Shown here one piece after another: positions 1 through 64,000 of a DNA stretch of 64,000 nucleotides. The first letter of the stretch is position 1; every line of letters begins with the position of its first letter. The translations under genes were made by a program, and so were the position numbers. Source of the stretch: Cutibacterium porci (GTDB taxonomy: Bacteria > Actinomycetota > Actinomycetes > Propionibacteriales > Propionibacteriaceae); assembly GCF_009696315.1 (NCBI RefSeq), contig NZ_VUMG01000002.1, positions 124,001 to 188,000 on the forward strand, written 5' to 3'. The notes below the pieces were generated by a model. The model made no database searches, was not told the DNA's origin, and saw only the letters and a program-made list of their open reading frames with translations.

Positions 1-1
1 C

Positions 2-415
2 CCTTTGGCTGCCACAGAACTCTATGAGGTGATCCGTCGCCTCTCATTTAATGGCACTAGTGTCATAATTTGCACACACTTGATGAACGAAGTAGATGAT
101 TTATGTGATCGCGTTTTGTTTATGTCGAACGGCCAGATAGTTGCCGATGGATCTCCTGAGAATCTTCGAAGAATTGCGGGTGAAACGGTATATTCACTCA
201 CCGTTCCCGCTGATAAAATAGGAAGCGTCCGGTCAAGAGCTGAGGAGAACCCCGGATGGCGACTAGTTATACGAGAATCAAATCCCGCGAACGCGGAAGT
301 TTTGCTTTTTGGGGTTACTGATATGAGCGATATTGCAGAGCTCGGGTATAGCTATTCATCACGTGCTCCACTCCTGCGCGATACATTCTTCCTTCTGGCC
401 GGGGGCGGGCAATGA
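2..415 (+). CDS. ABC transporter ATP-binding protein, 3' part only
   Basis: The gene runs in from before the window; only about 137 C-terminal residues are present. The first residues (PLAATELYEVI) look like the D-loop region just after Walker B. They are followed by an H-loop context (IICTHLMNEVDDLCDRV) and the usual tail describing an output mask (SNGQIVADGSP). This is the nucleotide-binding subunit that would power the two membrane proteins encoded directly downstream; its stop overlaps the next start as ATGA. Walker A and the signature motif lie outside the window, so the subfamily is judged only from the ABC-2 permease partners. Base composition is A+T-richer than in the genes after 5.8 kb. 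Confidence 0.85.
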   Translation, partial: PLAATELYEVIRRLSFNGTSVIICTHLMNEVDDLCDRVLFMSNGQIVADGSPENLRRIAGETVYSLTVPADKIGSVRSRAEENPGWRLVIRESNPANAEVLLFGVTDMSDIAELGYSYSSRAPLLRDTFFLLAGGGQ

Positions 416-1152
416 ATGTGCTTACTCATGCGCAATATGGTGTCGTTATGAACTCTAGGATGCCAAGTATATGGACTAAGCTCTTGGTCATAACCCCAAT
501 TATGGAGGTGTTACCTCTGCTTATCCTCGGTGCTACCTATCTAAGCGAGGAGAGTCAGCGTCCATATATTTATACAAACATGATCTGGTCCTTCTTTGCT
601 GCGGTAGTCATCCAATGTCTTGTCTCGATCCAAGGTATTTCATCAGGTGGGCGATTGGATACTTTCCTCATGTCGGAAGGAACTGTTGTATCGTGGCTAC
701 TCGGTTACTCGGTGGGCGTTTGTGGTTTTTATCTATTGTCCTCGCTGCTTTCGACTGCAATACTGGGATTGCTCCTAGGCTTTCCAATAGTGATAGTCAG
801 GATGCTCCTACAGGCCTTGCTTTCCGTACCAGTGACTCTGGGGATAGTTTGTCTTGTATTCGGCTTCGAAATTCGGTTCAGTCGAACGTTTCATTTCATA
901 AATCTTATTCTTGATATTCTGCAAGTTCTATCTTGTGTGCTCTGGCCATTGGCGGCACTTAGCGGTGTAATTAAAATAGGATCGTTAATCTCACCATTTA
1001 CTTATCTAAATGAATTTGTTCGCACAAACAATGTCGTTCCCCTCTTGGTTTCTCTTCTGGTGAGTGTAGTGTTCGTGATGGCCGGACTGTTTTGGGTGAT
1101 GAGATCGACGAAAAAATACCGAGAAGTAGGAGTAATAGGGGGTGACCGGTGA
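412..1152 (+). CDS. ABC-2 type transporter permease
   Basis: A 246-residue, highly hydrophobic protein with about six predicted membrane segments, the size and shape of an ABC-2 permease. Its ATG overlaps the stop of the ATPase gene, and its stop overlaps the GTG of the next permease, so the three genes are translationally coupled. ABC-2 permeases of this size export small peptides, drugs or lipids, or protect against peptide antibiotics; the substrate cannot be read from the sequence. Codon usage is A+T-rich compared with the chromosomal core genes further right, suggesting horizontal acquisition. The family assignment rests on hydrophobicity pattern, length and context, not on a signature motif. 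Confidence 0.75.
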   Translation: MNVLTHAQYGVVMNSRMPSIWTKLLVITPIMEVLPLLILGATYLSEESQRPYIYTNMIWSFFAAVVIQCLVSIQGISSGGRLDTFLMSEGTVVSWLLGYSVGVCGFYLLSSLLSTAILGLLLGFPIVIVRMLLQALLSVPVTLGIVCLVFGFEIRFSRTFHFINLILDILQVLSCVLWPLAALSGVIKIGSLISPFTYLNEFVRTNNVVPLLVSLLVSVVFVMAGLFWVMRSTKKYREVGVIGGDR

Positions 1153-1904
1153 ATACTGCCGTAGCGTTCAAGCTCCTCACAACCCTTCGGAGAAATCCAA
1201 TTGATACCTTCTCCATGGCGGTACGCCCACTGCTTTCCGTTGTGCTTTTCGCAGTTTTTGCATCGACATATATCGAAACTGGAACCGGAGTTGCATTCAT
1301 GGTGATTTCAGTTGCGCTCGTAAATGTCATTGTGAACTCCGTACAAGGTTCTAGCTATGAAGCGCGTGATGATATTCGCGGATTGAGATCTGATGTAATT
1401 CTCCTTGCGCCAGGCGGATTCCATAGCTTTTCAGCCGCACAAGCGCTTGTCCAGACTGTATTTGCGTCAATTCAAAGTTTTGTTATTTTAATTGTTTCCG
1501 CACCACTCTTAGAAATTCATCACACGGGTTCCGCTACGAAAATCGCGCTCGCAGGGTTGAGCCTCCTAATTGTTACGAGTTATCTCTTATCGCTAGTACT
1601 GCTAAAAATTTCAATTCTGTATGATAATTTTCTGGCAGTTTCCTTTGCGGTTGTCGTGATGGTTACGCTCGGAGGTGCGTTTTATCCTGTGGAGTCTCTT
1701 TCTGGTTGGGTGTATGTAATATCCCGACTGAATCCAGTCACATACCTAATTGATTTGTGTAGAACACCGTTGATTGGTGAGAGTCCATTCGTAGACTATT
1801 CTACAAGTTTGTTTGTTTGTGTAGGCTTTGTCGCACTATTGGTAGCTATGGATGTCGTATTGAGGAGCAAGACATTCGATCTATCTGATAAGAGTCAGTT
1901 TTAG
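1149..1904 (+). CDS. ABC-2 type transporter permease
   Basis: A 251-residue membrane protein with about six hydrophobic segments. The C-terminal part contains GGAFYPVESLSGWVYVISRL and NPVTYLIDLCRTPL, which resembles the conserved ABC-2 ending (a short amphipathic stretch after a glycine-rich membrane segment, then NP(L/V)TY). It starts with GTG overlapping the TGA of the preceding permease. It is the second half of a heteromeric permease with the 412-1152 product, driven by the ATPase at the window start. No precursor peptide or modification enzyme is visible downstream, so the cargo is unknown. The gene is A+T-rich like its two partners. Confidence 0.78.
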   Translation: MNTAVAFKLLTTLRRNPIDTFSMAVRPLLSVVLFAVFASTYIETGTGVAFMVISVALVNVIVNSVQGSSYEARDDIRGLRSDVILLAPGGFHSFSAAQALVQTVFASIQSFVILIVSAPLLEIHHTGSATKIALAGLSLLIVTSYLLSLVLLKISILYDNFLAVSFAVVVMVTLGGAFYPVESLSGWVYVISRLNPVTYLIDLCRTPLIGESPFVDYSTSLFVCVGFVALLVAMDVVLRSKTFDLSDKSQF

Positions 1905-2482
1905 ATTCTAAGTGAGAATTAATGGTTTTGGCTTTGTATGGCTTATCTGTGGTGTTTGACGCATGAGAAGTAGAGGTCACAGTTGTTCTCAATTTCTGAA
2001 ACCGGTCATATTTTCCCCATGGCACTAAATACTGCACTCATCTACCTGTTTTCTGCATCCATCTAGGCTTTGTAGCCCAAGTTGAGTACAGACAACAATG
2101 AGAAGCCTGAACGGTGCCCAGCACCGCTCGAGCTTTGCTGTGTCTGCCGTGGCACCGCGAGGCGGTTGAATGCACTCTGTGACCTCGTTGCGGCTGTGGT
2201 GGGTAGCGTCCGTGCTGTTCGGGGCTATGTGTCGCTCGTACTGGCCGGTGTCAACCATGTGGCTGTAAGACTTGCGTAGGAGTCCGGGTGTGGGGTACGT
2301 GGGTCCGTTCTGGCGTTTACGATTTGTGTGATTCTCATGCCGACTTGTTGCTTTGCAAGGAGGGCGACAGTGGTTGCTTCAGGCAGAGGTAATGCCTGGT
2401 GCGAGGCGGTAATGCTTGGGCTTAGTCGCGCGAAAGGTGATACTAGCTGTGCCGTGGTGGAGCGACACGCTGGTTTCGGTCG
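1905..2482. other. No recognisable gene (decayed or non-coding stretch)
   Basis: About 580 bases follow the ABC permease operon. Short open frames exist on both strands, but none shows a recognisable motif, a ribosome binding site or coding-like residue composition. The last part (about 2340-2540, minus strand) continues the frame-shifted tail of the ATPase remnant described next. Confidence 0.5.
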
Positions 2483-2968
2483 TTATTTTGTACTGCTGTT
2501 CTTGTCCCGTGAGGGTGAAGATGAGTTGCAAGGCGTGGCGTAGTTGATGGGGCCGTAGTTTTCGGCGATGAGGTAGGTGTCGTCTTCGAGCCGGTTCTTG
2601 TGGTAGGTGAGAATGGATGTGGCGAGGTGGTGGGCGGAGAGGTCTTCTTGGCCTTGGGTATCGGTGTGGATGAATTGGTCTCGGTTGTTTTTGAGCAGGG
2701 TTGTGGTGAGGTCGGCGCTGTCGTAGCTGCAGAGTCGGAGGAAGTACTGTTCGTAGATTCGGCGGGTGACGTTGAGCAGCGTGGTGCTAGAAGGTGCTTC
2801 TTTGTATTCGTTCCATAGTGCTGCGTAGGAGTTGAGGCCTGGGGTGTAGTTCTCTTTCTGGGAGGGGGCGTCTTGCGGCTCTTCGCAGTTGAGCGGGTAG
2901 GTAGTTGAGCGCTTTAAGGCCAGTGGTAAGTAAGAGTACGGAGAAAACAGGTAATTGATCCTAAACAT
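2370..2968 (-). pseudogene. C-terminal remnant of an RloC/PrrC-like AAA ATPase (AAA_13 family)
   Basis: On the minus strand, residues such as YAALWNEYKEA and VTRRIYEQYFLRL, then ILTYHKNRLEDD and GPINYAT, match my recollection of the C-terminal part of AAA_13 proteins (RloC/PrrC anticodon-nuclease-type ATPases), which end with an LRLIF..(T)GQ..HY element. Here the continuing frame reads CNSSSPSRDK and stops at 2483, while the neighbouring frame from about 2545 reads LQLIFTLTGQEQQY, the expected ending. A frameshift therefore separates the last two blocks. Walker A, Walker B and the nuclease centre are absent, and other material lies upstream. I read it as a broken relic of a phage-defence or toxin-type gene. 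Family identity is by eye. Confidence 0.5.
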
Positions 2969-3116
2969 AGTGATCCCGAAAGCGAAACAATCTGGGCTTT
3001 ATGTTGTCTAGCCCGAAGGGTGTGAAGCGTCGTTATAAAACCTGGTGTCTCGAAGCTTTCATAATGGGCGGGTGATATTGATCGTCAACTACAAATAACT
3101 GATTTCTTAGCGGGGG

Positions 3117-3680
3117 ATGATGGTAGATAAAGTGGTTTTGGCCACCCAGAAGTGGCTGAATGCAATCTATGAGGACACGCTGCCGTCTAGTTCTCAAGTC
3201 CAAAAAACTGGTGGGGGCACCATTAACGCGCTGATCCGCAGCTTGCAAATTTATCGTGGGATTATCACTGTGACAAATAATTTTGGTTCTGGAACACGGT
3301 CTCCCCTCAAGTCCCATTGACTAAAAGGTATTACTCAAACCGCTGGCCAGGACAATGTACATGGAATCATTCAAAATGCCTTGTAGTGTAAGGGGTATCA
3401 AGCCGAATACGGTGGCAAGACGGCTATCCTCGAGGCGCATCAAGCGATCAACAGTGGCCATAAGAACTATACGGGATCATCCCCACTGACGGTCTGTATG
3501 GCCGCGAAATAAAAACGGCTCTAATCCAGGTATTTCAGGATACACACCTACCGAAGCCACCGGGAATCCCGGTGCAGGCAGCCACTCCAAGCTGCAGACC
3601 ATTAGGATCATCACCACTGGCAACAGTGCGGCGGACGTGTTGTAGCGTGCCGGTAAGTAGGGCACCGTCTACGGATAGGC
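3117..3680 (+). pseudogene. Decayed peptidoglycan-binding / glycoside-hydrolase-like (DUF1906-type) protein
   Basis: The frame from ATG 3117 reads VLATQKWLNAIY, then TINALIRSLQ, then NNFGSGT before a TGA at 3318. The same frame continues after the stop as NVHGIIQNAL, a TAG at about 3385, then CKGYQAEYGG. After a frameshift near 3470 it continues as TDGLYGREIKTALIQVFQ. That order (..TQ.WLN..Y, LQ..GI..NFG..T, I.Q.AL.CKGY, DG.YG..(V/I)K.AL) is the repeat layout of the peptidoglycan-binding-like domain found in DUF1906 glycoside-hydrolase-like proteins. A further block (TTGNSAADVL, about 3610-3645) may be the start of the DUF1906 domain. At least two nonsense codons and one frameshift make this a pseudogene. 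Confidence 0.55.
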
Positions 3681-3762
3681 AATCAACATAATGTCCGAGC
3701 GCGCCAGCGCCGGGACCCATCACGAGCGCTTAGCTCTTTTGGAGTTCCACCTATTCCGATGC

Positions 3763-4515
3763 CTAATTTGTGGGTAGGTCGCCTATCCCTTCATCTTCGA
3801 TCATCTCATCATGTTCCAGGTCAAGATGATCCCAGGTGTCGGGAGGGTTTCCCAGTAATTGCTTTGTAGATCGCACGACGAGGTGACTGAACGCCGCGTT
3901 GCCACCTGCGCCTACGATAACACCCAACGCGAGTGGTAACTGTTTTCCTAAAACAAGTACACCTTGCTTTGTGCCATATTTTGTGACGAATCGGGGGTCG
4001 AGCATTTTATTGACGGTCCTAATAGCATCCATGGGGATCTTGTTGATGATCGTCTTACTCCAGTATGGAATTGTTTTCTTTCCTAGAGCCTGGGTGACTG
4101 TCTTGGTACCAGTATCCCCGAGAAGCGCGGTCATCACAAGAAACTTGCGTCGCTCAAAATCTTCAACATCGACGCCGTGAATCTCGGCCACGGCAAGAAC
4201 ATACAGCACGGAAGATTCCAAGAATGTACCCAAATCAGAAATCGCAGCCGGGATCTGAACTGCGCCGTTTGGAACCGCTGCTGCCATTCCTGCGCCTGTT
4301 CCAGAAGCAGTCACCGTACCTAGGTATGTTTTGTCGAGAAACTTGATGAGCTGCTCGGGTGTCTTATCAGGATAGACACGTCGTAACCGTGCCACCATAC
4401 TGAGGGCAATCGGCTGTTGCATCTGCAACGCCTTGTTGAAACCATTCGTCGCCCATTCTCTCATCACTTCAACATCGAAGCGATGTGCAATGCCCTTGTG
4501 CTCTTTCTTGGTCAC
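3763..4515 (-). CDS. EcsC family protein
   Basis: A 250-residue protein with the EcsC-family layout: a basic N-terminal helix, a central glycine/alanine-rich stretch (GTGAGMAAAVPNGA) and a following block of hydrophobic helices (SSVLYVLAVAEIHGVD). EcsC proteins (PF12787) are poorly characterised; in Bacillus the founding member sits with an ABC transporter, but its biochemical role is unknown. GTG at 4515 is preceded by AGGAGG about 12 bases upstream, longer spacing than usual. The C-terminus is very acidic (EHDEMIEDEGIGD). It stands alone between decayed sequences, so context gives no functional hint. Loss of function cannot be excluded, but the frame is intact. Confidence 0.7.
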   Translation of the reverse strand: MTKKEHKGIAHRFDVEVMREWATNGFNKALQMQQPIALSMVARLRRVYPDKTPEQLIKFLDKTYLGTVTASGTGAGMAAAVPNGAVQIPAAISDLGTFLESSVLYVLAVAEIHGVDVEDFERRKFLVMTALLGDTGTKTVTQALGKKTIPYWSKTIINKIPMDAIRTVNKMLDPRFVTKYGTKQGVLVLGKQLPLALGVIVGAGGNAAFSHLVVRSTKQLLGNPPDTWDHLDLEHDEMIEDEGIGDLPTN

Positions 4516-4548
4516 GGTCGAAGCACCCCTCCTACTGAGAGCTACACC

Positions 4549-4833
4549 CTACTCAGCCAGCACGTATGTTTCGCCACTTTGTATCGATCCCGTACTGGAA
4601 GTTTCGAAGAACGTCAGGCCAACCAGCTTGTCCTGGATCCGCGACAGCCGGTTGCGGCGTGTGACCGGGAGCACGCTGGTGTCGGCAAGGATCGTCTGCA
4701 GGTCCTCGTCGACGTCGCGCGTGGTCGCGGCCAGGTGGTGGACCGTCTTCTGGGCACGTCGCTGCGGCTCAAGCGGATGCCGCCCGCGTGCTGCGAGAGG
4801 CCTTCGGCTCCCAATTCGACAAGCTCGGTTACC
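4549..4833 (-). pseudogene. Unidentified coding remnant without start codon
   Basis: The minus-strand frame ending at TAG 4549-4551 reads as plausible protein (KTVHHLAATTRDVDEDLQTI, then VTRRNRLSRIQDKLVGL and FFETSSTGS). It contains no ATG and is closed by a TAA after about 95 codons. The adjacent minus frame (VTELVELGAEGL...) looks like the natural continuation upstream, which implies a frameshift near 4740. This stretch is G+C-richer than the sequence on either side. I do not recognise the family. It fits the 3' end of a gene that lost its beginning. Confidence 0.35.
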
Positions 4834-4965
4834 TTAACGGGGTGACGCTAATCGGGGGCGACCAACATGTGTGGCGTCACTCTGGTCCCATTCGGGTAAG
4901 AAGTCATATACCCACCAAGCAAAGAACTCATGACAATCACGCTGAAAAGTCAGCTCTGGCGTTGA
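4834..4965. other. Intergenic, nothing recognised
   Basis: Together with the remnant at 4549-4833, the 450 bases between the EcsC and GNAT genes hold no intact gene. Short plus-strand frames here lack motifs and ribosome binding sites. Confidence 0.4.
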
Positions 4966-5463
4966 CTATTGGCGCTCTATCTGGAGTTCCATGAAGTAGT
5001 TGGTGAGCGTAATGTCGCCACGTTGTGGGTGACATTCGCAGCGCGTGGTGAAGCCGCGTCGGGTAAAGAATTCGTGTGCGGCAACGGATGCGAAGGTGGT
5101 CAACCGAGATAGTCCACGTCGCTTGGCTGTAGCGATGACATGGGTAAGCAATAAGGTGGCTACGCCTTTCCTTTGCGAATTGGGGTCAACGAACAGCATG
5201 TCGATCTCGCCGTCATGTGCGAGTGAGGCGAACCCAGCCACGTGTCCGTGGCCTTGACGGGCTAGAAATAAGACCTGCCCGCGAAGGCGATTGCGCCATT
5301 GGTCACTGGTAATGGGGGCGCAGGAAAGCCACGCCTGCACCTGAATCGGGTCATAAAACGTGGGAGCGGTGTGCGTGACAGACCGTGTGAAGAGGTGAGC
5401 AATGCCTTGCCACTCGTCGGCAAGCCCCTGCGTTGCTCGCTTCTCCTCGACGTGCCACTCCAC
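4966..5463 (-). CDS. GNAT family N-acetyltransferase
   Basis: A 165-residue protein of normal GNAT size. The acetyl-CoA binding core is visible as IDMLFVDPNSQRKGVATLLL (the V.P..(Q/R)..G(V/I)...L motif A), followed by LTTFASVAAHEFFTRRGF, the usual (A)..FY...GF motif B with Phe where Tyr is common. It most resembles the YafP-like branch. The substrate is unknown. GTG 5463 is the likely start: a TACAAT -10 box (5477-5472, minus strand) lies 8 bases upstream, consistent with a leaderless transcript, and there is no Shine-Dalgarno sequence. Confidence 0.85.
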   Translation of the reverse strand: MEWHVEEKRATQGLADEWQGIAHLFTRSVTHTAPTFYDPIQVQAWLSCAPITSDQWRNRLRGQVLFLARQGHGHVAGFASLAHDGEIDMLFVDPNSQRKGVATLLLTHVIATAKRRGLSRLTTFASVAAHEFFTRRGFTTRCECHPQRGDITLTNYFMELQIERQ

Positions 5464-5471
5464 CGTCGGTC

Positions 5472-5477
5472 ATTGTA
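5472..5477 (-). promoter_or_regulatory. -10 box for leaderless GNAT gene
   Basis: TACAAT on the minus strand, ending 8 bases before the GTG at 5463. Spacing places the transcription start at or beside the start codon. Confidence 0.45.
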
Positions 5478-5814
5478 GACGTTGACGGCGGGCGAGCCGT
5501 GATCCCGCCCCTCATGGATTGAGCAGCCATCTTCTACACGGTTGCACCGACGTGGCCGGTACCTGCGCCCGGTCGTGCATCCCTCAATGATCGCCCGCCG
5601 ACGATAAGCCGCAGTGAATGTCTCCGAAAGCATGGGCTGGTCTCGACGACATCGGTCACCCTCTCGGTAACGTCATTGCGGTTGGCCACAATGTCATCGA
5701 GAGGGTCTGGACCGAGCACGACATCAGCGGATAATTCACCGCATTACCGGCGGCTTGCAAGGATCACGTGCAAGCATTATCCGAATAGCCCCAGATTACG
5801 AATAGAGCAGCGTG
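5478..5814. other. Intergenic, no supported gene
   Basis: About 340 bases between the GNAT and amidohydrolase genes. A minus-strand stretch at 5620-5720 reads like coding sequence (GPDPLDDIVANRNDVTERV) but has no start signal or family I recognise. It may be another relic. Confidence 0.4.
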
Positions 5815-7098
5815 TTAGATGTGCGACCACAGATGGTCGACGGCGACGTGAGTGTGCAACCGCACACCGGTGGCAAGCGTCTCGTCGTCGGCGTAGAACG
5901 CAGGGTGATGGTTGGGCACTATTCCGCGTCCGCCCTCGATTGGCACCACCTGGCCGTCAACAAAGTGTGTGTCCTGCACGCCAAGACCGACATAGACGCC
6001 ACCGTACGCATTAACGAATTCAGAGACGTCGTCGTAGCCAAGCGTTGGGGCTGGCTCAAAGACGTTGTCAGTGCCGACGACCTCGGTCAGTGATTGGCTG
6101 ACGCTGTCCACCCACTCTGGCGTGTTCGTTACAGCGGGGACGGGTTGTAGGAACTCCACCTCGGCACGGCACCCCATTGCGGCAGCACTGCCCTCGGCAA
6201 GTTGGCGTACTTGCTGTTGGGCCTGGGCCATGACGGTGTCGGTGAGGGATCGAATAGTGCCCCACATCGTGACCTTGCGACCGATGACGTTAAACCGGCC
6301 CACGTCGTCTAGATGACCGATGCTGACAGTCAGGGCATCGGCTGCGTCATTGCGGCGGTAGATCTGGCCGATTCCGGTGAGTATCGCACCAACCGCAGGC
6401 ATCGGATCGAGTCCTTGCCACGGCGTAGATCCGTGCACCTGTTCGCCGATAATTGTGATGCGCACCATACACGAGGCGGCGAATTGGTTTCCAGAAAGAA
6501 TCGAGACCATGCCTTTCGGATACGGTTGTACGTGCATGCCAAATGCCATTGTCGGATCCAGGCCCTTCAGCGCACCGGCCTCGAGCATGGCCTTGGCGCC
6601 ACCAACTTCATTGATGGGAGCGCCCTCTTCGGCAGGCTGGAACACCGACACGACCGTTCCCGGGATGCGATCGGCATGCTCGCACAGTACCCGCATAGCT
6701 CCGAGCAACATGGCTGTGTGGCAATCGTGTCCGCACGCGTGTGAGACGGGGAATGGTCCGCCAGGATACGTATCGTCAACCGCGTGTGAAGCGAAGTCGA
6801 CGCCTGACTCGTCGGGTACCGGCAAGGCATCCATGTCGGCTCGCAGCACAACAACACCGTCGCCGGCTTGGCCACCCCGCAGAACGCCGACGACGCCATG
6901 CCCGGCAATGCCCGTGCGGACATCGTCAACACCCATGCTACGCAGGGATTCGGCCACGAATGACGCAGTCTTCTCCTCGCGGTTGGATAGCTCTGGATGA
7001 GCGTGCAGATGATGCCTCCACGAGACCATGTCGGGTGCGGTTGCGGCGACACGGCGGTCGAGGTCTGCCAGCAGCTGGGTGCGCGAATCAGCGGTCAT
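5815..7098 (-). CDS. M20 family amidohydrolase (hippurate / N-acyl-amino-acid hydrolase type)
   Basis: A 427-residue cytosolic metallopeptidase-fold hydrolase of the M20D group, which cleaves N-acyl or N-aryl amino acids. Zinc-site motifs are clear: the early HHLHAHPELS block, VVVLRADMDALP, SHACGHDCHT near residue 118 (Cys/His ligands), and VFQPAEEGAP with the catalytic Glu pair near residue 155; a late NHHPAFYADD supplies the last His. ATG 7098 is chosen because GAGGA sits 5 bases upstream; the alternative ATG at 7116 has no ribosome binding site. It is divergent from YqgE. The physiological substrate is not evident. Confidence 0.88.
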   Translation of the reverse strand: MTADSRTQLLADLDRRVAATAPDMVSWRHHLHAHPELSNREEKTASFVAESLRSMGVDDVRTGIAGHGVVGVLRGGQAGDGVVVLRADMDALPVPDESGVDFASHAVDDTYPGGPFPVSHACGHDCHTAMLLGAMRVLCEHADRIPGTVVSVFQPAEEGAPINEVGGAKAMLEAGALKGLDPTMAFGMHVQPYPKGMVSILSGNQFAASCMVRITIIGEQVHGSTPWQGLDPMPAVGAILTGIGQIYRRNDAADALTVSIGHLDDVGRFNVIGRKVTMWGTIRSLTDTVMAQAQQQVRQLAEGSAAAMGCRAEVEFLQPVPAVTNTPEWVDSVSQSLTEVVGTDNVFEPAPTLGYDDVSEFVNAYGGVYVGLGVQDTHFVDGQVVPIEGGRGIVPNHHPAFYADDETLATGVRLHTHVAVDHLWSHI

Positions 7099-7209
7099 AG
7101 AAATCCTCACTGTCATGAACGTGGGTACATAGACATCGTCAAATCTATGTGCCTTTCGGATCGTTTTACATTGACGATCGCGCCTGGTTCCCCAGCTGTC
7201 AGTGACACA

Positions 7210-7788
7210 ATGGATCTCGTGATCCTCGCGAACCCCCTCAAGGCTGGAGACTTACTGGTGGCAAGTCTCCACATCGACGAGGGAGTTTTCTGCGAATCTG
7301 TTGTGTACCTCATCGATGTTGCACTTGACGGCGTTCTCGGGGTTATCGTCAATCAGCCGTGCACTGAAGGAACACTGCACAGACAGCTTCCTGGTTGGGT
7401 ACATTTGGCCACTCCGCCGCAGGACCTGTTTCTCGGCGGTCCAATGTCGCCCAGCGGGGCTATCTGCCTTGCCCGGGTGCAGCGATCAAGCGAGGAACCT
7501 CCCGGATGGCGACGTGTCCATGGGCTCACCGGTCTGCTCCACCTCGACACTCCGACAGAACTCATCGAAGGCGCGTTTACTGACGTTCGAATCTTCGCTG
7601 GATACGCCGAATGGGGACCCGGCCAGTTAGAGGCCGAACTCATTCGCGGGGACTGGATTAGGGCCGTCGCCCACCCCGAGGATGTCTTTTCCTCTGAGCC
7701 GCGAGGCTTATGGCGAGCCGTACTGCATCGTCAGAATGGCCTTGATGCTTTACTTGCAACGTCGACCAACACCCCGAAGCTGAATTGA
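7210..7788 (+). CDS. YqgE/AlgH family protein (DUF179)
   Basis: A 192-residue protein matching the YqgE/AlgH family: ILANPLKAGDLL at the N-terminus (family pattern LIA.P.L.D..F), then VVYLIDVALDGVLGVIVNQP, LFLGGPMS and a late IFAGYAEWGPGQLEAEL. The biochemical role of the family is unresolved; members are conserved across bacteria. ATG 7210 gives the standard N-terminus; a longer start at 7147 (ATGTGCC) is possible but adds non-conserved residues. It precedes the mtrA operon on the same strand by about 100 bases. Confidence 0.88.
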   Translation: MDLVILANPLKAGDLLVASLHIDEGVFCESVVYLIDVALDGVLGVIVNQPCTEGTLHRQLPGWVHLATPPQDLFLGGPMSPSGAICLARVQRSSEEPPGWRRVHGLTGLLHLDTPTELIEGAFTDVRIFAGYAEWGPGQLEAELIRGDWIRAVAHPEDVFSSEPRGLWRAVLHRQNGLDALLATSTNTPKLN

Positions 7789-7886
7789 TCTCGATGTCGT
7801 AACTGATCTCAGCGTTGAGGATGACGACGACGAGATGTGGATGGGGACTACGATATGGGCTATCCCAGAATCCAGTGAGGAGGCCC

Positions 7887-8600
7887 ATGGTGGACGCTGC
7901 CGGTGATCATGGGCCGATTCTTGTCGTCGACGATGACGCTGCCCTGGCTGAAATGCTTCAGCTTGTCCTTGTCAAAGAAGGATTCTCGACGGTATGGGTT
8001 GGGCACGGCAACAATGTGATGGATGTGTTCCGTGAGCGCAGACCCGCTTTAGTTCTCCTTGACCTTATGCTTCCAGGGCGAGATGGCATCCAGATCTGTC
8101 AAGATATTCGACGCGAGTCTGGCGTCCCGATCATCATGTTGACCGCCCGATCCGACACCCCCGACGTCGTGCGAGGGCTGGGTGCCGGGGCCGACGACTA
8201 TGTCTGCAAGCCGTTCCGGTCCGCCGAGTTGGTTGCTCGAATCCGTGCCCGGCTGCGCACACCCTTGAATCAGCGTGAGGAGGGCGACGTCATCACGGTA
8301 GGGGACCTCACCATTGATCCCGCTGCCCATGCGGTCCAACTTGCAGGAGAGGAGATTTCGCTCACTCCGTTGGAGTATTCCCTCCTTGTCACAATGGCCC
8401 AACACCCCAACAAGGTTTTCAGCAGGGAGACCCTGCTTCGTGAGGTATGGGGGTACACCAACAATGCCGACACCCGGTTGGTCAACGTCCATGTGCAAAG
8501 GCTGCGTTCCAAGGTAGAGCGCAACGCCGACCACCCCCAGATGATCGTCACCGTTCGTGGTATCGGGTACCGCGTCAGTGCCCCTGGGGAGGAGAGCTGA
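7887..8600 (+). CDS. mtrA: Response regulator MtrA (OmpR family)
   Basis: A 237-residue two-component response regulator, partner of the sensor encoded immediately downstream. The receiver domain has the acidic pocket (ILVVDDDAAL), phospho-acceptor Asp near residue 59 (LVLLDLMLPG), switch Thr (IIMLTAR) and Lys (DDYVCKPF). The C-terminal winged helix carries LTPLEYSLL and VHVQRLRSKVE. In actinobacteria MtrA controls cell-wall, division and osmotic-response genes. AGGAGG at 7878-7883 is 3 bases before ATG 7887 and 6 before GTG 7890, so GTG may be the true start. A TACGAT at 7849-7854 could be the -10 box. Conserved operon with mtrB and lpqB. Confidence 0.95.
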   Translation: MVDAAGDHGPILVVDDDAALAEMLQLVLVKEGFSTVWVGHGNNVMDVFRERRPALVLLDLMLPGRDGIQICQDIRRESGVPIIMLTARSDTPDVVRGLGAGADDYVCKPFRSAELVARIRARLRTPLNQREEGDVITVGDLTIDPAAHAVQLAGEEISLTPLEYSLLVTMAQHPNKVFSRETLLREVWGYTNNADTRLVNVHVQRLRSKVERNADHPQMIVTVRGIGYRVSAPGEES

Positions 8601-10192
8601 TCACCCCGGCTCGCCGGACCGGTCGTGGTCGACGGTCGGGTAGAGCGTCATCGTGGCTGGCCGCACCGCGACGGCTGTGGTGGTCCTCGCTGCCACTGCG
8701 CACAGTCACGATAACCCTGTCGAGTAGTCTGGTCATCCTCGTTGTTGGCGGCTTTTTCCTCGTTCGTCAGGCGACGGCGGGCATCGTCGAGGCCAAGCGC
8801 ACCTCCGCCATTGCCGAAACAACCGCCACCATCAACCGAATTCAGGGACAGCTGCGCGACACTGATTTGCGCACGGCCTCCCTCTATGAGCGGCTTAACC
8901 GTCTTGCCGACGACGCCGCAAGCCAATCTGGGCAATACCACGTTCTCATCCAGGGGCCAGTTTCTGGTCTCATCTCTCAAGGTGTATCCCCAGACTCAGT
9001 CCCGGCAGACCTGACAGCTCAAGTGGGCGAATCCAGCGGTGTGTGGACTGCCCCAACGATGGTGCATTACACCGACCACGTCCGTCCCGATGTCCCCGGA
9101 ATTGTCGTCGGATCGACGCTGTGGTCGCCAGGATCAAGCCAATCCATCCCGGTATATTTCATCTTTCCTGAAACCCAGGAGGTTGCTACTGTTGCGCTGC
9201 TGCGCCGCAGTGTTATCAGCGTTGGTGCCCTCATGGCCGTAGCCATCGCAGTGACGACCTATCTCGCGACCCGCCACATCTCCCGACCGATTCGACAAGC
9301 GTCCATCACCGCCTCAAAGCTTGCCGGCGGTGACCTCGACGAGAGAATGGTGGTGCGCGGCACGGACGATCTGGCGACTTTGGCATCGTCCATGAACGAC
9401 ATGGCTGCTCAACTCGACCGACGCATTGGTGAGCTTGAACGATTATCCAGTCTGCAACAGCAGTTCGTTTCTGACGTCTCCCACGAGTTACGCACGCCGA
9501 TGACGACGATGAGGATGGCCTCGGAAATGATTGAGGCCGACCCACATGATCCGGTGCAAGTACGCTCTGTGGAACTCATGCGTGCCCAGATGGAACGATT
9601 CGAGCTTCTTCTCGCTGACCTGTTAGAGATCTCGCGTTTCGACGCTGGCGCTGCCCAACTCGCCTTAGAAGATTGCGACATTGTTGAGCTGGTGCGCTCT
9701 GAGATCGTTGATGTCACACCGTTGGCCGATCGCCTGGGAGTTCCGATCGTGCTCGTCGCAGACTGTGCGCAGACCGCTGAGGTAGATCCGCGTCGCATCA
9801 GTCGCATTATCCGAAACTTGCTCGCTAACGCAGTCGAGCATGCCGAGGGCAAGGTTGTCGAGGTCACGGTGGTTGGCAACGATTGCGCGGTGGGAGTGGC
9901 GGTACGTGATCATGGCGTCGGGTTTGAGCCATGGCAGGCCGAGAAAGTTTTTGGACGATTTTGGCGGGGCGATCCATCTCGGGTGCGCACTGTGGGTGGC
10001 AGTGGATTAGGGCTGGCAATCTCCCGTCAGGACGCGAATCTCCACCATGGCTGGTTGACCGCGTGGGGGCGTCCTGGCCAGGGGGCGTTCTTCCGACTGG
10101 TGGTTCCCAGACAGCCCGGCGGGGTCATCGTCGAGTCTCCGCTTCCCCCATCGCCAACTGATGGCGACCATGCAGACGACCAGGAGGAATGA
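8597..10192 (+). CDS. mtrB: Sensor histidine kinase MtrB
   Basis: About 531 residues: a basic N-terminus, membrane segment near residues 35-55, an extracytoplasmic domain, a second membrane segment near 205-225, HAMP, H-box VSDVSHELRTPM (His near 297), N-box RNLLANAVEHA, and G-boxes DHGVGF and GGSGLGLAI. It phosphorylates MtrA. The start is unusual: there is no in-frame ATG, GTG or TTG between 8450 and the first membrane segment. CTG 8597, overlapping the mtrA stop as CTGA and 4 bases after GGAGG, is my best candidate; the only canonical in-frame start (ATG 8447) lies deep inside mtrA. The stop overlaps lpqB. Confidence 0.9.
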   Translation: MITPARRTGRGRRSGRASSWLAAPRRLWWSSLPLRTVTITLSSSLVILVVGGFFLVRQATAGIVEAKRTSAIAETTATINRIQGQLRDTDLRTASLYERLNRLADDAASQSGQYHVLIQGPVSGLISQGVSPDSVPADLTAQVGESSGVWTAPTMVHYTDHVRPDVPGIVVGSTLWSPGSSQSIPVYFIFPETQEVATVALLRRSVISVGALMAVAIAVTTYLATRHISRPIRQASITASKLAGGDLDERMVVRGTDDLATLASSMNDMAAQLDRRIGELERLSSLQQQFVSDVSHELRTPMTTMRMASEMIEADPHDPVQVRSVELMRAQMERFELLLADLLEISRFDAGAAQLALEDCDIVELVRSEIVDVTPLADRLGVPIVLVADCAQTAEVDPRRISRIIRNLLANAVEHAEGKVVEVTVVGNDCAVGVAVRDHGVGFEPWQAEKVFGRFWRGDPSRVRTVGGSGLGLAISRQDANLHHGWLTAWGRPGQGAFFRLVVPRQPGGVIVESPLPPSPTDGDHADDQEE

Positions 10193-11958
10193 TGACCTTA
10201 CGTCCGTCTCGTCGCGCTGTGCTGTCTGGGGCAGCTGTTCTACTTGCTGGGTGCGCAAAAGTGCCCTCCCAGGGGCCCGTAAAGCCAGCCGACGACCCTC
10301 ACGAAGCGGCGCACGAGGGTATTGACGTCGCTCCTCATCCTCCCGCAAATGGAGCCTCCATCGACCTTGTTGTCGGCGGGTTTTTGCAGGCCATGACGAG
10401 CGCTCGTGACGACTACCGGGTTGCGAGGTCCTACCTCACCAGCGACATAGCCGATCGGTGGGATCCCCATGCGAAAGCCACTATCTACGACGCCACGAAC
10501 TCTAAGCCACGTAGCACCGTCGCCACCGCCGCACTCCAGGCTCCCATCGTGGGGCAAATTGATTCCCACGGCCATTACCACCCGGCCAACTCTCATATCA
10601 ACCATGATTTCGGAATGGCACAGGAATCTGGCCAGTGGCGTATTTCTCGACCGCCCGAAGGGTTGCTTATTTCCCAGTACACTTTTCAACGCAGCTGGTC
10701 GACGATTCCGATCTATTTTTTGACCAACACAGCCGATCACTTGGTACCCGACGTCATCCATCTTCCCAGTGCATCCGCCAACCCCGACGCCGCCCTCCGG
10801 GCTCTCACTGCAGGCGTCCCCGAACACCTAGACGCGGCGCTGCAAACGGCCTTGCCTCGGGGCGTGACTGTCACGGGAACAACATCAGTGGATGCTGTCG
10901 GGGTGGTCACGGTTCCCTTGAGCCCTTCGGCGGCTCAACTATCGCCATCTCAGCGGCGTCTGCTAGCTAGTCAGGTCACATGGACACTCAGCGGCTTTGC
11001 AGCGATCTCGCGCATCCGTTTCACTGCTGGCGGCTCTGTGTTGCCACTGCCGGAGGCGGCTGAAGACAACACCGTATCTGCCGACCTTTACGCCGACTTC
11101 ATTCCACTGCCGGCTACCCACTCCCTGACCGTGGTTGCCGTCGTCAAGGGACAGCTAGGGCGCGTTGAGACGTCAAGACATAGTATCCAGGTGATGCCCG
11201 GCGCATTGGGGCGAGAGGCAGATCCGGATACCGGCGTGGCTTCGGTTGCGTCCACCCAATTCGCGATGCCAATGGCGTCCATGAGCAGTCCAGGTGCGGT
11301 GTGGCACGCCGTCTCGTCAGATCGACGCTCGTTGCTCGCCTGGCAGGAAGGTAGCGATGACGCCCAGGTGCTGGCCACCGGCACGAACCTGTTGCGCCCG
11401 CAGGTGCTTGCCGACCACACCGTCATGACCTTCTCGGGCACGGACCCGACGCTAATTGTCGTCGGACCAGACGGCACTCGGATGTCAACCGTCGTCGATC
11501 TGGCCGGACGCAAGGTGACATCATTCAGCGTGGCCCCCGACTCGACTCGCGTTGCCCTCGTCCTCGATCGGGGGAAAGCCCTGGGGATGGGGCTGCTATC
11601 GCGCCAGGAAGGATCAATATATCTAGGCCATATTGTCGATATTCCGCTGTCCTCTTCGGATGCGAACCTGTCGATTATCACCGACGTCGCATGGTTATCC
11701 CAGACTCGACTATGTGTACTGGGTCGTGCAATCGAGGCGGGTGTGACAGCCCCGTACGAAATTGTCGTCGACGGCTCTGGTGCCACCTCGATGGGTCAGC
11801 TCACCGCAACCAACATGACAGCCGTCGTTGCAATGCCGACAGAAACGGGTACTGAGGCAGTCGTGCTGGGTGCAGACGGGACGCTGTTGCACCACGAGGA
11901 GAACTTTCGCTGGCGTCAGATCCTCCAAGGAGTCACCGCCGTCGCAGTCGCTGCATAA
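10189..11958 (+). CDS. lpqB: Lipoprotein LpqB (MtrAB-associated, GerMN and beta-propeller type)
   Basis: A 589-residue predicted lipoprotein. The N-terminus has a twin-arginine-like RR, a hydrophobic stretch and the lipobox LLAGC with Cys at residue 22, so it should be exported and lipid-anchored. It matches LpqB, which in mycobacteria binds the extracytoplasmic domain of MtrB and tunes its signalling. The central part fits the GerMN domain (VTVPLSPSAAQLS then QVTWTLSGF) and the C-terminal half is beta-propeller-like. ATG 10189 overlaps the mtrB stop; ATG 10192 is equally possible because AGGAGG ends 1 base before the first ATG and 4 before the second. The stop codon lies inside a 21-bp tandem repeat. 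Confidence 0.92.
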   Translation: MMTLRPSRRAVLSGAAVLLAGCAKVPSQGPVKPADDPHEAAHEGIDVAPHPPANGASIDLVVGGFLQAMTSARDDYRVARSYLTSDIADRWDPHAKATIYDATNSKPRSTVATAALQAPIVGQIDSHGHYHPANSHINHDFGMAQESGQWRISRPPEGLLISQYTFQRSWSTIPIYFLTNTADHLVPDVIHLPSASANPDAALRALTAGVPEHLDAALQTALPRGVTVTGTTSVDAVGVVTVPLSPSAAQLSPSQRRLLASQVTWTLSGFAAISRIRFTAGGSVLPLPEAAEDNTVSADLYADFIPLPATHSLTVVAVVKGQLGRVETSRHSIQVMPGALGREADPDTGVASVASTQFAMPMASMSSPGAVWHAVSSDRRSLLAWQEGSDDAQVLATGTNLLRPQVLADHTVMTFSGTDPTLIVVGPDGTRMSTVVDLAGRKVTSFSVAPDSTRVALVLDRGKALGMGLLSRQEGSIYLGHIVDIPLSSSDANLSIITDVAWLSQTRLCVLGRAIEAGVTAPYEIVVDGSGATSMGQLTATNMTAVVAMPTETGTEAVVLGADGTLLHHEENFRWRQILQGVTAVAVAA

Positions 11959-11992
11959 CTCTTCCGTTGAGCCGCATAACTCTTCCGTTGAG
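11953..11992. repeat. Tandem duplication of a 19-base unit, period 21
   Basis: The 19-base unit beginning GCATAACTCTTCC occurs at 11953-11971 and, identical, at 11974-11992. The first copy contains the lpqB stop codon (TAA 11956-11958); the second lies in the gap before comF. Confidence 0.9.
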
Positions 11993-12020
11993 GCGGGTCG
12001 AGTCGCAACACTAGTGGATC

Positions 12021-12668
12021 ATGAAGCCACTCGAATCCTTGGCCGATCTGCTGTTAGGGGCATGCTGCCCAGGTTGCACAGCGCCCGGGCTCGGGATCTG
12101 TCAGGCGTGTTTGGACGCGGTTAACCCGGCACCGCGCGTCATCCTTGACGGACCGCCCCCAGTCGTCGCATGTGTGGGCTATCACGGCCCGATGCCGGGG
12201 ATCATCACAGCCCATAAAGACCGCGGCGCTACCTGGCTTACCAGTCAACTTGGCCAATGGTTGGCCCACGGACTAGGGCCGGCCATAGCTGCTGCTCCCG
12301 GGCACGTGGACGTCGTCCCGGTTCCGTCGTCGAACCGGGCAGTCAGAAGGCGAGGAGTTGACCACGCTGCTGATATGACGCGTTCAGCCTTGCAGTGGCT
12401 TGCGGTACGCGAGGCGACAATGGCTCGGCTACTGCATCGAACTCGTCAAGTGGCCGATCAGCTTGAGGTCCGTGACGATCAGCGGGGCGACAACCAACGC
12501 GGGTCTATGAGGGCCGATCCAGGCAGGGGAGACGTCATCGTCGTCGACGACGTGCGCACCTCTGGGGCGACAGCCGACGAGGCCTGCCGTGCCCTCACAC
12601 GGTCAGGGTGGCGGGTGCTATCCATTGTTGTGCTGGCCGACGCTGCGACGGCCACGCGTTGGCCGTGA
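12021..12668 (+). CDS. comF: ComF family phosphoribosyltransferase-like protein
   Basis: A 215-residue ComF-type protein. The N-terminal zinc-binding motif is intact (Cys16, Cys19, Cys27 and Cys30: CPGC then CQAC), and the C-terminal type I phosphoribosyltransferase loop is VIVVDDVRTSGAT at about 172-184, with VVPVPSSNRAVRRRG as the conserved upstream block. ComF homologues act in DNA uptake in naturally competent bacteria; in actinobacteria the gene is conserved beside lpqB and hpf and its role is less clear. ATG 12021 has only a weak GGAT upstream. A perfect dyad overlaps the stop codon. Confidence 0.9.
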   Translation: MKPLESLADLLLGACCPGCTAPGLGICQACLDAVNPAPRVILDGPPPVVACVGYHGPMPGIITAHKDRGATWLTSQLGQWLAHGLGPAIAAAPGHVDVVPVPSSNRAVRRRGVDHAADMTRSALQWLAVREATMARLLHRTRQVADQLEVRDDQRGDNQRGSMRADPGRGDVIVVDDVRTSGATADEACRALTRSGWRVLSIVVLADAATATRWP

Positions 12669-12695
12669 TCATGATGAGCCTCACATCATGATCAC
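12665..12695. terminator. Perfect 12-bp inverted repeat at the comF stop
   Basis: Arms 12665-12676 (GTGATCATGATG) and 12684-12695 (CATCATGATCAC) are exact reverse complements around a 7-base loop. The left arm overlaps the comF stop codon. There is no T-run, so it may be a terminator of the T-less actinobacterial type or a protein-binding dyad. Confidence 0.55.
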
Positions 12696-12886
12696 CGTGC
12701 TGTTGACATCGTCACTGCGTGCGTTGAAGCTTGCCAAACAGCTGTTGGGAATGTCCCGTATGGGCTAGCGTAGATACATGGCACGACCGAATGGCATACC
12801 GATCTCCACGTGGAGGGCGCTACTCGGTCGTGTTTTGTGTGTCAGCGTCGGAAAGACCGATGCAAACCCCAGCACAGGAGGTTGTC

Positions 12887-13498
12887 ATGGAGGTCATCGT
12901 TTCGGGACGGCATTGCCACGTCAGTGACGACGTGCGCGCCCAGGTCGAGGACAGGCTCTCCGGGGTCGAGAAGTTGAGGGACCGGGTTCAACGTGCAGAG
13001 GTGGTCTTCACCGCCCAGGGCACCAAGGGACCCAAGGACCAAGCTATGACATGTGAGATCACGCTGCGGGCTAAGGGGCCGGTGGTGCGAGCCGTTGGAC
13101 AGGCAGAGGACAAGATGGTTGCCTTCGATATGGCAGCTGATCGGCTTCGCACCCAGTTAGTCAAAGCTGCTGATCGTCGCCGCAGCCGTCGTGGGCTGCG
13201 GGTGTCGCAGGTCCTTGACATTGCGCCCGAAGAAGCTACCGAGGATGCACCCGATATCCTGGCTACGCGGAAGATCGCAGGTGACGTAGAAGTCACCGGA
13301 GACAGCCCCATCTACGTCAAGGAAAAGGTCTTCCAGGCTGTTCCCTTGACGCTAGCTCAAGCCCTCGACGAGATGGAATTGGTCGGTCACGATTTCTTCC
13401 TCTACCTTGATCAGGATTCCAAGCGGCCTAGCGTCGTTTACCGGCGAAAGAAGGGGTACAACTACGGCGTCATCCATCTGGATTTTGATCACGAGTGA
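12887..13498 (+). CDS. hpf: Long-form ribosome hibernation promoting factor
   Basis: A 203-residue long HPF. The N-terminal ribosome-binding domain (EVIVSGRHCHVSDDVRAQVE onward) fits between tRNA and mRNA sites of the 30S subunit; the C-terminal domain (about 140-203; SPIYVKEKVFQAVPLTLAQA, then DFFLYLDQD and YGVIHL) mediates 100S dimer formation. ATG 12887 is chosen because AGGAGG (12876-12881) lies 5 bases upstream; a longer frame exists but is not family-like. In actinobacteria this gene always sits between comF and secA, as here. Expression is probably stress or stationary-phase controlled. A strong terminator follows. Confidence 0.93.
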   Translation: MEVIVSGRHCHVSDDVRAQVEDRLSGVEKLRDRVQRAEVVFTAQGTKGPKDQAMTCEITLRAKGPVVRAVGQAEDKMVAFDMAADRLRTQLVKAADRRRSRRGLRVSQVLDIAPEEATEDAPDILATRKIAGDVEVTGDSPIYVKEKVFQAVPLTLAQALDEMELVGHDFFLYLDQDSKRPSVVYRRKKGYNYGVIHLDFDHE

Positions 13499-13520
13499 TA
13501 CCTACTGACGTCTCGGCGTA

Positions 13521-13548
13521 GCGGCGATGCGGTTTTTCGCATCGCCGC
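13521..13548 (+). terminator. Terminator hairpin after hpf
   Basis: Perfect 11-bp G+C-rich stem: GCGGCGATGCG (13521-13531) and CGCATCGCCGC (13538-13548) with loop GTTTTT, 23 bases after the hpf stop. Confidence 0.85.
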
Positions 13549-13743
13549 TTGTCGTGCCCGGATGAGCTATCGCCTTGAGCGTCGGGTATTGGTGTCGGCA
13601 GTGATGGTGATGTGCCAAGATCGAGCCGCGACATTCTTGGTTCAGCCAGGGACCCCCTAGGATAGGTGCGGTGGCTTCACTACGCCACACGTCGGGCATA
13701 TGCTCGGACGGTTACGACGTCTACTCCTTGAAGGACCCGCCCC

Positions 13744-16452
13744 GTGAACCTCATGGATCGCGTGCTGCACGCCGGTGAAGGCAAGATCATCCGACGACTC
13801 AACCGCATTGTCGGCCAGGTCAACAGCATTGAGGAGGACTACGCCGCCATGGATGACGACGAGTTGGCGGGGCAGACCGCCGACTTCCGTCAGCGTCTCG
13901 ACAACGGCGAGAGTCTGGATCGCCTCCTCCCGGAGGCCTTTGCGACGGTTCGTGAGGCCTCGAAGCGCGTGCTGGGTAAACGTCACTTCGATGTTCAGAT
14001 TATGGGTGGTGCAGCCCTCTACCAGTGCAATATCGCCGAGATGAAGACTGGTGAAGGCAAGACGCTCGTTGGTCTGCTTCCTGCCTACCTTGAGGGGCTG
14101 CTCGGTGAGGGAGTGCATATCGTCACTGTCAATGATTACCTGGCTCGGGTGCAGTCAGAGCAGATGGGTCGCGTGCACCGGTTCTTAGGACTGTCCATCT
14201 CTGCCATCCTGTCGGACATGCCGCCGATGGCTCGTAAGGAAGCCTATAAAGCTGATGTCACCTATGGCACGAATAATGAGTTCGGATTTGACTACCTGCG
14301 CGACAATATGGCCAGCTCACTTGGCGAGTGCGTGCAGCGTGGTCACCATTACGCAATCGTTGACGAGGTCGATTCCATCCTTGTCGACGAGGCCCGTACC
14401 CCGCTGATCATCTCCGGACCAGCCGAAGAGAACAAGCAGTGGTACCCGGAATTCGCCAAAATAGTCTCGCGCCTTGAGCGCGATGTCGATTACGAGGTTG
14501 ATGAGAAGAAACGCACTGTTTCCGTGCTTGGGCATGGGATCACCGTTGTCGAGGAGAGGCTCGGTATCGAAAACCTCTACGAGTCGGCGAATACTCCACT
14601 TATTGGGTACCTCAACAACGCCATTAAGGCCAAGGAACTCTTTCATCGAGATAAGGACTATGTCGTCGTCGGAGGTGAGGTCCTCATCGTTGACGAGCAC
14701 ACCGGTCGGACCCTCGCCGGTCGTCGCTACAACGAAGGTCTCCACCAGGCCCTTGAAGCCAAAGAGCATGTTGAGATCAAAGACGAGTACCAGACGCTCG
14801 CCACGATCACCTTGCAGAACTACTTCCGCATGTACGACAAGCTCGCTGGCATGACCGGTACCGCGAAGACTGAAGAGAGTGAATTCCAGAAGATCTACGG
14901 CCTGGGCGTTATCCCAATCCCGACGAACCGTCCGATGATCCGTAAAGACCAGAAAGATCTCATTTATCGCACCGAAGAAGCCAAGTTCGACGCCATTATT
15001 GCCGATGTTGTGGAACGCCACGAGGCGGGCCAACCGATCCTTATCGGTACGGCGTCGGTGGCTAAGTCGGAGCTGCTCTCTGACAAACTCAAGCGAGCCG
15101 GTGTGCCGCACAAGGTACTGAACGCCAAACACCATGAATCTGAGGCTGCGATCGTTGCTTTGGCTGGTCGTAAAGGTGCCGTCACAGTGTCGACGAATAT
15201 GGCTGGCCGTGGTACCGACATCATCCTCGGCGGTAACCCTGAGTTCCTTACTGAGCTTGATCTGCGTGAGAAGGGCCTGGACCCCGTCGAGGACGAGGAG
15301 GCTTATCAGACTGCGTGGAACAACACCCTGACTAAGTACGAAGAACAGTCGAAGGCCGAGCACAACGAGGTCGAAGAGCTCGGTGGCCTTTATGTCATTG
15401 GCTCGGAACGACACGAATCTCGCCGCATCGACAACCAGTTGCGTGGACGTTCCGGACGACAAGGTGACCCCGGCGAGTCGCGGTTCTACTTGTCACTGCA
15501 GGACGAGCTCATGCGACTGTTTAAGCCTGAGGTCATCGACCGCACGATGGTCACGTTGAAGATGCCCGAGGATATGCCCATCGAATCGAAGTGGGTATCG
15601 CGTCAGATTGAGAGCGCTCAGAAGCAGGTCGAGGCGCAGAACTTCGAGATGCGAAAGAACGTCCTCAAGTACGACGACGTTATGAACCGTCAGCGTCACG
15701 TGATCTACGGTGATCGTCGCAAAGTGCTGGAAGGTGCTGACGTCGAAGCTGAACTGCGGGCGACCACTGATCGTGTCGTTGAGGCCGGAGTCCGCAAGTA
15801 CACCGAGGGTTACTCGGAGGACTGGGATCTCGCTGCGATGTGGGAGGAGATCGGGACGGTATACCCGGTTGGTCTCGATATTGACGAGTATGCCGATTGT
15901 CAGGATGCTGAGGAACTCGTCGAGGATTTCAAGGCCGATGCTCAAGAGGCCTACGATCGCCGTGAGTCTGAACTCGGCGAGGCGACGATGAGGCAGCTTG
16001 AGCGTGAAGTTCTGCTGACGGTGTTGGACCGTAAGTGGCGCGAACACCTTTACGAGATGGATTATTTACGCGAAGGCATTGGTCTGCGGGCCATGGCGCA
16101 ACGTGATCCGTTGGTGGAATACCAGCGTGAAGGCGGCGACATGTTTAACTCGATGATGGACTCCTTCAAGGAGGAGGTCGTCGGGTTCTTGTTCAACCTT
16201 GAGATCGAGACAAGCCCCCAGGTTGGCTTGGTGACCGATGACGGCGGTGCCCCGGTTACGGCTGATTCGGTGCTCCCGAAGGAGAACCGCGCGCGTCGAG
16301 CCTTGACATATTCGGCGCCAGACGAACGCGGCGACGCTGAGACGACGTCCGAGGGTGGCAGGCAACAGGCACGTAGTGGGGGAAACCGTGCCGCCAGAAG
16401 GTCCGCGGCGTCGAAGAAGCCGAAGAATCGTCGCAATAAGAAGCGTCGTTGA
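13744..16452 (+). CDS. secA: Preprotein translocase ATPase SecA
   Basis: A 902-residue SecA, the motor that pushes unfolded preproteins through SecYEG. Walker A is [12 protein letters not shown] near residues 100-110, Walker B/DEVD is [17 protein letters not shown] near 205-220, and helicase motifs [16 protein letters not shown] and [16 protein letters not shown] are intact. Near 665 begins the preprotein/helical wing region ([15 protein letters not shown] later). The C-terminus is a lysine/arginine-rich tail and lacks the zinc-binding Cys motif of the Escherichia coli protein. GTG 13744 follows AAGGA by about 9 bases. This is SecA1, the housekeeping form, in its conserved place after hpf. 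Confidence 0.97.
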
Positions 16453-16459
16453 GTGGCTC

Positions 16460-16489
16460 ACGGCGTCAGTCCTGCGTGACTGACGCCGT
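16460..16489. terminator. Bidirectional terminator between secA and the convergent gene
   Basis: Perfect 12-bp stem ACGGCGTCAGTC (16460-16471) / GACTGACGCCGT (16478-16489), loop of 6. It lies between two gene ends that face each other. Confidence 0.8.
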
Positions 16490-16494
16490 CGCTA

Positions 16495-17139
16495 TCACCC
16501 GAGACCGACGGTCTCGCAGGTGATTTTCTTCGATGTCAAGAGCGTAGCCACCTTGGGATTGAGAACGAGCTCGGCGGCGTCGAGACGCCACGAGCGATTC
16601 TCACGCACCAGACTTGTGGCGAGCGGCAACCTTCGACCCCTGAGATCAAGCAGACCCACCCCGTCAACTCGGTTGTCGTCGTAGCTGACGCGTGGCTCGC
16701 CAACGAGGAGTATGCGGCTCCAGCCTGGACCTCGAGGCCAACGCCTCATAGTTGCAACTGCGCGAGCGCTGCTGGCCTTGACGAGCTGACTCATGGGTCG
16801 GCGCCCGGCAATGGTCTCCACAATGACGATATGGACGGCGCGGGTGAGCCGTATCGCCTCGTAGCGGGCTTGCGCATCATCTGCGTCGGGGCACACCGAG
16901 GGTGCTGACGAGACAACACAGAGTTCGTCGGGCCACCAATCCCGATCGAGTTCGAGGAAGATTCCAGAGTGGTCGTCGAGTGCTGAATTGAGAGGTGTTG
17001 CCGAGGGTGTCGCTGTCATGCGCTCAAGGACAGCGCATGAGACGCTTGACGCGGAAGGGTTGGTCACGAAATCTGTGGACAACTCTGCTTCGCGAACGGT
17101 TCCATCATCTGGGACCTCGCGACCCAATATGTGATTCAT
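16495..17139 (-). CDS. Rv3235-like conserved actinobacterial protein (DUF6459 type)
   Basis: About 214 residues, soluble, no signal peptide. The central block (ARYEAIRLTRAVHIVIVETI, then AGRRPMSQLVKASS) resembles the Rv3235/DUF6459 family, whose hallmark is a helix followed by an AGRRP..QL motif. The gene is typically found close to secA1 in actinobacteria, as here; function is unknown. Start is uncertain: ATG 17139 gives a compact protein but has no clear ribosome binding site, and a TTG at 17199 would extend it by 20 residues into the divergent ribosome binding site. Family call is by motif memory. Confidence 0.6.
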   Translation of the reverse strand: MNHILGREVPDDGTVREAELSTDFVTNPSASSVSCAVLERMTATPSATPLNSALDDHSGIFLELDRDWWPDELCVVSSAPSVCPDADDAQARYEAIRLTRAVHIVIVETIAGRRPMSQLVKASSARAVATMRRWPRGPGWSRILLVGEPRVSYDDNRVDGVGLLDLRGRRLPLATSLVRENRSWRLDAAELVLNPKVATLLTSKKITCETVGLG

Positions 17140-17199
17140 GTTCCCATGTGGGTAGCGTGGATCATGGATCTGGGACCACGCTGACCAAGGAGAGTTCAA

Positions 17200-17697
17200 T
17201 TGTCGACGTCAACCATCGTCTTCATTCCAACGAATGCGGAACAGGCTCATCGGCTCGTCGCTGCACCGATGAAACAGGTGACAGCGTTCACAGTCACGAA
17301 GGAGTTGGAATCAATCCTTGACGTCACTGATCCCGAGGAAACTGAGCATGCTGCCATGATTATCGGCTCGGTATGGGGATTAACTCATACTGGACGACGC
17401 TTGGTACTCGTCGCCCATGTTCGCCCCGAACAAATCACCAGTCATGAAGAGGTCGATAATGGCGGGGTTACCCTCACCCGCGTCGAACCTTCTCAAATTA
17501 CCGCGTGGTTCGCTGACGACGACGATGCCGACTCCCAGGCGGCGGCGGAAGCTGTCAAAGGCATGACCATTGACGATGCGTGGAACGACGTCACGATCCA
17601 AACTCTTATTGGTGAGCATGAGCTGTCATGGCACGATGTCACCGAGGAGCTCCCTGCGGTCGGCACCGACCCGGAGGGGTTCCGTGGTCTTGAGTGA
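17200..17697 (+). CDS. DUF6912-like conserved protein
   Basis: A 165-residue soluble acidic protein beginning STSTIVFIPTN and containing TAFTVTKELESI, then DPEETEHAAMIIGSV and RRLVLVAHV. This order (short beta start, (A/V)T..L...., EE.E..AM..A, RRVV..A.V) resembles the actinobacterial DUF6912 family, of unknown function. The start is TTG 17200, supported by AAGGAG 7 bases upstream. The last third is rich in Asp (DDDDAD) and Trp-containing helices. It diverges from the Rv3235-like gene and converges on the DUF2505 gene, sharing a terminator. Confidence 0.6.
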   Translation: MSTSTIVFIPTNAEQAHRLVAAPMKQVTAFTVTKELESILDVTDPEETEHAAMIIGSVWGLTHTGRRLVLVAHVRPEQITSHEEVDNGGVTLTRVEPSQITAWFADDDDADSQAAAEAVKGMTIDDAWNDVTIQTLIGEHELSWHDVTEELPAVGTDPEGFRGLE

Positions 17698-17717
17698 TGC
17701 CGACCGCGTGGCCTGAC

Positions 17718-17746
17718 CTGGCTGGCCTCAGTGAGAAGCCAGCCAG
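17718..17746. terminator. Terminator hairpin between convergent genes
   Basis: Perfect 9-bp stem CTGGCTGGC (17718-17726) / GCCAGCCAG (17738-17746) between the DUF6912-like gene and the end of the DUF2505 gene; the right arm lies within the last codons of the latter. Confidence 0.55.
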
Positions 17747-18210
17747 TCGTTACCGGCATCTTGCTGCATTTCAAAGGCCTGAATGATGTGAGGACCAGCG
17801 GTCTTTTCCAGTTTCTTACCAACTAACGGCACCGACACTGTGAACGTTCCGGTGTAAACGACCTCAGTCCCGGTGGCGTCAGCCCGTACGCGGGCGTGAC
17901 CATCGGCCTGTGCTGGCATGCCATGAGGGACAATCTGGAGAACTCCTTCGCGTGAATTGTCGGGGCCGGCCGGCTGCCACGACAGTGTTTGCTTGGCGGT
18001 CAGAGTCGGACCAACGAATTTGGCTACTTGGCTTGGGGCTGGCATAGCCACGTCCAAACTCAGCGAATCGTCTGTAACAACGGCATTACTTGTCGTGCCA
18101 CCGCCACGACGGTGAACGTCTTGCCACCATGCCGGATCAGTCATCATGGCGACGACTTGATCGGGGGTGGCGTCGAAATGGGCTCGGTAATTGATGTCCA
18201 TAACAACCAT
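17728..18210 (-). CDS. DUF2505 domain protein (START-like fold)
   Basis: A 160-residue protein whose N-terminus (MDINYRAHFDATPDQVVAMM, then DPAWW) matches DUF2505, an actinobacterial family with a START/SRPBCC-like helix-grip fold that may bind a hydrophobic ligand. The middle reads GPTLTAKQTLSWQPAGPDNS and the C-terminus GKKLEKTAGPHIIQAFEMQQ, the expected long closing helix. No enzyme function is established. Start may be ATG 18210 or ATG 18201; neither has a Shine-Dalgarno sequence. It is divergent from the glutamate dehydrogenase gene. Confidence 0.78.
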   Translation of the reverse strand: MVVMDINYRAHFDATPDQVVAMMTDPAWWQDVHRRGGGTTSNAVVTDDSLSLDVAMPAPSQVAKFVGPTLTAKQTLSWQPAGPDNSREGVLQIVPHGMPAQADGHARVRADATGTEVVYTGTFTVSVPLVGKKLEKTAGPHIIQAFEMQQDAGNDWLASH

Positions 18211-18344
18211 GATGCCGGACCGCTGCGGTATATCTCACGTCACGCTTTTTCGCAGTGGTTCACGCAAGGGCATTGGCCCTTGTAGAGTTCTCGATGAGGA
18301 CCACGCGGAGGTGGCCCCGTAACCATGGCGAAGGTGACCCGATC

Positions 18345-21300
18345 GTGTCAGAGATGGACAAAGTCATCCCGGCTCTCGTGGCGGCTGTGCAGGAGCAACA
18401 TGCCACCGGAGATCACTATCGTGAAGAGGTGATTCATCAGGCGATGGAACATCAGGTGCAGCTTGCGCTGCAACCTGGGCCGGTTCGCGTTGATGTTATC
18501 GTCGACCCCCCGTGGTCAGATGGCCAGATCAATTCAGTTCAGGTCGTCATGGATGATCGTCCGTTCCTCGTGGACACGGTGGTGTCTTGCTTACTGAAGC
18601 ATGGCTGGAGGGTTGAGGACGTCAGGCATCCGATCATCGGCGTGAAGCGTGACGGCAGCATGATCGAGTCGGTCGGAATGCCCGATCGTGGCGGTCGCTC
18701 CCCGGAATCGTGGATTCACATTGACGCGAGGGCTCCACTTGGTATCGATACCGAGAGTGCTGCCGAACAGCTTCGTAAGGATCTGAGTGCGTGCCTTGAT
18801 CAAGTCGTTCGTGCCACCGACGACTGGGGCGCAATGCACGAGGCAATGCTGCGTACAGCCGAGCTAGTCAGTGCGTCGCAGGGGCCAGCCGACGATCGCG
18901 ACTCAAGCCGTGAGCTGCTCGAATGGCTGGCCGATGATCACTTCATGTACCTCTCCTATGAGGAGTTTTCGGTCGATGGCGAGACGATGACTCCGGTTGC
19001 TGGTACCCGTCTGGGCATCGTTGAAGACGGTCCGCGGTTTGACGCCGTTGTGCATAGCGGGGACACAGCGACCATCGTCGTCACTAAGGATTCGGTCCGT
19101 TCAGCAGTACAGCGTAACGGCTACCGTGACTATATCGGTGTACGGATTCGTGACGAGCATGGCACTGTTGTGTCTGAGCACCGCTTCCTTGGCCTGCTAG
19201 GGTCTGCGGCGTACACGGAGTCGGTGGCTCATATTCCGGTATTGAGAGCTAAAGCATCTCGTATTCTCGCACTGTCTGGTTACCGTGCGAACTCCCATGG
19301 CGGAAAAGCCGTCATCCGCACGATTGCTGAGTTTCCACGTGACGATCTTTTTGAGGCTTCGGCCGAGGAGCTCGTGCCGCTCATTATGGCCATCGTCGAC
19401 TTGCGGGAAAAGCAGCACTTGCGTGCTCTGGTGCGTCGCGGGCCGTGGGGACGCTTCTTCCACCTCCTCGTCTTTGTCCCGGCGGACCGTTTCGATGCCA
19501 GCACGGTCGGCGTCGTTGAGAGGATCGTGGCTGGACGCACTGGTGCGGTAGAGGTTGACTCGACCACCATGATGGGGGAGTCCTCGCTAGTGCGAATCAT
19601 GGTGACGGCCAAGGTCGCGGACGGAGAAGTTTTGCCTCCGATTGACGATAAAGAACTGCAGGCCGAACTTGCGGACGCCACCTCGAACTGGGACGACGAG
19701 TTCATCACGTTGGCTAGCGCCATTCCAAGCAACCAGCGGGGAGTCGATTTTGGCCCCGAGTACAAGCAGGAATTCACGGCCAAGCAGGGCATCTTGGATT
19801 TGGAACTCCTCAATGGCCTGGCTGAAGACGATCTTGGGCTCGTAATGTACCGCCCCGATGACCCAGCTGATCCGTCCGATCTGAGACTCAAGATTTTCAA
19901 TCAGCGGGCTGCGATGACGCTATCTCAGGTGATGCCGCACCTATCGAGTTTGGGTGTGCAGATTGTCGATGAGCATCCGCACCGCATCGTCTTGCGTGGT
20001 CGGGACGTGTGGCTGTTCGATCTCGGTCTGCAAACTCCCGGTGAGCTTTGGACAGACGCCGGACGCCATCGTTTTACTGAGGCCTTTGCGGCTTCGTGGA
20101 AGGGGCAGTGCGAGTCTGATACTTTCTCCGGATTAGTGACAGAGGCTGGATTATCGTGGTCGCAGGTAGCAATGTTGCGGTGCATCGCTCGATACCTGCG
20201 TCAAGTTGGTAGCCCCTTTTCACAGACCTACATGGCGCGAGCCTTGCGGGCTAATCCAGGTTTGGCACGCGATCTCGTGAGGATCGTCGAGGCGAAGTTT
20301 GATCCCAGTGCGTTCGATGATGGAGCTGACGCTGGTCCGCAGCGTCTAGCCAACGTTGAAGAGCTATCCGAATCTTTCCTCGCTGACCTTGAGGATGTGG
20401 CGTCCCTCGACCATGACCGCATTTTGCGCATGATGCATGCAGTCATTAAGGCCATGATCCGTACCAACTGGTGGCAGAGCGATCGACGAGCGTTGGCCTT
20501 TAAGATCCGCCCGACAGAGCTCGATTTTGCCCCGGCACCTCGTCCCAAGTTTGAGATTTTCGTCAACTCGCCACGAGTGTCCGGCACCCACCTGAGGTTC
20601 GGTGCGGTTGCGCGCGGTGGCCTACGGTGGTCGGATCGACCCGAAGATTTTCGTACCGAGGTGCTCGGCCTGGTCAAGGCGCAGATGGTTAAGAACTCCG
20701 TCATCGTTCCGGCCGGTGCTAAGGGAGGATTTGTGCCTGCGCATCTTCCCGATGCCACGACACATCGAGCTGAATGGGCCGAAGAAGGCAAGGAGTGCTA
20801 CCGCATTTTTGTGTCCTCCTTGCTATCGCTGACAGACAATGTCGTTGAGGGTGAGGTCGTCGCACCGAAGAACGTTGTTCGTCATGATGGCGATGACCCG
20901 TACCTCGTTGTCGCGGCGGACAAAGGCACCGCAACGTTTTCGGATACCGCGAACGCCATCGCCGCCGACCATGGCTTCTGGCTTGGTGACGCCTTCGCTT
21001 CTGGTGGCTCACACGGCTACGACCACAAGGCGATGGGCATCACGGCCCGCGGCGCGTGGGAATCGGTCACACGACACCTGGCAGATTTAGGAATTAATCA
21101 GAGTGTCGACGACTTCACCTGCGTTGGCATTGGCGATATGTCCGGTGACGTTTTCGGCAACGGCATGTTGTTGAGTAAGCACATCAAATTGGTCGCGGCC
21201 TTTAACCACCGCCACGTTTTCGTCGACCCGACCCCGGATCCGCAAACCTCATGGCAGGAGCGTCGTCGTCTCTTCGATCTTCCGCGTTCGAGCTGGGGCG

Positions 21301-22964
21301 ACTATGACACGTCTCTTATTTCCGAGGGAGGTGGCGTCTGGGATCGCAGCTTGAAGTCGATCCCGATAAGCCAGCCCATGCATGAGGCGTTGGGAATTGA
21401 CGCATCGGTGAGCAGGATGACGCCCGACGACCTCATCTCTTCGATGTTGCGAGCCCCTGTTGATCTGTTGTGGAATGGCGGCATTGGTACCTATGTGCGC
21501 GCCACGAGTGAAACTGACGCTCAGGTCGGTGATCGTACTAACGATCCGGTGCGAATCACTGCCAAGGAAGTGCGTGCGAAAGCTGCTGGGGAAGGCGGAA
21601 ATCTGGGGTGGACCCAGGCCGGGCGTATTGAATATGCCCGCAATGGTGGTCGCATCAACACCGACTTCATCGACAACTCAGCAGGAGTCGATACTTCTGA
21701 CCATGAGGTCAACATCAAGATCCTTTTGGATGCTGAGGTGGCGGCAGGACGAATCAGTGAGAAGGAACGAGATGAGTTACTTCCAGCCATGGCAGATGAC
21801 GTTGCCGCATTGGTATTGCGCCACAACCGCGCACAGAACTTGGCCTTGGCTAACGCGCTGAGCCCATCGGGGCCGACAGCTGGGGTACTAGAAGCCTGGA
21901 TGTGTCAGCTTGAGGAATCGGGTCACCTTGATCGCGCTGTCGACACTATGCCATCGACCACGGAGATGAATCGTAGGATGGCGGCAGGGGAAGGGCTTTC
22001 TAGTCCAGAACTGTGTACTCTGCTGGCCTGGACGAAGATTGCGCTGTGCGACGCCGTGTTGGCGACAGACTTGCCAGAAGATCCATTCGTTGCAGACCGC
22101 CTCGTGGCCTATTTCCCGCCGCTATTGAGGGAGAGGTTCGCGCAGCAGATGCCGGCGCATCGGCTACATCGCGAGATCATCACGACCGAGGCCGTAAACC
22201 GCTTCGTCGACTCGCAGGGGATGACGGCTTACTACCGGTTGCATTTGCAGACGGGGGCAGATATTGCCCAGGTCATTCGATGCCAGCTGGCTGCTCGATC
22301 TGTCTTCGGGCTCGGACGAGTCGAGACTGACCTCGCCCACCTTGGCTTGGATGCCGTCCGAACTGCGAAGATTCGACTTGCGTTGCGAGACCTCGCGATG
22401 GATGCCACACGGTGGTTCCTTAATCACGGTGGTGCAGACGACATCGCAGGAACTATCGAGATCTACCGACCTGGTGTCACCAGGCTTGTTGGGACGCTAT
22501 CTGAGCTGTTGTTCGACGACAACGCGGACGCGTGGCAGGAGAAGGTCGATGAGGTCACCGATCTTGGGCTTGATCGTTCGGATGCTGCGGTCGTGGCCGC
22601 CTACGATTGGGGCCCCGTGCTTTTGAGCGTCGTCGAAATCTCCGAAGAGGGTCATCCACTAGACGAGGTTGCGAAGGCCTTCCTGACGTTGGCACGCCGC
22701 GTCGACATGATTCGCCTTACTCGGCTCGTCGAGCAACTTCCGCAGGACCGTCCGACCGATGCCAGAGTGCGGGCGAGCTTGCGTGAAGACTTGTTGCAAG
22801 TAATGTCCGACGCGACTCGTCGTGCTTTGAAGGTTGGAACAGACAATGTTCTGGCAGATGGTGGTCGTATTGTGGAATCCATAGCGACAAACCCGGATCT
22901 CGCTCACTGTGTCGTCATGGTCAGTGATCTACGGTCCGCAGTGGGCCAGGAGGTCACATTGTGA
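18345..22964 (+). CDS. gdh: Large NAD-specific glutamate dehydrogenase (GDH-180 type)
   Basis: About 1539 residues, the size of the L_180 class that oxidatively deaminates glutamate to 2-oxoglutarate with NAD. The N-terminal half holds ACT-like regulatory segments (DRPFLVDTVVSCLLKHGW). The catalytic core contains RFGAVARGGLRWSDR near residue 755, KAQMVKNSVIVPAGAKGGF near 780 (substrate Lys residues), and the dinucleotide-binding region GIGDMSGDVFGNG near 927. GTG 18345 follows GAAGG by 11 bases. A TAGAGT -10 box (18283-18288) lies 5 bases before in-frame ATG 18294, so a leaderless start adding 17 residues is possible. Its stop overlaps the PHP gene. Confidence 0.93.
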   Translation: MSEMDKVIPALVAAVQEQHATGDHYREEVIHQAMEHQVQLALQPGPVRVDVIVDPPWSDGQINSVQVVMDDRPFLVDTVVSCLLKHGWRVEDVRHPIIGVKRDGSMIESVGMPDRGGRSPESWIHIDARAPLGIDTESAAEQLRKDLSACLDQVVRATDDWGAMHEAMLRTAELVSASQGPADDRDSSRELLEWLADDHFMYLSYEEFSVDGETMTPVAGTRLGIVEDGPRFDAVVHSGDTATIVVTKDSVRSAVQRNGYRDYIGVRIRDEHGTVVSEHRFLGLLGSAAYTESVAHIPVLRAKASRILALSGYRANSHGGKAVIRTIAEFPRDDLFEASAEELVPLIMAIVDLREKQHLRALVRRGPWGRFFHLLVFVPADRFDASTVGVVERIVAGRTGAVEVDSTTMMGESSLVRIMVTAKVADGEVLPPIDDKELQAELADATSNWDDEFITLASAIPSNQRGVDFGPEYKQEFTAKQGILDLELLNGLAEDDLGLVMYRPDDPADPSDLRLKIFNQRAAMTLSQVMPHLSSLGVQIVDEHPHRIVLRGRDVWLFDLGLQTPGELWTDAGRHRFTEAFAASWKGQCESDTFSGLVTEAGLSWSQVAMLRCIARYLRQVGSPFSQTYMARALRANPGLARDLVRIVEAKFDPSAFDDGADAGPQRLANVEELSESFLADLEDVASLDHDRILRMMHAVIKAMIRTNWWQSDRRALAFKIRPTELDFAPAPRPKFEIFVNSPRVSGTHLRFGAVARGGLRWSDRPEDFRTEVLGLVKAQMVKNSVIVPAGAKGGFVPAHLPDATTHRAEWAEEGKECYRIFVSSLLSLTDNVVEGEVVAPKNVVRHDGDDPYLVVAADKGTATFSDTANAIAADHGFWLGDAFASGGSHGYDHKAMGITARGAWESVTRHLADLGINQSVDDFTCVGIGDMSGDVFGNGMLLSKHIKLVAAFNHRHVFVDPTPDPQTSWQERRRLFDLPRSSWGDYDTSLISEGGGVWDRSLKSIPISQPMHEALGIDASVSRMTPDDLISSMLRAPVDLLWNGGIGTYVRATSETDAQVGDRTNDPVRITAKEVRAKAAGEGGNLGWTQAGRIEYARNGGRINTDFIDNSAGVDTSDHEVNIKILLDAEVAAGRISEKERDELLPAMADDVAALVLRHNRAQNLALANALSPSGPTAGVLEAWMCQLEESGHLDRAVDTMPSTTEMNRRMAAGEGLSSPELCTLLAWTKIALCDAVLATDLPEDPFVADRLVAYFPPLLRERFAQQMPAHRLHREIITTEAVNRFVDSQGMTAYYRLHLQTGADIAQVIRCQLAARSVFGLGRVETDLAHLGLDAVRTAKIRLALRDLAMDATRWFLNHGGADDIAGTIEIYRPGVTRLVGTLSELLFDDNADAWQEKVDEVTDLGLDRSDAAVVAAYDWGPVLLSVVEISEEGHPLDEVAKAFLTLARRVDMIRLTRLVEQLPQDRPTDARVRASLREDLLQVMSDATRRALKVGTDNVLADGGRIVESIATNPDLAHCVVMVSDLRSAVGQEVTL

Positions 22965-23821
22965 GAATTGATCTCCACACCCACTCAACTATTTCAGACG
23001 GGACGGATTCACCAACGCGTCTGATGATGAAGGCCGCCAGGAGTGGTTTGGACGTCATCGCCCTTACCGATCACGACACCTTTGACGGACTGGAGGAGGC
23101 TCAGGCGGCCGGGCAGCGTTTCGGCGTCCGGCTGCTACCTGGCCTCGAGATGACGTGCCATATCGGTGGTCGAGATGTCCACCTGCTGGGTTATGGGACC
23201 CGTCTCGACGACCCGGTATTAGGGAAGGAACTACAAGCTACCCGCGTATCGCGAGTCACGCGTCTCGACGCCATCTGTCAACGGCTGTCTGATGCCGGGA
23301 TGACGGTAACAGTCAACGATGTGCACCGGGCTGCCGGGGCTGCTTCTAGCCTGGGGCGCCCTCACATCGCGGATGCGATGGTGGCCAAGGGGTACGTCGA
23401 GGACCGTGACGAAGCGTTTCGCGACTGGCTGTCCGAGGGGAAACCGGCCTATGTCTCCCGGCGTAGTGTCGCCTTGGAGGATGGTATTGATCTGATCCAT
23501 GATGCCGGCGGCGTCGCTGTGCTAGCCCATCCGTGGGGAAGAGGTACCCAGCAGGTTTTGACCCCGCAGGTCATTGCCTCCCTGTCGGCGTACCACCAGT
23601 TAGATGGGATTGAGGTCGATCATCAAGACCACGACCCGGCCGCCCGTCGGATGCTCTTTGATCTGGGGGGACGGCTCGGGTTAGTCCGAACTGGTGCAAG
23701 CGATTATCACGGGGCAGGCAAGAAGGATCACGAGCTGGGATGCAATGTGACGCGTGAAACTGCATATCGGGAGTTAGTGACGAGGATTCAGCTGCGCAGG
23801 GGAGTTCTTCGGGTCCGGTGA
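22961..23821 (+). CDS. PHP-domain phosphoesterase (TrpH/RNase AM family)
   Basis: A 286-residue PHP protein. Metal ligands are visible in DLHTHSTISDGT at the N-terminus, ALTDHDTFDG near 38-47, GLEMTCHI near 66, AVLAHPWG near 190 and GASDYHG near 248, the standard trinuclear PHP set. Related proteins hydrolyse 3',5'-nucleoside bisphosphates or trim 5' ends of RNA; the neighbourhood next to trpS is shared with many actinobacteria. GTG 22961 overlaps the glutamate dehydrogenase stop, implying translational coupling. It ends just before the trpS leader promoter. Confidence 0.88.
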   Translation: MRIDLHTHSTISDGTDSPTRLMMKAARSGLDVIALTDHDTFDGLEEAQAAGQRFGVRLLPGLEMTCHIGGRDVHLLGYGTRLDDPVLGKELQATRVSRVTRLDAICQRLSDAGMTVTVNDVHRAAGAASSLGRPHIADAMVAKGYVEDRDEAFRDWLSEGKPAYVSRRSVALEDGIDLIHDAGGVAVLAHPWGRGTQQVLTPQVIASLSAYHQLDGIEVDHQDHDPAARRMLFDLGGRLGLVRTGASDYHGAGKKDHELGCNVTRETAYRELVTRIQLRRGVLRVR

Positions 23822-23827
23822 GGCTGC

Positions 23828-23833
23828 TACAGT
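23828..23833 (+). promoter_or_regulatory. -10 box of the trpS leader transcript
   Basis: TACAGT ends 7 bases before ATG 23841, so the leader RNA may begin with the leader-peptide start codon. No convincing -35 hexamer is seen. Confidence 0.5.
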
Positions 23834-23840
23834 GACCGTC

Positions 23841-23897
23841 ATGACGTGTGCACCGGCGATGACCACCTCGTGGTGGCGTCGCGGTGCGCGGCGCTGA
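23841..23897 (+). CDS. trpS leader peptide with tandem Trp codons
   Basis: An 18-codon frame, MTCAPAMTTSWWRRGARR, ends at TGA 23895-23897. It has two consecutive Trp codons (23871-23876) in a very short peptide, 68 bases upstream of trpS. Trp is rare, so a WW pair directly before a tryptophanyl-tRNA synthetase gene is the classic sign of ribosome-mediated attenuation. ATG 23841 fits a leaderless start after the TACAGT box; the in-frame ATG 23859 would give a 12-residue version. Three copies of GGTGGCG (23872, 23921, 23945) in the leader RNA can compete for the same partner CGTCGCC (23934-23940). Regulatory role is inferred from sequence alone. Confidence 0.7.
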   Translation: MTCAPAMTTSWWRRGARR

Positions 23898-23908
23898 ACC
23901 ATGTGAGG

Positions 23909-23959
23909 GCCGCCTTGCCTGGTGGCGCTTCCTCGTCGCCGGAAGGTGGCGAGGAAGGA
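23909..23959 (+). promoter_or_regulatory. trpS attenuator: hairpin sequestering the ribosome binding site
   Basis: Arm CTTCCTCGTCGCC (23928-23940) pairs with GGTGGCGAGGAAG (23945-23957) over 13 base pairs with two G-U pairs and a GGAA loop. The second arm contains most of the trpS Shine-Dalgarno GAGGAAGGA (23951-23959). An upstream stem GCCGCC (23909-23914) / GGTGGC (23921-23926) could be the alternative element. This suggests control of translation, not transcription termination, since no T-run follows. Confidence 0.6.
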
Positions 23960-23965
23960 TTATCG

Positions 23966-25057
23966 ATGACTAGTGACGTCTCCGAAGTCGGATCCAACGC
24001 TGCCACTTTGGCGCGTTCGCAGGCCCGTAGCGATAAGGTTGAGGCTGATTTAGCCGCCCATCCGGATAGATGGCGCATTCTCACAGGTGATCGTCCTACT
24101 GGCAGTCTGCATATTGGGCACTACTTCGGGTCGCTAGCCAACCGGGTGCGCCTGCAGGATAAGGGCATTGAGTCTTTTCTGGTTATCGCCGATTATCAGG
24201 TCATCTATGACCGCGACGGGGTGGGCGAACTCCAAGCTAATGTGATGTCGAATCTCGCCGATTATTTGGCAATTGGCATTGATCCAGCTCGTACGACGAT
24301 TTTTACCCATTCGGCTCTGCCAGCTCTCAATCAGTTGCTGTTGCCTTTCTTGTCGTTGGTGACTGACGCCGAACTGCGTCGCAACCCGACTGTTAAAGAC
24401 GAATTGGCCACCTCAGACCGTCCGATGTCTGGACTCATGCTTACCTTCCCGGTACATCAGGCTGCTGACATCCTCTTCTGCAAGGCGAATCTTGTCCCTG
24501 TCGGTCGTGACCAGCTTCCACATATTGAACAGACTCGCGTTATTGCGCGGCGGTTCGACGAGCGATATGGGCGCGCTGAAGCCTCCAAGCCGGTCTTTCC
24601 CGAGCCCGAAGCGTTACTCTCGGCGACCCCGCACGTCCTCGGCCTCGATGGCACGAAGATGAGCAAGTCGAAGGGCAACACCATTGAGCTTGGCATGACC
24701 GCAGACCAGACCGCCAAACTTATTAAGAAGGCCAAGACTGACGTCGAGCGTCATATCACCTGGGATCCGGAGGGCCGACCGGAAGTTTCCAATCTGCTGT
24801 TGCTTACGTCGCTATGCGAAAACACCGATCCGGTTACTATCGCCGAGGAGATCGGCGACGGCGGGTCTGGGATGCTCAAAAAGCGTCTGACAGCGTCCCT
24901 TAATGATTATTTCGCCCCGATTCGAAAGCGTCGTGCTGAATTGGCATCGGACGAGGGGCATTTGCGTGAGGTCCTCCGCGATGGCAATGCGAAGGCCGCT
25001 GCTGTGGCTGACCAGACGCTGGCAGAGGTGCGCGAAGCTATGAAGATGGTGTACTGA
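23966..25057 (+). CDS. trpS: Tryptophanyl-tRNA synthetase
   Basis: A 363-residue class I synthetase that charges tRNA-Trp. The HIGH-type motif is PTGSLHIGHYFG near residue 42-53 and the KMSKS loop is GTKMSKSKG near 228-236; SDRPMSGLMLTFPVHQAADI and VGRDQLPHIEQTR are the conserved TrpS signature blocks. ATG 23966 is chosen because GAGGAAGGA lies 6 bases upstream; a longer frame from 23846 is an artefact of the leader. Expression is probably controlled by the leader peptide and hairpin just upstream. It converges on the amino-acid permease gene with about 40 bases between the stops. Confidence 0.95.
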   Translation: MTSDVSEVGSNAATLARSQARSDKVEADLAAHPDRWRILTGDRPTGSLHIGHYFGSLANRVRLQDKGIESFLVIADYQVIYDRDGVGELQANVMSNLADYLAIGIDPARTTIFTHSALPALNQLLLPFLSLVTDAELRRNPTVKDELATSDRPMSGLMLTFPVHQAADILFCKANLVPVGRDQLPHIEQTRVIARRFDERYGRAEASKPVFPEPEALLSATPHVLGLDGTKMSKSKGNTIELGMTADQTAKLIKKAKTDVERHITWDPEGRPEVSNLLLLTSLCENTDPVTIAEEIGDGGSGMLKKRLTASLNDYFAPIRKRRAELASDEGHLREVLRDGNAKAAAVADQTLAEVREAMKMVY

Positions 25058-25098
25058 AATAGCCTGGCGCACCCATCTGCCAGCGACGTGGTGCGTCG

Positions 25099-26607
25099 TC
25101 AGAAGGTGATGCCATCCTGAGTATTGAGCTCGGGATGGCGTGCCTTATTGCGCTTGACGGCTGGCCAGGCCAGGAGCATGACAGCGATATATATCAACGA
25201 GGCCGCCAAGACGATTCGATTCTGGGGATCGAGCACCATGAGGGCCGTCACCCCGGCCAAGCTGACAATCCCGAAAATACCTGTGACTGGATAACCGGGC
25301 ATGTGGAAACCGGAATCGGCGATCTGTCCTCGGTTCACGCGTCGACGCAATACCAACTGGCACCAGAAAATCGTTGCCCATGTCCAGATGACACCGACCG
25401 CAGCTGTGTTGATGGATATCTCGAAGGCGCGCTCGGGAACGACGTACTCAAGTCCCACGCCGAGCAGGAAGACACTAGCGGTCATGAGGATGCCACCGGC
25501 AGGAGTTTTGAACCGGTTAAGGGTGCCCGCAAATCGTGGAGCTTCGCCTGCTGCCGCTAGTGACTTGAGGACTCGACCCGTCGCGTATAGCCCTGAGTTA
25601 ACCGAGGAAAATGCGGCGGTGATGACGACGACGTTCATGGCGTCGCCAATCCACCCCACTCCCATAGCTGAGAATGCCGTAACGAATGGGGATTCGTCGG
25701 CGGAATATGCCTTATATGGCAGCAGCATGGCCAGCAACGCCAGCGATCCTAGATAGAACACGACGAGCCGGAAAACGACCGCATGAACTGCCTTGGGAAT
25801 GACCTTGCGGGGATTCTGCGTCTCTCCGGACGCTGTGCCGACCAGCTCGATTGTGGCGTAGGCGAAGATGACGCCTTGGATGACGAGCACCAGGGGTAAC
25901 ACCCCTTGCGGGGCGAACCCGCCGTCGAATCGCCAGAGGTTCGACACCGCTGCCTGGTGACCGCCGACATTGACGTGGGAGGCAACCAAACCGATGGCGA
26001 CGACGATGAACGCCGTCAAAGCGACGACCTTGAGCAATGCCGCCCAAAACTCGAATTCTCCGAAGGCCTTGACACTGATGAGGTTGACCGATACGAGGAT
26101 CACCAAGGCGACAAGCGAGGGTATCCACATCGGCAGATTGGGCCACCAAAATTGCAGGTAGGTTCCTATGGCAGTTAGTTCGGCGATACCCGATGTCATC
26201 CAGTTGAGCATGTACATCCAGCCCACGGCATACGCCCAGCGATCGCCAAGGAGTTCCCGGGCGTAGGACACGAAAGAGCCGCTTGAGGGACGATGGATAA
26301 CGAGCTCGCCGAGCGCCCTCATGACAAAGAAGGCAATGAGTGCGCAGAAAGCGTAGGACAGGATGACTGCTGGCCCGGCACTGCGCAGGCGGCTTCCCGC
26401 GCCGAGAAAGAGCCCGACCCCAATCGCCCCACCGATTGCCATCATCTGGACTTGGCGATTGGACAGGGTCGCGGCATAGCCTTCGTCACCGCGATCAACG
26501 ACGTGTTGGGTCTCTCTGTTCTCAGAGAGTTGGGGGTCGGCACGAGGCGCGCTGACCTTAAGGGTTTGCGGACCATCATCACGAAACCGCTGGGTTGTGT
26601 GGGTCAT
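25099..26607 (-). CDS. APC-family amino-acid permease (AnsP/CycA/GabP type)
   Basis: A 502-residue membrane protein with about twelve hydrophobic segments and the amino-acid transporter family signature: QVQMMAIGGAIGVGLFLGAG at the first membrane segment, GSFVSYARELLGDRWAYAVG, and ELVGTASGETQNPRKVIPKA. The family imports amino acids by proton symport. The exact substrate (asparagine, GABA or alanine/serine/glycine) cannot be assigned. GGAAGG lies 6 bases before ATG 26607; ATG 26610 is the alternative. A long dyad sits in the upstream region, a possible control site. There is no link to the neighbouring helicase beyond direction. Confidence 0.9.
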   Translation of the reverse strand: MTHTTQRFRDDGPQTLKVSAPRADPQLSENRETQHVVDRGDEGYAATLSNRQVQMMAIGGAIGVGLFLGAGSRLRSAGPAVILSYAFCALIAFFVMRALGELVIHRPSSGSFVSYARELLGDRWAYAVGWMYMLNWMTSGIAELTAIGTYLQFWWPNLPMWIPSLVALVILVSVNLISVKAFGEFEFWAALLKVVALTAFIVVAIGLVASHVNVGGHQAAVSNLWRFDGGFAPQGVLPLVLVIQGVIFAYATIELVGTASGETQNPRKVIPKAVHAVVFRLVVFYLGSLALLAMLLPYKAYSADESPFVTAFSAMGVGWIGDAMNVVVITAAFSSVNSGLYATGRVLKSLAAAGEAPRFAGTLNRFKTPAGGILMTASVFLLGVGLEYVVPERAFEISINTAAVGVIWTWATIFWCQLVLRRRVNRGQIADSGFHMPGYPVTGIFGIVSLAGVTALMVLDPQNRIVLAASLIYIAVMLLAWPAVKRNKARHPELNTQDGITF

Positions 26608-26643
26608 CATCGACCTTCCAGAACGTCTGACTGGGTTACGGAT

Positions 26644-26672
26644 GTGGTGCCCCAGTAAGCCGGGGGCACCAC
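26644..26672. repeat. Perfect 10-bp inverted repeat upstream of the amino-acid permease
   Basis: GTGGTGCCCC (26644-26653) and GGGGCACCAC (26663-26672) are exact reverse complements around a 9-base loop. The dyad ends 37 bases before the permease start and downstream of a possible minus-strand -10 box (TACACT, around 26690). It could be an operator, an RNA hairpin in the permease leader, or a terminator of the helicase gene. Confidence 0.6.
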
Positions 26673-26766
26673 AACTTGTTCAGTGTAAAGGCCGAAGCGG
26701 TCACCTCAGGGGCCTCTTCGTGGCCGAATTGTGGATCAGACGTGATCGATGCCGTCGGTAAGACGG

Positions 26767-28317
26767 TCACTTGTGCAAGGCGTTTCGGGCGCGTCGTCGC
26801 CGCGGCCGCGCCTGGCGTTGACTGCCCACCGCATCACGCTTGCGACTGTTCGCCGTGCGCCCTTTCGCGTGTGTGGTCGGCTGTTGGGCATCTCGCTCAG
26901 GAGCAGCCCCTGCGACCACTTTGCCGTTGCGACGACGAATCCGCTTTCGACGCGTGTGTCCTCCGTCCCGGGAATCATCACGAGAACTGCGTCGCAGGGT
27001 CTTCTCGGAATCATCGTGGCGGTGATGCCGCCGTTTCCTTTCGGTATCGTCCTTCGTCGCGCCGGTTACGGTGCCATCGACGCCTTCGGGGATAGCGAGA
27101 TCGGTGTACAGGTGCGGGGAGGTGGAATAGGTTTCAATCGGCTCAGGAAGTTCAAGGTTCAGAGCTTTATCGATAACCTTCCAGCGGGTGACGTCAGCCC
27201 AATCAACGAGGGTGACAGCAACGCCCTTGGCACCAGCGCGACCGGTGCGACCAATACGGTGAACGTACGTTTTCTCGTCCTCGGGGCACTCATGGTTGAT
27301 GACGTGAGATACTCCGGTGACGTCGATGCCGCGGGCGGCGACATCGGTAGCCACCAGAATGGTCGCGTCGCCATGGCGGAACTTTTTGAGAGCCTTTTCC
27401 CGGGCAACCTGCGTGAGATCGCCATGGATGGCGCGGGCCTTAAAACCACGGTCGCTGAGGTCGTCAGACAGCCGCTGGCACGCGCGCTTGGTGCGGCAGA
27501 AAATGATGACTTTCTCGACGTCATTGGCCTGCAGAATGCGTCCAATAATCTCGATCTTGTCGAGCGGATGGGCTTGGTAAACGAATTGCTGAGTGTCGGG
27601 GACAGTGGCCTGAGTGTCGGCTCCCTCAGCGCGAACATGTACCGGTCGGTTCAGCTGAGATCGGGCTAGGGCCATTATTGGGGCCGGCATGGTTGCCGAA
27701 AACAGCATGGTCTGTCGAGAAGTGGGAGTACGCGCAATGAGGTTTTCCACATCGGGTAGGAAGCCGAGGTCTAGCATCTCGTCGGCCTCGTCGAGGACCA
27801 CAATGCGTACATGGGACAGGTCGAGGTCCGTGCGCTGGGATAGGTCAAGAAGGCGTCCAGGAGTACCGACGACAACGTCGACTCCTGCCTTGAGCGCGTC
27901 AATCTGTGGCTCATAGCCGACCCCGCCGTAGACGGTGAGGATACGTGCGCCTCGGACGGACGCCGCAGTGGAGATGTCTTTAGATACCTGGAGCGCCAGC
28001 TCCCTGGTAGGGCACATAACGAGTGCTTGGGGTTTGCCTTTGGCGGTGAGTCCGTCCCAACCCTCATCGCCGGGCATGATGATGCGCTGGAGGATCGTGA
28101 TACCGAAGGCGAGAGTTTTGCCAGTGCCGGTACGAGCTTGCCCAATGAGATCGGTGCCCTCAACGGCAATGGGGATCGACATAGCCTGGATAGGGAAGGG
28201 TGAAACGATTCCCACCTCTTGCAGTGCTTGGCAAATATCTCCGCGGACGCCGAGGTCGGCGAAGGAAGTGGGAGCAGAAACAGTAGTCTCGGTCAGTGTC
28301 TTGGCCTCTTCATGCAT
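26767..28317 (-). CDS. DEAD-box ATP-dependent RNA helicase (RhlE-like)
   Basis: About 516 residues. All core motifs are present: Q-motif (FPIQAMSIPIA), Walker A (GQARTGTGKT), PTRELA, GG, TPGRLLD, DEAD, SAT, and in the second RecA domain RGID and HRIGRTGR. The last 110 residues are a disordered Arg/Lys-rich RNA-binding tail, typical of actinobacterial RhlE homologues. It probably unwinds structured RNA in ribosome assembly or decay. Start is uncertain: ATG 28317 gives the family-like N-terminus but lacks a ribosome binding site; ATG 28425 has AGAGGG 8 bases upstream and adds 36 residues. The neighbouring ferritin-like gene is a conserved divergent partner. Confidence 0.93.
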   Translation of the reverse strand: MHEEAKTLTETTVSAPTSFADLGVRGDICQALQEVGIVSPFPIQAMSIPIAVEGTDLIGQARTGTGKTLAFGITILQRIIMPGDEGWDGLTAKGKPQALVMCPTRELALQVSKDISTAASVRGARILTVYGGVGYEPQIDALKAGVDVVVGTPGRLLDLSQRTDLDLSHVRIVVLDEADEMLDLGFLPDVENLIARTPTSRQTMLFSATMPAPIMALARSQLNRPVHVRAEGADTQATVPDTQQFVYQAHPLDKIEIIGRILQANDVEKVIIFCRTKRACQRLSDDLSDRGFKARAIHGDLTQVAREKALKKFRHGDATILVATDVAARGIDVTGVSHVINHECPEDEKTYVHRIGRTGRAGAKGVAVTLVDWADVTRWKVIDKALNLELPEPIETYSTSPHLYTDLAIPEGVDGTVTGATKDDTERKRRHHRHDDSEKTLRRSSRDDSRDGGHTRRKRIRRRNGKVVAGAAPERDAQQPTTHAKGRTANSRKRDAVGSQRQARPRRRRARNALHK

Positions 28318-28438
28318 GGACCCGTCAAGGCCCGTTGTCGTTCTTATGACGTCGTTTAATGTCACGTCTGGTGTGGACCGGCGAGATGACGCGTTCGACA
28401 CACCACAGGCCATGCTACCTCTCATGCCGTCAACCCTC

Positions 28439-28444
28439 TAACCT
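28439..28444 (+). promoter_or_regulatory. -10 box for a leaderless gene
   Basis: TAACCT ends 6 bases before GTG 28451. Confidence 0.5.
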
Positions 28445-28450
28445 GATGGG

Positions 28451-29122
28451 GTGAGCATCGACGACACGAAAACTGGCCATACTGCCGTTGCGGAGATTTT
28501 TTGGTCTGCCGTAACGTCATGTGCTTTGCACGGGTTTTCGGCGACAGTTGCCGGCATGGCACTGGCTCCTGGGCTTTCGGAACGGTTCCTCGTCGTCGAT
28601 CGCAGCGCTGAGATACAGCACATTTTGGCTGAGGCGAGAACTCGTCTGTCGGACCGCGAGACTCTCATTGACGTTGAGCCTCTCGTCGGCTCGGTGGAGG
28701 GGTACGTTCCAGCCGAGACGTGGTCTCAGGTGTTGCTGCGCGACCACATCCTGGTAGACCTCATTGCTGATTTCCTAGATCGAGTTGAGCCGAATCTCGA
28801 TCCTGAGCTTCTCCCTGAGTGTGGATCTTTTGGCCCATGGTTGGGGCGAGGTACTGGAAGTCGAGTGATGTGGGATGCTGCGATGCGTCACGTCCTCGCA
28901 ACACACAAAGATAAGTCTGGTGACTCTCTTTTCGCTCGGCGACTTGTAGGCGAGGTGCTGTCGGTTGCGCAGCGTCTGTTCGCTCGGCATCAAGGCCTCA
29001 CATCAGCCTTGACTCAGGCCGGTGGCGGTGAATTTGACGACCTGGATCTCATCAATGAAGTCATGGCCGGTGTACTAGGCGGGCATGATCAGCGCATGAT
29101 TGAACTTGGCTTAGAGCCCTGA
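28451..29122 (+). CDS. Ferritin-like fold protein (MiaE_2-type)
   Basis: A 223-residue mostly helical protein that resembles the actinobacterial ferritin-like family sometimes labelled MiaE-like tRNA hydroxylase: a first helix AVAEIFWSAVTSCALHGFS, a metal-region helix pair around VLLRDHILVDLIADFLDRVE, and a C-terminal pair with LLPECGSF between. The family usually lies next to an RhlE-type helicase, as here. True tRNA hydroxylase activity is unproven for this branch, and I cannot confirm a full set of carboxylate/His ligands by eye. GTG 28451 directly follows a -10 box and is probably leaderless. Confidence 0.6.
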   Translation: MSIDDTKTGHTAVAEIFWSAVTSCALHGFSATVAGMALAPGLSERFLVVDRSAEIQHILAEARTRLSDRETLIDVEPLVGSVEGYVPAETWSQVLLRDHILVDLIADFLDRVEPNLDPELLPECGSFGPWLGRGTGSRVMWDAAMRHVLATHKDKSGDSLFARRLVGEVLSVAQRLFARHQGLTSALTQAGGGEFDDLDLINEVMAGVLGGHDQRMIELGLEP

Positions 29123-29198
29123 GGACGCGCTGAACACGTCCGGCGCTGATAGGAGCCCCGACGATCGCCAGAACTCCTATTGCGTCTCGCAGCCTAGG

Positions 29199-29426
29199 TC
29201 AGAGCGCTCCAAATCCCACTTGCCGGCTATTTGGCTGGCCTAGATCGAGGTACGCGATGCCTCGAACTGGAATGAGGACCTTGCGGCCCTTGGCATCAGT
29301 CAAAGTGAGGACGGCGTCGGGCTGGGTCAAGCTCTCTTTGAGCTGCTGCTCGATGGTTTCGATGCTCTCCTGGGCGTCGATGCTGACTTCGCGTGCGGCG
29401 TTGACGATGCCGATTTTGATCTCCAT
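29199..29426 (-). CDS. DUF3107 family protein
   Basis: A 75-residue protein that fits the actinobacterial DUF3107 family in length and ending: MEIKIGIVNAAREVSID, a helix of Glu/Gln residues, then TLTDAKGRKVLIPVRGIAYL. The family is small, cytosolic and of unknown function. It begins with ATG 29426, 7 bases after a minus-strand TAGGTT box, so a leaderless transcript is likely. It lies between the ferritin-like gene (convergent) and the PP2C gene (same strand, 21 bases between them). Confidence 0.85.
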   Translation of the reverse strand: MEIKIGIVNAAREVSIDAQESIETIEQQLKESLTQPDAVLTLTDAKGRKVLIPVRGIAYLDLGQPNSRQVGFGAL

Positions 29427-29433
29427 GATCCCA

Positions 29434-29439
29434 AACCTA
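29434..29439 (-). promoter_or_regulatory. -10 box for leaderless DUF3107 gene
   Basis: TAGGTT on the minus strand ends 7 bases before ATG 29426. Confidence 0.5.
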
Positions 29440-29447
29440 CCGTCGGA

Positions 29448-30305
29448 TCAAGAATCTCGGCGCCACAGAGCCACCGTAACGTTGTCATGGCCGCCGCAAT
29501 TGTTGGCGTGAACAATGAGTCCGTTGGCTACGTCTGCTGGACAAACATGGCCGGCGTCGTCAGTGCGAGCCTTATGTACAAGGTGAGCCATGAGCCGGGC
29601 CAGGCTTCCGATATCCGGTACGTGGTTCCACAATCCGTCGCTACACACTAATAGCCATCCAGATTGTTGCGGGTGATACGCCATGACGCGAGGAGCAACG
29701 TCGGTAGCTGATGCGCCGATCCATTTTGTGATGGCGTGAGCGCCTACCCCCTTTTCAGCCTCTTCCCGAGGTACGCCAAGGTCAATGTGGGTCTGTGCCA
29801 TCGAGTCGTCGATCGAGAGGCGAATAGGGTCGCCATTATCGGGACACCAGTAGGTACGAGTATCGCCGATATTGCCGACGACAATGCGATCCTGGCTTGC
29901 AACTGCGGCAGCAAGCGTGCACGCACCGATCGGATCAGATCCACTCATGGCTGCCTCATGGGCTTTGCGGAAGGCGCGTTCGAATAACGTGACGGTGTCG
30001 TCATCGTTGCTCGGCATGCCCTGGTCCATCGTCGCCGTAAGGTAATCGCGCGCCGTCAAGGAGGCGATTCTGGCGCAGTCCTCAGCTCCCTCGGTCGAGG
30101 AAACGCCATCAGCGACGACGAGAACAATGTGCTGTCCTGACCTGTCAATCCCCACAGCTGCGGCGTCCTGATTGGTGTCGTGGCGGAGTCCAATATGGGA
30201 TGCACACGCGACGTCTTTTCGGGCTGCGGCGTTGTCGGTGAGATCCACCCGTGAGGTAGTGGTGTTATCGGGTGTCACGGTGGTGGACTGATCCGATTCG
30301 TTCAT
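29448..30305 (-). CDS. PP2C-type Ser/Thr protein phosphatase
   Basis: A 285-residue soluble phosphatase. Metal-binding Asp residues are in the motifs NQDAAAV, VVADGVSSTEGAEDCA, GDTRTYW, LLVCSDGLWNHV and GGHDNVTVALW, the standard bacterial PP2C order. It has no membrane segment. Actinobacterial PP2C enzymes reverse Ser/Thr kinase signalling; no kinase gene lies beside it here, so its partner is unknown. ATG 30305 follows GAGGA by 5 bases. The 264 bases between this start and adnA show no further gene. Confidence 0.88.
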   Translation of the reverse strand: MNESDQSTTVTPDNTTTSRVDLTDNAAARKDVACASHIGLRHDTNQDAAAVGIDRSGQHIVLVVADGVSSTEGAEDCARIASLTARDYLTATMDQGMPSNDDDTVTLFERAFRKAHEAAMSGSDPIGACTLAAAVASQDRIVVGNIGDTRTYWCPDNGDPIRLSIDDSMAQTHIDLGVPREEAEKGVGAHAITKWIGASATDVAPRVMAYHPQQSGWLLVCSDGLWNHVPDIGSLARLMAHLVHKARTDDAGHVCPADVANGLIVHANNCGGHDNVTVALWRRDS

Positions 30306-30569
30306 GAAGGTCCTCAGGCTGGGCAGGCGGTTTCCGCGTGGTCCTTGCGGCTGCGAAAAATGCTCACGATAGCCGTGCCGTCCATCTACGAACGCGGCTA
30401 AAACGAGCTATTCGGCGCGCGGAATGTGCCTCATCGTGTGAGACATCACGTCTACTGTTTCACATGCCACCACACTGCTGCTAGGAAATGGCCTCTGACG
30501 AGGTTGTTCTGTGTGATCGACATCGCATATTCGCTAAATCTGTCGTGGGTCCCTGGTGGGATATGTGTC
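30306..30569. other. Divergent intergenic region between PP2C and adnA
   Basis: 264 bases carrying both promoters. I see no gene, no clear -10 box for adnA and no recognisable LexA-type SOS box. Confidence 0.4.
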
Positions 30570-33500
30570 ATGAGCGGTTGGGATGACCTCCAGAATCGAG
30601 TACTTGCCGATAACGCCGGTACGGTTCTCGTCATGGGCGGGCCTGGCACAGGGCGGACGAGCTTGTGTCTGGAGATTGCGGCGCGGCATATTTCCGCCGG
30701 GGGACAGCTGTCTGACGTCTTGATGTTGGCACAGACGAGATCTTCAGCTCAGGCGTTACGCACTGCGCTCGTTCGTCGTCTCGGAGGTGCCCATCTAGAA
30801 CCGCGAATTATGACGGTTCACGCGTTGGCCCGTCGTATTGTCGCTTCCCCACAGCTGCGGCTGCTCACGGCACCAGAGCAGGAGTTCCGGATGCGGGAAC
30901 TGCTAGCTGCGCGGGATATGTCCGATTGGCCTGATGAGTTACGTACCTGCGCCAGGACGACACAGTTTGCCTCTGACGTGAGGGTGATGGCATCGCGTTT
31001 ACGTCAAGAAGGATGTGACCCGCAAGATCTGACTAATCAGGGCATCGCGTGGCGGGTGCCTGAATGGCGCGTACTCGGGCCTTTCCTGGCCGATTATTTG
31101 GACGTTCTTGATCTGGAGGGATCACTCGATTATGCCGAGGCTGTTCATCGCGCCCGGATTGCGTTAACTCGACCGGGAGCCGATGTTGAGGTGCGGTCAC
31201 GGGTCAAGCTAGTGATTTGTGATGACGTGGCGGAATGCGATCCGTCTCAGATTCGTCTTCTCGCTCAGATCGCGCGATGCCACGTCCCTTGCGTATTGAG
31301 TGCGGATCCTGACCAGACGATCTATGGGTTCCGTGGCGCTATTGCAGAACGGCTTGACGACGTCATCGACGAATTTCCAGACGTGTCAGTTCACCATCTG
31401 ACAACGAATTACCGCAATAGTCAGCACATCGCCGAGGTTGTCGAAAGTGTGCGAACCGGGATGCCTGTGATCCCATCTTCGAGTCGGCTACGTCGTCGCG
31501 CCAACCGTAGCGCCGCTACTGAAGACGGCGTCGTAGCGGCGGTGCGGGCTCCGAGCATCACGCGGTTAGTTAGAAAGATTGCCGGCACACTGCGTCACGC
31601 ACATGTTGCTGAGGGTGTGGCGTGGCGGAATATGGCAGTGGTTACGCGCCATGGCAATGAGTTGGGCGTGGTCGCGACGATTCTTGCAGCAGAGGGTATT
31701 CCAGTCCTGAGGTCGCGCGATGAATATGCGCTGTCGGATATTAATGCCGTAACGCACATCGTGAACGCATTGCAGGTCGCAGTTGTTCTTGCCTCCGGGG
31801 CGCAGCCTAGCGATCGAGACGTTGCAGCGCTCATGTCGAATCCGCTAGCGGGGATTGAACGCAGTGTCGTTCATCGGCTAGACACCTGGTGCCGTCTGGT
31901 GCGCGGTAGCGTCGTCAACTGGCCGGTGTTGCTGGAACTCCGAGATAATCCGACGGCTGCAATGACTCGGACGACCGGGCATGTTGGCGATACCGGTCGA
32001 TCTGACGATGCCAATGACGCTGGGGATGTCAGCCGAATTGAGAATTTATCTCGCAAAGAATTGGCCATGTCGCACGAAGTACGCTCGATACCTCCTGGCT
32101 TACAGACCCGTGCCCAGCCGTTAGCGATACTAGCTCAACGGATCCAACGTGCTGCTGAGCTTTTGCGCTCTGGCGCCACGTGTCACGAAGCATTGTGGGT
32201 GCTGTGGCATGGCAGTTCCTGGGAGTCCTCGCTGCGTCGTCGAGCCTTGGCTGGTGATTCGACTGCTAACCGCGACCTGGACGGTTTGTGCTCGCTTTTC
32301 GATATGGCCGATGGCGCTCAGACGATGGCTGGAATCGCAGGCGGACGACGTCTCATTGAAGTGGTGCGGCAAGAGCAGATTCCGGCTGATCGAGCACGCG
32401 AATCCGATGAGGATCGCGACGGGGTGAGCATTGTGACTGCCCACCGTGTTAAAGGGCGGGAATTCGACGTCGTAGCTGTATGCGGCCTTGAAGAAGGTAA
32501 CTGGCCCGCTCATAACCACACCGGATCCCTTACCAGCGCAGACCGTTGGTCTGCAGACGGTCTCGTGGCACCGCCCAGTTGGTCAGAGAATCTTCGCGCT
32601 GAAACGAGGCTGCTGCTTGTGGCATGCTCACGTGCACGTCGCCAGTTGCTGTTGTGTTCCGTTGAGTCTGCCGAGGACGGGAAACGTCCATCCGGGCTTG
32701 TCACCAGGCTGCCCCACATCGAGGATAATGCTGATTCGCTGCACGTCACTAGTCTCACCGAACTCGTCGGTGAGTTGCGTCGAGTCATCGTCGATGAGTC
32801 TGAACATCCGGGGGTTCGCGCCGAGGCCCAAAAACTGCTTGACGATTTGCGCGGTGAACGGCATCGCGGACAGCGATTGGTGCCACAAGCTGATCCGTCA
32901 ACGTGGTGGCGTCACGGAGCACCCCGCCAGAGGGACGTGGCTGGAGAAGTAGAGCTCAGTGCCTCCCATATTGGGGAATTACTCACATGCCCGCGACGAT
33001 GGTTTATGACCCGCCGTGCTGGCGCCAACAACGGATCAGCTCTTCGGGCGAGTATTGGCTCCCTGGTACACCGGATCTGTGCGGAGAACATGGACCAGTG
33101 GTCACTTCCTGACGCTCTAGCCGAATTGGAAGCGGCCTGGCCTGAAATCGAGCTATCGGCAGAGTGGCAGCGCAGCGCAGAACTCGCTGATGCGAAAGCA
33201 GCGATACAGCGTTTTGACGGATGGTTGCAGTCGCGCCATCGCCAGCCCATCGGAACTGAGGTGCGTGTAGATGGCACGATCACAGTGCCGTCCGGCATAG
33301 CTCGGATCCGGGGCAGTATCGATCGGCTCGAACGTGATGCAGAAGGCGCGTGTTACGTGGTGGATCTCAAGACCGGGACCAGCCAGAGTGATGAGATTAA
33401 GCAGTCTCACCGGCTACAAATTGGTGTATATCAGGCCGTTGTCGCATCCGGGGGAATAAAAGCCATCGGCCCGACACATGACAGCGGTGCGGAGTTAGTG

Positions 33501-33776
33501 CACCTACGGATTGGTGCGGGGAAAGGACATGCGAATCCGAAAGTCGACCATCAGAGTGGTCTTGTTGATGTGCCGTGGCCTGACGAATGTGATCCTGTTG
33601 ACGGCTGCCGTAATTGGATTGAGGCAAGCGTCGATAGGGCATTAAGAATTGTCATATCAGGCGAGTACACCGCTGTTGCGAATCGAGGGTGTAGCCATTG
33701 CCCTGCCCGGGCAGGATGTCCCGCACTGGTACCGATGGATCCGGCTACTGCGCATACAGGAGGGCATCTCGCATGA
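30570..33776 (+). CDS. adnA: AdnA-type helicase-nuclease subunit (UvrD-like motor plus RecB-like nuclease)
   Basis: About 1068 residues. The N-terminal SF1 motor is degenerate: Walker A reads GGPGTGRTSL (Arg in place of the catalytic Lys, residues 23-32) and the Walker B region is VICDDVAECD near 215 instead of DEYQD. SADPDQTIYGFRGA near 243 and TNYRN are preserved. The C-terminal RecB-like nuclease has RIRGSIDRLERD and VVDLKTGTS near 930. Cysteines in LLTCPRRWF near 805 and CSHCPARAGC near 1040 fit a 4Fe-4S clamp. ATG 30570 is preferred over upstream codons. It overlaps the next gene (ATGA), the same order as mycobacterial adnAB, which resects double-strand breaks. Confidence 0.88.
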   Translation: MSGWDDLQNRVLADNAGTVLVMGGPGTGRTSLCLEIAARHISAGGQLSDVLMLAQTRSSAQALRTALVRRLGGAHLEPRIMTVHALARRIVASPQLRLLTAPEQEFRMRELLAARDMSDWPDELRTCARTTQFASDVRVMASRLRQEGCDPQDLTNQGIAWRVPEWRVLGPFLADYLDVLDLEGSLDYAEAVHRARIALTRPGADVEVRSRVKLVICDDVAECDPSQIRLLAQIARCHVPCVLSADPDQTIYGFRGAIAERLDDVIDEFPDVSVHHLTTNYRNSQHIAEVVESVRTGMPVIPSSSRLRRRANRSAATEDGVVAAVRAPSITRLVRKIAGTLRHAHVAEGVAWRNMAVVTRHGNELGVVATILAAEGIPVLRSRDEYALSDINAVTHIVNALQVAVVLASGAQPSDRDVAALMSNPLAGIERSVVHRLDTWCRLVRGSVVNWPVLLELRDNPTAAMTRTTGHVGDTGRSDDANDAGDVSRIENLSRKELAMSHEVRSIPPGLQTRAQPLAILAQRIQRAAELLRSGATCHEALWVLWHGSSWESSLRRRALAGDSTANRDLDGLCSLFDMADGAQTMAGIAGGRRLIEVVRQEQIPADRARESDEDRDGVSIVTAHRVKGREFDVVAVCGLEEGNWPAHNHTGSLTSADRWSADGLVAPPSWSENLRAETRLLLVACSRARRQLLLCSVESAEDGKRPSGLVTRLPHIEDNADSLHVTSLTELVGELRRVIVDESEHPGVRAEAQKLLDDLRGERHRGQRLVPQADPSTWWRHGAPRQRDVAGEVELSASHIGELLTCPRRWFMTRRAGANNGSALRASIGSLVHRICAENMDQWSLPDALAELEAAWPEIELSAEWQRSAELADAKAAIQRFDGWLQSRHRQPIGTEVRVDGTITVPSGIARIRGSIDRLERDAEGACYVVDLKTGTSQSDEIKQSHRLQIGVYQAVVASGGIKAIGPTHDSGAELVHLRIGAGKGHANPKVDHQSGLVDVPWPDECDPVDGCRNWIEASVDRALRIVISGEYTAVANRGCSHCPARAGCPALVPMDPATAHTGGHLA

Positions 33777-36700
33777 CAATCGTGACTGGCAACGCTCCGA
33801 TTGATGGCGTTGATGTGGCAGCACTGCTGGGTATTCCCATTTCCGCCGAGCAGGAGAGAGCAATTAAGGCGCCGCTGAAGCCTTGTGTAGTTATTGCTGG
33901 GGCAGGAACTGGTAAGACGACGGTAATGGCCGCTCGCGTGGTGTGGCTGGTTGCTAGTGGGCAGGTAAGCCCTGAGGAAATCCTCGGGCTGACGTTCACT
34001 AACAAGGCGACGGCAGAATTATCCGATCGAATTGAGTTTAACCTCACCCGCGCAGGTTTGCTGGAGCCAGACCAGCCCCGCCCGACAGTAGCGACCTATG
34101 ACAGTTTTGCCGGAACATTAGTAGGCGATTACGGAGCCTGGGATGGTATTGACACCGGTGCGCATCTCATCACTGACGCGAGGGCCTACCAACTAGCCGC
34201 AGAGATCGTTGCGGGACTCGACAAGGCCCCAGCAGCCGCGACCCATCTTGGGCCAAGGTCTATAGCTCAGGCAATAGTGGAGCTAGCGGGAGCGATGGCT
34301 TCACACGATGCAAGCACAACCACCGTAAGGAAGGCCGATGCTCGTTGGCGCCAGATGCTCTTCGACGCCCCCACAAAACGGGGAGGGGGTAGATACGCTG
34401 ATATTGATAAATGGCTCTCTCGGGTCGATGAACGCGAAGAACTTCTTGACCTTGTCGAGGCCTATCAGAGCCTCAAAAAAGAACGTGGACTGGTCGAGTT
34501 TGGCGACCGCATGGTTCAAGCTCTCCATGTGGTTCGTCATCACCGGCGAGTGGGGGAGGAACTGAGGGCTCGATACCGTGTTGTTCTTCTCGACGAATAC
34601 CAAGACACATCATCTGCCCAGGCCGACGTGCTCGCTGCGCTTTTTTCCGGTCCAGACTCCGCTCATGGCATGGGGCATCCGGTGATGGCTGTCGGTGATC
34701 CGCTTCAAGCGATCTACGAATGGCGTGGTGCGGCTGCTAGTAACATTTTGCACTTCCATCGGCGCTTTCCTGACAAGGACGGGGCACCAGCTCAGGTCCT
34801 CTCTCTGGCAACTAACCGAAGATGCGCCGATCAGATCATTAATGCGGCAAATCTCGCATCCGAGGAGTTGCGAAACACACTATCTTCTGCGATGGAGTCT
34901 GACGGTGATGGTCGCGCCGATTGTCGGGCGGAAGTAGCTGTCGGTAAGCCACTCATTGCGCCCAAGGAGAATCGGCCTGGCGAGGTTACGGTAGCTGCAT
35001 TTCCCGACTGGGCGCAGGAGTGCCATGCGTGCGCTGACACCGTGGTGGAGGCCAGGGAGCGCGGCATCATCTCTCACTGGTCTGATGCTGCAATCCTCGT
35101 TCGGCGCAATTCAGATGTGGCAGATCTCTATGATGCGCTCAGCGCCCGTGATATTCCGGTGCGGTTCGCGAACCTGTCTGGGCTACTTCGACTTCCAGAT
35201 ATCGCCATGGTGGTAGCTCATCTTCGGTTACTTGTAGATCGCCACGACGATGCAGCGATGGCGAGTCTGCTCGCTGCACCACGGTTTGGGCTCAGCACGG
35301 ATGACTTGGCAACGGTGTATCGACGCGCCCGCGTGTTGGCGAAAGCTCGTGCCGAGGCAGATGGTCTAGATCCCAACGATGTTGAGGCCCACCTGTGCGA
35401 CGCTGTCATGGAAGGACGGCCATACGGCCATCAACGTTTGCAATGGGTACTGCAGCGGATGTGTGCCGAAATCGTTGAGGTTGATGCGCACCAAAGTGAC
35501 AGTCCCGACGACTTGGTTCTGCGCATTGAGGCTATTACTGGGCTCATTGATGACTTGGCTGCTGACGACCCGCACCGCAGCGCAGCTCGGCGAGATCATC
35601 TCGACGCGCTGTGGAATGCGATACGTGAGGCTCGTCTCAGCGACGCCACGATGACGACCGCAGGAATCGTCGCCTGGTTGGCTGCTGAAGAGGATATTGG
35701 TGCCGGACTTCCTCGCGCCGCTACCGATGACCGTGACGCCGTCACAATATCGACGGTTCATGGGGCTAAAGGCCTGGAATGGCCGCTGGTCATGATTCCT
35801 GACATGGCTCAGGGCGTATTCCCGTCAACCTCGAGTCCGGACAACTTCACCTCGGTGGCCGCTGTGCTGCCTTCTTTTGCTAGAGGCGATGCTAGTGACA
35901 TTAGTCATCCAGTCTCGGGAAGTGTCGCAGACGTTCAGGCTTACGTCGCGGCACTCAAGGATGATTCCCAGTGGGCTGAAGCCCGTCTCGCCTATGTGGC
36001 CCTGACTCGCGCTAAAGAGCGATTAATTGTGTCGTGGCACAAATGGAATCCGCATCGCAAAAGCGGCTTACAGCCAAGCCACTATGCGGATCTTCTCGCC
36101 GACATGCTTGGAACGTCATGGCCGGACTTTGATGAACGCCCTGACGATGACGTTGAGATTGGCACACCTTGGCCGGTGATCGTCGAGGACATGGCTTCCG
36201 GGCCCAGTGACCACGCCTACCAACCCATTGATGATCCTCGACAGGTCGATCGGGTGAATGCATGGCGGTCTGATGCTGATGCGCTGCTCAAAGACGCGAG
36301 ACGACGTATTGACCTGCAAGACGAAGTCCCGCTTCCGCCTCGACTCACAACCTCGCAGATGGTGAGAGCCCACGACAATCCGCAGGAGTTCCGCGACGAG
36401 TTGCGTCGCCCAATACCTCGACGTGCTGACAGGGGAGCCGGGATTGGTACGGCATTTCACGAGTGGGTGAGCCAACGACTCGCCCCGGCAGAACCGACTC
36501 CGCTGTTCGACGCCGATGAGTTTGAAGGGCTGGATGCACCACGGGTTAGCGCTGAGCATGACGGCGCTGACGAGCGGGCGTTGCAGAGCCTGCGCAAAGC
36601 GTTTGAAGAAAGTCGGTGGGCGGACGCCACTGTGCTGGCAACTGAGAAATCGTTTGTTATGACGATTGGCCAGACGGTTGTGCGAGGCCGTCTTGACGCT

Positions 36701-36976
36701 GTCGTTGCTGATCCGGATCATCCGGGGGATGAGCTTGTCATCGATTGGAAGACGTCACCACCAGGCTCAGCGGATCCGCTTCAGCTATCCATCTATCGGC
36801 TGGCCTGGGCGCAAGCGAGAGGGATTGACCCTTCGAGGGTGCGTGCAGTCTTTCACCACGTGGGTGCAAACACGACTATTAGTGCCGAGCCTCTCTTAGA
36901 TGCAGACCACGTGGCTGATATTTTGGCGACGTCGTCGTCTGCAAACACGGCAGTGGAAGATACCTCTGAAGCGTGA
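33773..36976 (+). CDS. adnB: AdnB-type helicase-nuclease subunit
   Basis: A 1067-residue partner of AdnA. Its motor is intact: GAGTGKTTVMAAR near residues 41-53, FTNKATAEL, VVLLDEYQDTSSAQ near 272, GDPLQAIYEWRGAA, and TVHGAKGLEWPLV. The C-terminal nuclease has RGRLDAVVAD and LVIDWKTSPPG near 973-995, with later LQLSIYRLAW. I infer that this subunit does the ATP-driven unwinding, with AdnA mainly structural or regulatory and both nucleases cutting opposite strands. ATG 33773 overlaps the adnA stop. nudC follows after 36 bases but has its own -10 box. Confidence 0.9.
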   Translation: MTIVTGNAPIDGVDVAALLGIPISAEQERAIKAPLKPCVVIAGAGTGKTTVMAARVVWLVASGQVSPEEILGLTFTNKATAELSDRIEFNLTRAGLLEPDQPRPTVATYDSFAGTLVGDYGAWDGIDTGAHLITDARAYQLAAEIVAGLDKAPAAATHLGPRSIAQAIVELAGAMASHDASTTTVRKADARWRQMLFDAPTKRGGGRYADIDKWLSRVDEREELLDLVEAYQSLKKERGLVEFGDRMVQALHVVRHHRRVGEELRARYRVVLLDEYQDTSSAQADVLAALFSGPDSAHGMGHPVMAVGDPLQAIYEWRGAAASNILHFHRRFPDKDGAPAQVLSLATNRRCADQIINAANLASEELRNTLSSAMESDGDGRADCRAEVAVGKPLIAPKENRPGEVTVAAFPDWAQECHACADTVVEARERGIISHWSDAAILVRRNSDVADLYDALSARDIPVRFANLSGLLRLPDIAMVVAHLRLLVDRHDDAAMASLLAAPRFGLSTDDLATVYRRARVLAKARAEADGLDPNDVEAHLCDAVMEGRPYGHQRLQWVLQRMCAEIVEVDAHQSDSPDDLVLRIEAITGLIDDLAADDPHRSAARRDHLDALWNAIREARLSDATMTTAGIVAWLAAEEDIGAGLPRAATDDRDAVTISTVHGAKGLEWPLVMIPDMAQGVFPSTSSPDNFTSVAAVLPSFARGDASDISHPVSGSVADVQAYVAALKDDSQWAEARLAYVALTRAKERLIVSWHKWNPHRKSGLQPSHYADLLADMLGTSWPDFDERPDDDVEIGTPWPVIVEDMASGPSDHAYQPIDDPRQVDRVNAWRSDADALLKDARRRIDLQDEVPLPPRLTTSQMVRAHDNPQEFRDELRRPIPRRADRGAGIGTAFHEWVSQRLAPAEPTPLFDADEFEGLDAPRVSAEHDGADERALQSLRKAFEESRWADATVLATEKSFVMTIGQTVVRGRLDAVVADPDHPGDELVIDWKTSPPGSADPLQLSIYRLAWAQARGIDPSRVRAVFHHVGANTTISAEPLLDADHVADILATSSSANTAVEDTSEA

Positions 36977-37000
36977 TGATCAGATGGTACACAACGGGTT

Positions 37001-37006
37001 TAGAGT
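37001..37006 (+). promoter_or_regulatory. -10 box for leaderless nudC
   Basis: TAGAGT ends 6 bases before GTG 37013. Confidence 0.5.
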
Positions 37007-37012
37007 GGCGGC

Positions 37013-37909
37013 GTGAGTAGGATCAGCGATGTTCGGGTCGTCGGGCGACCGATAATAGACCGCTGCCATGCCGATCGGGACGATGAGAATGCAAATCGGG
37101 CTAGATGGAATGATCCGGCTGCTCGATTGTTGCTCATTGATGCTCACGACAGAGTCGTTATGGAAGACGGCCGGGTGGCTGCTGTTCCTACTGAGGGCGA
37201 GCGTGATGACCAGCGCGACCTATTACTCGGCGTTGTAGATGGTGTGCCATGGTTCGCCCGTCGCAGCAGCGAACTGCGGCCAGAGGCCCAGAGCTTGCGG
37301 ACGGTTGACCTCGTCCCCGTTGATCGCGAACTCGTCATGTCGGCGGTGGCTGCATTGGCTTGGCATGAGAGTAACCCCGTATGCCCGCGATGTGGGCAGC
37401 CTACCCGTATTGCCAGTGGTGGGCTGGTGCGGTATTGCTCTCGGGGGCACCACACGTTTCCTCGTACCGACCCCGCGATCATTACCGCGGTTCTTGATGA
37501 CGACGACCGCATTGTGCTTGCTCGCCAGCATTCCTGGGATTCGCATCGCAAATCAGTATTGGCAGGATTCATTGAAGCCGGAGAACCCGCAGAACATGCC
37601 GTCGTGCGTGAGGTTGCCGAAGAAACAAGCCTGACAATCACCTCGGCGTGCTACATAGGATCGCAGGCCTGGCCTTTCCCTCGGTCGCTCATGTTTGGCT
37701 ACGTAGCTCGGGGGATCGGAACCATTGATGTCGGCCACGACGAGCTAGCAGAGGCCGATTATTTCAGCCGCGAGGAAGTGTCTGATCAGGTCGACGCCGG
37801 GCATCTCCAGTTGCCGCCGTCTCTGTCCCTCGCGAGGGTTCTTATTGATGCGTGGCTAGAACAGCGACTTCCGGAGCCAGAAAGCGGTTTCGACTTTTCG
37901 ACGTGCTGA
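37013..37909 (+). CDS. nudC: NAD(H) pyrophosphatase NudC (Nudix)
   Basis: A 298-residue Nudix hydrolase of the NudC type, which splits NADH to NMNH and AMP and can remove NAD caps from RNA. The zinc region begins CPRCGQPT and continues with a modified second half (YCSRGHHTFPR), where Cys/His replace the second CxxC pair. The Nudix box is GFIEAGEPAEHAVVREVAEE, ending TSL, and the NudC specificity element SQAWPFPRSLMFGY follows, with Ala where Pro is usual. GTG 37013 is preceded by a -10 box and no Shine-Dalgarno. In mycobacteria nudC also lies between adnAB and uvrD2. Confidence 0.92.
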   Translation: MSRISDVRVVGRPIIDRCHADRDDENANRARWNDPAARLLLIDAHDRVVMEDGRVAAVPTEGERDDQRDLLLGVVDGVPWFARRSSELRPEAQSLRTVDLVPVDRELVMSAVAALAWHESNPVCPRCGQPTRIASGGLVRYCSRGHHTFPRTDPAIITAVLDDDDRIVLARQHSWDSHRKSVLAGFIEAGEPAEHAVVREVAEETSLTITSACYIGSQAWPFPRSLMFGYVARGIGTIDVGHDELAEADYFSREEVSDQVDAGHLQLPPSLSLARVLIDAWLEQRLPEPESGFDFSTC

Positions 37910-37944
37910 GGTAATTGTGCGATGGTAGTTGGGTTTCGGTGGCA

Positions 37945-39828
37945 TTAGCGGCTACGACTTTCCTCCCAACGTCGCTGAATTCCTGACCGTCGATCATTCC
38001 TTCGATCAATAGCGCGCTCAACCGATTCTTTGGTACCTATCACAGTGAGGTGCTCACGGGCACGCGTGATGGCGGTGTAGAACAACTCACGAGTGAGAAG
38101 GGGCGACTCAGGCGGTGGCAGGATTACTGTCACATCCGTGAACTGGCTACCTTGCGCTTTGTGAATCGTCATAGCCTGAAGGGGCTGCAACGATGGGATG
38201 AGCGAACAAGGCAATCGTCTGGGGGCTCCACCCGGGCCGGGTAAAGCTAGCGTGGGGACAGGCCTTGTCTCGACTATGACGCCGCAGTCACCGTTATTGA
38301 CTCCCAACTGCGGGAGGTTGTGCGTTACGATCGCGGTTTCCCCGAGAGTCCATCTGCCCTGGTTAATGCCAGGCAGCACGTCTGATAGCACGGCAACCAT
38401 GCGACGGGACCACTCGTCTACTCCATATGGCCCCTTTCGGTGGGCGCATAAGAGCCGGTGGGCGTCGACGAGTTTGAGTGCGTCGGCGTCAGCGTCGTTA
38501 GTGGCCAGTTCAAGCATGTGCGCTCCGGTGCGCATAATCACTTGTGCGACCGCCGGGAGATCGTCCATCCCGATATTTTCAGGGTCGGCGTCGATCCACG
38601 TAATACTGCGAGGACCGCGGTCCGTATTGCTGTCATCGACGGCAGGCTGATCACTTGATGCTGTGGCTGCCATGAGCACGTCCAGTGCAGCGCTGGTATC
38701 TCCCTCGCGTACCGCCTCTGATAGTTGTGCGATATCTCCTCGTGATCGGTGATTATGGGTGAGGATCGTGACAGGAAGTCGGGCTTGGAGGGTGTCAGCC
38801 GACGAGACGATATCTGCTAAGACACTACCGGCGTCCACTGAAACGAGCTGGCCTGGGTCGCCAACGAGGATGAGGCGAGTCCCAGGCCCGATTGCTGACA
38901 GCAGGCTCGCAGCAAGAGTCAGAGATAGCATCGACGCTTCGTCTACGACGACGACTCCAAATGGAAGTTTGTGCTGCCTGTCATACCCGAATGAGGTCCC
39001 CGGCCCTTGCCACTTCAACAGTGAATGGACGGTCGTTGCATCAGCAACAAGCGGTTTCACGGTGTCGGGCATCCGCTCGGACACATGAGAAACGGAGTCA
39101 CGCAAGCGCGCCGCCGCTTTCCCGCTTGGGGCCGCGAGGGCCACAGCCCCAAGGTGAGGATCTGCTTGCTGCAAAGCCGCCAAGAGGGCGCATACTGTGG
39201 TTGTCTTGCCGGTTCCGGGACCGCCGGCGACCACACTTATCCGGTGCGTAATTGCTGCGACGGCGGCATCAGCTTGGGCCGAGTCAAGGATGATTCCAGA
39301 TGCTGCTAAGGCACCACTGATGGTGGTAACAACATCAGCAGCACAGACCGCGCCTTGGTATGGCGGGTCTGCAGCGAGGGCAGCGAGATCGCGGGCGACG
39401 TCGTGCTCAGCCTGCCAATACTTTTCTAAGTAGACCAGGCCGCCGTCAAGCCGAGCTGGCAACTTGTTGAGCGGATCATCACGGCCAGCGATGACGGGAC
39501 TGGCCGCTAGCGTGGACAGCCATTCATGAGGATTCGGCCACTCTAATGCGGCGAATAAGGCCGCCTGGTCGCTTCCCTCGATGTCTGGAATTGCTGGATC
39601 AAGAACCTGACGACGGATGGCTTTTGCGATCTCGTGGGGATTCCAAAACACTGATCCGCGGCGGAGCTCACGGCATGACACAGCGATCGCGAGGTTGACG
39701 TCACCATTCGTCTCGCCACCGATGCGACATACCAGATTCGCTAGGTGAATATCGCTGGCTTCGAGAACTCCGGCTCGGGCAAAAGGCTCGAGTCGGTCGC
39801 CTGCCCCCACTGGAATGATGTCAGTCAT
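37945..39828 (-). CDS. recD: Exodeoxyribonuclease V alpha subunit RecD
   Basis: A 627-residue SF1B helicase, the 5'-3' motor of RecBCD. Walker A is VVAGGPGTGKTTTVCALLAA near residue 200, followed by APSGKAAARL, VVVDEASMLSL, LILVGDPGQL and, near the end, MTIHKAQGSQFTDVTVIL and LFYTAITRAREHL. ATG 39828 overlaps the end of recB by 8 bases; the longer frame reading into recB is ignored. The gene order on this strand is recC-recB-recD with overlapping ends, so the three subunits should be made together. It converges on nudC with 35 bases between the stops. Confidence 0.93.
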   Translation of the reverse strand: MTDIIPVGAGDRLEPFARAGVLEASDIHLANLVCRIGGETNGDVNLAIAVSCRELRRGSVFWNPHEIAKAIRRQVLDPAIPDIEGSDQAALFAALEWPNPHEWLSTLAASPVIAGRDDPLNKLPARLDGGLVYLEKYWQAEHDVARDLAALAADPPYQGAVCAADVVTTISGALAASGIILDSAQADAAVAAITHRISVVAGGPGTGKTTTVCALLAALQQADPHLGAVALAAPSGKAAARLRDSVSHVSERMPDTVKPLVADATTVHSLLKWQGPGTSFGYDRQHKLPFGVVVVDEASMLSLTLAASLLSAIGPGTRLILVGDPGQLVSVDAGSVLADIVSSADTLQARLPVTILTHNHRSRGDIAQLSEAVREGDTSAALDVLMAATASSDQPAVDDSNTDRGPRSITWIDADPENIGMDDLPAVAQVIMRTGAHMLELATNDADADALKLVDAHRLLCAHRKGPYGVDEWSRRMVAVLSDVLPGINQGRWTLGETAIVTHNLPQLGVNNGDCGVIVETRPVPTLALPGPGGAPRRLPCSLIPSLQPLQAMTIHKAQGSQFTDVTVILPPPESPLLTRELFYTAITRAREHLTVIGTKESVERAIDRRNDRRSGIQRRWEESRSR

Positions 39829-42800
39829 GGATGCCTCCCAACAGCTCACTGATCGCCTCAATGAGTTCAGGCTTCGGATGCCAGGTAAAGACTCCGTCGG
39901 GCATGTGGCCGTCGGATGCCGGGAGACCAGCCATACCTCGAACAAAAAGATAGCCAATGGGGCCGAGGTGGGTTGCCGGGTCGTATCCGGACAGGTTTGA
40001 CGCCAGGAATCGATGCAAGGCTGCTGAGTACAACAGTCCCTGAAGTGGGTAATGAGAACTGAACATCATCGCTCTCATTGTGCGCGTGTCGTACATATGA
40101 GGGCTGAGCTTTGACATCCCAGGAATCCGGTTCGTCTTGTAATCGACAATGACATGGCGACCATCTGGGCGCCGCAGTACCGCGTCGATCGAACCCGTGA
40201 GGAAGCCGCGTAAAGCCTGGTCAGTATTGGGAATATGAGCCAATATTTCGCCGTAGCCAGCAATGGGGTCGTCTGGTGGTACCAAACTCGGATCGCGGAG
40301 GAGGGAGGCTAGATCTGTGACAGTTGACGACCGTCCCGATTGCGACATGGCAAGTTCGAAATTCATCTCGGCGAGCCGATGTGCCGGCGGAAAATCTGCC
40401 AATGTCATGCCGGGAGCCAACATACCAAGATCGCTATGGAGAACCTGCTCTAAGCCGGCCGCGAGCTCGGCTGGCGGGACGTCTGGCATCGGCCATGTCC
40501 GAAGAGTTTTCCGGGTGATTGCCAAGACTTCGGCAGAAAGATCTGTCGCTGCAGTATCGACGTACTCAAGCACGGCGTGAACCAGGGTGCCGAACGATGT
40601 TCCGCCGGGGAGACCACACAGGCCAGTGGCACTGTCGTCGATGCTCTCGTCATCTACGGGCTCGTCGGTGAGAGCATTCGTCAATGTCGGCATGGCTGCG
40701 TGGAGGTCGGCCGTCAATGCTGAATATGACGTGTGGACAAACGCGGTGTCAATCGGCCGGTTGAGCGTGCGAGCGTTGACGCGGGAACTACGTTGAGTGC
40801 TGATTGTCCGGGTGAGGCTCCTTTGGTTAGCTGGTGCTATTGCGGTCGCAATCGGTCCAGAATTGAGCCAGGCGAGGGTCACCGGATCTGTGCTGGCATT
40901 GCCCGTGCCAAGCTCGCCCGTCGCGCGGTTCATTTCGATGAGGCGTTGGAAGGCGGACCATCGGTGTCGTCGACGGCAGGGAGACCACCACAGCCGCACG
41001 GCAGACCGGGCACGGGTCAAAGCGACGTATAGCAGGCGAAGGTCTTCTCCTTGTTCGTCCTCATTGTGGCTGTTGACTGCTATGGAACGGTCAGGCCCGT
41101 GTGAATTGATGTCCAGCACACGCCGTTGACCGTCATGCCACACGACCGGACCGCGGATGGCGTCTTTCGGCTTCCTCCCGGTGGCGATGTCAGGCAGTAG
41201 TACGACTGGGAATCCGAGTCCTTTCGCCTCATGGATGGTCATGATGGTGACGGCCTGGTGGTCACTATCTAGGCGACGGGGATCGTCATTTCCGGTCAGT
41301 TGCTGTTGCTCGCGGATCCACGCAGCGGTTGCCGTCGCCGTCCATTGTGCTTGACATGCCGCAATGTGCGCTTCTTGCGCAACCTGACGTAGATCGGTGA
41401 TGTATCGCTCACCGCCCACCATGCTTACCAGACGGGCTAACGCATCTGGGCGGTGAAGGGCGGCTTCAACGGTTCCCCATACTCCCGTGACCGTCCAGGT
41501 ACTCGACCAACGGGCTAGGTCAATCGCCACGTCAGAGCGCACGCGTGAATCCGGTGCGGCCAAATCGGCTGGGGTTGCACCGATGAGGTCAGATAGGCAC
41601 AGTCTGGTTCTCAGCCGCTCATCAGTATTGTCGAGGGCTTCAAGTAGCGTCATAAGGTCTTCGGCAGCCTGAGACGACCACACTGATGAGGCACCAGAAA
41701 ACACTGCGGGCTGGTGGGCCCGCGATAGCGCTGTCGCAAGCTCGGCGCCCCTGCGACGTTTTCGTACCAGTATCGCGATGTCGTTGGGGTGAAGCGGCCT
41801 GACCCCATGGGTGCCATCGTCAATGACCGTGCCTCCCTCAAGCATCATGATGACCTGGTTGACGAGGTCTTCAGTGACGAGTTGATCGGACAGTGTCGTA
41901 TCTAGCTGAGCGTTAGCAGGAGCTTCGAGACAGCGAATTTGGAAAGGCTGAGACCAGGAGTAGCGCGGCCCATCAGTAGCCGATGTTGTGATTCGGGATG
42001 TCGAATGATGTGCCGTTACCGGCTCCATTGAGATACCATGCCCCAATTGAGCATTGCCGAAAAGGCTGTTGATGGCCTCGACGATAGGGGCATCAGCACG
42101 ATAATTGACGTCGAGATGAAAGACATGGTTGACCGATTGAGCCGCTTCCTGATAGGCGTGGACGTCGGCCCCTCGAAAGGCGTAAATCGACTGCTTTGGA
42201 TCTCCGATAAGCCAAAGATTGCTGTGGTTATGAAAAGCTAAGCGCAGTATCTCCCATTGCAAGGGATCAGTGTCTTGGAATTCGTCAACCATGACGAGTC
42301 CAAACCGGTGAGCGAGAGTCTGGCACGCTAGAGGGCCACGGTAGGGGTCGCGAAGGGCCGCAACAAGGTCGCCAATGAGGTCGTCAAAGGTATGGACCGA
42401 CCGCAATCGGGAGCGTTGTCGAACGTCTTCCCGTATTGATCGAGCCCACTCGATATCTTGTGTCGGGATATCTTGTTTCGGGGTCTGCGCATCCTCGTCG
42501 GAGGAGAGTGGAACCTCGCCGAATTTCACCGCAACATCCCACGAAAGCTGGCGCTTTTCATGTACCGAGGGCGGTCGATCGGAGTTGACATACTGGGCTA
42601 GGTAATGGTCATCGGAGACTTCGGTTACTAAGGGCGTGAGATCCGTCACGAGTGCTGAGGATGGATCGTGATCTGATAACACGCCTAATTCCACAAGCAT
42701 CCTAGACGCGAATTCATGGGTCGTGGTGATTATTGCTCTATCGAAAGCATCGAGAGCAACGTCCACTCGTTTCAATCCTTGTGGGCCAAGTTCGATAAGC

Positions 42801-43072
42801 GACTTGTCAAAACTGTCAGAAGGATCTCGTGATCCTGCGAGTAGCTGACGGGTGTCGACAAGGCGTTCGTAAACCCGGCCGCGCAATTCTTGGGCAGCTG
42901 AGCGGTTAAACGTCACTAAGAGAAGATTCTCAATATGCACCATCCCGGTTGCGATGGCTTTTGCGCACACCGCTGAGATCGTCCATGTCTTTCCAGTTCC
43001 GGCGCTTGCTGCCAGTAGGACGGTTCCTTGTGGCAGGGGTTGAGTGATGTCAAAGGGGATGTCGGTGGTCAT
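39821..43072 (-). CDS. recB: Exodeoxyribonuclease V beta subunit RecB
   Basis: A 1083-residue helicase-nuclease. Motor motifs: LLAASAGTGKTWTI near residues 17-30, VTFNRSAAQELRGRV, MVDEFQDTDPLQW near 265, GDPKQSIYAFRGAD, MTIHEAKGLGFPVVLLPD and LYVALTRARSA. The C-terminal nuclease domain has GSIDAVLRRPDG near 960 and VIVDYKTNRI near 978, then HYPLQGLLYSAALHRF, the QxxxY helix of RecB nucleases. ATG 43072 follows GGGAGG by about 6 bases and overlaps the recC stop (ATGA). Shorter than the E. coli protein (1180 residues) but all active-site elements are visible. Confidence 0.95.
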   Translation of the reverse strand: MTTDIPFDITQPLPQGTVLLAASAGTGKTWTISAVCAKAIATGMVHIENLLLVTFNRSAAQELRGRVYERLVDTRQLLAGSRDPSDSFDKSLIELGPQGLKRVDVALDAFDRAIITTTHEFASRMLVELGVLSDHDPSSALVTDLTPLVTEVSDDHYLAQYVNSDRPPSVHEKRQLSWDVAVKFGEVPLSSDEDAQTPKQDIPTQDIEWARSIREDVRQRSRLRSVHTFDDLIGDLVAALRDPYRGPLACQTLAHRFGLVMVDEFQDTDPLQWEILRLAFHNHSNLWLIGDPKQSIYAFRGADVHAYQEAAQSVNHVFHLDVNYRADAPIVEAINSLFGNAQLGHGISMEPVTAHHSTSRITTSATDGPRYSWSQPFQIRCLEAPANAQLDTTLSDQLVTEDLVNQVIMMLEGGTVIDDGTHGVRPLHPNDIAILVRKRRRGAELATALSRAHQPAVFSGASSVWSSQAAEDLMTLLEALDNTDERLRTRLCLSDLIGATPADLAAPDSRVRSDVAIDLARWSSTWTVTGVWGTVEAALHRPDALARLVSMVGGERYITDLRQVAQEAHIAACQAQWTATATAAWIREQQQLTGNDDPRRLDSDHQAVTIMTIHEAKGLGFPVVLLPDIATGRKPKDAIRGPVVWHDGQRRVLDINSHGPDRSIAVNSHNEDEQGEDLRLLYVALTRARSAVRLWWSPCRRRHRWSAFQRLIEMNRATGELGTGNASTDPVTLAWLNSGPIATAIAPANQRSLTRTISTQRSSRVNARTLNRPIDTAFVHTSYSALTADLHAAMPTLTNALTDEPVDDESIDDSATGLCGLPGGTSFGTLVHAVLEYVDTAATDLSAEVLAITRKTLRTWPMPDVPPAELAAGLEQVLHSDLGMLAPGMTLADFPPAHRLAEMNFELAMSQSGRSSTVTDLASLLRDPSLVPPDDPIAGYGEILAHIPNTDQALRGFLTGSIDAVLRRPDGRHVIVDYKTNRIPGMSKLSPHMYDTRTMRAMMFSSHYPLQGLLYSAALHRFLASNLSGYDPATHLGPIGYLFVRGMAGLPASDGHMPDGVFTWHPKPELIEAISELLGGIHD

Positions 43073-46000
43073 GCCATCCTCCCCAGATGTGGAAACTGTT
43101 CCATGGTGGGTTGTGAGAGGCCAGTGTGACGAGATGCTTGAATAATCGGGTTGAATAGCCATCCGGCAAGGTCTTCCAGAGTGGTGCCACGATCACGGCA
43201 GCAGGCTATGAGTTCGTCGACATCGGGTCCCAAAAATGCTGCCCAGTTTGAATCTCGTTCCCTCGACCACTGTACCTGGAGAGGGCTGTCTCCGGTCCAA
43301 TAGTTAGTACGTGCCATGGGCGATAACCCGACGAGAGCATGCGCTAGTTTCACGGGAAGTGGAATGAGTTGTTGGTTGCTCCACCACGCGAGTCTGGTGA
43401 GGCCGGCCAGGATGTCGCGGGCCTGGTCAGGGGCTGGGGCGGCCAGATGCGTAACGCCGTCACTGGACACGAGTGCTCCGAACCATCCGACGTCGTCAGT
43501 CGCTATGGCCACAGCCAATAGATTGACCCACAGATCGAGGAGTGGCTTGGCATTCGCCCGCGTCGCGACGGCGTGGACAATGCGATGTCCCCTCACACCA
43601 ATGCGCCCGTGCATATGAATGGGGTGAGTCGGATCGACAATGAGCCCGTCAGGCCACAGCAAGTGAGGGCAGTTACCTTCAACAAGGTCGAGGGCAATTT
43701 CGATGAACTGTTCATCCTGCTCGCCTCGGAGCTGAGTAGCCGTCTGAGAAATCTGCACGGAGCTTTCAGCCAACGAGGTGACGATGGATTGGCCCAAATG
43801 TCCAGGAGCGGCAGAGCCTCGTAGCCGCTCTGCACTGATGGCATCATCTGGCAAAGAGCCGTGTTCTAGGTCAGCCAGTATACGGGAACGTATCCAGTAC
43901 TTGTCCAATGCACTTGGCGAAAGTGGTAAGTCGCTCGGAAAATCGGAAAGCCGGTCGTTGACTGGTGCGCCGACACGAGCTCGCAACAGAGTCCGTGCTG
44001 GGTGAGACAGGGCGAGAGCGAGATCAGTTGGGGACATCCGGGGATCGGGGAGCTCTGTTACCGGCGGCAACACGACGCGATCAGGTCGAGGTTGTGATCC
44101 AGGATGACAGCGTGCCGCTGCGGCGGCGGCCTCGTCGAATCCAGTCCAAGCAGTCTCGGTGAAGTCACAGGACTTATCGGCGGAGAATGGTTGCAAACCG
44201 TGAACGATGTGACGTGGTGTTGCCGAGCGTGCGTCTAGAGCGTGGGCGAGGGTTGTTGTGAATGGGCCCGCCAGTACCGGAAGGTCATTGACAGGGTTAC
44301 GAGTCTGCCTGACAACGACGAGGAGGGTCTTGGCCGACAGGGCAACGTCGAGTAGGTCCTGCCGTGCTTGAGCAGTCGGGTCGAGGCTATCGTCTCGCAG
44401 TCCATGAAGGGGGTTTGCGTAGACGACATCGTGGTCGGGGTCAACGATAATGACGACCTCGTGATCGACAGGGGAGAGTTCCCCCGGGTGGCACACTTGA
44501 ATAGAGCCATCAAACCAGCTGTACCGGCCGTGAAAGGTGCCTGAGAGCCAGACAAGTAGATCGATAATCTCGTGGCGATCAAACTCTCTGTCTTCTGCGA
44601 CGCCTTCCAAGCGTGTCAGCAGGGCGAGGGTGTCAAGCGCTGATCGAGGGGAGTCTGCGGGAGCGGCCGTGAGGTTGTCAATGATCTCGCTTATCCGACG
44701 ACTCCAGGTGGCGATCGGTGCCGGTGCTGTGGTGTCGAGGATCGTCTTGCGCATACGGGATACAAGCTCAGCGAGTTTCCCGACGAGTGGGATGGTTGTT
44801 GACCCAACGTCAGTAATCGGCGTGACCGTGCCCAGATGAGTTGGTGGGGTAGATGACATCGCGATGGCCAGCAGCATCCGTTCAACACCGGCTAGCCACG
44901 TCGACTGCCTAATCCGCCCAAGCCCTGCCTGCTCTCGTGCAGCAGAGTCGATTCCCCACCGGATGTCGGCCTGGCTTACTAGCTGTTCAATTGATTCCAG
45001 ATCGTTATCGGAGAATCCGAATCGTGCACGTACCGCAGGCATGGCGCACAGGTGAAGTAAGTCTTGTGCTGTGGCACGTGACGACACTAATCCCAAGATG
45101 GTCGTCACGGCTTCGGTGACGGGATTGGCATGTTCGCGTGACTCGGGGGTCGTAAACCGTAACTGATGTGCGGGGTGGTCTGTATCTGCCACTGTCGCAG
45201 CAGAAAGAAGGTGGGCGGTATCTTCTCCTCCACAACATACGACGACGATGTCTCTAGGCTCGAGAGCTGGGTAGTCGGCAAGGGTGGCGCACACGACATC
45301 GCGCACGACTTCGGCTTGGCGATCAGCCCCGTAGCAGTCATGGAATTCGACTGGGGGCAGCTGCGCGTGGTGGGTATGTGCGTCGTCCTCAACGGGGGGG
45401 ATCGACGACGATGTCCACCGCATGGTCGTAGCGGAGCGCGCACGATCAAAGGTTCGCCACGGATCGGTCTTATGAAGGTTGTGATCGAGATGGACGATCG
45501 TGACGTCGCGCGAAGTGGACAGTGCCTCGGCTAAGTTGACGTCGTGGTGAGTCATGGCCGTCGATGAAAACCACACGATTGGAGGCTCAGGGCGTTCGTC
45601 ACTACATATTGCGTCGACGAGAAGCCGATGTCGGCTCACGGGGTCAGGGACATGGCAGTCTTCGGCGAGAAGTGCGCGCCATAGCGGAGCCCACCATGCG
45701 CGGGCGGGATCTAGCGGGTTTCCTGCCGAGTCTGTGTCGCATGGATGAGATGTGGCGTCTGGCCCGTCGGCCCAAGCGCTCAAAACATCGTGGCAGTCGC
45801 GAGTGAGCGCGTAGATCGCATCTGCGGCTTGCCGTGCAGTTGTCCAGGATGCGCGCGGCACTCCTAGACAACGACTAGCTTCCAGATGGGCAGAAACGAC
45901 CTCGAAGCCGGGGGAATCGGTTTCGATAAGGAGAGCGATTCGCAGGGCGAGAGGACCGGGCTGCCACGGGTCAGTGTCCCGATCAATACCTAATAGATCG

Positions 46001-46221
46001 TCCTCGAGTCGTGCTCGTAAACCTTGCGTAGTCGTGATCTGGATACCGGCGGCGACTCCGTGGCGTCGGGCAAGGGATTGGAGCAGAGCACGGGCCTGAG
46101 CATAATTGGGGGTGACCAGAATCGGTCGGATGAATGGATCGGTGGCGGGCTCGGACAAGGCAGTGACGACGGCGTCACTGACGTCGCGCCAGGAATAAGC
46201 GACTCTCACTGCACCTGTCAT
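43069..46221 (-). CDS. recC: Exodeoxyribonuclease V gamma subunit RecC
   Basis: A 1050-residue protein in the expected position ahead of recB. RecC is an inactivated SF1 helicase fold that recognises Chi and clamps the DNA. Recognisable blocks include FIRPILVTPNYAQARALLQS near the N-terminus, a TTQGLRARLEDDLLG element, LEPRDIVVVCCGG near 330, RHEIIDLLVWL, and ELSPVDHEVVIIVDPDHDVV. No functional Walker A is present, as expected. ATG 46221 follows AGGAGG with a 7-base spacer, the strongest ribosome binding site of the operon, so this is the first gene. recC leads recB by an ATGA overlap. Confidence 0.9.
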   Translation of the reverse strand: MTGAVRVAYSWRDVSDAVVTALSEPATDPFIRPILVTPNYAQARALLQSLARRHGVAAGIQITTTQGLRARLEDDLLGIDRDTDPWQPGPLALRIALLIETDSPGFEVVSAHLEASRCLGVPRASWTTARQAADAIYALTRDCHDVLSAWADGPDATSHPCDTDSAGNPLDPARAWWAPLWRALLAEDCHVPDPVSRHRLLVDAICSDERPEPPIVWFSSTAMTHHDVNLAEALSTSRDVTIVHLDHNLHKTDPWRTFDRARSATTMRWTSSSIPPVEDDAHTHHAQLPPVEFHDCYGADRQAEVVRDVVCATLADYPALEPRDIVVVCCGGEDTAHLLSAATVADTDHPAHQLRFTTPESREHANPVTEAVTTILGLVSSRATAQDLLHLCAMPAVRARFGFSDNDLESIEQLVSQADIRWGIDSAAREQAGLGRIRQSTWLAGVERMLLAIAMSSTPPTHLGTVTPITDVGSTTIPLVGKLAELVSRMRKTILDTTAPAPIATWSRRISEIIDNLTAAPADSPRSALDTLALLTRLEGVAEDREFDRHEIIDLLVWLSGTFHGRYSWFDGSIQVCHPGELSPVDHEVVIIVDPDHDVVYANPLHGLRDDSLDPTAQARQDLLDVALSAKTLLVVVRQTRNPVNDLPVLAGPFTTTLAHALDARSATPRHIVHGLQPFSADKSCDFTETAWTGFDEAAAAAARCHPGSQPRPDRVVLPPVTELPDPRMSPTDLALALSHPARTLLRARVGAPVNDRLSDFPSDLPLSPSALDKYWIRSRILADLEHGSLPDDAISAERLRGSAAPGHLGQSIVTSLAESSVQISQTATQLRGEQDEQFIEIALDLVEGNCPHLLWPDGLIVDPTHPIHMHGRIGVRGHRIVHAVATRANAKPLLDLWVNLLAVAIATDDVGWFGALVSSDGVTHLAAPAPDQARDILAGLTRLAWWSNQQLIPLPVKLAHALVGLSPMARTNYWTGDSPLQVQWSRERDSNWAAFLGPDVDELIACCRDRGTTLEDLAGWLFNPIIQASRHTGLSQPTMEQFPHLGRMA

Positions 46222-46371
46222 CGACGCACCTCCTCGTGATAGCGCCCGGCTACTTGCCGAACTGATTGGTCAGTTTATGTGTCGGTCATGACATACCGAC
46301 GCCGCAGATGTGTAACAGAGGCAGAACACTCACGAAGAACGCAGCAATATGTTGCTGTCGGCCATGCCCCT

Positions 46372-46377
46372 TATGGT
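46372..46377 (+). promoter_or_regulatory. Possible -10 box for leaderless uvrD2
   Basis: TATGGT ends 7 bases before GTG 46385. Confidence 0.4.
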
Positions 46378-46384
46378 GATCGCT

Positions 46385-48472
46385 GTGAGAACCCAATCGG
46401 CAGATGCGATTCTGGCGGCACTGGATCCTGAACAGGCCAAGGTTGCGAAGACCTTCGACGTTCCGGTGTGCGTGATTGCCGGTGCCGGTACAGGTAAAAC
46501 GCGTGCTGTTACTCATCGCATCGCGTACGGTGCGGCGACGGGCAAGCTTGATCCGCGTCGTACTCTTGCGGTGACGTTCACGACGAAGGCGGCCGGTACG
46601 ATGAGGGGCCGACTTGCCGATCTCGGGGTTGTTGGGGTGCAGGCTCGCACTATTCATTCTGCTGCGTTGCGACAGATCAAGTTTTTCTGGCCACGTGCAT
46701 ACAATTGTGAATTACCGCCGGTGAGTGATTCGCGGTTCTCAATGGTAGCCGAGGCGTCTCGTCGTGTCGGTCTTGGCAGTGACAAGGCGCTTCTACGCGA
46801 TTTATCTGCCGAAATCTCGTGGGCTAAGGTCTCCAATGTTACGAATGATCAATACGCTTCCCTAGCGAGGGCTGAAGGCCGGGTCGTGGCGGGAGTCTCT
46901 GCCACCGACGTAGGGCGTGTTCTGGCCGGGTATGAGGCTGTGAAGAGGGAATGTTGCGTCATTGATCTTGATGATATTCTATTGTGCGCCGTGGGATTGC
47001 TCGTCCAGCATCGTGACATTACTGAGGAGATTCGGAATCGGTATCAGCATTTTGTAGTTGACGAATATCAGGATATTTCTCCGCTGCAGCACCGGTTGCT
47101 TGAATTGTGGTTCGGAGATCGAAATGATGTATGTGTGGTTGGCGATCCCCATCAGGCTATTCACTCTTATGCAGGTGCGCGATCGGACTATCTACTCAAC
47201 TTCGTTGCCGATCATCCTGGTGCTAAGCGCATCGATTTGGTTCGCAATTACCGTTCCACTCCCGAAGTCATTCGATTGGCCAACGAGGTTCTCGTTAACC
47301 GCGTAACTCCCGAGGAGGCTCTTGAGCATGGCACGGGAGTTACATTGGTCTCGCGCGGGCGGTCTGGCCCAGAGCCCATTTTTCAAGCCCTCAGTGATGA
47401 GGCCTCCGAGGCCGCTGCCGTGGCAATGTGGATTGAGTCGCGTCATGCTGCGGGAATCCCGTGGTCCGAGGTTGCAGTTTTATACCGAATTAATTCTCAA
47501 GCAGCCCACCTTGAGACCGCGCTGGCGGAAAGATCTATCCCATATCTTGTGAGGGGCTCTGAGCGTTTCTATGACAGAGGAGAAGTCAGATGTAGCCTCG
47601 ACGCGTTGGCTCAGCTCGTGGCTGATGAACCCGGTGCTGATCCCTTGCCAGCCTTTGATCAGTTGCTCGTTGCTCACGGTTGGTCTACGACAGCACCCGA
47701 GGGAGAAGGAGATATCAGGCAGCGGTGGGAGTCTTTGCAAGCTCTGCATGATCTAGCGGTTTCGCATGTGAACGATGGCGTGACGACTTTAGAGGGTCTG
47801 GCTGCAGTGTTTTCCCGTCGGGCTGCCACCCAGGAGCCTCCAGTCGGCGACGCAGTGACGCTGGCGACACTACACGCGTCCAAAGGCCTCGAATGGGATG
47901 TCGTGGCCTTGTATGGCATCAGCGACGCGATGGTGCCGTTCGTCATGGCTGAAACTCCGGCTGAAATGGCTTCAGAGCGCCGGTTGTTGCATGTTGGTGT
48001 GACTCGAGCCAGAAGAGACCTATGGGTCTCGTACTCGTGGGCTGGTGGAAACCGGGAACGGCAGGGCATCTCGCGATTCCTGCGCGGCCTGCCCGGGACC
48101 GGGGACATGACCGACAGGTCGCCGCAACATCCGCGGAGCCGGCGTGCCACGATCATGGTGTGTTCGGTGTGCGGAAGACCCCTGACCGCCGCTAAGGATC
48201 GAAAACTTGGCCATCACCTTGGGTGCACGGTGGGAGTTGACCCGGACCTCGTCGATAGGTTGCGGCAGTGGCGCAGTGAGCGGGCGGAAGCCGACCGCGT
48301 ACCCGCTTTCGTCATTCTCACTGACGCGACGTTGCTGAGTGTGGCAGAAAGGCGGCCTCATTCGGTGGAAAGCTTGTTACAGGTTCCAGGAATTGGCAGA
48401 CGCAAGGCCGATCTTTACGCCGCTGATCTCATCACCGTGTTGCACGATTTTTCCTCAGACAACCAACAGTGA
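46385..48472 (+). CDS. uvrD2: ATP-dependent DNA helicase UvrD2
   Basis: A 695-residue SF1A helicase of the actinobacterial UvrD2 type. Walker A VIAGAGTGKTRAVTHRIA near residue 30-47, FTTKAAGTMRGRL, FVVDEYQDISPLQHRLLE near 224, GDPHQAIHSYAGA and TLHASKGLEWDVVAL are intact. After the motor comes a four-cysteine module (CSVCGRPL near 592, then HHLGC near 609) and a C-terminal HRDC domain with LLQVPGIGRRKADLYAADLI. Mycobacterial UvrD2 needs the Cys module for unwinding. GTG 46385 is chosen for the fitting N-terminal length and the -10 box; earlier ATGs at 46349, 46367 and 46376 are alternatives. It overlaps the convergent gene by 58 bases. Confidence 0.92.
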   Translation: MRTQSADAILAALDPEQAKVAKTFDVPVCVIAGAGTGKTRAVTHRIAYGAATGKLDPRRTLAVTFTTKAAGTMRGRLADLGVVGVQARTIHSAALRQIKFFWPRAYNCELPPVSDSRFSMVAEASRRVGLGSDKALLRDLSAEISWAKVSNVTNDQYASLARAEGRVVAGVSATDVGRVLAGYEAVKRECCVIDLDDILLCAVGLLVQHRDITEEIRNRYQHFVVDEYQDISPLQHRLLELWFGDRNDVCVVGDPHQAIHSYAGARSDYLLNFVADHPGAKRIDLVRNYRSTPEVIRLANEVLVNRVTPEEALEHGTGVTLVSRGRSGPEPIFQALSDEASEAAAVAMWIESRHAAGIPWSEVAVLYRINSQAAHLETALAERSIPYLVRGSERFYDRGEVRCSLDALAQLVADEPGADPLPAFDQLLVAHGWSTTAPEGEGDIRQRWESLQALHDLAVSHVNDGVTTLEGLAAVFSRRAATQEPPVGDAVTLATLHASKGLEWDVVALYGISDAMVPFVMAETPAEMASERRLLHVGVTRARRDLWVSYSWAGGNRERQGISRFLRGLPGTGDMTDRSPQHPRSRRATIMVCSVCGRPLTAAKDRKLGHHLGCTVGVDPDLVDRLRQWRSERAEADRVPAFVILTDATLLSVAERRPHSVESLLQVPGIGRRKADLYAADLITVLHDFSSDNQQ

Positions 48473-49179
48473 CATCCCGGCTGGGCTGGCACGTCGATAC
48501 TGCGCTCACCGGCGGTGGTGCGCACATGGAAGGTCTTCGTCTGACAGGTGATCGTCGAGTCGCGGATAGACAGTGCAGTATCTTCAACCCGACTGACGAG
48601 CCATTCGGTGACTGCCGGGTCATACCCTCCTTCCGTCATGCTGCGAGCCACTGTTACCCAGTCGGGGTCGCGGGCGGCCATCGCCATATCGACACAGTGC
48701 TGACATCCGGGACGGTGGTCGTTGATGGGGCCAAGTAGAGCCCACCCGTGGTGCCCCCATGCGATGACCGATGGGATCCCTGCGCGATGACACTGTTCGG
48801 CCATATCGCGGCCTCCGAGGAGGGTCCGAGGACAAATGACGACGACGTGAACGTCAGGGTGAGTATGCCCACTGATGCGACGAAGGTCACAGGTGTTCGG
48901 GTGTGCTCTAACCCACGTGGCTACGTCGATGCGTCGCGCTGTGAGACCGCGCACTAGGTCGTCGGAACACCCAAGGTCGCTGACGACTGCCACGCGAAGA
49001 TCGCTGGGCTTGGTCGCTACCCCCACCTCGTAGAGGTGACGTGCGACATCTGCTGGAACGTCGATACGTCCATCGGTACTTGCTTTGGCACCGCGCAGCC
49101 GGAAGGACCGGCCGTCTGGAGCGAGGATGCGTAACCCGTCTGAAACTGGGATCCAAGGACAGTCAAGTTCAACGTGCAT
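48415..49179 (-). CDS. E1/ThiF-like TOMM-type leader-binding protein
   Basis: About 254 residues. The fold pattern is that of the ocin_ThiF-like / TOMM precursor leader-binding family: LRVAVVSDLGCSDDLVRGL, then VVVICPRTLLGG, then PSVIAWGHHGWALLGPI, and the hallmark PGCQHCVDMAMAARDPDWVT, where the CxxC sits in the adenylation-fold crossover. A catalytic ATP site is not obvious. No precursor peptide or YcaO cyclodehydratase gene is seen nearby, and this family stands beside uvrD2 in many actinobacteria, so a housekeeping role is likely. ATG 49179 is chosen; an in-frame ATG 49287 would add 36 Cys-rich residues from the repeat array. Its 3' end overlaps uvrD2. Confidence 0.6.
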   Translation of the reverse strand: MHVELDCPWIPVSDGLRILAPDGRSFRLRGAKASTDGRIDVPADVARHLYEVGVATKPSDLRVAVVSDLGCSDDLVRGLTARRIDVATWVRAHPNTCDLRRISGHTHPDVHVVVICPRTLLGGRDMAEQCHRAGIPSVIAWGHHGWALLGPINDHRPGCQHCVDMAMAARDPDWVTVARSMTEGGYDPAVTEWLVSRVEDTALSIRDSTITCQTKTFHVRTTAGERSIDVPAQPGCHCWLSEEKSCNTVMRSAA

Positions 49180-49481
49180 GGTTCGAGCTTTGCCAAGCCA
49201 TAGATATTTACGTAAGTGCCGGGGCGTATATGGGCAACACAACGAGGATAATGGGCAACAACACAAGGCCTCGGGACAACACGTCATGCAGGTGGGACAA
49301 CACGTCGTCTGGACATAGCCCGCTACGATGCACCAGATGCATAAACCCCCGGACCATCACGATGTGCCTTCCCCTGCACATCCGGGATCCGGGGGCTACC
49401 TTCAATCTAGGCCAGGGGTGAGCTCTCGTCAACTTTGCTCCGTCGCCATACGTGTCTTTGCCCCCGGGCATGATGGCTGTT
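49180..49481. other. Divergent intergenic region with repeat array
   Basis: About 300 bases between the E1-like gene and the metallopeptidase gene. It contains the four-copy repeat array (49232-49306). No other gene, tRNA or clear promoter is visible; in mycobacteria the whiB7 gene lies in this part of the neighbourhood, but I find no WhiB cysteine pattern here. Confidence 0.5.
49232..49306. repeat. Four-copy direct repeat GGG(C/A)CAACA with 20-21 bp period
   Basis: Copies start at 49232, 49253, 49273 and 49294 (spacings 21, 20, 21): GGGCAACACAACG, GGGCAACAACACA, GGGACAACACGTC, GGGACAACACGTC. The spacing equals two DNA helical turns, so all copies face the same side of the helix, as in operator arrays. 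Read on the minus strand in the frame of the E1-like gene, the array encodes a heptad repeat of Cys-Cys-Pro. Confidence 0.8.
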
Positions 49482-50096
49482 ATGGCTGACGCGACGGTTC
49501 CAGACGAGATCATTGCGGCGCACGACGGTAGGCCCGAGATCATTATTCGACGCAGTGCCCGTCGTCGTCGCACCCTGAGCGCCCGGATGGAGGGACGTTC
49601 CGTCCTCGTTATGGTGCCCATGAGTATGCGGAAGGCTGGCCAAGACCCTCAGGTGATGGAATTAGTGGATAAGGTGACAAGGTCCCATGCCCGTCACCGA
49701 CGCCATGCTGGCGACGAGGAATTGGCTCGACGCGCTGTGCAATTGTGCCGGACGTATCTCGATCCGCAGGTCAGCGACACGGTCAGGCCGACATCGGTTC
49801 GATGGGTGTCGAACCAGAACACTCGCTGGGGTTCATGCACTCCGTCGACGGGTCAGATCAGGTTGTCTGACCGCATGCAGGGATTCCCCAACTGGGTCGT
49901 CGACCATGTCCTAGCGCACGAGCTGTGTCATCTTGTGGAAGGCCATCACAACCGACGATTTCATGAATTACTTGCCGGATTCCCCAACGCTGAGCGGGCG
50001 GAGGGGTTTCTGGCCGGTTTCCAGTGGGCTGTGGCCGGCAGCGGTGACACCGCCGTCACTGGTTCTGACGGCACCGTAGCGGATCAGTCGTCGTGA
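49482..50096 (+). CDS. YgjP/SprT-like zinc metallopeptidase (DUF45, M48-like)
   Basis: About 204 residues. The metallopeptidase centre is VVDHVLAHELCHLVEGHHNR with HELCH as the HExxH zinc motif and a downstream His (FHELL) as third ligand. The preceding VRWVSNQNTRWGSC and IRLSDRMQGFP are the typical DUF45/YgjP strand elements. Cytosolic, no signal peptide. Substrate unknown. Start is uncertain: ATG 49482 gives MADATVPDEI; in-frame ATGs at 49470 and 49473 and a GTG at 49452 are also possible, none with a clear ribosome binding site. It ends overlapping the tail of the opposing DUF2342 gene by 13 bases. Confidence 0.85.
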   Translation: MADATVPDEIIAAHDGRPEIIIRRSARRRRTLSARMEGRSVLVMVPMSMRKAGQDPQVMELVDKVTRSHARHRRHAGDEELARRAVQLCRTYLDPQVSDTVRPTSVRWVSNQNTRWGSCTPSTGQIRLSDRMQGFPNWVVDHVLAHELCHLVEGHHNRRFHELLAGFPNAERAEGFLAGFQWAVAGSGDTAVTGSDGTVADQSS

Positions 50097-51427
50097 CCGT
50101 GGTCTCGCAGTAGCTTCTCTAGTTCGGCGTCGAGGTCGTCGGCGCCTTCTGTAGGTTCTTGGCGATCACCCGAAACGTAACCGAGCGGATCGTCGAGGTC
50201 GGCGGTAGTGGGGACGAGGTCGGGATGGTTCCACACCTGGTCACGTCCCACCGTTCCACGGGCCTCACGTAGCGCTGCCCATAGGTTTGCGGCGTCGCGG
50301 ACTCGGCGGGGACGCAACTCCAAACCGAGCAAGGATTGGAAGAAGACCTCTGCGGGTCCGGACGTGGCACGGCGACGTCGTACCGCTTCACTGAGCTGGT
50401 CGTGGCTGGGAAGCCAGGTGCGGGCAACCTGGGAGGTGACCTCGTCGACCCACCCTTCGATGAGTGCCAGCAACGTTTCTAGACGCTGGAGTACACCCTC
50501 CTGCTCCGGGGTTCGGGTCGGCTCAAAGAGGCGTCCCTGCAGGCGCTCCGACATTTCCTGGGCCTTTTCTGGCGTCAATCTGGAAAGGTCGTCGATATCA
50601 ATGGCATCCTCAATCGCCGAGGAATCAATGCGGATTTCGCGGGCGTAGTGCTCAACGAGTGCTAACAGTTGCGGGCCGAGCCAGGTTACGGCATTGAACA
50701 GGCGCTGACGAGCCGATTCACGCAGCACAAGATAAATCTCAACATCTCTTGGATCAAGGTCAAGGTCATTCCATGCGGCGGCGATATTCGTGGGGAGGAT
50801 GACGACTTGCGGCACCGAAAGCACCTGTAGGCCGATCTCAGTCCCGGTGACTGTTGAGGTCGACAGCTCTCCGAGCCCCTGAGCCAGCTGGGCTCCATAT
50901 AGCATCGCCGACATTCTGCGCAGCACCGGACCCATCATCTGGGCGAGGGCGGCCATTGGGTCGTCAGCGCCGCCCTGAGACATCAGACCGCTCATGGCTT
51001 CCGTCAGCGAGACCAGCACAGGTTCGACGACGGACTGCCAGGACGAGAAAGTGTGTTCAATCCACTCCGCACGGCTCCAGCACGCTGGCTGGGCGTTGAC
51101 CTGAGCGAACTCGCATTCCCGGTCTAGCCAGCTTTCTGCCAAGCGAGACGCATCGAGTAAAGCGGTGCGTTCCTGCTGGCCTGGCGTCGGGTCAGAGCCA
51201 CGGGAAGCGGCAATATGCCTTGCCATGTCCTTGATGTGAGACCAGTCGACCGGTCCGTCACTCGGATTTGCTCCGGACATGCCGGATCCAAGCATCTGTG
51301 ACAACTGTGTCATGAATGAGGCGAGGTCACCGTTGGCGGGCAGACCTAATTGCTGCATCATGCGTCGCAACTGCTCAGCCATCTCTTCGGGGTCGGGCTG
51401 CCCAGGATGCTGGGGTCCGTCATTCAT
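50084..51427 (-). CDS. DUF2342 zincin-like / putative hydrolase family protein
   Basis: About 447 residues. The N-terminal MAEQLRRMMQQLGLP and the block DPRDVEIYLVLRESARQRLF followed by WLGPQLLALVEHYAREIRID match the actinobacterial DUF2342 family, annotated as zinc-dependent metalloprotease-like or F420-biosynthesis-associated. Family members commonly read LREAAHQRLF here; this protein has RESAR, so the His is replaced by Arg. The last third carries LLALIEGWVDEV and SGPAEVFFQSLLGLELRPRR. ATG 51427 follows GGAG with a 6-base spacer. It is divergent from the Lon-like protease gene and convergent with the metallopeptidase gene. Confidence 0.82.
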   Translation of the reverse strand: MNDGPQHPGQPDPEEMAEQLRRMMQQLGLPANGDLASFMTQLSQMLGSGMSGANPSDGPVDWSHIKDMARHIAASRGSDPTPGQQERTALLDASRLAESWLDRECEFAQVNAQPACWSRAEWIEHTFSSWQSVVEPVLVSLTEAMSGLMSQGGADDPMAALAQMMGPVLRRMSAMLYGAQLAQGLGELSTSTVTGTEIGLQVLSVPQVVILPTNIAAAWNDLDLDPRDVEIYLVLRESARQRLFNAVTWLGPQLLALVEHYAREIRIDSSAIEDAIDIDDLSRLTPEKAQEMSERLQGRLFEPTRTPEQEGVLQRLETLLALIEGWVDEVTSQVARTWLPSHDQLSEAVRRRRATSGPAEVFFQSLLGLELRPRRVRDAANLWAALREARGTVGRDQVWNHPDLVPTTADLDDPLGYVSGDRQEPTEGADDLDAELEKLLRDHGHDD

Positions 51428-51509
51428 TCCCGTCTCCGTTCGCTCGTCGTGGTATCTCAACCAAGTCTAGGGCCGTGGCCGTCGAGGCAAAGTCATCGTC
51501 GGTGACGGC

Positions 51510-51515
51510 TAGCAT
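51510..51515 (+). promoter_or_regulatory. -10 box for the leaderless PDZ-Lon gene
   Basis: TAGCAT ends 7 bases before ATG 51523. Confidence 0.5.
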
Positions 51516-51522
51516 GGCCATC

Positions 51523-52647
51523 ATGTCCGAGCCGACCACGCCGCATGACCCTGGCGCCTCCGTCACCGCAACAACGGTTGAGACTGAGGCTCTGCGTACG
51601 AGACGCTTTCCTACTCGCTGGACAGCGATCTCGTCGGCCCTTGTCGTGCTGCTCTGTGTTCTAGCCTTGATTCTCGTCCCGATCCCATTCGTGGCTCGCT
51701 CTCCCGGCCAGACCGTGAATCTGCTCTCGACGAACGAACAAGGCAAGCCGATGATTCAGGTCGACGGCTTAACTACGCGGCATAGTCAGGGCGAGATGCG
51801 GATGACGACCGTCTCGATTACCCGTTCTGATTCACGCCTCTCCTTGGCTGAGGCGTTGGTCGCGCATATCCGCGCGGACCACGACGTTCTCCAGCGAGAG
51901 GCGATTTATCCGCCGGGACGCTCACCTCAGCAAGTCGATGCTGATGAGTCGTACATGATGGACACCTCCCAGCGCGACGCGGCCGTGGCTGCGCTACGAG
52001 CTGCTGGTCAGCCCGTCACGGAGATGCCCATGGTGAGCGCCGTCAGCGCGGCGGGACCGGCTCACGGTCAACTTATGCCGGGAGACCTCATCGAGAAGGT
52101 AGATGGGAAACCGGTGGCGTCTCTCCTCGACGTTGGAAAGGCAGTCCGTAAACATGCGGTGGGCGATACCGTCGTGCTTGTTGTGCTGCGTAATTCGTCT
52201 GCGAAAACGATTGCGGTGACGACGGTGTCGTCAGTAAGCGATCGGCGCGCACCGGCAGTCGGCATTACCGTCGATACGGGGTATCGATATGCGCCGTCGA
52301 TTCGCTATAACACTCCTGGAGACATCGTTGGGCCGTCAGCTGGGCTTGCAATGGCACTGTCGATATATCAAATGGTTGCTCCCAACGATCTCATTGGTTC
52401 CCTGCACATAGCGGGTACTGGAAGTATTTCCCCTGACGGCAACGTCGTCGCTATTGGTGGCATCCAAGAGAAAATTGCCGGGGCTGAGCGAGATGGTGCA
52501 AAGGTCTTCCTTGTCCCGGCCGGTAACTGCCGCGATATTAGCGGAGTTGAATCATCTATGAGGCTAGTGAAAGTGTCGAGTCTCAAGGACGCCATTGCTG
52601 CTATCCAGAAAATCCGTGCTGGGGGATCGGGAGTACCACATTGCTAA
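51523..52647 (+). CDS. Membrane-anchored PDZ-Lon serine protease (YlbL-like)
   Basis: A 374-residue protein with one N-terminal membrane segment (about residues 30-50), an extracytoplasmic PDZ domain (about 165-240; GQLMPGDLIEKVDGKPV) and a Lon-type proteolytic domain. The catalytic dyad is visible: Ser in GDIVGPSAGLAMAL near 272 and Lys in GGIQEKIAGAERDGAKVFLV near 317. Family members (Bacillus YlbL, mycobacterial Rv3194c) are substrate-selective proteases at the membrane. ATG 51523 directly follows a -10 box. Its stop overlaps the start of the next gene. The gene order here matches Rv3194c to Rv3196 of mycobacteria. Confidence 0.9.
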   Translation: MSEPTTPHDPGASVTATTVETEALRTRRFPTRWTAISSALVVLLCVLALILVPIPFVARSPGQTVNLLSTNEQGKPMIQVDGLTTRHSQGEMRMTTVSITRSDSRLSLAEALVAHIRADHDVLQREAIYPPGRSPQQVDADESYMMDTSQRDAAVAALRAAGQPVTEMPMVSAVSAAGPAHGQLMPGDLIEKVDGKPVASLLDVGKAVRKHAVGDTVVLVVLRNSSAKTIAVTTVSSVSDRRAPAVGITVDTGYRYAPSIRYNTPGDIVGPSAGLAMALSIYQMVAPNDLIGSLHIAGTGSISPDGNVVAIGGIQEKIAGAERDGAKVFLVPAGNCRDISGVESSMRLVKVSSLKDAIAAIQKIRAGGSGVPHC

Positions 52648-53195
52648 ACGACGGTGACGAAGAAACAATGCAGGAGCCGCCCGCTGCGGCGCCGACACAT
52701 GACGCGTTAATTGCATGTCTGACCGAGATCGAACGGTTTGTTGCCTCGTCGAGTTGGGGAGGCCCGCCTCGCCTGTTCGCGTTGGTGCGCACTGCCGACC
52801 TCGTGAAGGCCGAACCGGCGTTGGCCGGTCAGCTTGTCGCGGGAAGCCCCGACAGCTTGTCCAGCATTGAGCAGGATGACTTTCGTCCTGGGGCGGACCT
52901 TGCCCAGGCCCTCGCCACCACGACGTGGGGTGACGCCGTGGACGGGGCCGCCATCTGCGTCGAGAGGATCTTCCTACCAGAGGAATTTGCTGATGAGATA
53001 CCTCACGATCCGGACGAAGCTGCAGCGTATGTAGCTGCTCATCCCCACCGCCATGAGGTTCGGGTGGTGGCCGGAGCCCTTCGTGATGGCAGCCACTATG
53101 GTGTCGCGCGGCTCGCCGATCACCCCGATGACCTCCTTGGCTCGATCGATTTGGTGCCTGCCTTGGAATCAGCCGTGTTGGGGACGCTGTCGTGA
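52641..53195 (+). CDS. PPA1309 family protein
   Basis: A 184-residue actinobacterial protein of unknown function matching the PPA1309 family. The N-terminal PTHDALIACLTEIERFVASS, then SWGGPPRLFALV, and the C-terminal HEVRVVAGALRDGSHYGVAR are characteristic. It is cytosolic and acidic. TTG 52641, which overlaps the protease stop, has GGGAG 7 bases upstream; ATG 52668 is a shorter alternative. Because of the overlap it is probably co-translated with the PDZ-Lon protease, and the pair is conserved in actinobacteria. Confidence 0.82.
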   Translation: MLNDGDEETMQEPPAAAPTHDALIACLTEIERFVASSSWGGPPRLFALVRTADLVKAEPALAGQLVAGSPDSLSSIEQDDFRPGADLAQALATTTWGDAVDGAAICVERIFLPEEFADEIPHDPDEAAAYVAAHPHRHEVRVVAGALRDGSHYGVARLADHPDDLLGSIDLVPALESAVLGTLS

Positions 53196-53264
53196 CGATT
53201 GTGAGCGCGACCGTCATCTGATCAGTAATATGCATTGTGGTGCTGCCACATCTAGGAGACGGTC

Positions 53265-53852
53265 ATGACGGATCACCAGCCCGCCAATGAAGAAGTCAAT
53301 GTCCCCGATGACGCCGGGTCTCTCCGCGCGCCTGAGACGTATCAGCGCTCGCCTCGTGGTTCCATGAAGGGCCGCCCCGTGATCGTCGCGATCATGCCGG
53401 ATATCCCGAAGCCGGTGTTGGAAACAGGGGTTGAGCACGCAAAGGCGATGGGGAGCACAATTGTCTTTGCATACGTGGCAACCGATCGAGTCTCAAGCCC
53501 GTCGAATCCCGACGCCAGCTATCCGCTTGATCCGACTGCACAGCAGACGTCGATGGAAACGGCGAGGTCAGCCATCCACAGCGCTCTCGATGTCTTCATG
53601 TCTGACTATCCGGACGCCGATTGGGATTTGGTGTACCTGTCTGGACTGCCGGATCAGCAGTTGGCGCACCTGGCTCACACTATTAATGCTGGGTGCTTCA
53701 TCTTGGGCACTCGTCGGCCAGGGTTCCGTGCTGGGCTTCAAGAGTGGTTGGACGGTTCTGTTGCGGTTCAGCTGGGCCGCCGCCAGTTGCGGCCGGTGAT
53801 TATCGTGCCCCTTCGAAGCGACGACTGGGAATACCCACTCTGCTCGTCATGA
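53265..53852 (+). CDS. Universal stress protein-like (UspA fold)
   Basis: A 195-residue protein with a 35-residue disordered N-terminal extension before the core. The core has an Usp pattern: RPVIVAIMPDIPKPVLETGV, HAKAMGSTIVFAYVA, and a late CFILGTRRPGFRAGLQEWL followed by VAVQLGRRQLRPVIIVP, which corresponds to the Usp ATP-loop G-x2-G-x9-G(S/T) region, here imperfect. So nucleotide binding is doubtful. AGGAGACGGTC precedes ATG 53265 by a normal spacing. Stands as a monocistronic unit after the PPA1309-family gene. Confidence 0.75.
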   Translation: MTDHQPANEEVNVPDDAGSLRAPETYQRSPRGSMKGRPVIVAIMPDIPKPVLETGVEHAKAMGSTIVFAYVATDRVSSPSNPDASYPLDPTAQQTSMETARSAIHSALDVFMSDYPDADWDLVYLSGLPDQQLAHLAHTINAGCFILGTRRPGFRAGLQEWLDGSVAVQLGRRQLRPVIIVPLRSDDWEYPLCSS

Positions 53853-54072
53853 CGGTAGGTCGATTGGCGGCCGCCGTCGCATGTTCCGCTGGCTGCCGCA
53901 ATGTCGCTTTATCGCGCACATTGTTGCACGACGGGCCCAGCGTTGGATGCGAATTTGACCTTGTCAACGACGAGTAATCCACCCAGTAGGCATGGCTTTC
54001 GAGCGTGCAGCTGAGTCGGTGCTTGGGCGGGTCCCGCCAGGTGAAAAACTGTTAATTATCTCAGGCGTGACG
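53853..54072. other. Intergenic, no gene seen
   Basis: 220 bases between the stress-protein gene and the tRNA terminator. Short frames have no motif or ribosome binding site. Confidence 0.4.
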
Positions 54073-54112
54073 AAGGCCGGTTCACAAGCGTTTCTCCTTG
54101 TGAACCGGCCTT
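54073..54112 (-). terminator. 16-bp terminator stem downstream of tRNA-fMet
   Basis: Arms 54073-54088 (AAGGCCGGTTCACAAG) and 54097-54112 are perfect reverse complements around an 8-base loop, 4 bases beyond the CCA end of the tRNA. Confidence 0.85.
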
Positions 54113-54116
54113 TAAG

Positions 54117-54193
<77 letters not shown>

Positions 54194-54388
54194 TCGACTC
54201 GTTTCACTATACAGATCACACAGATGCAAGACAAATCGGACTGCGGAGGGCTGCGTCGGGGCGTCAAGAAAGCAGCGATTTCCGTTGCCAGACGCCTGTC
54301 CTCGCCAATGGCGCTGAGTTCGCTCAGAGCGTGTCTGGGTCTATGCTCTCCGGCAGGGCGCCGAGCCCGAAGGGAGTATGACCAGACG

Positions 54389-55876
54389 ATGCGGGACCAG
54401 CTGAAAGCTGCAGGGCTAGCCGTTGCGGTAGCTTTGTCGGCTACAGGAATCGCCGGTTGCCAGCCGAGTGACGAAAAAGTACTCACTATCGGGGCGACGG
54501 CAGCCCCTCCGACTCTGGACCTCGTGTCCAACGCAGCTGCGGCTATTCCGCAGGTTTTGCTCTATAACGTGTATGAGACTCTCGTTCGCGTTGACGATTC
54601 AGGCAAGCTTGTTGGATTGCTGGCGAGATCGTGGGAGCTTTCTGACGACGGTCTTAACCTCACCTTTCACCTTGACCCCAATGCGCGGTTTTCATCTGGT
54701 AGCCAGGTGACGTCGGCTGCCGTCAAAGCGTCGCTAGAGCGCATGAGGGGGCAGTCGGCAAGCCCGGTGAATCAGGCGAATCTGGCTGCGATTAAGGCTA
54801 TTCGTACCCCAGACGCCACCACCGTCATCCTGGATTTGTCAACACGCGATAACTTCTTGCTCTTTAACCTAGCGAGCACGTCCGGAGTCGTCATTGACCC
54901 GGCGACGAAGGACCTCGCTACTCGACCTCAAGGGTCTGGGCCCTATGTCGTTAGTGAATTCACCCCTGGCCATTCGGTGACTTTGTCGCCGTCATCGCAT
55001 CCCTGGCATGAGGGAAATCGCCCCACCGTCCGCTTCGCATATTATTCCGATCCGACGTCCCAGACAGCAGCTCTACTGTCAGGCGATCTCGATGTGGTCT
55101 CTGATATGACGACCCCTCAGGCGTTATCACGGTTTACTGATAATCCGAATTACCGGGTGTTACGCGGGACTACGAATGGCGAGGTAGTCCTTGGAATGAA
55201 TAACACGTCGAAGGCTCTGTCAGATCGAAGGGTGCGCCAGGCCATTCTTATGGCAATCGACCGTAAGGGCTTGCTCGACGTTGTTTGGAACGGGCAGGGT
55301 ACCCTCATCGGGTCGATGGTTCCTCCAACGGATCCTTGGTACACCGATCTTTCACATACATGGCCGCATGATCCGGCTCGGGCCCGTAAATTGCTTGCTG
55401 AGGCCGGGCACGCCCATGGCCTTACGCTGAGGCTGCGTACCGCTGCGTTGCCTTACGCGACCTCGGCATCCAGAGTGGTGGCTTCTGAGCTGGCACAGGT
55501 TGGTATCAAGGTTGTCACTGACGAGCTGGAGTTTCCCGCTCGCTGGCTAGACGTCGTCTACACCCATGCGGACTACGATTTGACGATCGTTGCCCATGTC
55601 GAGGCGCGTGACATTGTTAACTGGGCCAACCCCGATTATTACTGGCGCTATCGAAATAAGGAATTCAACCGGCTCATCGAGTCGGCGCGCACCGGCCCGG
55701 CTGATCGGACTAACGCGACCATGATGCAGGCCAGCAGGATCCTGGCTACCGACGCTGCCGGTGGGTTCTTATTCCTCATGCCGAAAATCACTGTCAGCAA
55801 GTCCGGCATTACCGGTCTGCAACGCAACTCCACGTCAATGAGTTTCGATCTGACGAAGGTGAGAAGATCACAATGA
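54389..55876 (+). CDS. Oligopeptide ABC transporter substrate-binding lipoprotein (SBP family 5)
   Basis: A 495-residue lipoprotein. The signal sequence ends in the lipobox GIAGC (Cys24), so the mature protein is anchored to the outer face of the membrane. It has the SBP_5 pattern: TIGATAAPPTLDLVSNAA, then YNVYETLVRVDDSGKLVGLL, ARSWELSDDGLNLTFHLDP, and DRRVRQAILMAIDRKGLLDV. These proteins bind di-/oligopeptides or nickel; substrate unknown. A GAAGGGAG lies about 12 bases upstream, and TATGAC 6 bases before ATG might be a -10 box. It heads a five-gene operon ending at 59253, with ATGA overlap to the first permease. Confidence 0.92.
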   Translation: MRDQLKAAGLAVAVALSATGIAGCQPSDEKVLTIGATAAPPTLDLVSNAAAAIPQVLLYNVYETLVRVDDSGKLVGLLARSWELSDDGLNLTFHLDPNARFSSGSQVTSAAVKASLERMRGQSASPVNQANLAAIKAIRTPDATTVILDLSTRDNFLLFNLASTSGVVIDPATKDLATRPQGSGPYVVSEFTPGHSVTLSPSSHPWHEGNRPTVRFAYYSDPTSQTAALLSGDLDVVSDMTTPQALSRFTDNPNYRVLRGTTNGEVVLGMNNTSKALSDRRVRQAILMAIDRKGLLDVVWNGQGTLIGSMVPPTDPWYTDLSHTWPHDPARARKLLAEAGHAHGLTLRLRTAALPYATSASRVVASELAQVGIKVVTDELEFPARWLDVVYTHADYDLTIVAHVEARDIVNWANPDYYWRYRNKEFNRLIESARTGPADRTNATMMQASRILATDAAGGFLFLMPKITVSKSGITGLQRNSTSMSFDLTKVRRSQ

Positions 55877-56850
55877 CTCCCCTTAAACGCGTCGTGATTC
55901 CATTGGGGGAGCTACTGGTGTGGCTCGTCGTTGCATCCCTTGTGGTTTTTGCACTACTGAGTTTGCTCCCTGGGGATGTCGCCCAGGTCATTCTTGGCGC
56001 TAACGCCGACCCTAAAGCGGCTGCCGTGGTGCGCACTCGCCTCGGCCTTGACCTCCCGTGGCCTCAGCGCTATTGGGACTGGATAAGCTCCCTCGTGCGC
56101 GGCGACCTTGGCACGTCGATCGTCTCGGCTGAACCCATTGGCCCACAGATCGCTTCTCGCCTAGCTGTGACCGGATGGCTGGTCGGATTGTCCTTAATAC
56201 TCGCTTTGCTGGTGTGTTTACCGGTTGGCGCGTATGCCGCTGTACACCGTCGGGAGAGCCGTGGGTTTGTGGCCTCGGCTCTGTCCCAAATCTTGATGAG
56301 CATTCCTGCCTTCTTAGCCGGCATCCTTCTCATTTTGCTGTTTTCAGTTACTCTCGGTTGGTTACCGGCCGGCGGCTACGTTCCCCTGCATGAGAACGCC
56401 GGTGAATGGGCGACCCACCTCGTGCTGCCTGTCTTGTCGCTATCGATTGTTCAGGCGGCCGTCATGACGCGGTATGTGCGTAGCGCCTTCATTGACGTAC
56501 TGGCTGACGATCACCTACGCACCGCGCGGGCGGCCGGGTGGCGACTGTGGCCCGCGTTGCATCGTCACGGATTACGCAATGCGTCGATCAGCTTGGCCAC
56601 CGTGCTCGGGCTCCAGGCCAGTGCGATGCTCGTCGGGGCTATCGTCGTGGAGGAAGTGTTCGTGATCCCCGGTCTTGGATCCTATCTTCTTGACGCGGTG
56701 AGCACCCGTGACTTACTCGTCGTCAGCGACGTCGTCATGGTCATTGTGGCGCTTGTGTTGGTCATCTCTTATCTCACTGACGTCATCATCGTCATCCTTG
56801 ACCCGCGGCTGAGAACTGCCGCCCGCACTGCCCAGGAGGAGCAATCATGA
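55873..56850 (+). CDS. Oligopeptide ABC transporter permease (DppB/OppB type)
   Basis: A 325-residue protein with six membrane segments. The binding-protein-dependent transport motif is in the cytoplasmic loop (YVRSAFIDVLADDHLRTARA, then AGWRLWPALHRHGLRNA) close to the EAA consensus (EAA...G.......P). Typical DppB start: hydrophobic first segment after a basic N-terminus, then a long periplasmic loop (RTRLGLDLPWPQRYWDWISS). ATG 55873 overlaps the preceding stop, and its own stop overlaps the next permease, so production is coupled. Confidence 0.92.
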   Translation: MTPLKRVVIPLGELLVWLVVASLVVFALLSLLPGDVAQVILGANADPKAAAVVRTRLGLDLPWPQRYWDWISSLVRGDLGTSIVSAEPIGPQIASRLAVTGWLVGLSLILALLVCLPVGAYAAVHRRESRGFVASALSQILMSIPAFLAGILLILLFSVTLGWLPAGGYVPLHENAGEWATHLVLPVLSLSIVQAAVMTRYVRSAFIDVLADDHLRTARAAGWRLWPALHRHGLRNASISLATVLGLQASAMLVGAIVVEEVFVIPGLGSYLLDAVSTRDLLVVSDVVMVIVALVLVISYLTDVIIVILDPRLRTAARTAQEEQS

Positions 56851-57659
56851 GGCGGGCAGGTCTCATCATCGGATGCGTACTAGTTGGGATCGTCCTTATC
56901 GCAGGGGTGGTTTCTGCACTGTGGACTCCGCATGACCCAACGCTTGTTGTCCCAGCTGAACGGCTGATGCGCCCCAGCTGGCAGCACTGGCTAGGAACCG
57001 ATGGGTTTGGCTCCGATATTGCCTCGCGAATGCTTGTAGGCGCTCGCACATGTCTGCTCGTCGGCGTCGTCTCTGTTCTCATAGCGGCTGGCGTCGGAGT
57101 GCCGTGGGGGATGACGTCAGCAATGTTGCCTCGTCCATGGTCGACAGTTGTTGGTCGAGCCGCAGACCTTCTCTATGCCTTTCCAGCATTGCTACTCGCC
57201 ATCATTTTTGCTGCTGCCGTCGGTGGATCGACGTTAACGGGAATGATTGCGATCGGGGTATCTACGGTGCCGGTGTTTGCGCGCATCACCAGAACTGCCA
57301 GCCGTCAGATACTGGCGCAGGATTATGTCATTGCGGCGCGCAGCTCTGGCATGTCATGGCGATCAGTAGCTTTCGACCATGTTTTGCCCAACATTGCCCC
57401 CCTGATTGGGGTACAAGCCTCTGTCTCGTATGGCACGGCGATCTTGGCTGAGGCTGCACTGAGTTATCTCGGGTTGGCAACTCCAGCAACTGTTCCAACC
57501 TGGGGCCGTATGCTGCGGGATTCGCAAGTGTACCTTTTCGACTCGCCCTGGCTGACCGTAGCGCCGGCCGTGGCTATCGCGGGAGCCGTGATGGGATTCA
57601 CACTCCTTGGAGACGGATTGCGGGACTTCCTCGACCCGCGGCTGAGGGAGGTCCGTTGA
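56847..57659 (+). CDS. Oligopeptide ABC transporter permease (DppC/OppC type)
   Basis: A 270-residue membrane protein, partner of the 55873 permease. The family marker HWLGTDGFGSDIASRML (H.(L/F)GTD..G.D...R) follows the first membrane segment, and the EAA-like cytoplasmic loop is YVIAARSSGMSWRSVAFDHV then LPNIAPLIG. The C-terminus FLDPRLREV is the standard DppC ending (.LDPR). Overlaps its neighbours on both sides. It is at the short end of the family, with a short N-terminal extension before segment one. Confidence 0.92.
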   Translation: MRRAGLIIGCVLVGIVLIAGVVSALWTPHDPTLVVPAERLMRPSWQHWLGTDGFGSDIASRMLVGARTCLLVGVVSVLIAAGVGVPWGMTSAMLPRPWSTVVGRAADLLYAFPALLLAIIFAAAVGGSTLTGMIAIGVSTVPVFARITRTASRQILAQDYVIAARSSGMSWRSVAFDHVLPNIAPLIGVQASVSYGTAILAEAALSYLGLATPATVPTWGRMLRDSQVYLFDSPWLTVAPAVAIAGAVMGFTLLGDGLRDFLDPRLREVR

Positions 57660-58468
57660 TGTCTCTACTAGAGGTTAATGACCTGGTTGTCGATTTTGGA
57701 CGTCACCGCAGGGTCGCCGTCGATCATGTGAGTTGGTCATTGGACTCCGGTGAGCGACTCGGTCTGATCGGCGAGTCAGGGTCTGGTAAATCCGTTACTG
57801 CGCTGGCGATCATGGGTCTGTTACCGGGTAATGCGCACGTGTCTGGCTCGGTGCGTTGGCGCGGCGAGGAACTGCTAGGCGCGTCAGATCACGATATGTC
57901 GGCCCTGCGAGGCAGCAGCATTGGCATGGTTTTTCAGGAACCTATGACAGCCCTTGACCCCACGATGAAGGTAGGTCGGCAAGTAGGAGAGGTACCGCTG
58001 CTGCATCGGTCTGTCAGCCGTGGGGATGCTCGTGGGCGTGTTCTCGATATGCTTGAGCAAGTCGGAATTAAGGACCCGGCTAAGGTAGCTGATTCTTACC
58101 CACATCAACTTTCTGGAGGCCAACGGCAGCGTGTCCTGCTTGCTATGGCATTGGTGAATTCCCCGGATCTGCTTATCTGCGACGAGCCCACGACGGCATT
58201 AGACGTCACAGTACAGTCTCAGGTATTGGCCACTATCAATGAGGTGCTCGACTCAGTCGGGGCGGCGTGCCTATTCATCACCCACGATTTGGCGGTGGTT
58301 TCCCATATTTGTCAAGAACTCATCGTCATGACGTCGGGAAAGGTTGTTGAAGCCGGGCCAGCACGCGCTGTGTTGTCTCACCCGGAGCATCCCTACACTC
58401 GCCGCCTGTTGCGAGCTGCCCGGCTCGACCTCGTTGAGCCTGGGACGACAATCGTGTTGGAGGATTGA
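57659..58468 (+). CDS. Oligopeptide ABC transporter ATPase (DppD/OppD type)
   Basis: A 269-residue ATPase. Walker A GESGSGKSVTALAI near residues 37-50, Q-loop VFQEPMTALDP, signature YPHQLSGGQRQRVLLAMAL, Walker B LLICDEPTTALDVTVQ and H-loop FITHDLAVV are all intact. The C-terminal HPEHPYTRRLLRAA is the oligopeptide/dipeptide-specific tail, where other members place an iron-sulphur Cys cluster; here those cysteines are not seen. ATG 57659 overlaps the dppC stop by one base; TTG 57656 is the alternative. Confidence 0.92.
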   Translation: MSLLEVNDLVVDFGRHRRVAVDHVSWSLDSGERLGLIGESGSGKSVTALAIMGLLPGNAHVSGSVRWRGEELLGASDHDMSALRGSSIGMVFQEPMTALDPTMKVGRQVGEVPLLHRSVSRGDARGRVLDMLEQVGIKDPAKVADSYPHQLSGGQRQRVLLAMALVNSPDLLICDEPTTALDVTVQSQVLATINEVLDSVGAACLFITHDLAVVSHICQELIVMTSGKVVEAGPARAVLSHPEHPYTRRLLRAARLDLVEPGTTIVLED

Positions 58469-59253
58469 TGACAACTCAGATCGAGGTCGAGGATCTTCAC
58501 CTGCGCCTGGGATCGGCGAAGAGGGGCACCCATGCTCTAGACGGTGTCTCGCTGCATGTTGGCCAAGGCGAACGGCTAGGTCTGGTTGGGGAGTCTGGCG
58601 CTGGAAAGTCCACTCTGCTCAAAGTAATGATGGCGCTCCTGCAGCCAGATTCCGGGGCCGTCCGCTTTAGGGGCAAACCCTTGACCGATACCGACGCTAT
58701 TCGTGAGCTCCGGCGATCGGCTGCGATGGTTTTCCAGGATCCACGGTCCTCTCTCGACCCCCGTATGAGCGTGGGGCGGGCGATCACGGAGCCACTGCGG
58801 TCGCCGGTCGCGCGACGAACGACACGTCAGCAGCGCAAAGACAGGCTGGCGAAGGTGATGGTCGACGTTGGTCTGGAGCCAGATGCCGCCTGCCGCTTTC
58901 CGCATGAATTTTCGGGTGGGCAGCGGCAGCGGATTGCCATTGCGAGGGCGCTGATTACTGACCCGGACATCTTGTTTGCCGACGAACCGGTCTCAGCGCT
59001 TGATGTGTCGGTACGCGCCCAGGTCCTCAATTTGCTCAATGACTTGGTCAGGGAGCGTGGCCTGACAATGGTCTTCGTCTCCCATGATCTAGGTGTTGTA
59101 CGGCACCTATGTGACACAGTTGCCGTCATGAGCCGTGGGCGGGTCGTTGAGCAAGGCCGACTTACGGATGTGTATCGCGATCCGCAACACGAGGTTACTC
59201 GGGAGCTATTGAGAGCAATTCCGCGTATTCGTCTCGACGATTCCACCCACTGA
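58468..59253 (+). CDS. Oligopeptide ABC transporter ATPase (DppF/OppF type)
   Basis: A 261-residue ATPase, second nucleotide-binding subunit. Walker A GESGAGKSTLLKVMM, Q-loop MVFQDPRSSLDPRMSV, signature FPHEFSGGQRQRIAIARAL, Walker B ILFADEPVSALDVSV and H-loop VSHDLGVV are complete. The tail ends VTRELLRAIPRIR. GGAGGA is 4 bases before ATG 58468, which overlaps the last base of the preceding stop; TTG 58465 is an alternative. This closes the five-gene uptake operon; serA follows with its own promoter 47 bases later. Confidence 0.92.
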   Translation: MTTQIEVEDLHLRLGSAKRGTHALDGVSLHVGQGERLGLVGESGAGKSTLLKVMMALLQPDSGAVRFRGKPLTDTDAIRELRRSAAMVFQDPRSSLDPRMSVGRAITEPLRSPVARRTTRQQRKDRLAKVMVDVGLEPDAACRFPHEFSGGQRQRIAIARALITDPDILFADEPVSALDVSVRAQVLNLLNDLVRERGLTMVFVSHDLGVVRHLCDTVAVMSRGRVVEQGRLTDVYRDPQHEVTRELLRAIPRIRLDDSTH

Positions 59254-59286
59254 GACGGCGGAGACTGGTCGATCCTGCGTCGTTCA

Positions 59287-59292
59287 TAAACT
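59287..59292 (+). promoter_or_regulatory. -10 box for leaderless serA
   Basis: TAAACT ends 7 bases before ATG 59300. Confidence 0.5.
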
Positions 59293-59299
59293 GGCAGTT

Positions 59300-60490
59300 A
59301 TGAAGGCCCTCCTGCTCGAAAACATTCATGACGAAGCCGTCCGAACACTGAAAAAGGCTGGATACGAAGTTGAGCGGGTGAGCGAGGCCCTTGAGGAGGA
59401 CGACCTCATCAGTGCCCTTGACGGAGTTAACCTGTTGGGCATCAGGTCGCGTACCCGCATAACCCGTCGGGTCGTTGAGGCGTGTGGGAACACTCTCAGC
59501 GCGGTTGGTGCGTTTTGTATTGGCACAAACCAGATGGATCTTGGCGCGTTAGCCGAGGTTGGTGTTCCCGCTTTTAACGCCCCCTACTCCAATACTCGCT
59601 CCGTGGTTGAACTTGCTATGGCGGAGATTATCGCGTTGGCTCGTCGTCTCGGTGATCGCAATACTCAAATGCACAATGGGGTGTGGCGTAAATCCGCAAT
59701 TGGGTCACACGAAATTCGCGGGCGTCGATTGGGCATTATCGGGTACGGCAATATCGGACAGCAGCTGTCGGTAGTGGCGGAAGCCATGGGCATGCAGGTG
59801 TTCTTCTACGACATCGCTGACGTCTTGCCCATGGGTAACGCTCACAAGTGTGGCTCAATGGAAGAGTTGCTTGGAAGCGCCGAGACAGTGTCCCTCCACG
59901 TCGATGGACGCCCCAGTAACACCAATCTTATTGGTGAACGCGAATTCGCCATGATGCGACCGCGATCCCTGTTTTTAAACTTGTCGCGAGGCAAAGTTGT
60001 CGATATCAATGCCCTCGTTGACAATCTACGTACCGGGCACATCGCTGGTGCAGGTGTGGACGTCTACCCCGAAGAGCCGGCGTCCGGTAAAGAACCCTTT
60101 GTCTCTCCGTTACGCGACATGGACAATGTTATTTTGACTCCGCATGTCGGCGGTTCGACCCAAGAGGCTCAAGTCGATATTGGCCGTTATGTTGCCCGGA
60201 AACTGATCGACTATGTCGAGAACGGCGCGACCGGAATGAGCGTCAATTTTCCTGAGATCACCCCGTCGCCTCGCACAGGTGCTCGTATCGGTCATCTGCA
60301 TCGCAATGTCCCTGGTGTGATGGCGACGCTGAACAGACTCGTTGCCGATCAGGGAGGAAACGTCACATACCAAGCTCTTGCGACAAAAGGGGAGCTCGGC
60401 TATTGCGTTCTCGACATTGCCGAAACTGACGGTGGCCTGCTCGCCAACGTCACGGATCTTGACGGCACAATTCGGGCTCGCATCCTTTAA
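59300..60490 (+). CDS. serA: D-3-phosphoglycerate dehydrogenase
   Basis: A 396-residue enzyme for the first step of serine synthesis (3-phosphoglycerate to 3-phosphohydroxypyruvate, NAD-dependent). The NAD site is LGIIGYGNIGQQLSVVAEAM near residue 146-165; active-site residues are in NLSRGKVVDINAL (Arg), DVYPEEPAS (Glu) and LTPHVGGSTQEAQ (His). The C-terminal domain (about 320-396; VPGVMATLNRLVADQGGNVT) is an ACT domain for serine feedback, as in the short E. coli type; the long actinobacterial form with an extra intervening domain is not present. ATG 59300 fits a leaderless transcript. It converges on the HisN-like gene. Confidence 0.94.
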   Translation: MKALLLENIHDEAVRTLKKAGYEVERVSEALEEDDLISALDGVNLLGIRSRTRITRRVVEACGNTLSAVGAFCIGTNQMDLGALAEVGVPAFNAPYSNTRSVVELAMAEIIALARRLGDRNTQMHNGVWRKSAIGSHEIRGRRLGIIGYGNIGQQLSVVAEAMGMQVFFYDIADVLPMGNAHKCGSMEELLGSAETVSLHVDGRPSNTNLIGEREFAMMRPRSLFLNLSRGKVVDINALVDNLRTGHIAGAGVDVYPEEPASGKEPFVSPLRDMDNVILTPHVGGSTQEAQVDIGRYVARKLIDYVENGATGMSVNFPEITPSPRTGARIGHLHRNVPGVMATLNRLVADQGGNVTYQALATKGELGYCVLDIAETDGGLLANVTDLDGTIRARIL

Positions 60491-60507
60491 TGGCGAAGTT
60501 TGGCCTC

Positions 60508-61296
60508 TCACTGCTCAGGTTGCACTATGGCTAGGACTTCGTCGTGAAGAAAGCCGTTCGATGCTAGAGCGTTGCCCGACCACGGTCCGTCCTTGCCGTC
60601 AAGGCCGGTGAACCTACCGCCAGCTTCGGTCACGATGACGTCGAGGGCAGCCATGTCGTGCACGTTGAGTTCGGGTTCGCATGCTAGATCGACGACGCCC
60701 TCGGCAACCAACATGTATGACCAGAAATCACCGAAAGCCCGGCAACGCCACACTGACCGCATGAGCTCACCGAACCCGCGCCCCCTCCCGCTTTCGACCC
60801 AGCCGTGGAGTGACGAGTAGGACAAGAAAGCATCTCCGAGGCTGCGAACGTTTGAGACGTGGATCGGAGTTGCCGAGGCTAGAGATTTGCCTGACCATGC
60901 GCCTAAGCCACGCGCTGCCCACCAGCGGCGTTTGAGGGCAGGGGCGGAGACCACAGACACGACGACCTCATCGTCCACGCTGAGGGCAATGAGGGTGGCC
61001 CATACTGGAACGCCACGCAAAAAATTCGCAGTGCCGTCGATCGGATCAATGATCCACCGCCTTGGCCCGTCTCCGGTATCGGCACGCTCTTCGCCGTGGA
61101 CGGCGTCTCGGGAGCGCATTCGAGACAGGGTCCGGCGTATTGAGTCTTCGACGGCGAGGTCAGCGTCGGTCACTTCGGAGCGATCAGGTTTAGTCGAGAT
61201 TGTCAGATCTCGGGCACCGAAACGTGACATTGTCAACGAGTCGGCATCATCGGCGAGAATGTGTGCCAAGCGGAGGTCTTCGGTGTGGTCGGCCAT
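60508..61296 (-). CDS. hisN: Inositol-monophosphatase-family phosphatase (HisN, histidinol-phosphatase type)
   Basis: A 262-residue Mg-dependent phosphatase. Motif A is HGEERADT (metal-binding Glu), then WIIDPIDGTANFLRGVPVWA (DPIDGT, metal-binding Asp pair), and motif B is LNVHDMAALDVIVTEAGGRF (in place of the usual WD..A). The sequence is of the actinobacterial HisN type, which dephosphorylates histidinol phosphate; general inositol-monophosphatase activity is the alternative. ATG 61296 lies 6 bases after a minus-strand TAGGGT box. It shares a 63-base divergent region with the S10 peptidase gene. rsgA and aroA, frequent neighbours of hisN in actinobacteria, lie close by. Confidence 0.82.
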   Translation of the reverse strand: MADHTEDLRLAHILADDADSLTMSRFGARDLTISTKPDRSEVTDADLAVEDSIRRTLSRMRSRDAVHGEERADTGDGPRRWIIDPIDGTANFLRGVPVWATLIALSVDDEVVVSVVSAPALKRRWWAARGLGAWSGKSLASATPIHVSNVRSLGDAFLSYSSLHGWVESGRGRGFGELMRSVWRCRAFGDFWSYMLVAEGVVDLACEPELNVHDMAALDVIVTEAGGRFTGLDGKDGPWSGNALASNGFLHDEVLAIVQPEQ

Positions 61297-61302
61297 GTCC
61301 AC

Positions 61303-61308
61303 ACCCTA
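61303..61308 (-). promoter_or_regulatory. -10 box for leaderless hisN
   Basis: TAGGGT on the minus strand ends 6 bases before ATG 61296. Confidence 0.45.
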
Positions 61309-61347
61309 CTGGGAGGACGCCAAGGAGATAAGAACGGCCAGTGGCCG

Positions 61348-61353
61348 TAGGCT
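61348..61353 (+). promoter_or_regulatory. -10 box for the leaderless S10 peptidase gene
   Basis: TAGGCT ends 6 bases before ATG 61360. Confidence 0.5.
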
Positions 61354-61359
61354 GAAGCT

Positions 61360-62862
61360 ATGACGACAGACGAGACTCCCATCAAGGCTCCAGAGGCACC
61401 GAGTGACGACCTAGTGACGACCCGCCACACGATCTCGACGGTCGACGGTGACCTTAGCTACACCGCCACCACCGGACGCATTGTGGTGGACAGTGAGAAG
61501 ATCGCAAACAACGCATTTACTGCTCACAATCCACAGGCGCTTATGGGCATTACTGCGTACACCCTGAACGACGCCGACCCCATGACAAGACCGCTGACCT
61601 TTGTTTTTAATGGTGGCCCAGGCTCTTCCTCAGTGTGGTTGCATATGGGGCTCGTCGGGCCTCGCGTCGTCGATCCGGGCACTCCTGAAGAGCCTGCTAC
61701 CCCTCCCTTCCACCTCATCGACAATGAGCACACGTTGCTGCGCGAGACAGATCTCGTTGTTATCGACGCTATGTCGACTGGCTATTCCCGCGTTGTCGAC
61801 GGACACGACCCTGCTGAGTGGCACGGCTGGAGCAAGGACGTTGAGCTGGTCAGCGAGCTCATCCGGCTGTGGGTCACCCGTTATGGACGATGGGGGAGCC
61901 CTCTATATCTGCTTGGCGAGTCGTATGGAACGGTCCGAGCTGTCAGCGTTGCGCAACGGTTGCAGGACACGTTCTCGATGTACCTCAATGGCATCGTTCT
62001 GGTGTCGTCAGTTCTCGACTTTGGTACTCAGGATTTTGATGATCTGAACTGGGATAGTGCGTGCATTGGTTTTCTGCCGACCTATGCTGCAATTGCTCAT
62101 TACCACGGTTATAATTCCGATCGCAGCCTGGAAGATGTCCTTGCTGAGGCTGAAGAATTTGCAGACGGTCCCTACCGTCAGGCTCTGGCGGCAGGGCGTC
62201 GCCTCGATCCGGCAGATAGAGCACAGGTTGTCGCGACTCTTTCGCAGCTCACAGGTCTGGATATAACGTATATTGAGCGCGCTGATCTTCGCATCGAGCA
62301 TATGCGGTTTTGCACTGAGCTGTTGCGCAACAAAGGCAAAGTCGTCGGTCGCATTGACGGGCGCTATACCGGTGCAATCCCTAAGCGTACCGATGAGATC
62401 GCCGGTTCTGACCCTACCGGTGACGATACTGGTGCCGCCTTTGTCCATGGTTTCCAGCATTACTTGCGCAGCGAGCTTGGCGTGACAACGGAGTCGACGT
62501 ACACCCTCGGTTTGCCGTTGTACAAGAATTGGAATTATCACGAGTTTCAGGGGCGTCCCGTCAACGTGACAGACAAACTAGAGCGCATTTTGCGAGCTCA
62601 GAAGGGGCTACATGTGCGTGTCGAGTATGCCCATTACGACTTGGCAACCCCGTATTTTGCAGCACGAGACACGATCAATCATCTCAAGATTGATGACCAT
62701 GCATTTGATCGGATCGAAGAGGTTTTCTTCGACACCGGTCATATGCCGTATCTGGGATGCCGGGAGCAGGAAGCAGACGGTATTGCGGCGTTTATCCGTC
62801 GGACAGCACGTCACGATGCTCCACATCGTGATGGCCACGACGATTCTGGCAGCACAGACTGA
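61360..62862 (+). CDS. S10-family serine carboxypeptidase-like peptidase
   Basis: A 500-residue protein with the alpha/beta-hydrolase S10 layout. The oxyanion segment is FVFNGGPGSSSVWLHMGLVG near residue 84-103, the catalytic Ser is in LLGESYGTVRA near 185-195, the Asp in EYAHYDLATPYF near 427 and the His in FFDTGHMPYLG near 460. S10 enzymes remove C-terminal residues; bacterial cytosolic members are poorly studied. There is no signal peptide, so it should act inside the cell, perhaps on peptides taken up by the neighbouring ABC system (inference). ATG 61360 follows a -10 box. Confidence 0.9.
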   Translation: MTTDETPIKAPEAPSDDLVTTRHTISTVDGDLSYTATTGRIVVDSEKIANNAFTAHNPQALMGITAYTLNDADPMTRPLTFVFNGGPGSSSVWLHMGLVGPRVVDPGTPEEPATPPFHLIDNEHTLLRETDLVVIDAMSTGYSRVVDGHDPAEWHGWSKDVELVSELIRLWVTRYGRWGSPLYLLGESYGTVRAVSVAQRLQDTFSMYLNGIVLVSSVLDFGTQDFDDLNWDSACIGFLPTYAAIAHYHGYNSDRSLEDVLAEAEEFADGPYRQALAAGRRLDPADRAQVVATLSQLTGLDITYIERADLRIEHMRFCTELLRNKGKVVGRIDGRYTGAIPKRTDEIAGSDPTGDDTGAAFVHGFQHYLRSELGVTTESTYTLGLPLYKNWNYHEFQGRPVNVTDKLERILRAQKGLHVRVEYAHYDLATPYFAARDTINHLKIDDHAFDRIEEVFFDTGHMPYLGCREQEADGIAAFIRRTARHDAPHRDGHDDSGSTD

Positions 62863-62899
62863 ACAGGTATTCCACCGTCCCATCGTCAGCGTGGGGCCG

Positions 62900-63901
62900 T
62901 CAGCGTGGGGCGGTGGCACCTAACAGCCGACGGAACGAGTCGACCCTCGATTGCCGCACTCGCCCGTCGCGGACGGCGCTATCGAGTGCACATTCCGGGC
63001 TATCGTCGGTGTGACGGCATCCTCGGGGACAGTCGGCACAAACAGCATCGAGTTCCCGGAATCCGCAAAGAATACCCTGGGCGTCGACGTGGGATAGCCC
63101 GAACGACCGGACGCCCGGGGTATCGATGATCCAACCCCCCTCCGGCAAGGGGATCGCTTCCGCGCTGGTGGAGGTATGACGTCCTCGGCCGGTGACGTCA
63201 TTGACGTGGCCGGTGGCACGGTTGACTCCAGGGACCAGCGTATTGATGAGGGTTGATTTACCGACGCCTGAGTGGCCGACGAGGACGCTCACCTTGTTTG
63301 TCAGCATTGTGCGTAACTCGGTGAGGTCGGTTCCTGGTTGGCTAGTGATGACAGGTATTCCCAGCTTCGAATACATGTCGACGAAGTCGTCACCGGATGC
63401 GAGGTCAGCCTTGGTGAGGCACAGGATAGGGGAGACTCCAGCAGCGTAACCGGCGACGAGTATCCGATCGATCATGCCTGGTCGTGGTGGCGGGTCGGCA
63501 AGAGCAGTGACGATGACCACTTGATTCGCATTAGCGACGATCGGGCGTTCATGGGGGTCTGTGTCGTCTGCGGTGCGTCTGAGTACAGTGGCACGTTCCT
63601 CGGTGTGCACGATCCTGGCGAGGGAACCCTTAGTCCCCGATACATCGCCGTCAAGGCGTACTTTGTCGCCAACAATGACTGATTTGCGACCGAGCTGGCG
63701 GGCCTTGGCTGCGGTGACGTCGACGTCACCGTCAAGGCGACAACGGTAGCGGCCGCGATCAATAGTGATGACGGTTCCGACAGGCAACGACGAGTAGTCA
63801 GGTCGCTGCTTGGTTCGCGGCTTTGTGCGGCGTCGAGGGCGGTCATAGGACGACCACTCACGCGTATCAATCCCAGAAGAGGCTAAACGCCGAGGCGACA
63901 C
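62900..63901 (-). CDS. rsgA: Ribosome small-subunit-dependent GTPase RsgA
   Basis: A 333-residue circularly permuted GTPase that helps mature the 30S subunit. An N-terminal OB-fold (GRYRCRLDGD) precedes the G domain, in which the G4 motif LCLTKADLA comes before G1 VLVGHSGVGKSTLINTLV and G3 IIDTPGVRSFGL, the diagnostic permutation. The C-terminal zinc site has Cys/His ligands in GFRELDAVCADCPRGCRH and ECALDSAV. GTG 63901 follows AGGAG by 7 bases and lies 1 base after the aroA stop, so the two genes form an operon, a known actinobacterial pairing. Confidence 0.95.
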   Translation of the reverse strand: MSPRRLASSGIDTREWSSYDRPRRRTKPRTKQRPDYSSLPVGTVITIDRGRYRCRLDGDVDVTAAKARQLGRKSVIVGDKVRLDGDVSGTKGSLARIVHTEERATVLRRTADDTDPHERPIVANANQVVIVTALADPPPRPGMIDRILVAGYAAGVSPILCLTKADLASGDDFVDMYSKLGIPVITSQPGTDLTELRTMLTNKVSVLVGHSGVGKSTLINTLVPGVNRATGHVNDVTGRGRHTSTSAEAIPLPEGGWIIDTPGVRSFGLSHVDAQGILCGFRELDAVCADCPRGCRHTDDSPECALDSAVRDGRVRQSRVDSFRRLLGATAPR

Positions 63902-63902
63902 G

Positions 63903-64000
63903 TTAACGCTCCTGGATGAGGTCGGCCCACATCTGCGGGAATGTCGGCATAGTTTTCGATGTACAACCGATGTCATCGAGGTCAATTCCATCGATAACGA
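63903..64000 (-). CDS. aroA: EPSP synthase AroA, 3' end only
   Basis: The last 31 residues of a gene that enters from the right edge. The minus frame ending at TAA 63903-63905 reads VIDGIDLDDIGCTSKTMPTF then PQMWADLIQER. This matches the C-terminal end of 5-enolpyruvylshikimate-3-phosphate synthase (D(I)..TSKT.P.FP..W), the shikimate-pathway enzyme. It is next to rsgA as in most actinobacteria. Confidence 0.8.
   Translation of the reverse strand, partial: VIDGIDLDDIGCTSKTMPTFPQMWADLIQER

Follow-up and report, generated by a model that had tools for sequence, protein, structure and literature searches.

What controls trpS in Cutibacterium, and at which step of gene expression, is the question raised by a short frame with two adjacent Trp codons (WW) and a hairpin that both precede the tryptophanyl-tRNA synthetase gene in the 64,000-nucleotide stretch of Cutibacterium porci DNA that we analyzed (hereafter, the window). 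Trp attenuators of actinobacterial trp operons and of Streptomyces avermitilis trpS2 have been predicted (Seliverstov et al. 2005, PMC1262725), and the S. lividans trpS leader TrpL2 was described in 2021 as leaderless, on the basis of mapped start sites, with two hairpins and no U-rich stretch (PMC8079986). We consider it fairly probable that the Cutibacterium locus is a ribosome-mediated Trp attenuator for trpS, which descended from the classical transcription attenuator of actinobacterial trpS. The features on which this reading is built are collected in Table 1, with the paired segments numbered 1 to 6 in the direction of transcription.

Table 1. Features of the trpS leader region, in positions of the window.
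Feature	Position	Strand	Remark
Extended -10 element TGC-TACAGT of the leader transcript	23825-23833	+	Direct sequence reading
Leader peptide ORF, 18 codons, MTCAPAMTTSWWRRGARR followed by stop	23841-23897	+	Direct reading; predicted leaderless
Candidate regulatory Trp codons TGG TGG, adjacent	23871-23876	+	7 of 9 Cutibacterium species
Helix 1:2, protector/pause-type hairpin directly 3' of the Trp codons	23875-23895 (23875-23883 with 23887-23895)	+	
Helix 2:3, antiterminator equivalent	23888-23913 (GCGGC 23888-23892 with GCCGC 23909-23913)	+	
Helix 3:4, at the position of the relatives' terminator hairpin	23909-23926 (GCCGCC 23909-23914 with GGTGGC 23921-23926)	+	
Helix 4:5, candidate anti-sequestor	23919-23942 (23919-23927 with 23934-23942)	+	Putative function
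Helix 5:6, 13-bp hairpin over the trpS ribosome binding site	23928-23957	+	Kept in 9 of 9 Cutibacterium
trpS Shine-Dalgarno AAGGA	23955-23959	+	GAGGAAGGA identical in 8 species
trpS, tryptophanyl-tRNA synthetase	23966-25057	+	TIGR00233

Direct reading of the leader bore out the 18-codon WW frame and the -10 box that the earlier note had placed 7 nt before its ATG. A TG at 23825-23826 upstream of TACAGT (23828-23833) makes this box an extended -10 element, and the leader ATG lies exactly 7 nt downstream of it, a TAxxxT/7-nt/ATG geometry that was common to all nine Cutibacterium genomes compared; when the sister genus was included, the spacing was exactly 7 nt in 13 of 13 genomes. In P. acnes, the TAnnnT motif is centered on average 9 nt 5' of mapped start points, and leaderless mRNAs were reported to be common (PMC3848588). 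From this distance, the leader transcript is expected to start at about 23839-23841, on the leader ATG or no more than about 2 nt away from it; the mRNA would then carry little or no 5' untranslated sequence, and the frame is probably translated from a leaderless mRNA. A WW pair by itself is not rare, since of the 844 ORFs in the window that have 8-30 codons, 8 contain one; what goes beyond chance is instead its conservation at this place together with the hairpin. A further pairing was observed at 23863-23876, where an upstream CCACC can pair with the GGTGG of the two Trp codons; it amounts to 5-6 bp or more in six of seven close species, with a more distant equivalent in L090. This hairpin may hold the leader in a folded state when it is not being translated, or may slow the ribosome at WW.

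The downstream gene product scored 222.5 bits against TIGR00233 (cut-off, 176.75). That TrpS might extend at its N-terminus across the leader region was ruled out, since the in-frame upstream open frame is not conserved among species (364-411 aa), and the start at ATG 23966, 6 nt from the end of the AAGGA, is therefore right. Helix 5:6 is perfect, with CTTCCTCGTCGCC (23928-23940) pairing with GGTGGCGAGGAAG (23945-23957) across the loop GGAA, and its 3' arm takes in GAGG as well as the initial three bases of AAGGA; the 13-bp hairpin carrying the trpS Shine-Dalgarno in its 3' arm was thus found just as had been claimed. At -24.9 kcal/mol, it was the strongest perfect hairpin overlapping a ribosome binding site (RBS) among 68 candidate starts in the window, the next being -13.7 kcal/mol. 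Its stability ranged from -13.8 to -24.9 kcal/mol across the nine Cutibacterium species, and it was missing from all five sister-genus genomes.

The alternative pairings that are conserved comprise helices 1:2, 2:3 and 3:4, which follow immediately on the Trp codons, and farther on 4:5 and 5:6. In this genome helix 1:2 has 9 bp (-15.0 kcal/mol); it has 5-6 bp in six of seven other Cutibacterium species, and only -3.0 kcal/mol in L089. Helix 2:3, which is mutually exclusive with both 1:2 and 3:4, was present with 4-5 bp (-3.8 to -9.0 kcal/mol), and helix 3:4 with 6 bp (-11 to -14 kcal/mol), in eight of eight species examined; 3:4 is not followed by a U-run, the sequence after the hairpin being GCTTCCTC. 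Region 5 is able to pair with region 4 as well as with region 6, and the resulting helix 4:5 has 7-10 bp (-10.1 to -15.6 kcal/mol), again in eight of eight species. With region 1 starting at 23875, region 2 at 23888-23894, the leader stop codon at 23895-23897 and region 3 starting at 23909, the helices are placed such that a ribosome on WW would mask region 1 and a ribosome at the stop codon would mask region 2. The earlier note had also pointed to three copies of GGTGGCG, one of them over the Trp codons, that could pair with the same CGTCGCC segment. The three exact copies are there, at 23872, 23921 and 23945, but they are peculiar to this species, and the pairing of region 1 with region 5 is not conserved: as a conserved switch it was ruled out by its uneven strength, since four species reach about -9 kcal/mol and a fifth has -6.8, but the other three have -2.3 or weaker.

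The comparison within the genus covered nine Cutibacterium species, one genome each, with helix statistics on the eight that have WW or CW leaders; pairs were counted at helix-anchored positions, because in the MAFFT alignment an additional loop base of L088 had ended up within region 3. Alignment of the region upstream of trpS, as proposed in the earlier note, showed WW in 7/9 species, the RBS hairpin in 9/9 and an invariant -10 spacing. That note regarded loss of the Trp codons or of the hairpin in close relatives as speaking against its reading; the hairpin was kept throughout, and WW was lost in L091 and half lost, to CW, in L086, so that the element can be lost. WW was also seen in four of five sister-genus genomes. 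Leader length was 18 codons in 11 of 12 WW/CW orthologues of the two genera, with 25 codons in L090 owing to an in-frame insertion, and the stop codon always came after eight sense codons counted from the first Trp codon or its Cys replacement, the N-terminal half of the leader drifting while its end stays similar. In eight Cutibacterium species, the leader stop codon lies 66-72 nt upstream of trpS with a stable hairpin between. Compensatory changes within the genus were few: C-G to U-A in 5:6 of L087, G-C to A-U in 3:4 of L090, and C-G to U-A at the edge of 4:5 in L088. Most intra-genus changes are wobble changes that preserve 4:5 and 5:6 alike.

Individual loci depart from this pattern. In L086 (genome G005), codon 11 of the leader, the first Trp codon, is TGC (Cys), a change that also breaks the hairpin between the Trp codons and the bases directly upstream. 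In L091 (genome G004), the promoter geometry and the RBS hairpin are kept but WW is gone; the leader ORF there, 36 codons long, reads into trpS and terminates at an ATGA overlap. Translational coupling may have taken the place of Trp sensing in this species. Four sister-genus loci (L092-L095) have the same promoter geometry, a WWRRC.RP leader, a 10-bp 3:4 hairpin with a weak U-tail, and an open trpS RBS. In the fifth, L096 (genome G081), the leader ORF and attenuator are wholly missing, and a -10-like TAGAGT lies about 30 nt upstream of trpS.

The origin of the 1-2-3-4 core was approached by scanning 169 trpS upstream regions of Cutibacterium and other Actinobacteria for TGGTGG in a short ORF, near its stop codon and followed by a G+C-rich hairpin. 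This signature was found in 44 of the 169 regions, a few of them duplicates and seven from Cutibacterium; of 852 control windows, only 4 had it. An alignment of 29 leaders from outside Cutibacterium served to build a covariance model, R1, that contains no Cutibacterium sequence. A blind search for conserved helices in these 29 leaders returned the 3:4 hairpin as the longest helix (93.1% paired, 16 double-change cells, covariation above 500 of 500 shuffles) and the exclusive helix 2:3 as the second (88.6% paired, covariation above 495 of 500 shuffles). These conserved helices of the relatives are those of a classical trp-type attenuator; their 3:4 is terminator-like, and many have U-rich tails, such as TTTCTCTT in L064 and TTTTTGTC in L048. 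R1 correctly located all eight Cutibacterium leaders that have WW or CW, with E-values of 2.8e-5 to 7e-3 over 172 kb. Against the whole 2.6-Mb genome, the element in the window was its best match, at a modest E-value of 0.008. Among 198 genomes of the class, 32 had a match at E up to 0.001, and a WW leader lay directly 5' of trpS, which was of two TrpS types, in 20 of 30 inspected R1-matched loci. R1 also matched WW leaders in L181 and L188, where the gene that follows encodes a chorismate-binding enzyme similar to anthranilate synthase component I, an assignment that lies below the family cut-offs. At another trpS locus with a WW leader, L162, a hairpin of -21.0 kcal/mol lies 18-52 nt before the assigned start; this locus may provide another example of RBS control, independent of the first. 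Rfam yielded no family, T-box included, at 20000-28000 with E up to 1, nothing relevant on nine related loci, and only a tRNA and no T-box in the whole window at the gathering threshold; the element therefore corresponds to no riboswitch, T-box or Trp leader listed in Rfam, and the widespread actinobacterial trpS attenuator with the core 1:2, 2:3 and 3:4 has no Rfam family.

In Cutibacterium, 3:4 is shorter than in the relatives, lacks a U-run and has next to it an RBS hairpin that is specific to the genus and absent in the sister genus; from this we infer that the output has moved from transcription termination to translation initiation. Accordant with this anatomy, the following course of events is proposed. 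Transcription would begin on the leader ATG or about 2 nt from it at most, with a ribosome translating the 18-codon leader while transcription proceeds. When Trp-tRNA is ample, the ribosome would reach the stop codon and cover region 2, leaving region 3 just free, whereupon 3:4 would form, region 5 would be available to region 6, and the trpS RBS would be buried. When Trp-tRNA is short, the ribosome would halt on WW; when its A site holds the first Trp codon, it would cover about 12-15 nt downstream and so mask region 1, region 2 would be free to form 2:3, and the freed region 4 would hold region 5 in helix 4:5, with the RBS open. The same ribosome register, in which WW masks region 1 and the stop codon masks region 2, is that of the E. 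coli trp leader. trpS would be on when charged Trp-tRNA is short, and the sign is therefore right for a synthetase gene. The leaderless start, the stalling on WW, the relay through 4:5 and control at translation, not transcription, are what we infer in this scheme, the switching step being drawn from anatomy and homology. Translational Trp attenuation of trpS, as the earlier note had envisaged it, is consistent with the WW leader, the leaderless geometry, the conserved RBS hairpin and the homology to Trp attenuators, and has to do without the pairing of regions 1 and 5.

Several results bear on whether such a switch would work. Partition-function folding gave a mean RBS hairpin occupancy of 0.85 with a ribosome on WW versus 0.86 with a ribosome at the stop codon, because 5:6 outweighs 4:5; as there is no equilibrium difference, the switch, if it exists, must be kinetic, and a kinetic trap is possible because 4:5 forms before region 6 is transcribed. 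With a Kinwalker-like co-transcriptional heuristic, four of eight species followed the expected direction at a barrier limit of 9 kcal/mol, no clear picture emerged at 7 kcal/mol, and several species went the opposite way at 5 kcal/mol; being parameter-dependent, the heuristic was not counted as evidence. Counting against the mechanism are the weakness of 2:3 (-3.8 to -9.0 kcal/mol) versus 3:4 (-11 to -14 kcal/mol), the loss of one or both Trp codons in two of nine species, and the small number of compensatory changes within the genus.

These features leave room for other explanations. It is rather unlikely, in our judgment, that the element is still a classical transcription attenuator in which 3:4 or 5:6 terminates without a U-run (or with Rho), the overlap with the RBS being secondary. 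Such a reading would be in keeping with a 1-2-3-4 core that is homologous to transcription attenuators, many of them U-tailed, with the sister genus, whose 3:4 is strong and its U-tail weak, and with the S. lividans trpS attenuator, likewise reported without a U-rich stretch (PMC8079986), but no terminator-like site was found at 23700-24100, and the Cutibacterium 3:4 has only 6 bp, while 5:6 covers the RBS genus-wide.

Alternatively, the RBS hairpin might be a constant damper or a sensor of something other than Trp starvation, beside a leader core that is the decaying remnant of an ancestral attenuator and has ceased to switch. Equilibrium folding without any ribosome-dependent change would suit this explanation, as would the persistence of the hairpin where WW is lost (L091) or half lost (L086); however, WW, the distance to the stop codon and the promoter spacing are held in seven of nine species despite the N-terminal drift, which a relic should not keep, and we regard it as quite improbable. 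Least credible to us, to the point of being very improbable, is a Trp-independent coupling, in which ribosomes that finish the leader reinitiate at trpS or help to open it. The ATGA overlap in L091 is typical coupling geometry, and leader-peptide reinitiation has been proposed for Actinobacteria (PMC4833913), but the stop codon is far from trpS in the other eight species, with the stable hairpin between, and the conserved WW would be left unexplained. We retain translational attenuation by a ribosome on the leader peptide as the preferred reading.

The attenuator kind itself is already known. Like the classical Trp attenuators of Corynebacterium and Streptomyces trp operons, S. avermitilis trpS2 and S. 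lividans trpL2-trpS, the Cutibacterium element combines a Trp-codon leader with alternative hairpins, and it shares with the Streptomyces attenuators its position before trpS and, as predicted, a leaderless start, which was reported for S. lividans (PMC8079986). R1 recognizes both the Cutibacterium core and trpS leaders with S. lividans-like peptides (MTTRTCTQLWWAA). The output of the classical Trp attenuators is described as transcription termination, whereas Cutibacterium has a 3:4 without a U-run and an extra RBS hairpin. Translation attenuators of erm genes are covered in the literature (PMC8274638). In these, a ribosome stalled on the leader opens a hairpin over the RBS of the next gene. 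The Cutibacterium element resembles these in having an RBS hairpin after a leader peptide, but erm stalling is induced by a drug and not by a shortage of charged tRNA. The translational T-boxes of actinobacterial ileS (PMC1262725) likewise combine a tRNA-synthetase gene with a hairpin hiding the Shine-Dalgarno, but their sensor is uncharged tRNA binding to the RNA, whereas a ribosome on a leader peptide is proposed here. Mycobacterial leaderless polycysteine ORFs before cysteine genes were identified as attenuators (Canestrari et al. 2020, cited in PMC9094748 and PMC13236596); by the descriptions in these citing papers, they are leaderless short ORFs with regulatory codons in a row near the end, and they attenuate the gene downstream in response to an amino acid, features that the Cutibacterium leader would share, and they differ in using cysteine instead of tryptophan, other genes and another RNA. 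Earlier predictions involving the ribosome binding site are mentioned in PMC4833913, and Korolev 2015 and Lopatovskaya 2010, to go by their citation there, may have predicted some such attenuators. A literature search for Cutibacterium acnes, leader peptide and tryptophan returned nothing relevant, and in the literature examined no report was found of a genus-wide change of output in Cutibacterium trpS.

A stronger proposition, which we put forward tentatively and with somewhat more doubt than belief, is that within one genus a Trp transcription attenuator was converted to a translational one by loss of the terminator and addition of a second hairpin pair, such that 2:3 leads to 4:5 and to an open RBS. 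If this is true, the six-segment relay, run from a leader peptide that is itself leaderless, would document a change of attenuator output with the sensor kept. A Trp-codon attenuator before trpS is widespread in Actinobacteria, and one genus appears to wire the same sensor to another output, by which the evolution from transcription to translation attenuation would become testable in close relatives, namely Cutibacterium versus its sister genus. It would also provide a concrete hypothesis for how an essential tRNA synthetase is adjusted in Cutibacterium, a genus of skin bacteria.
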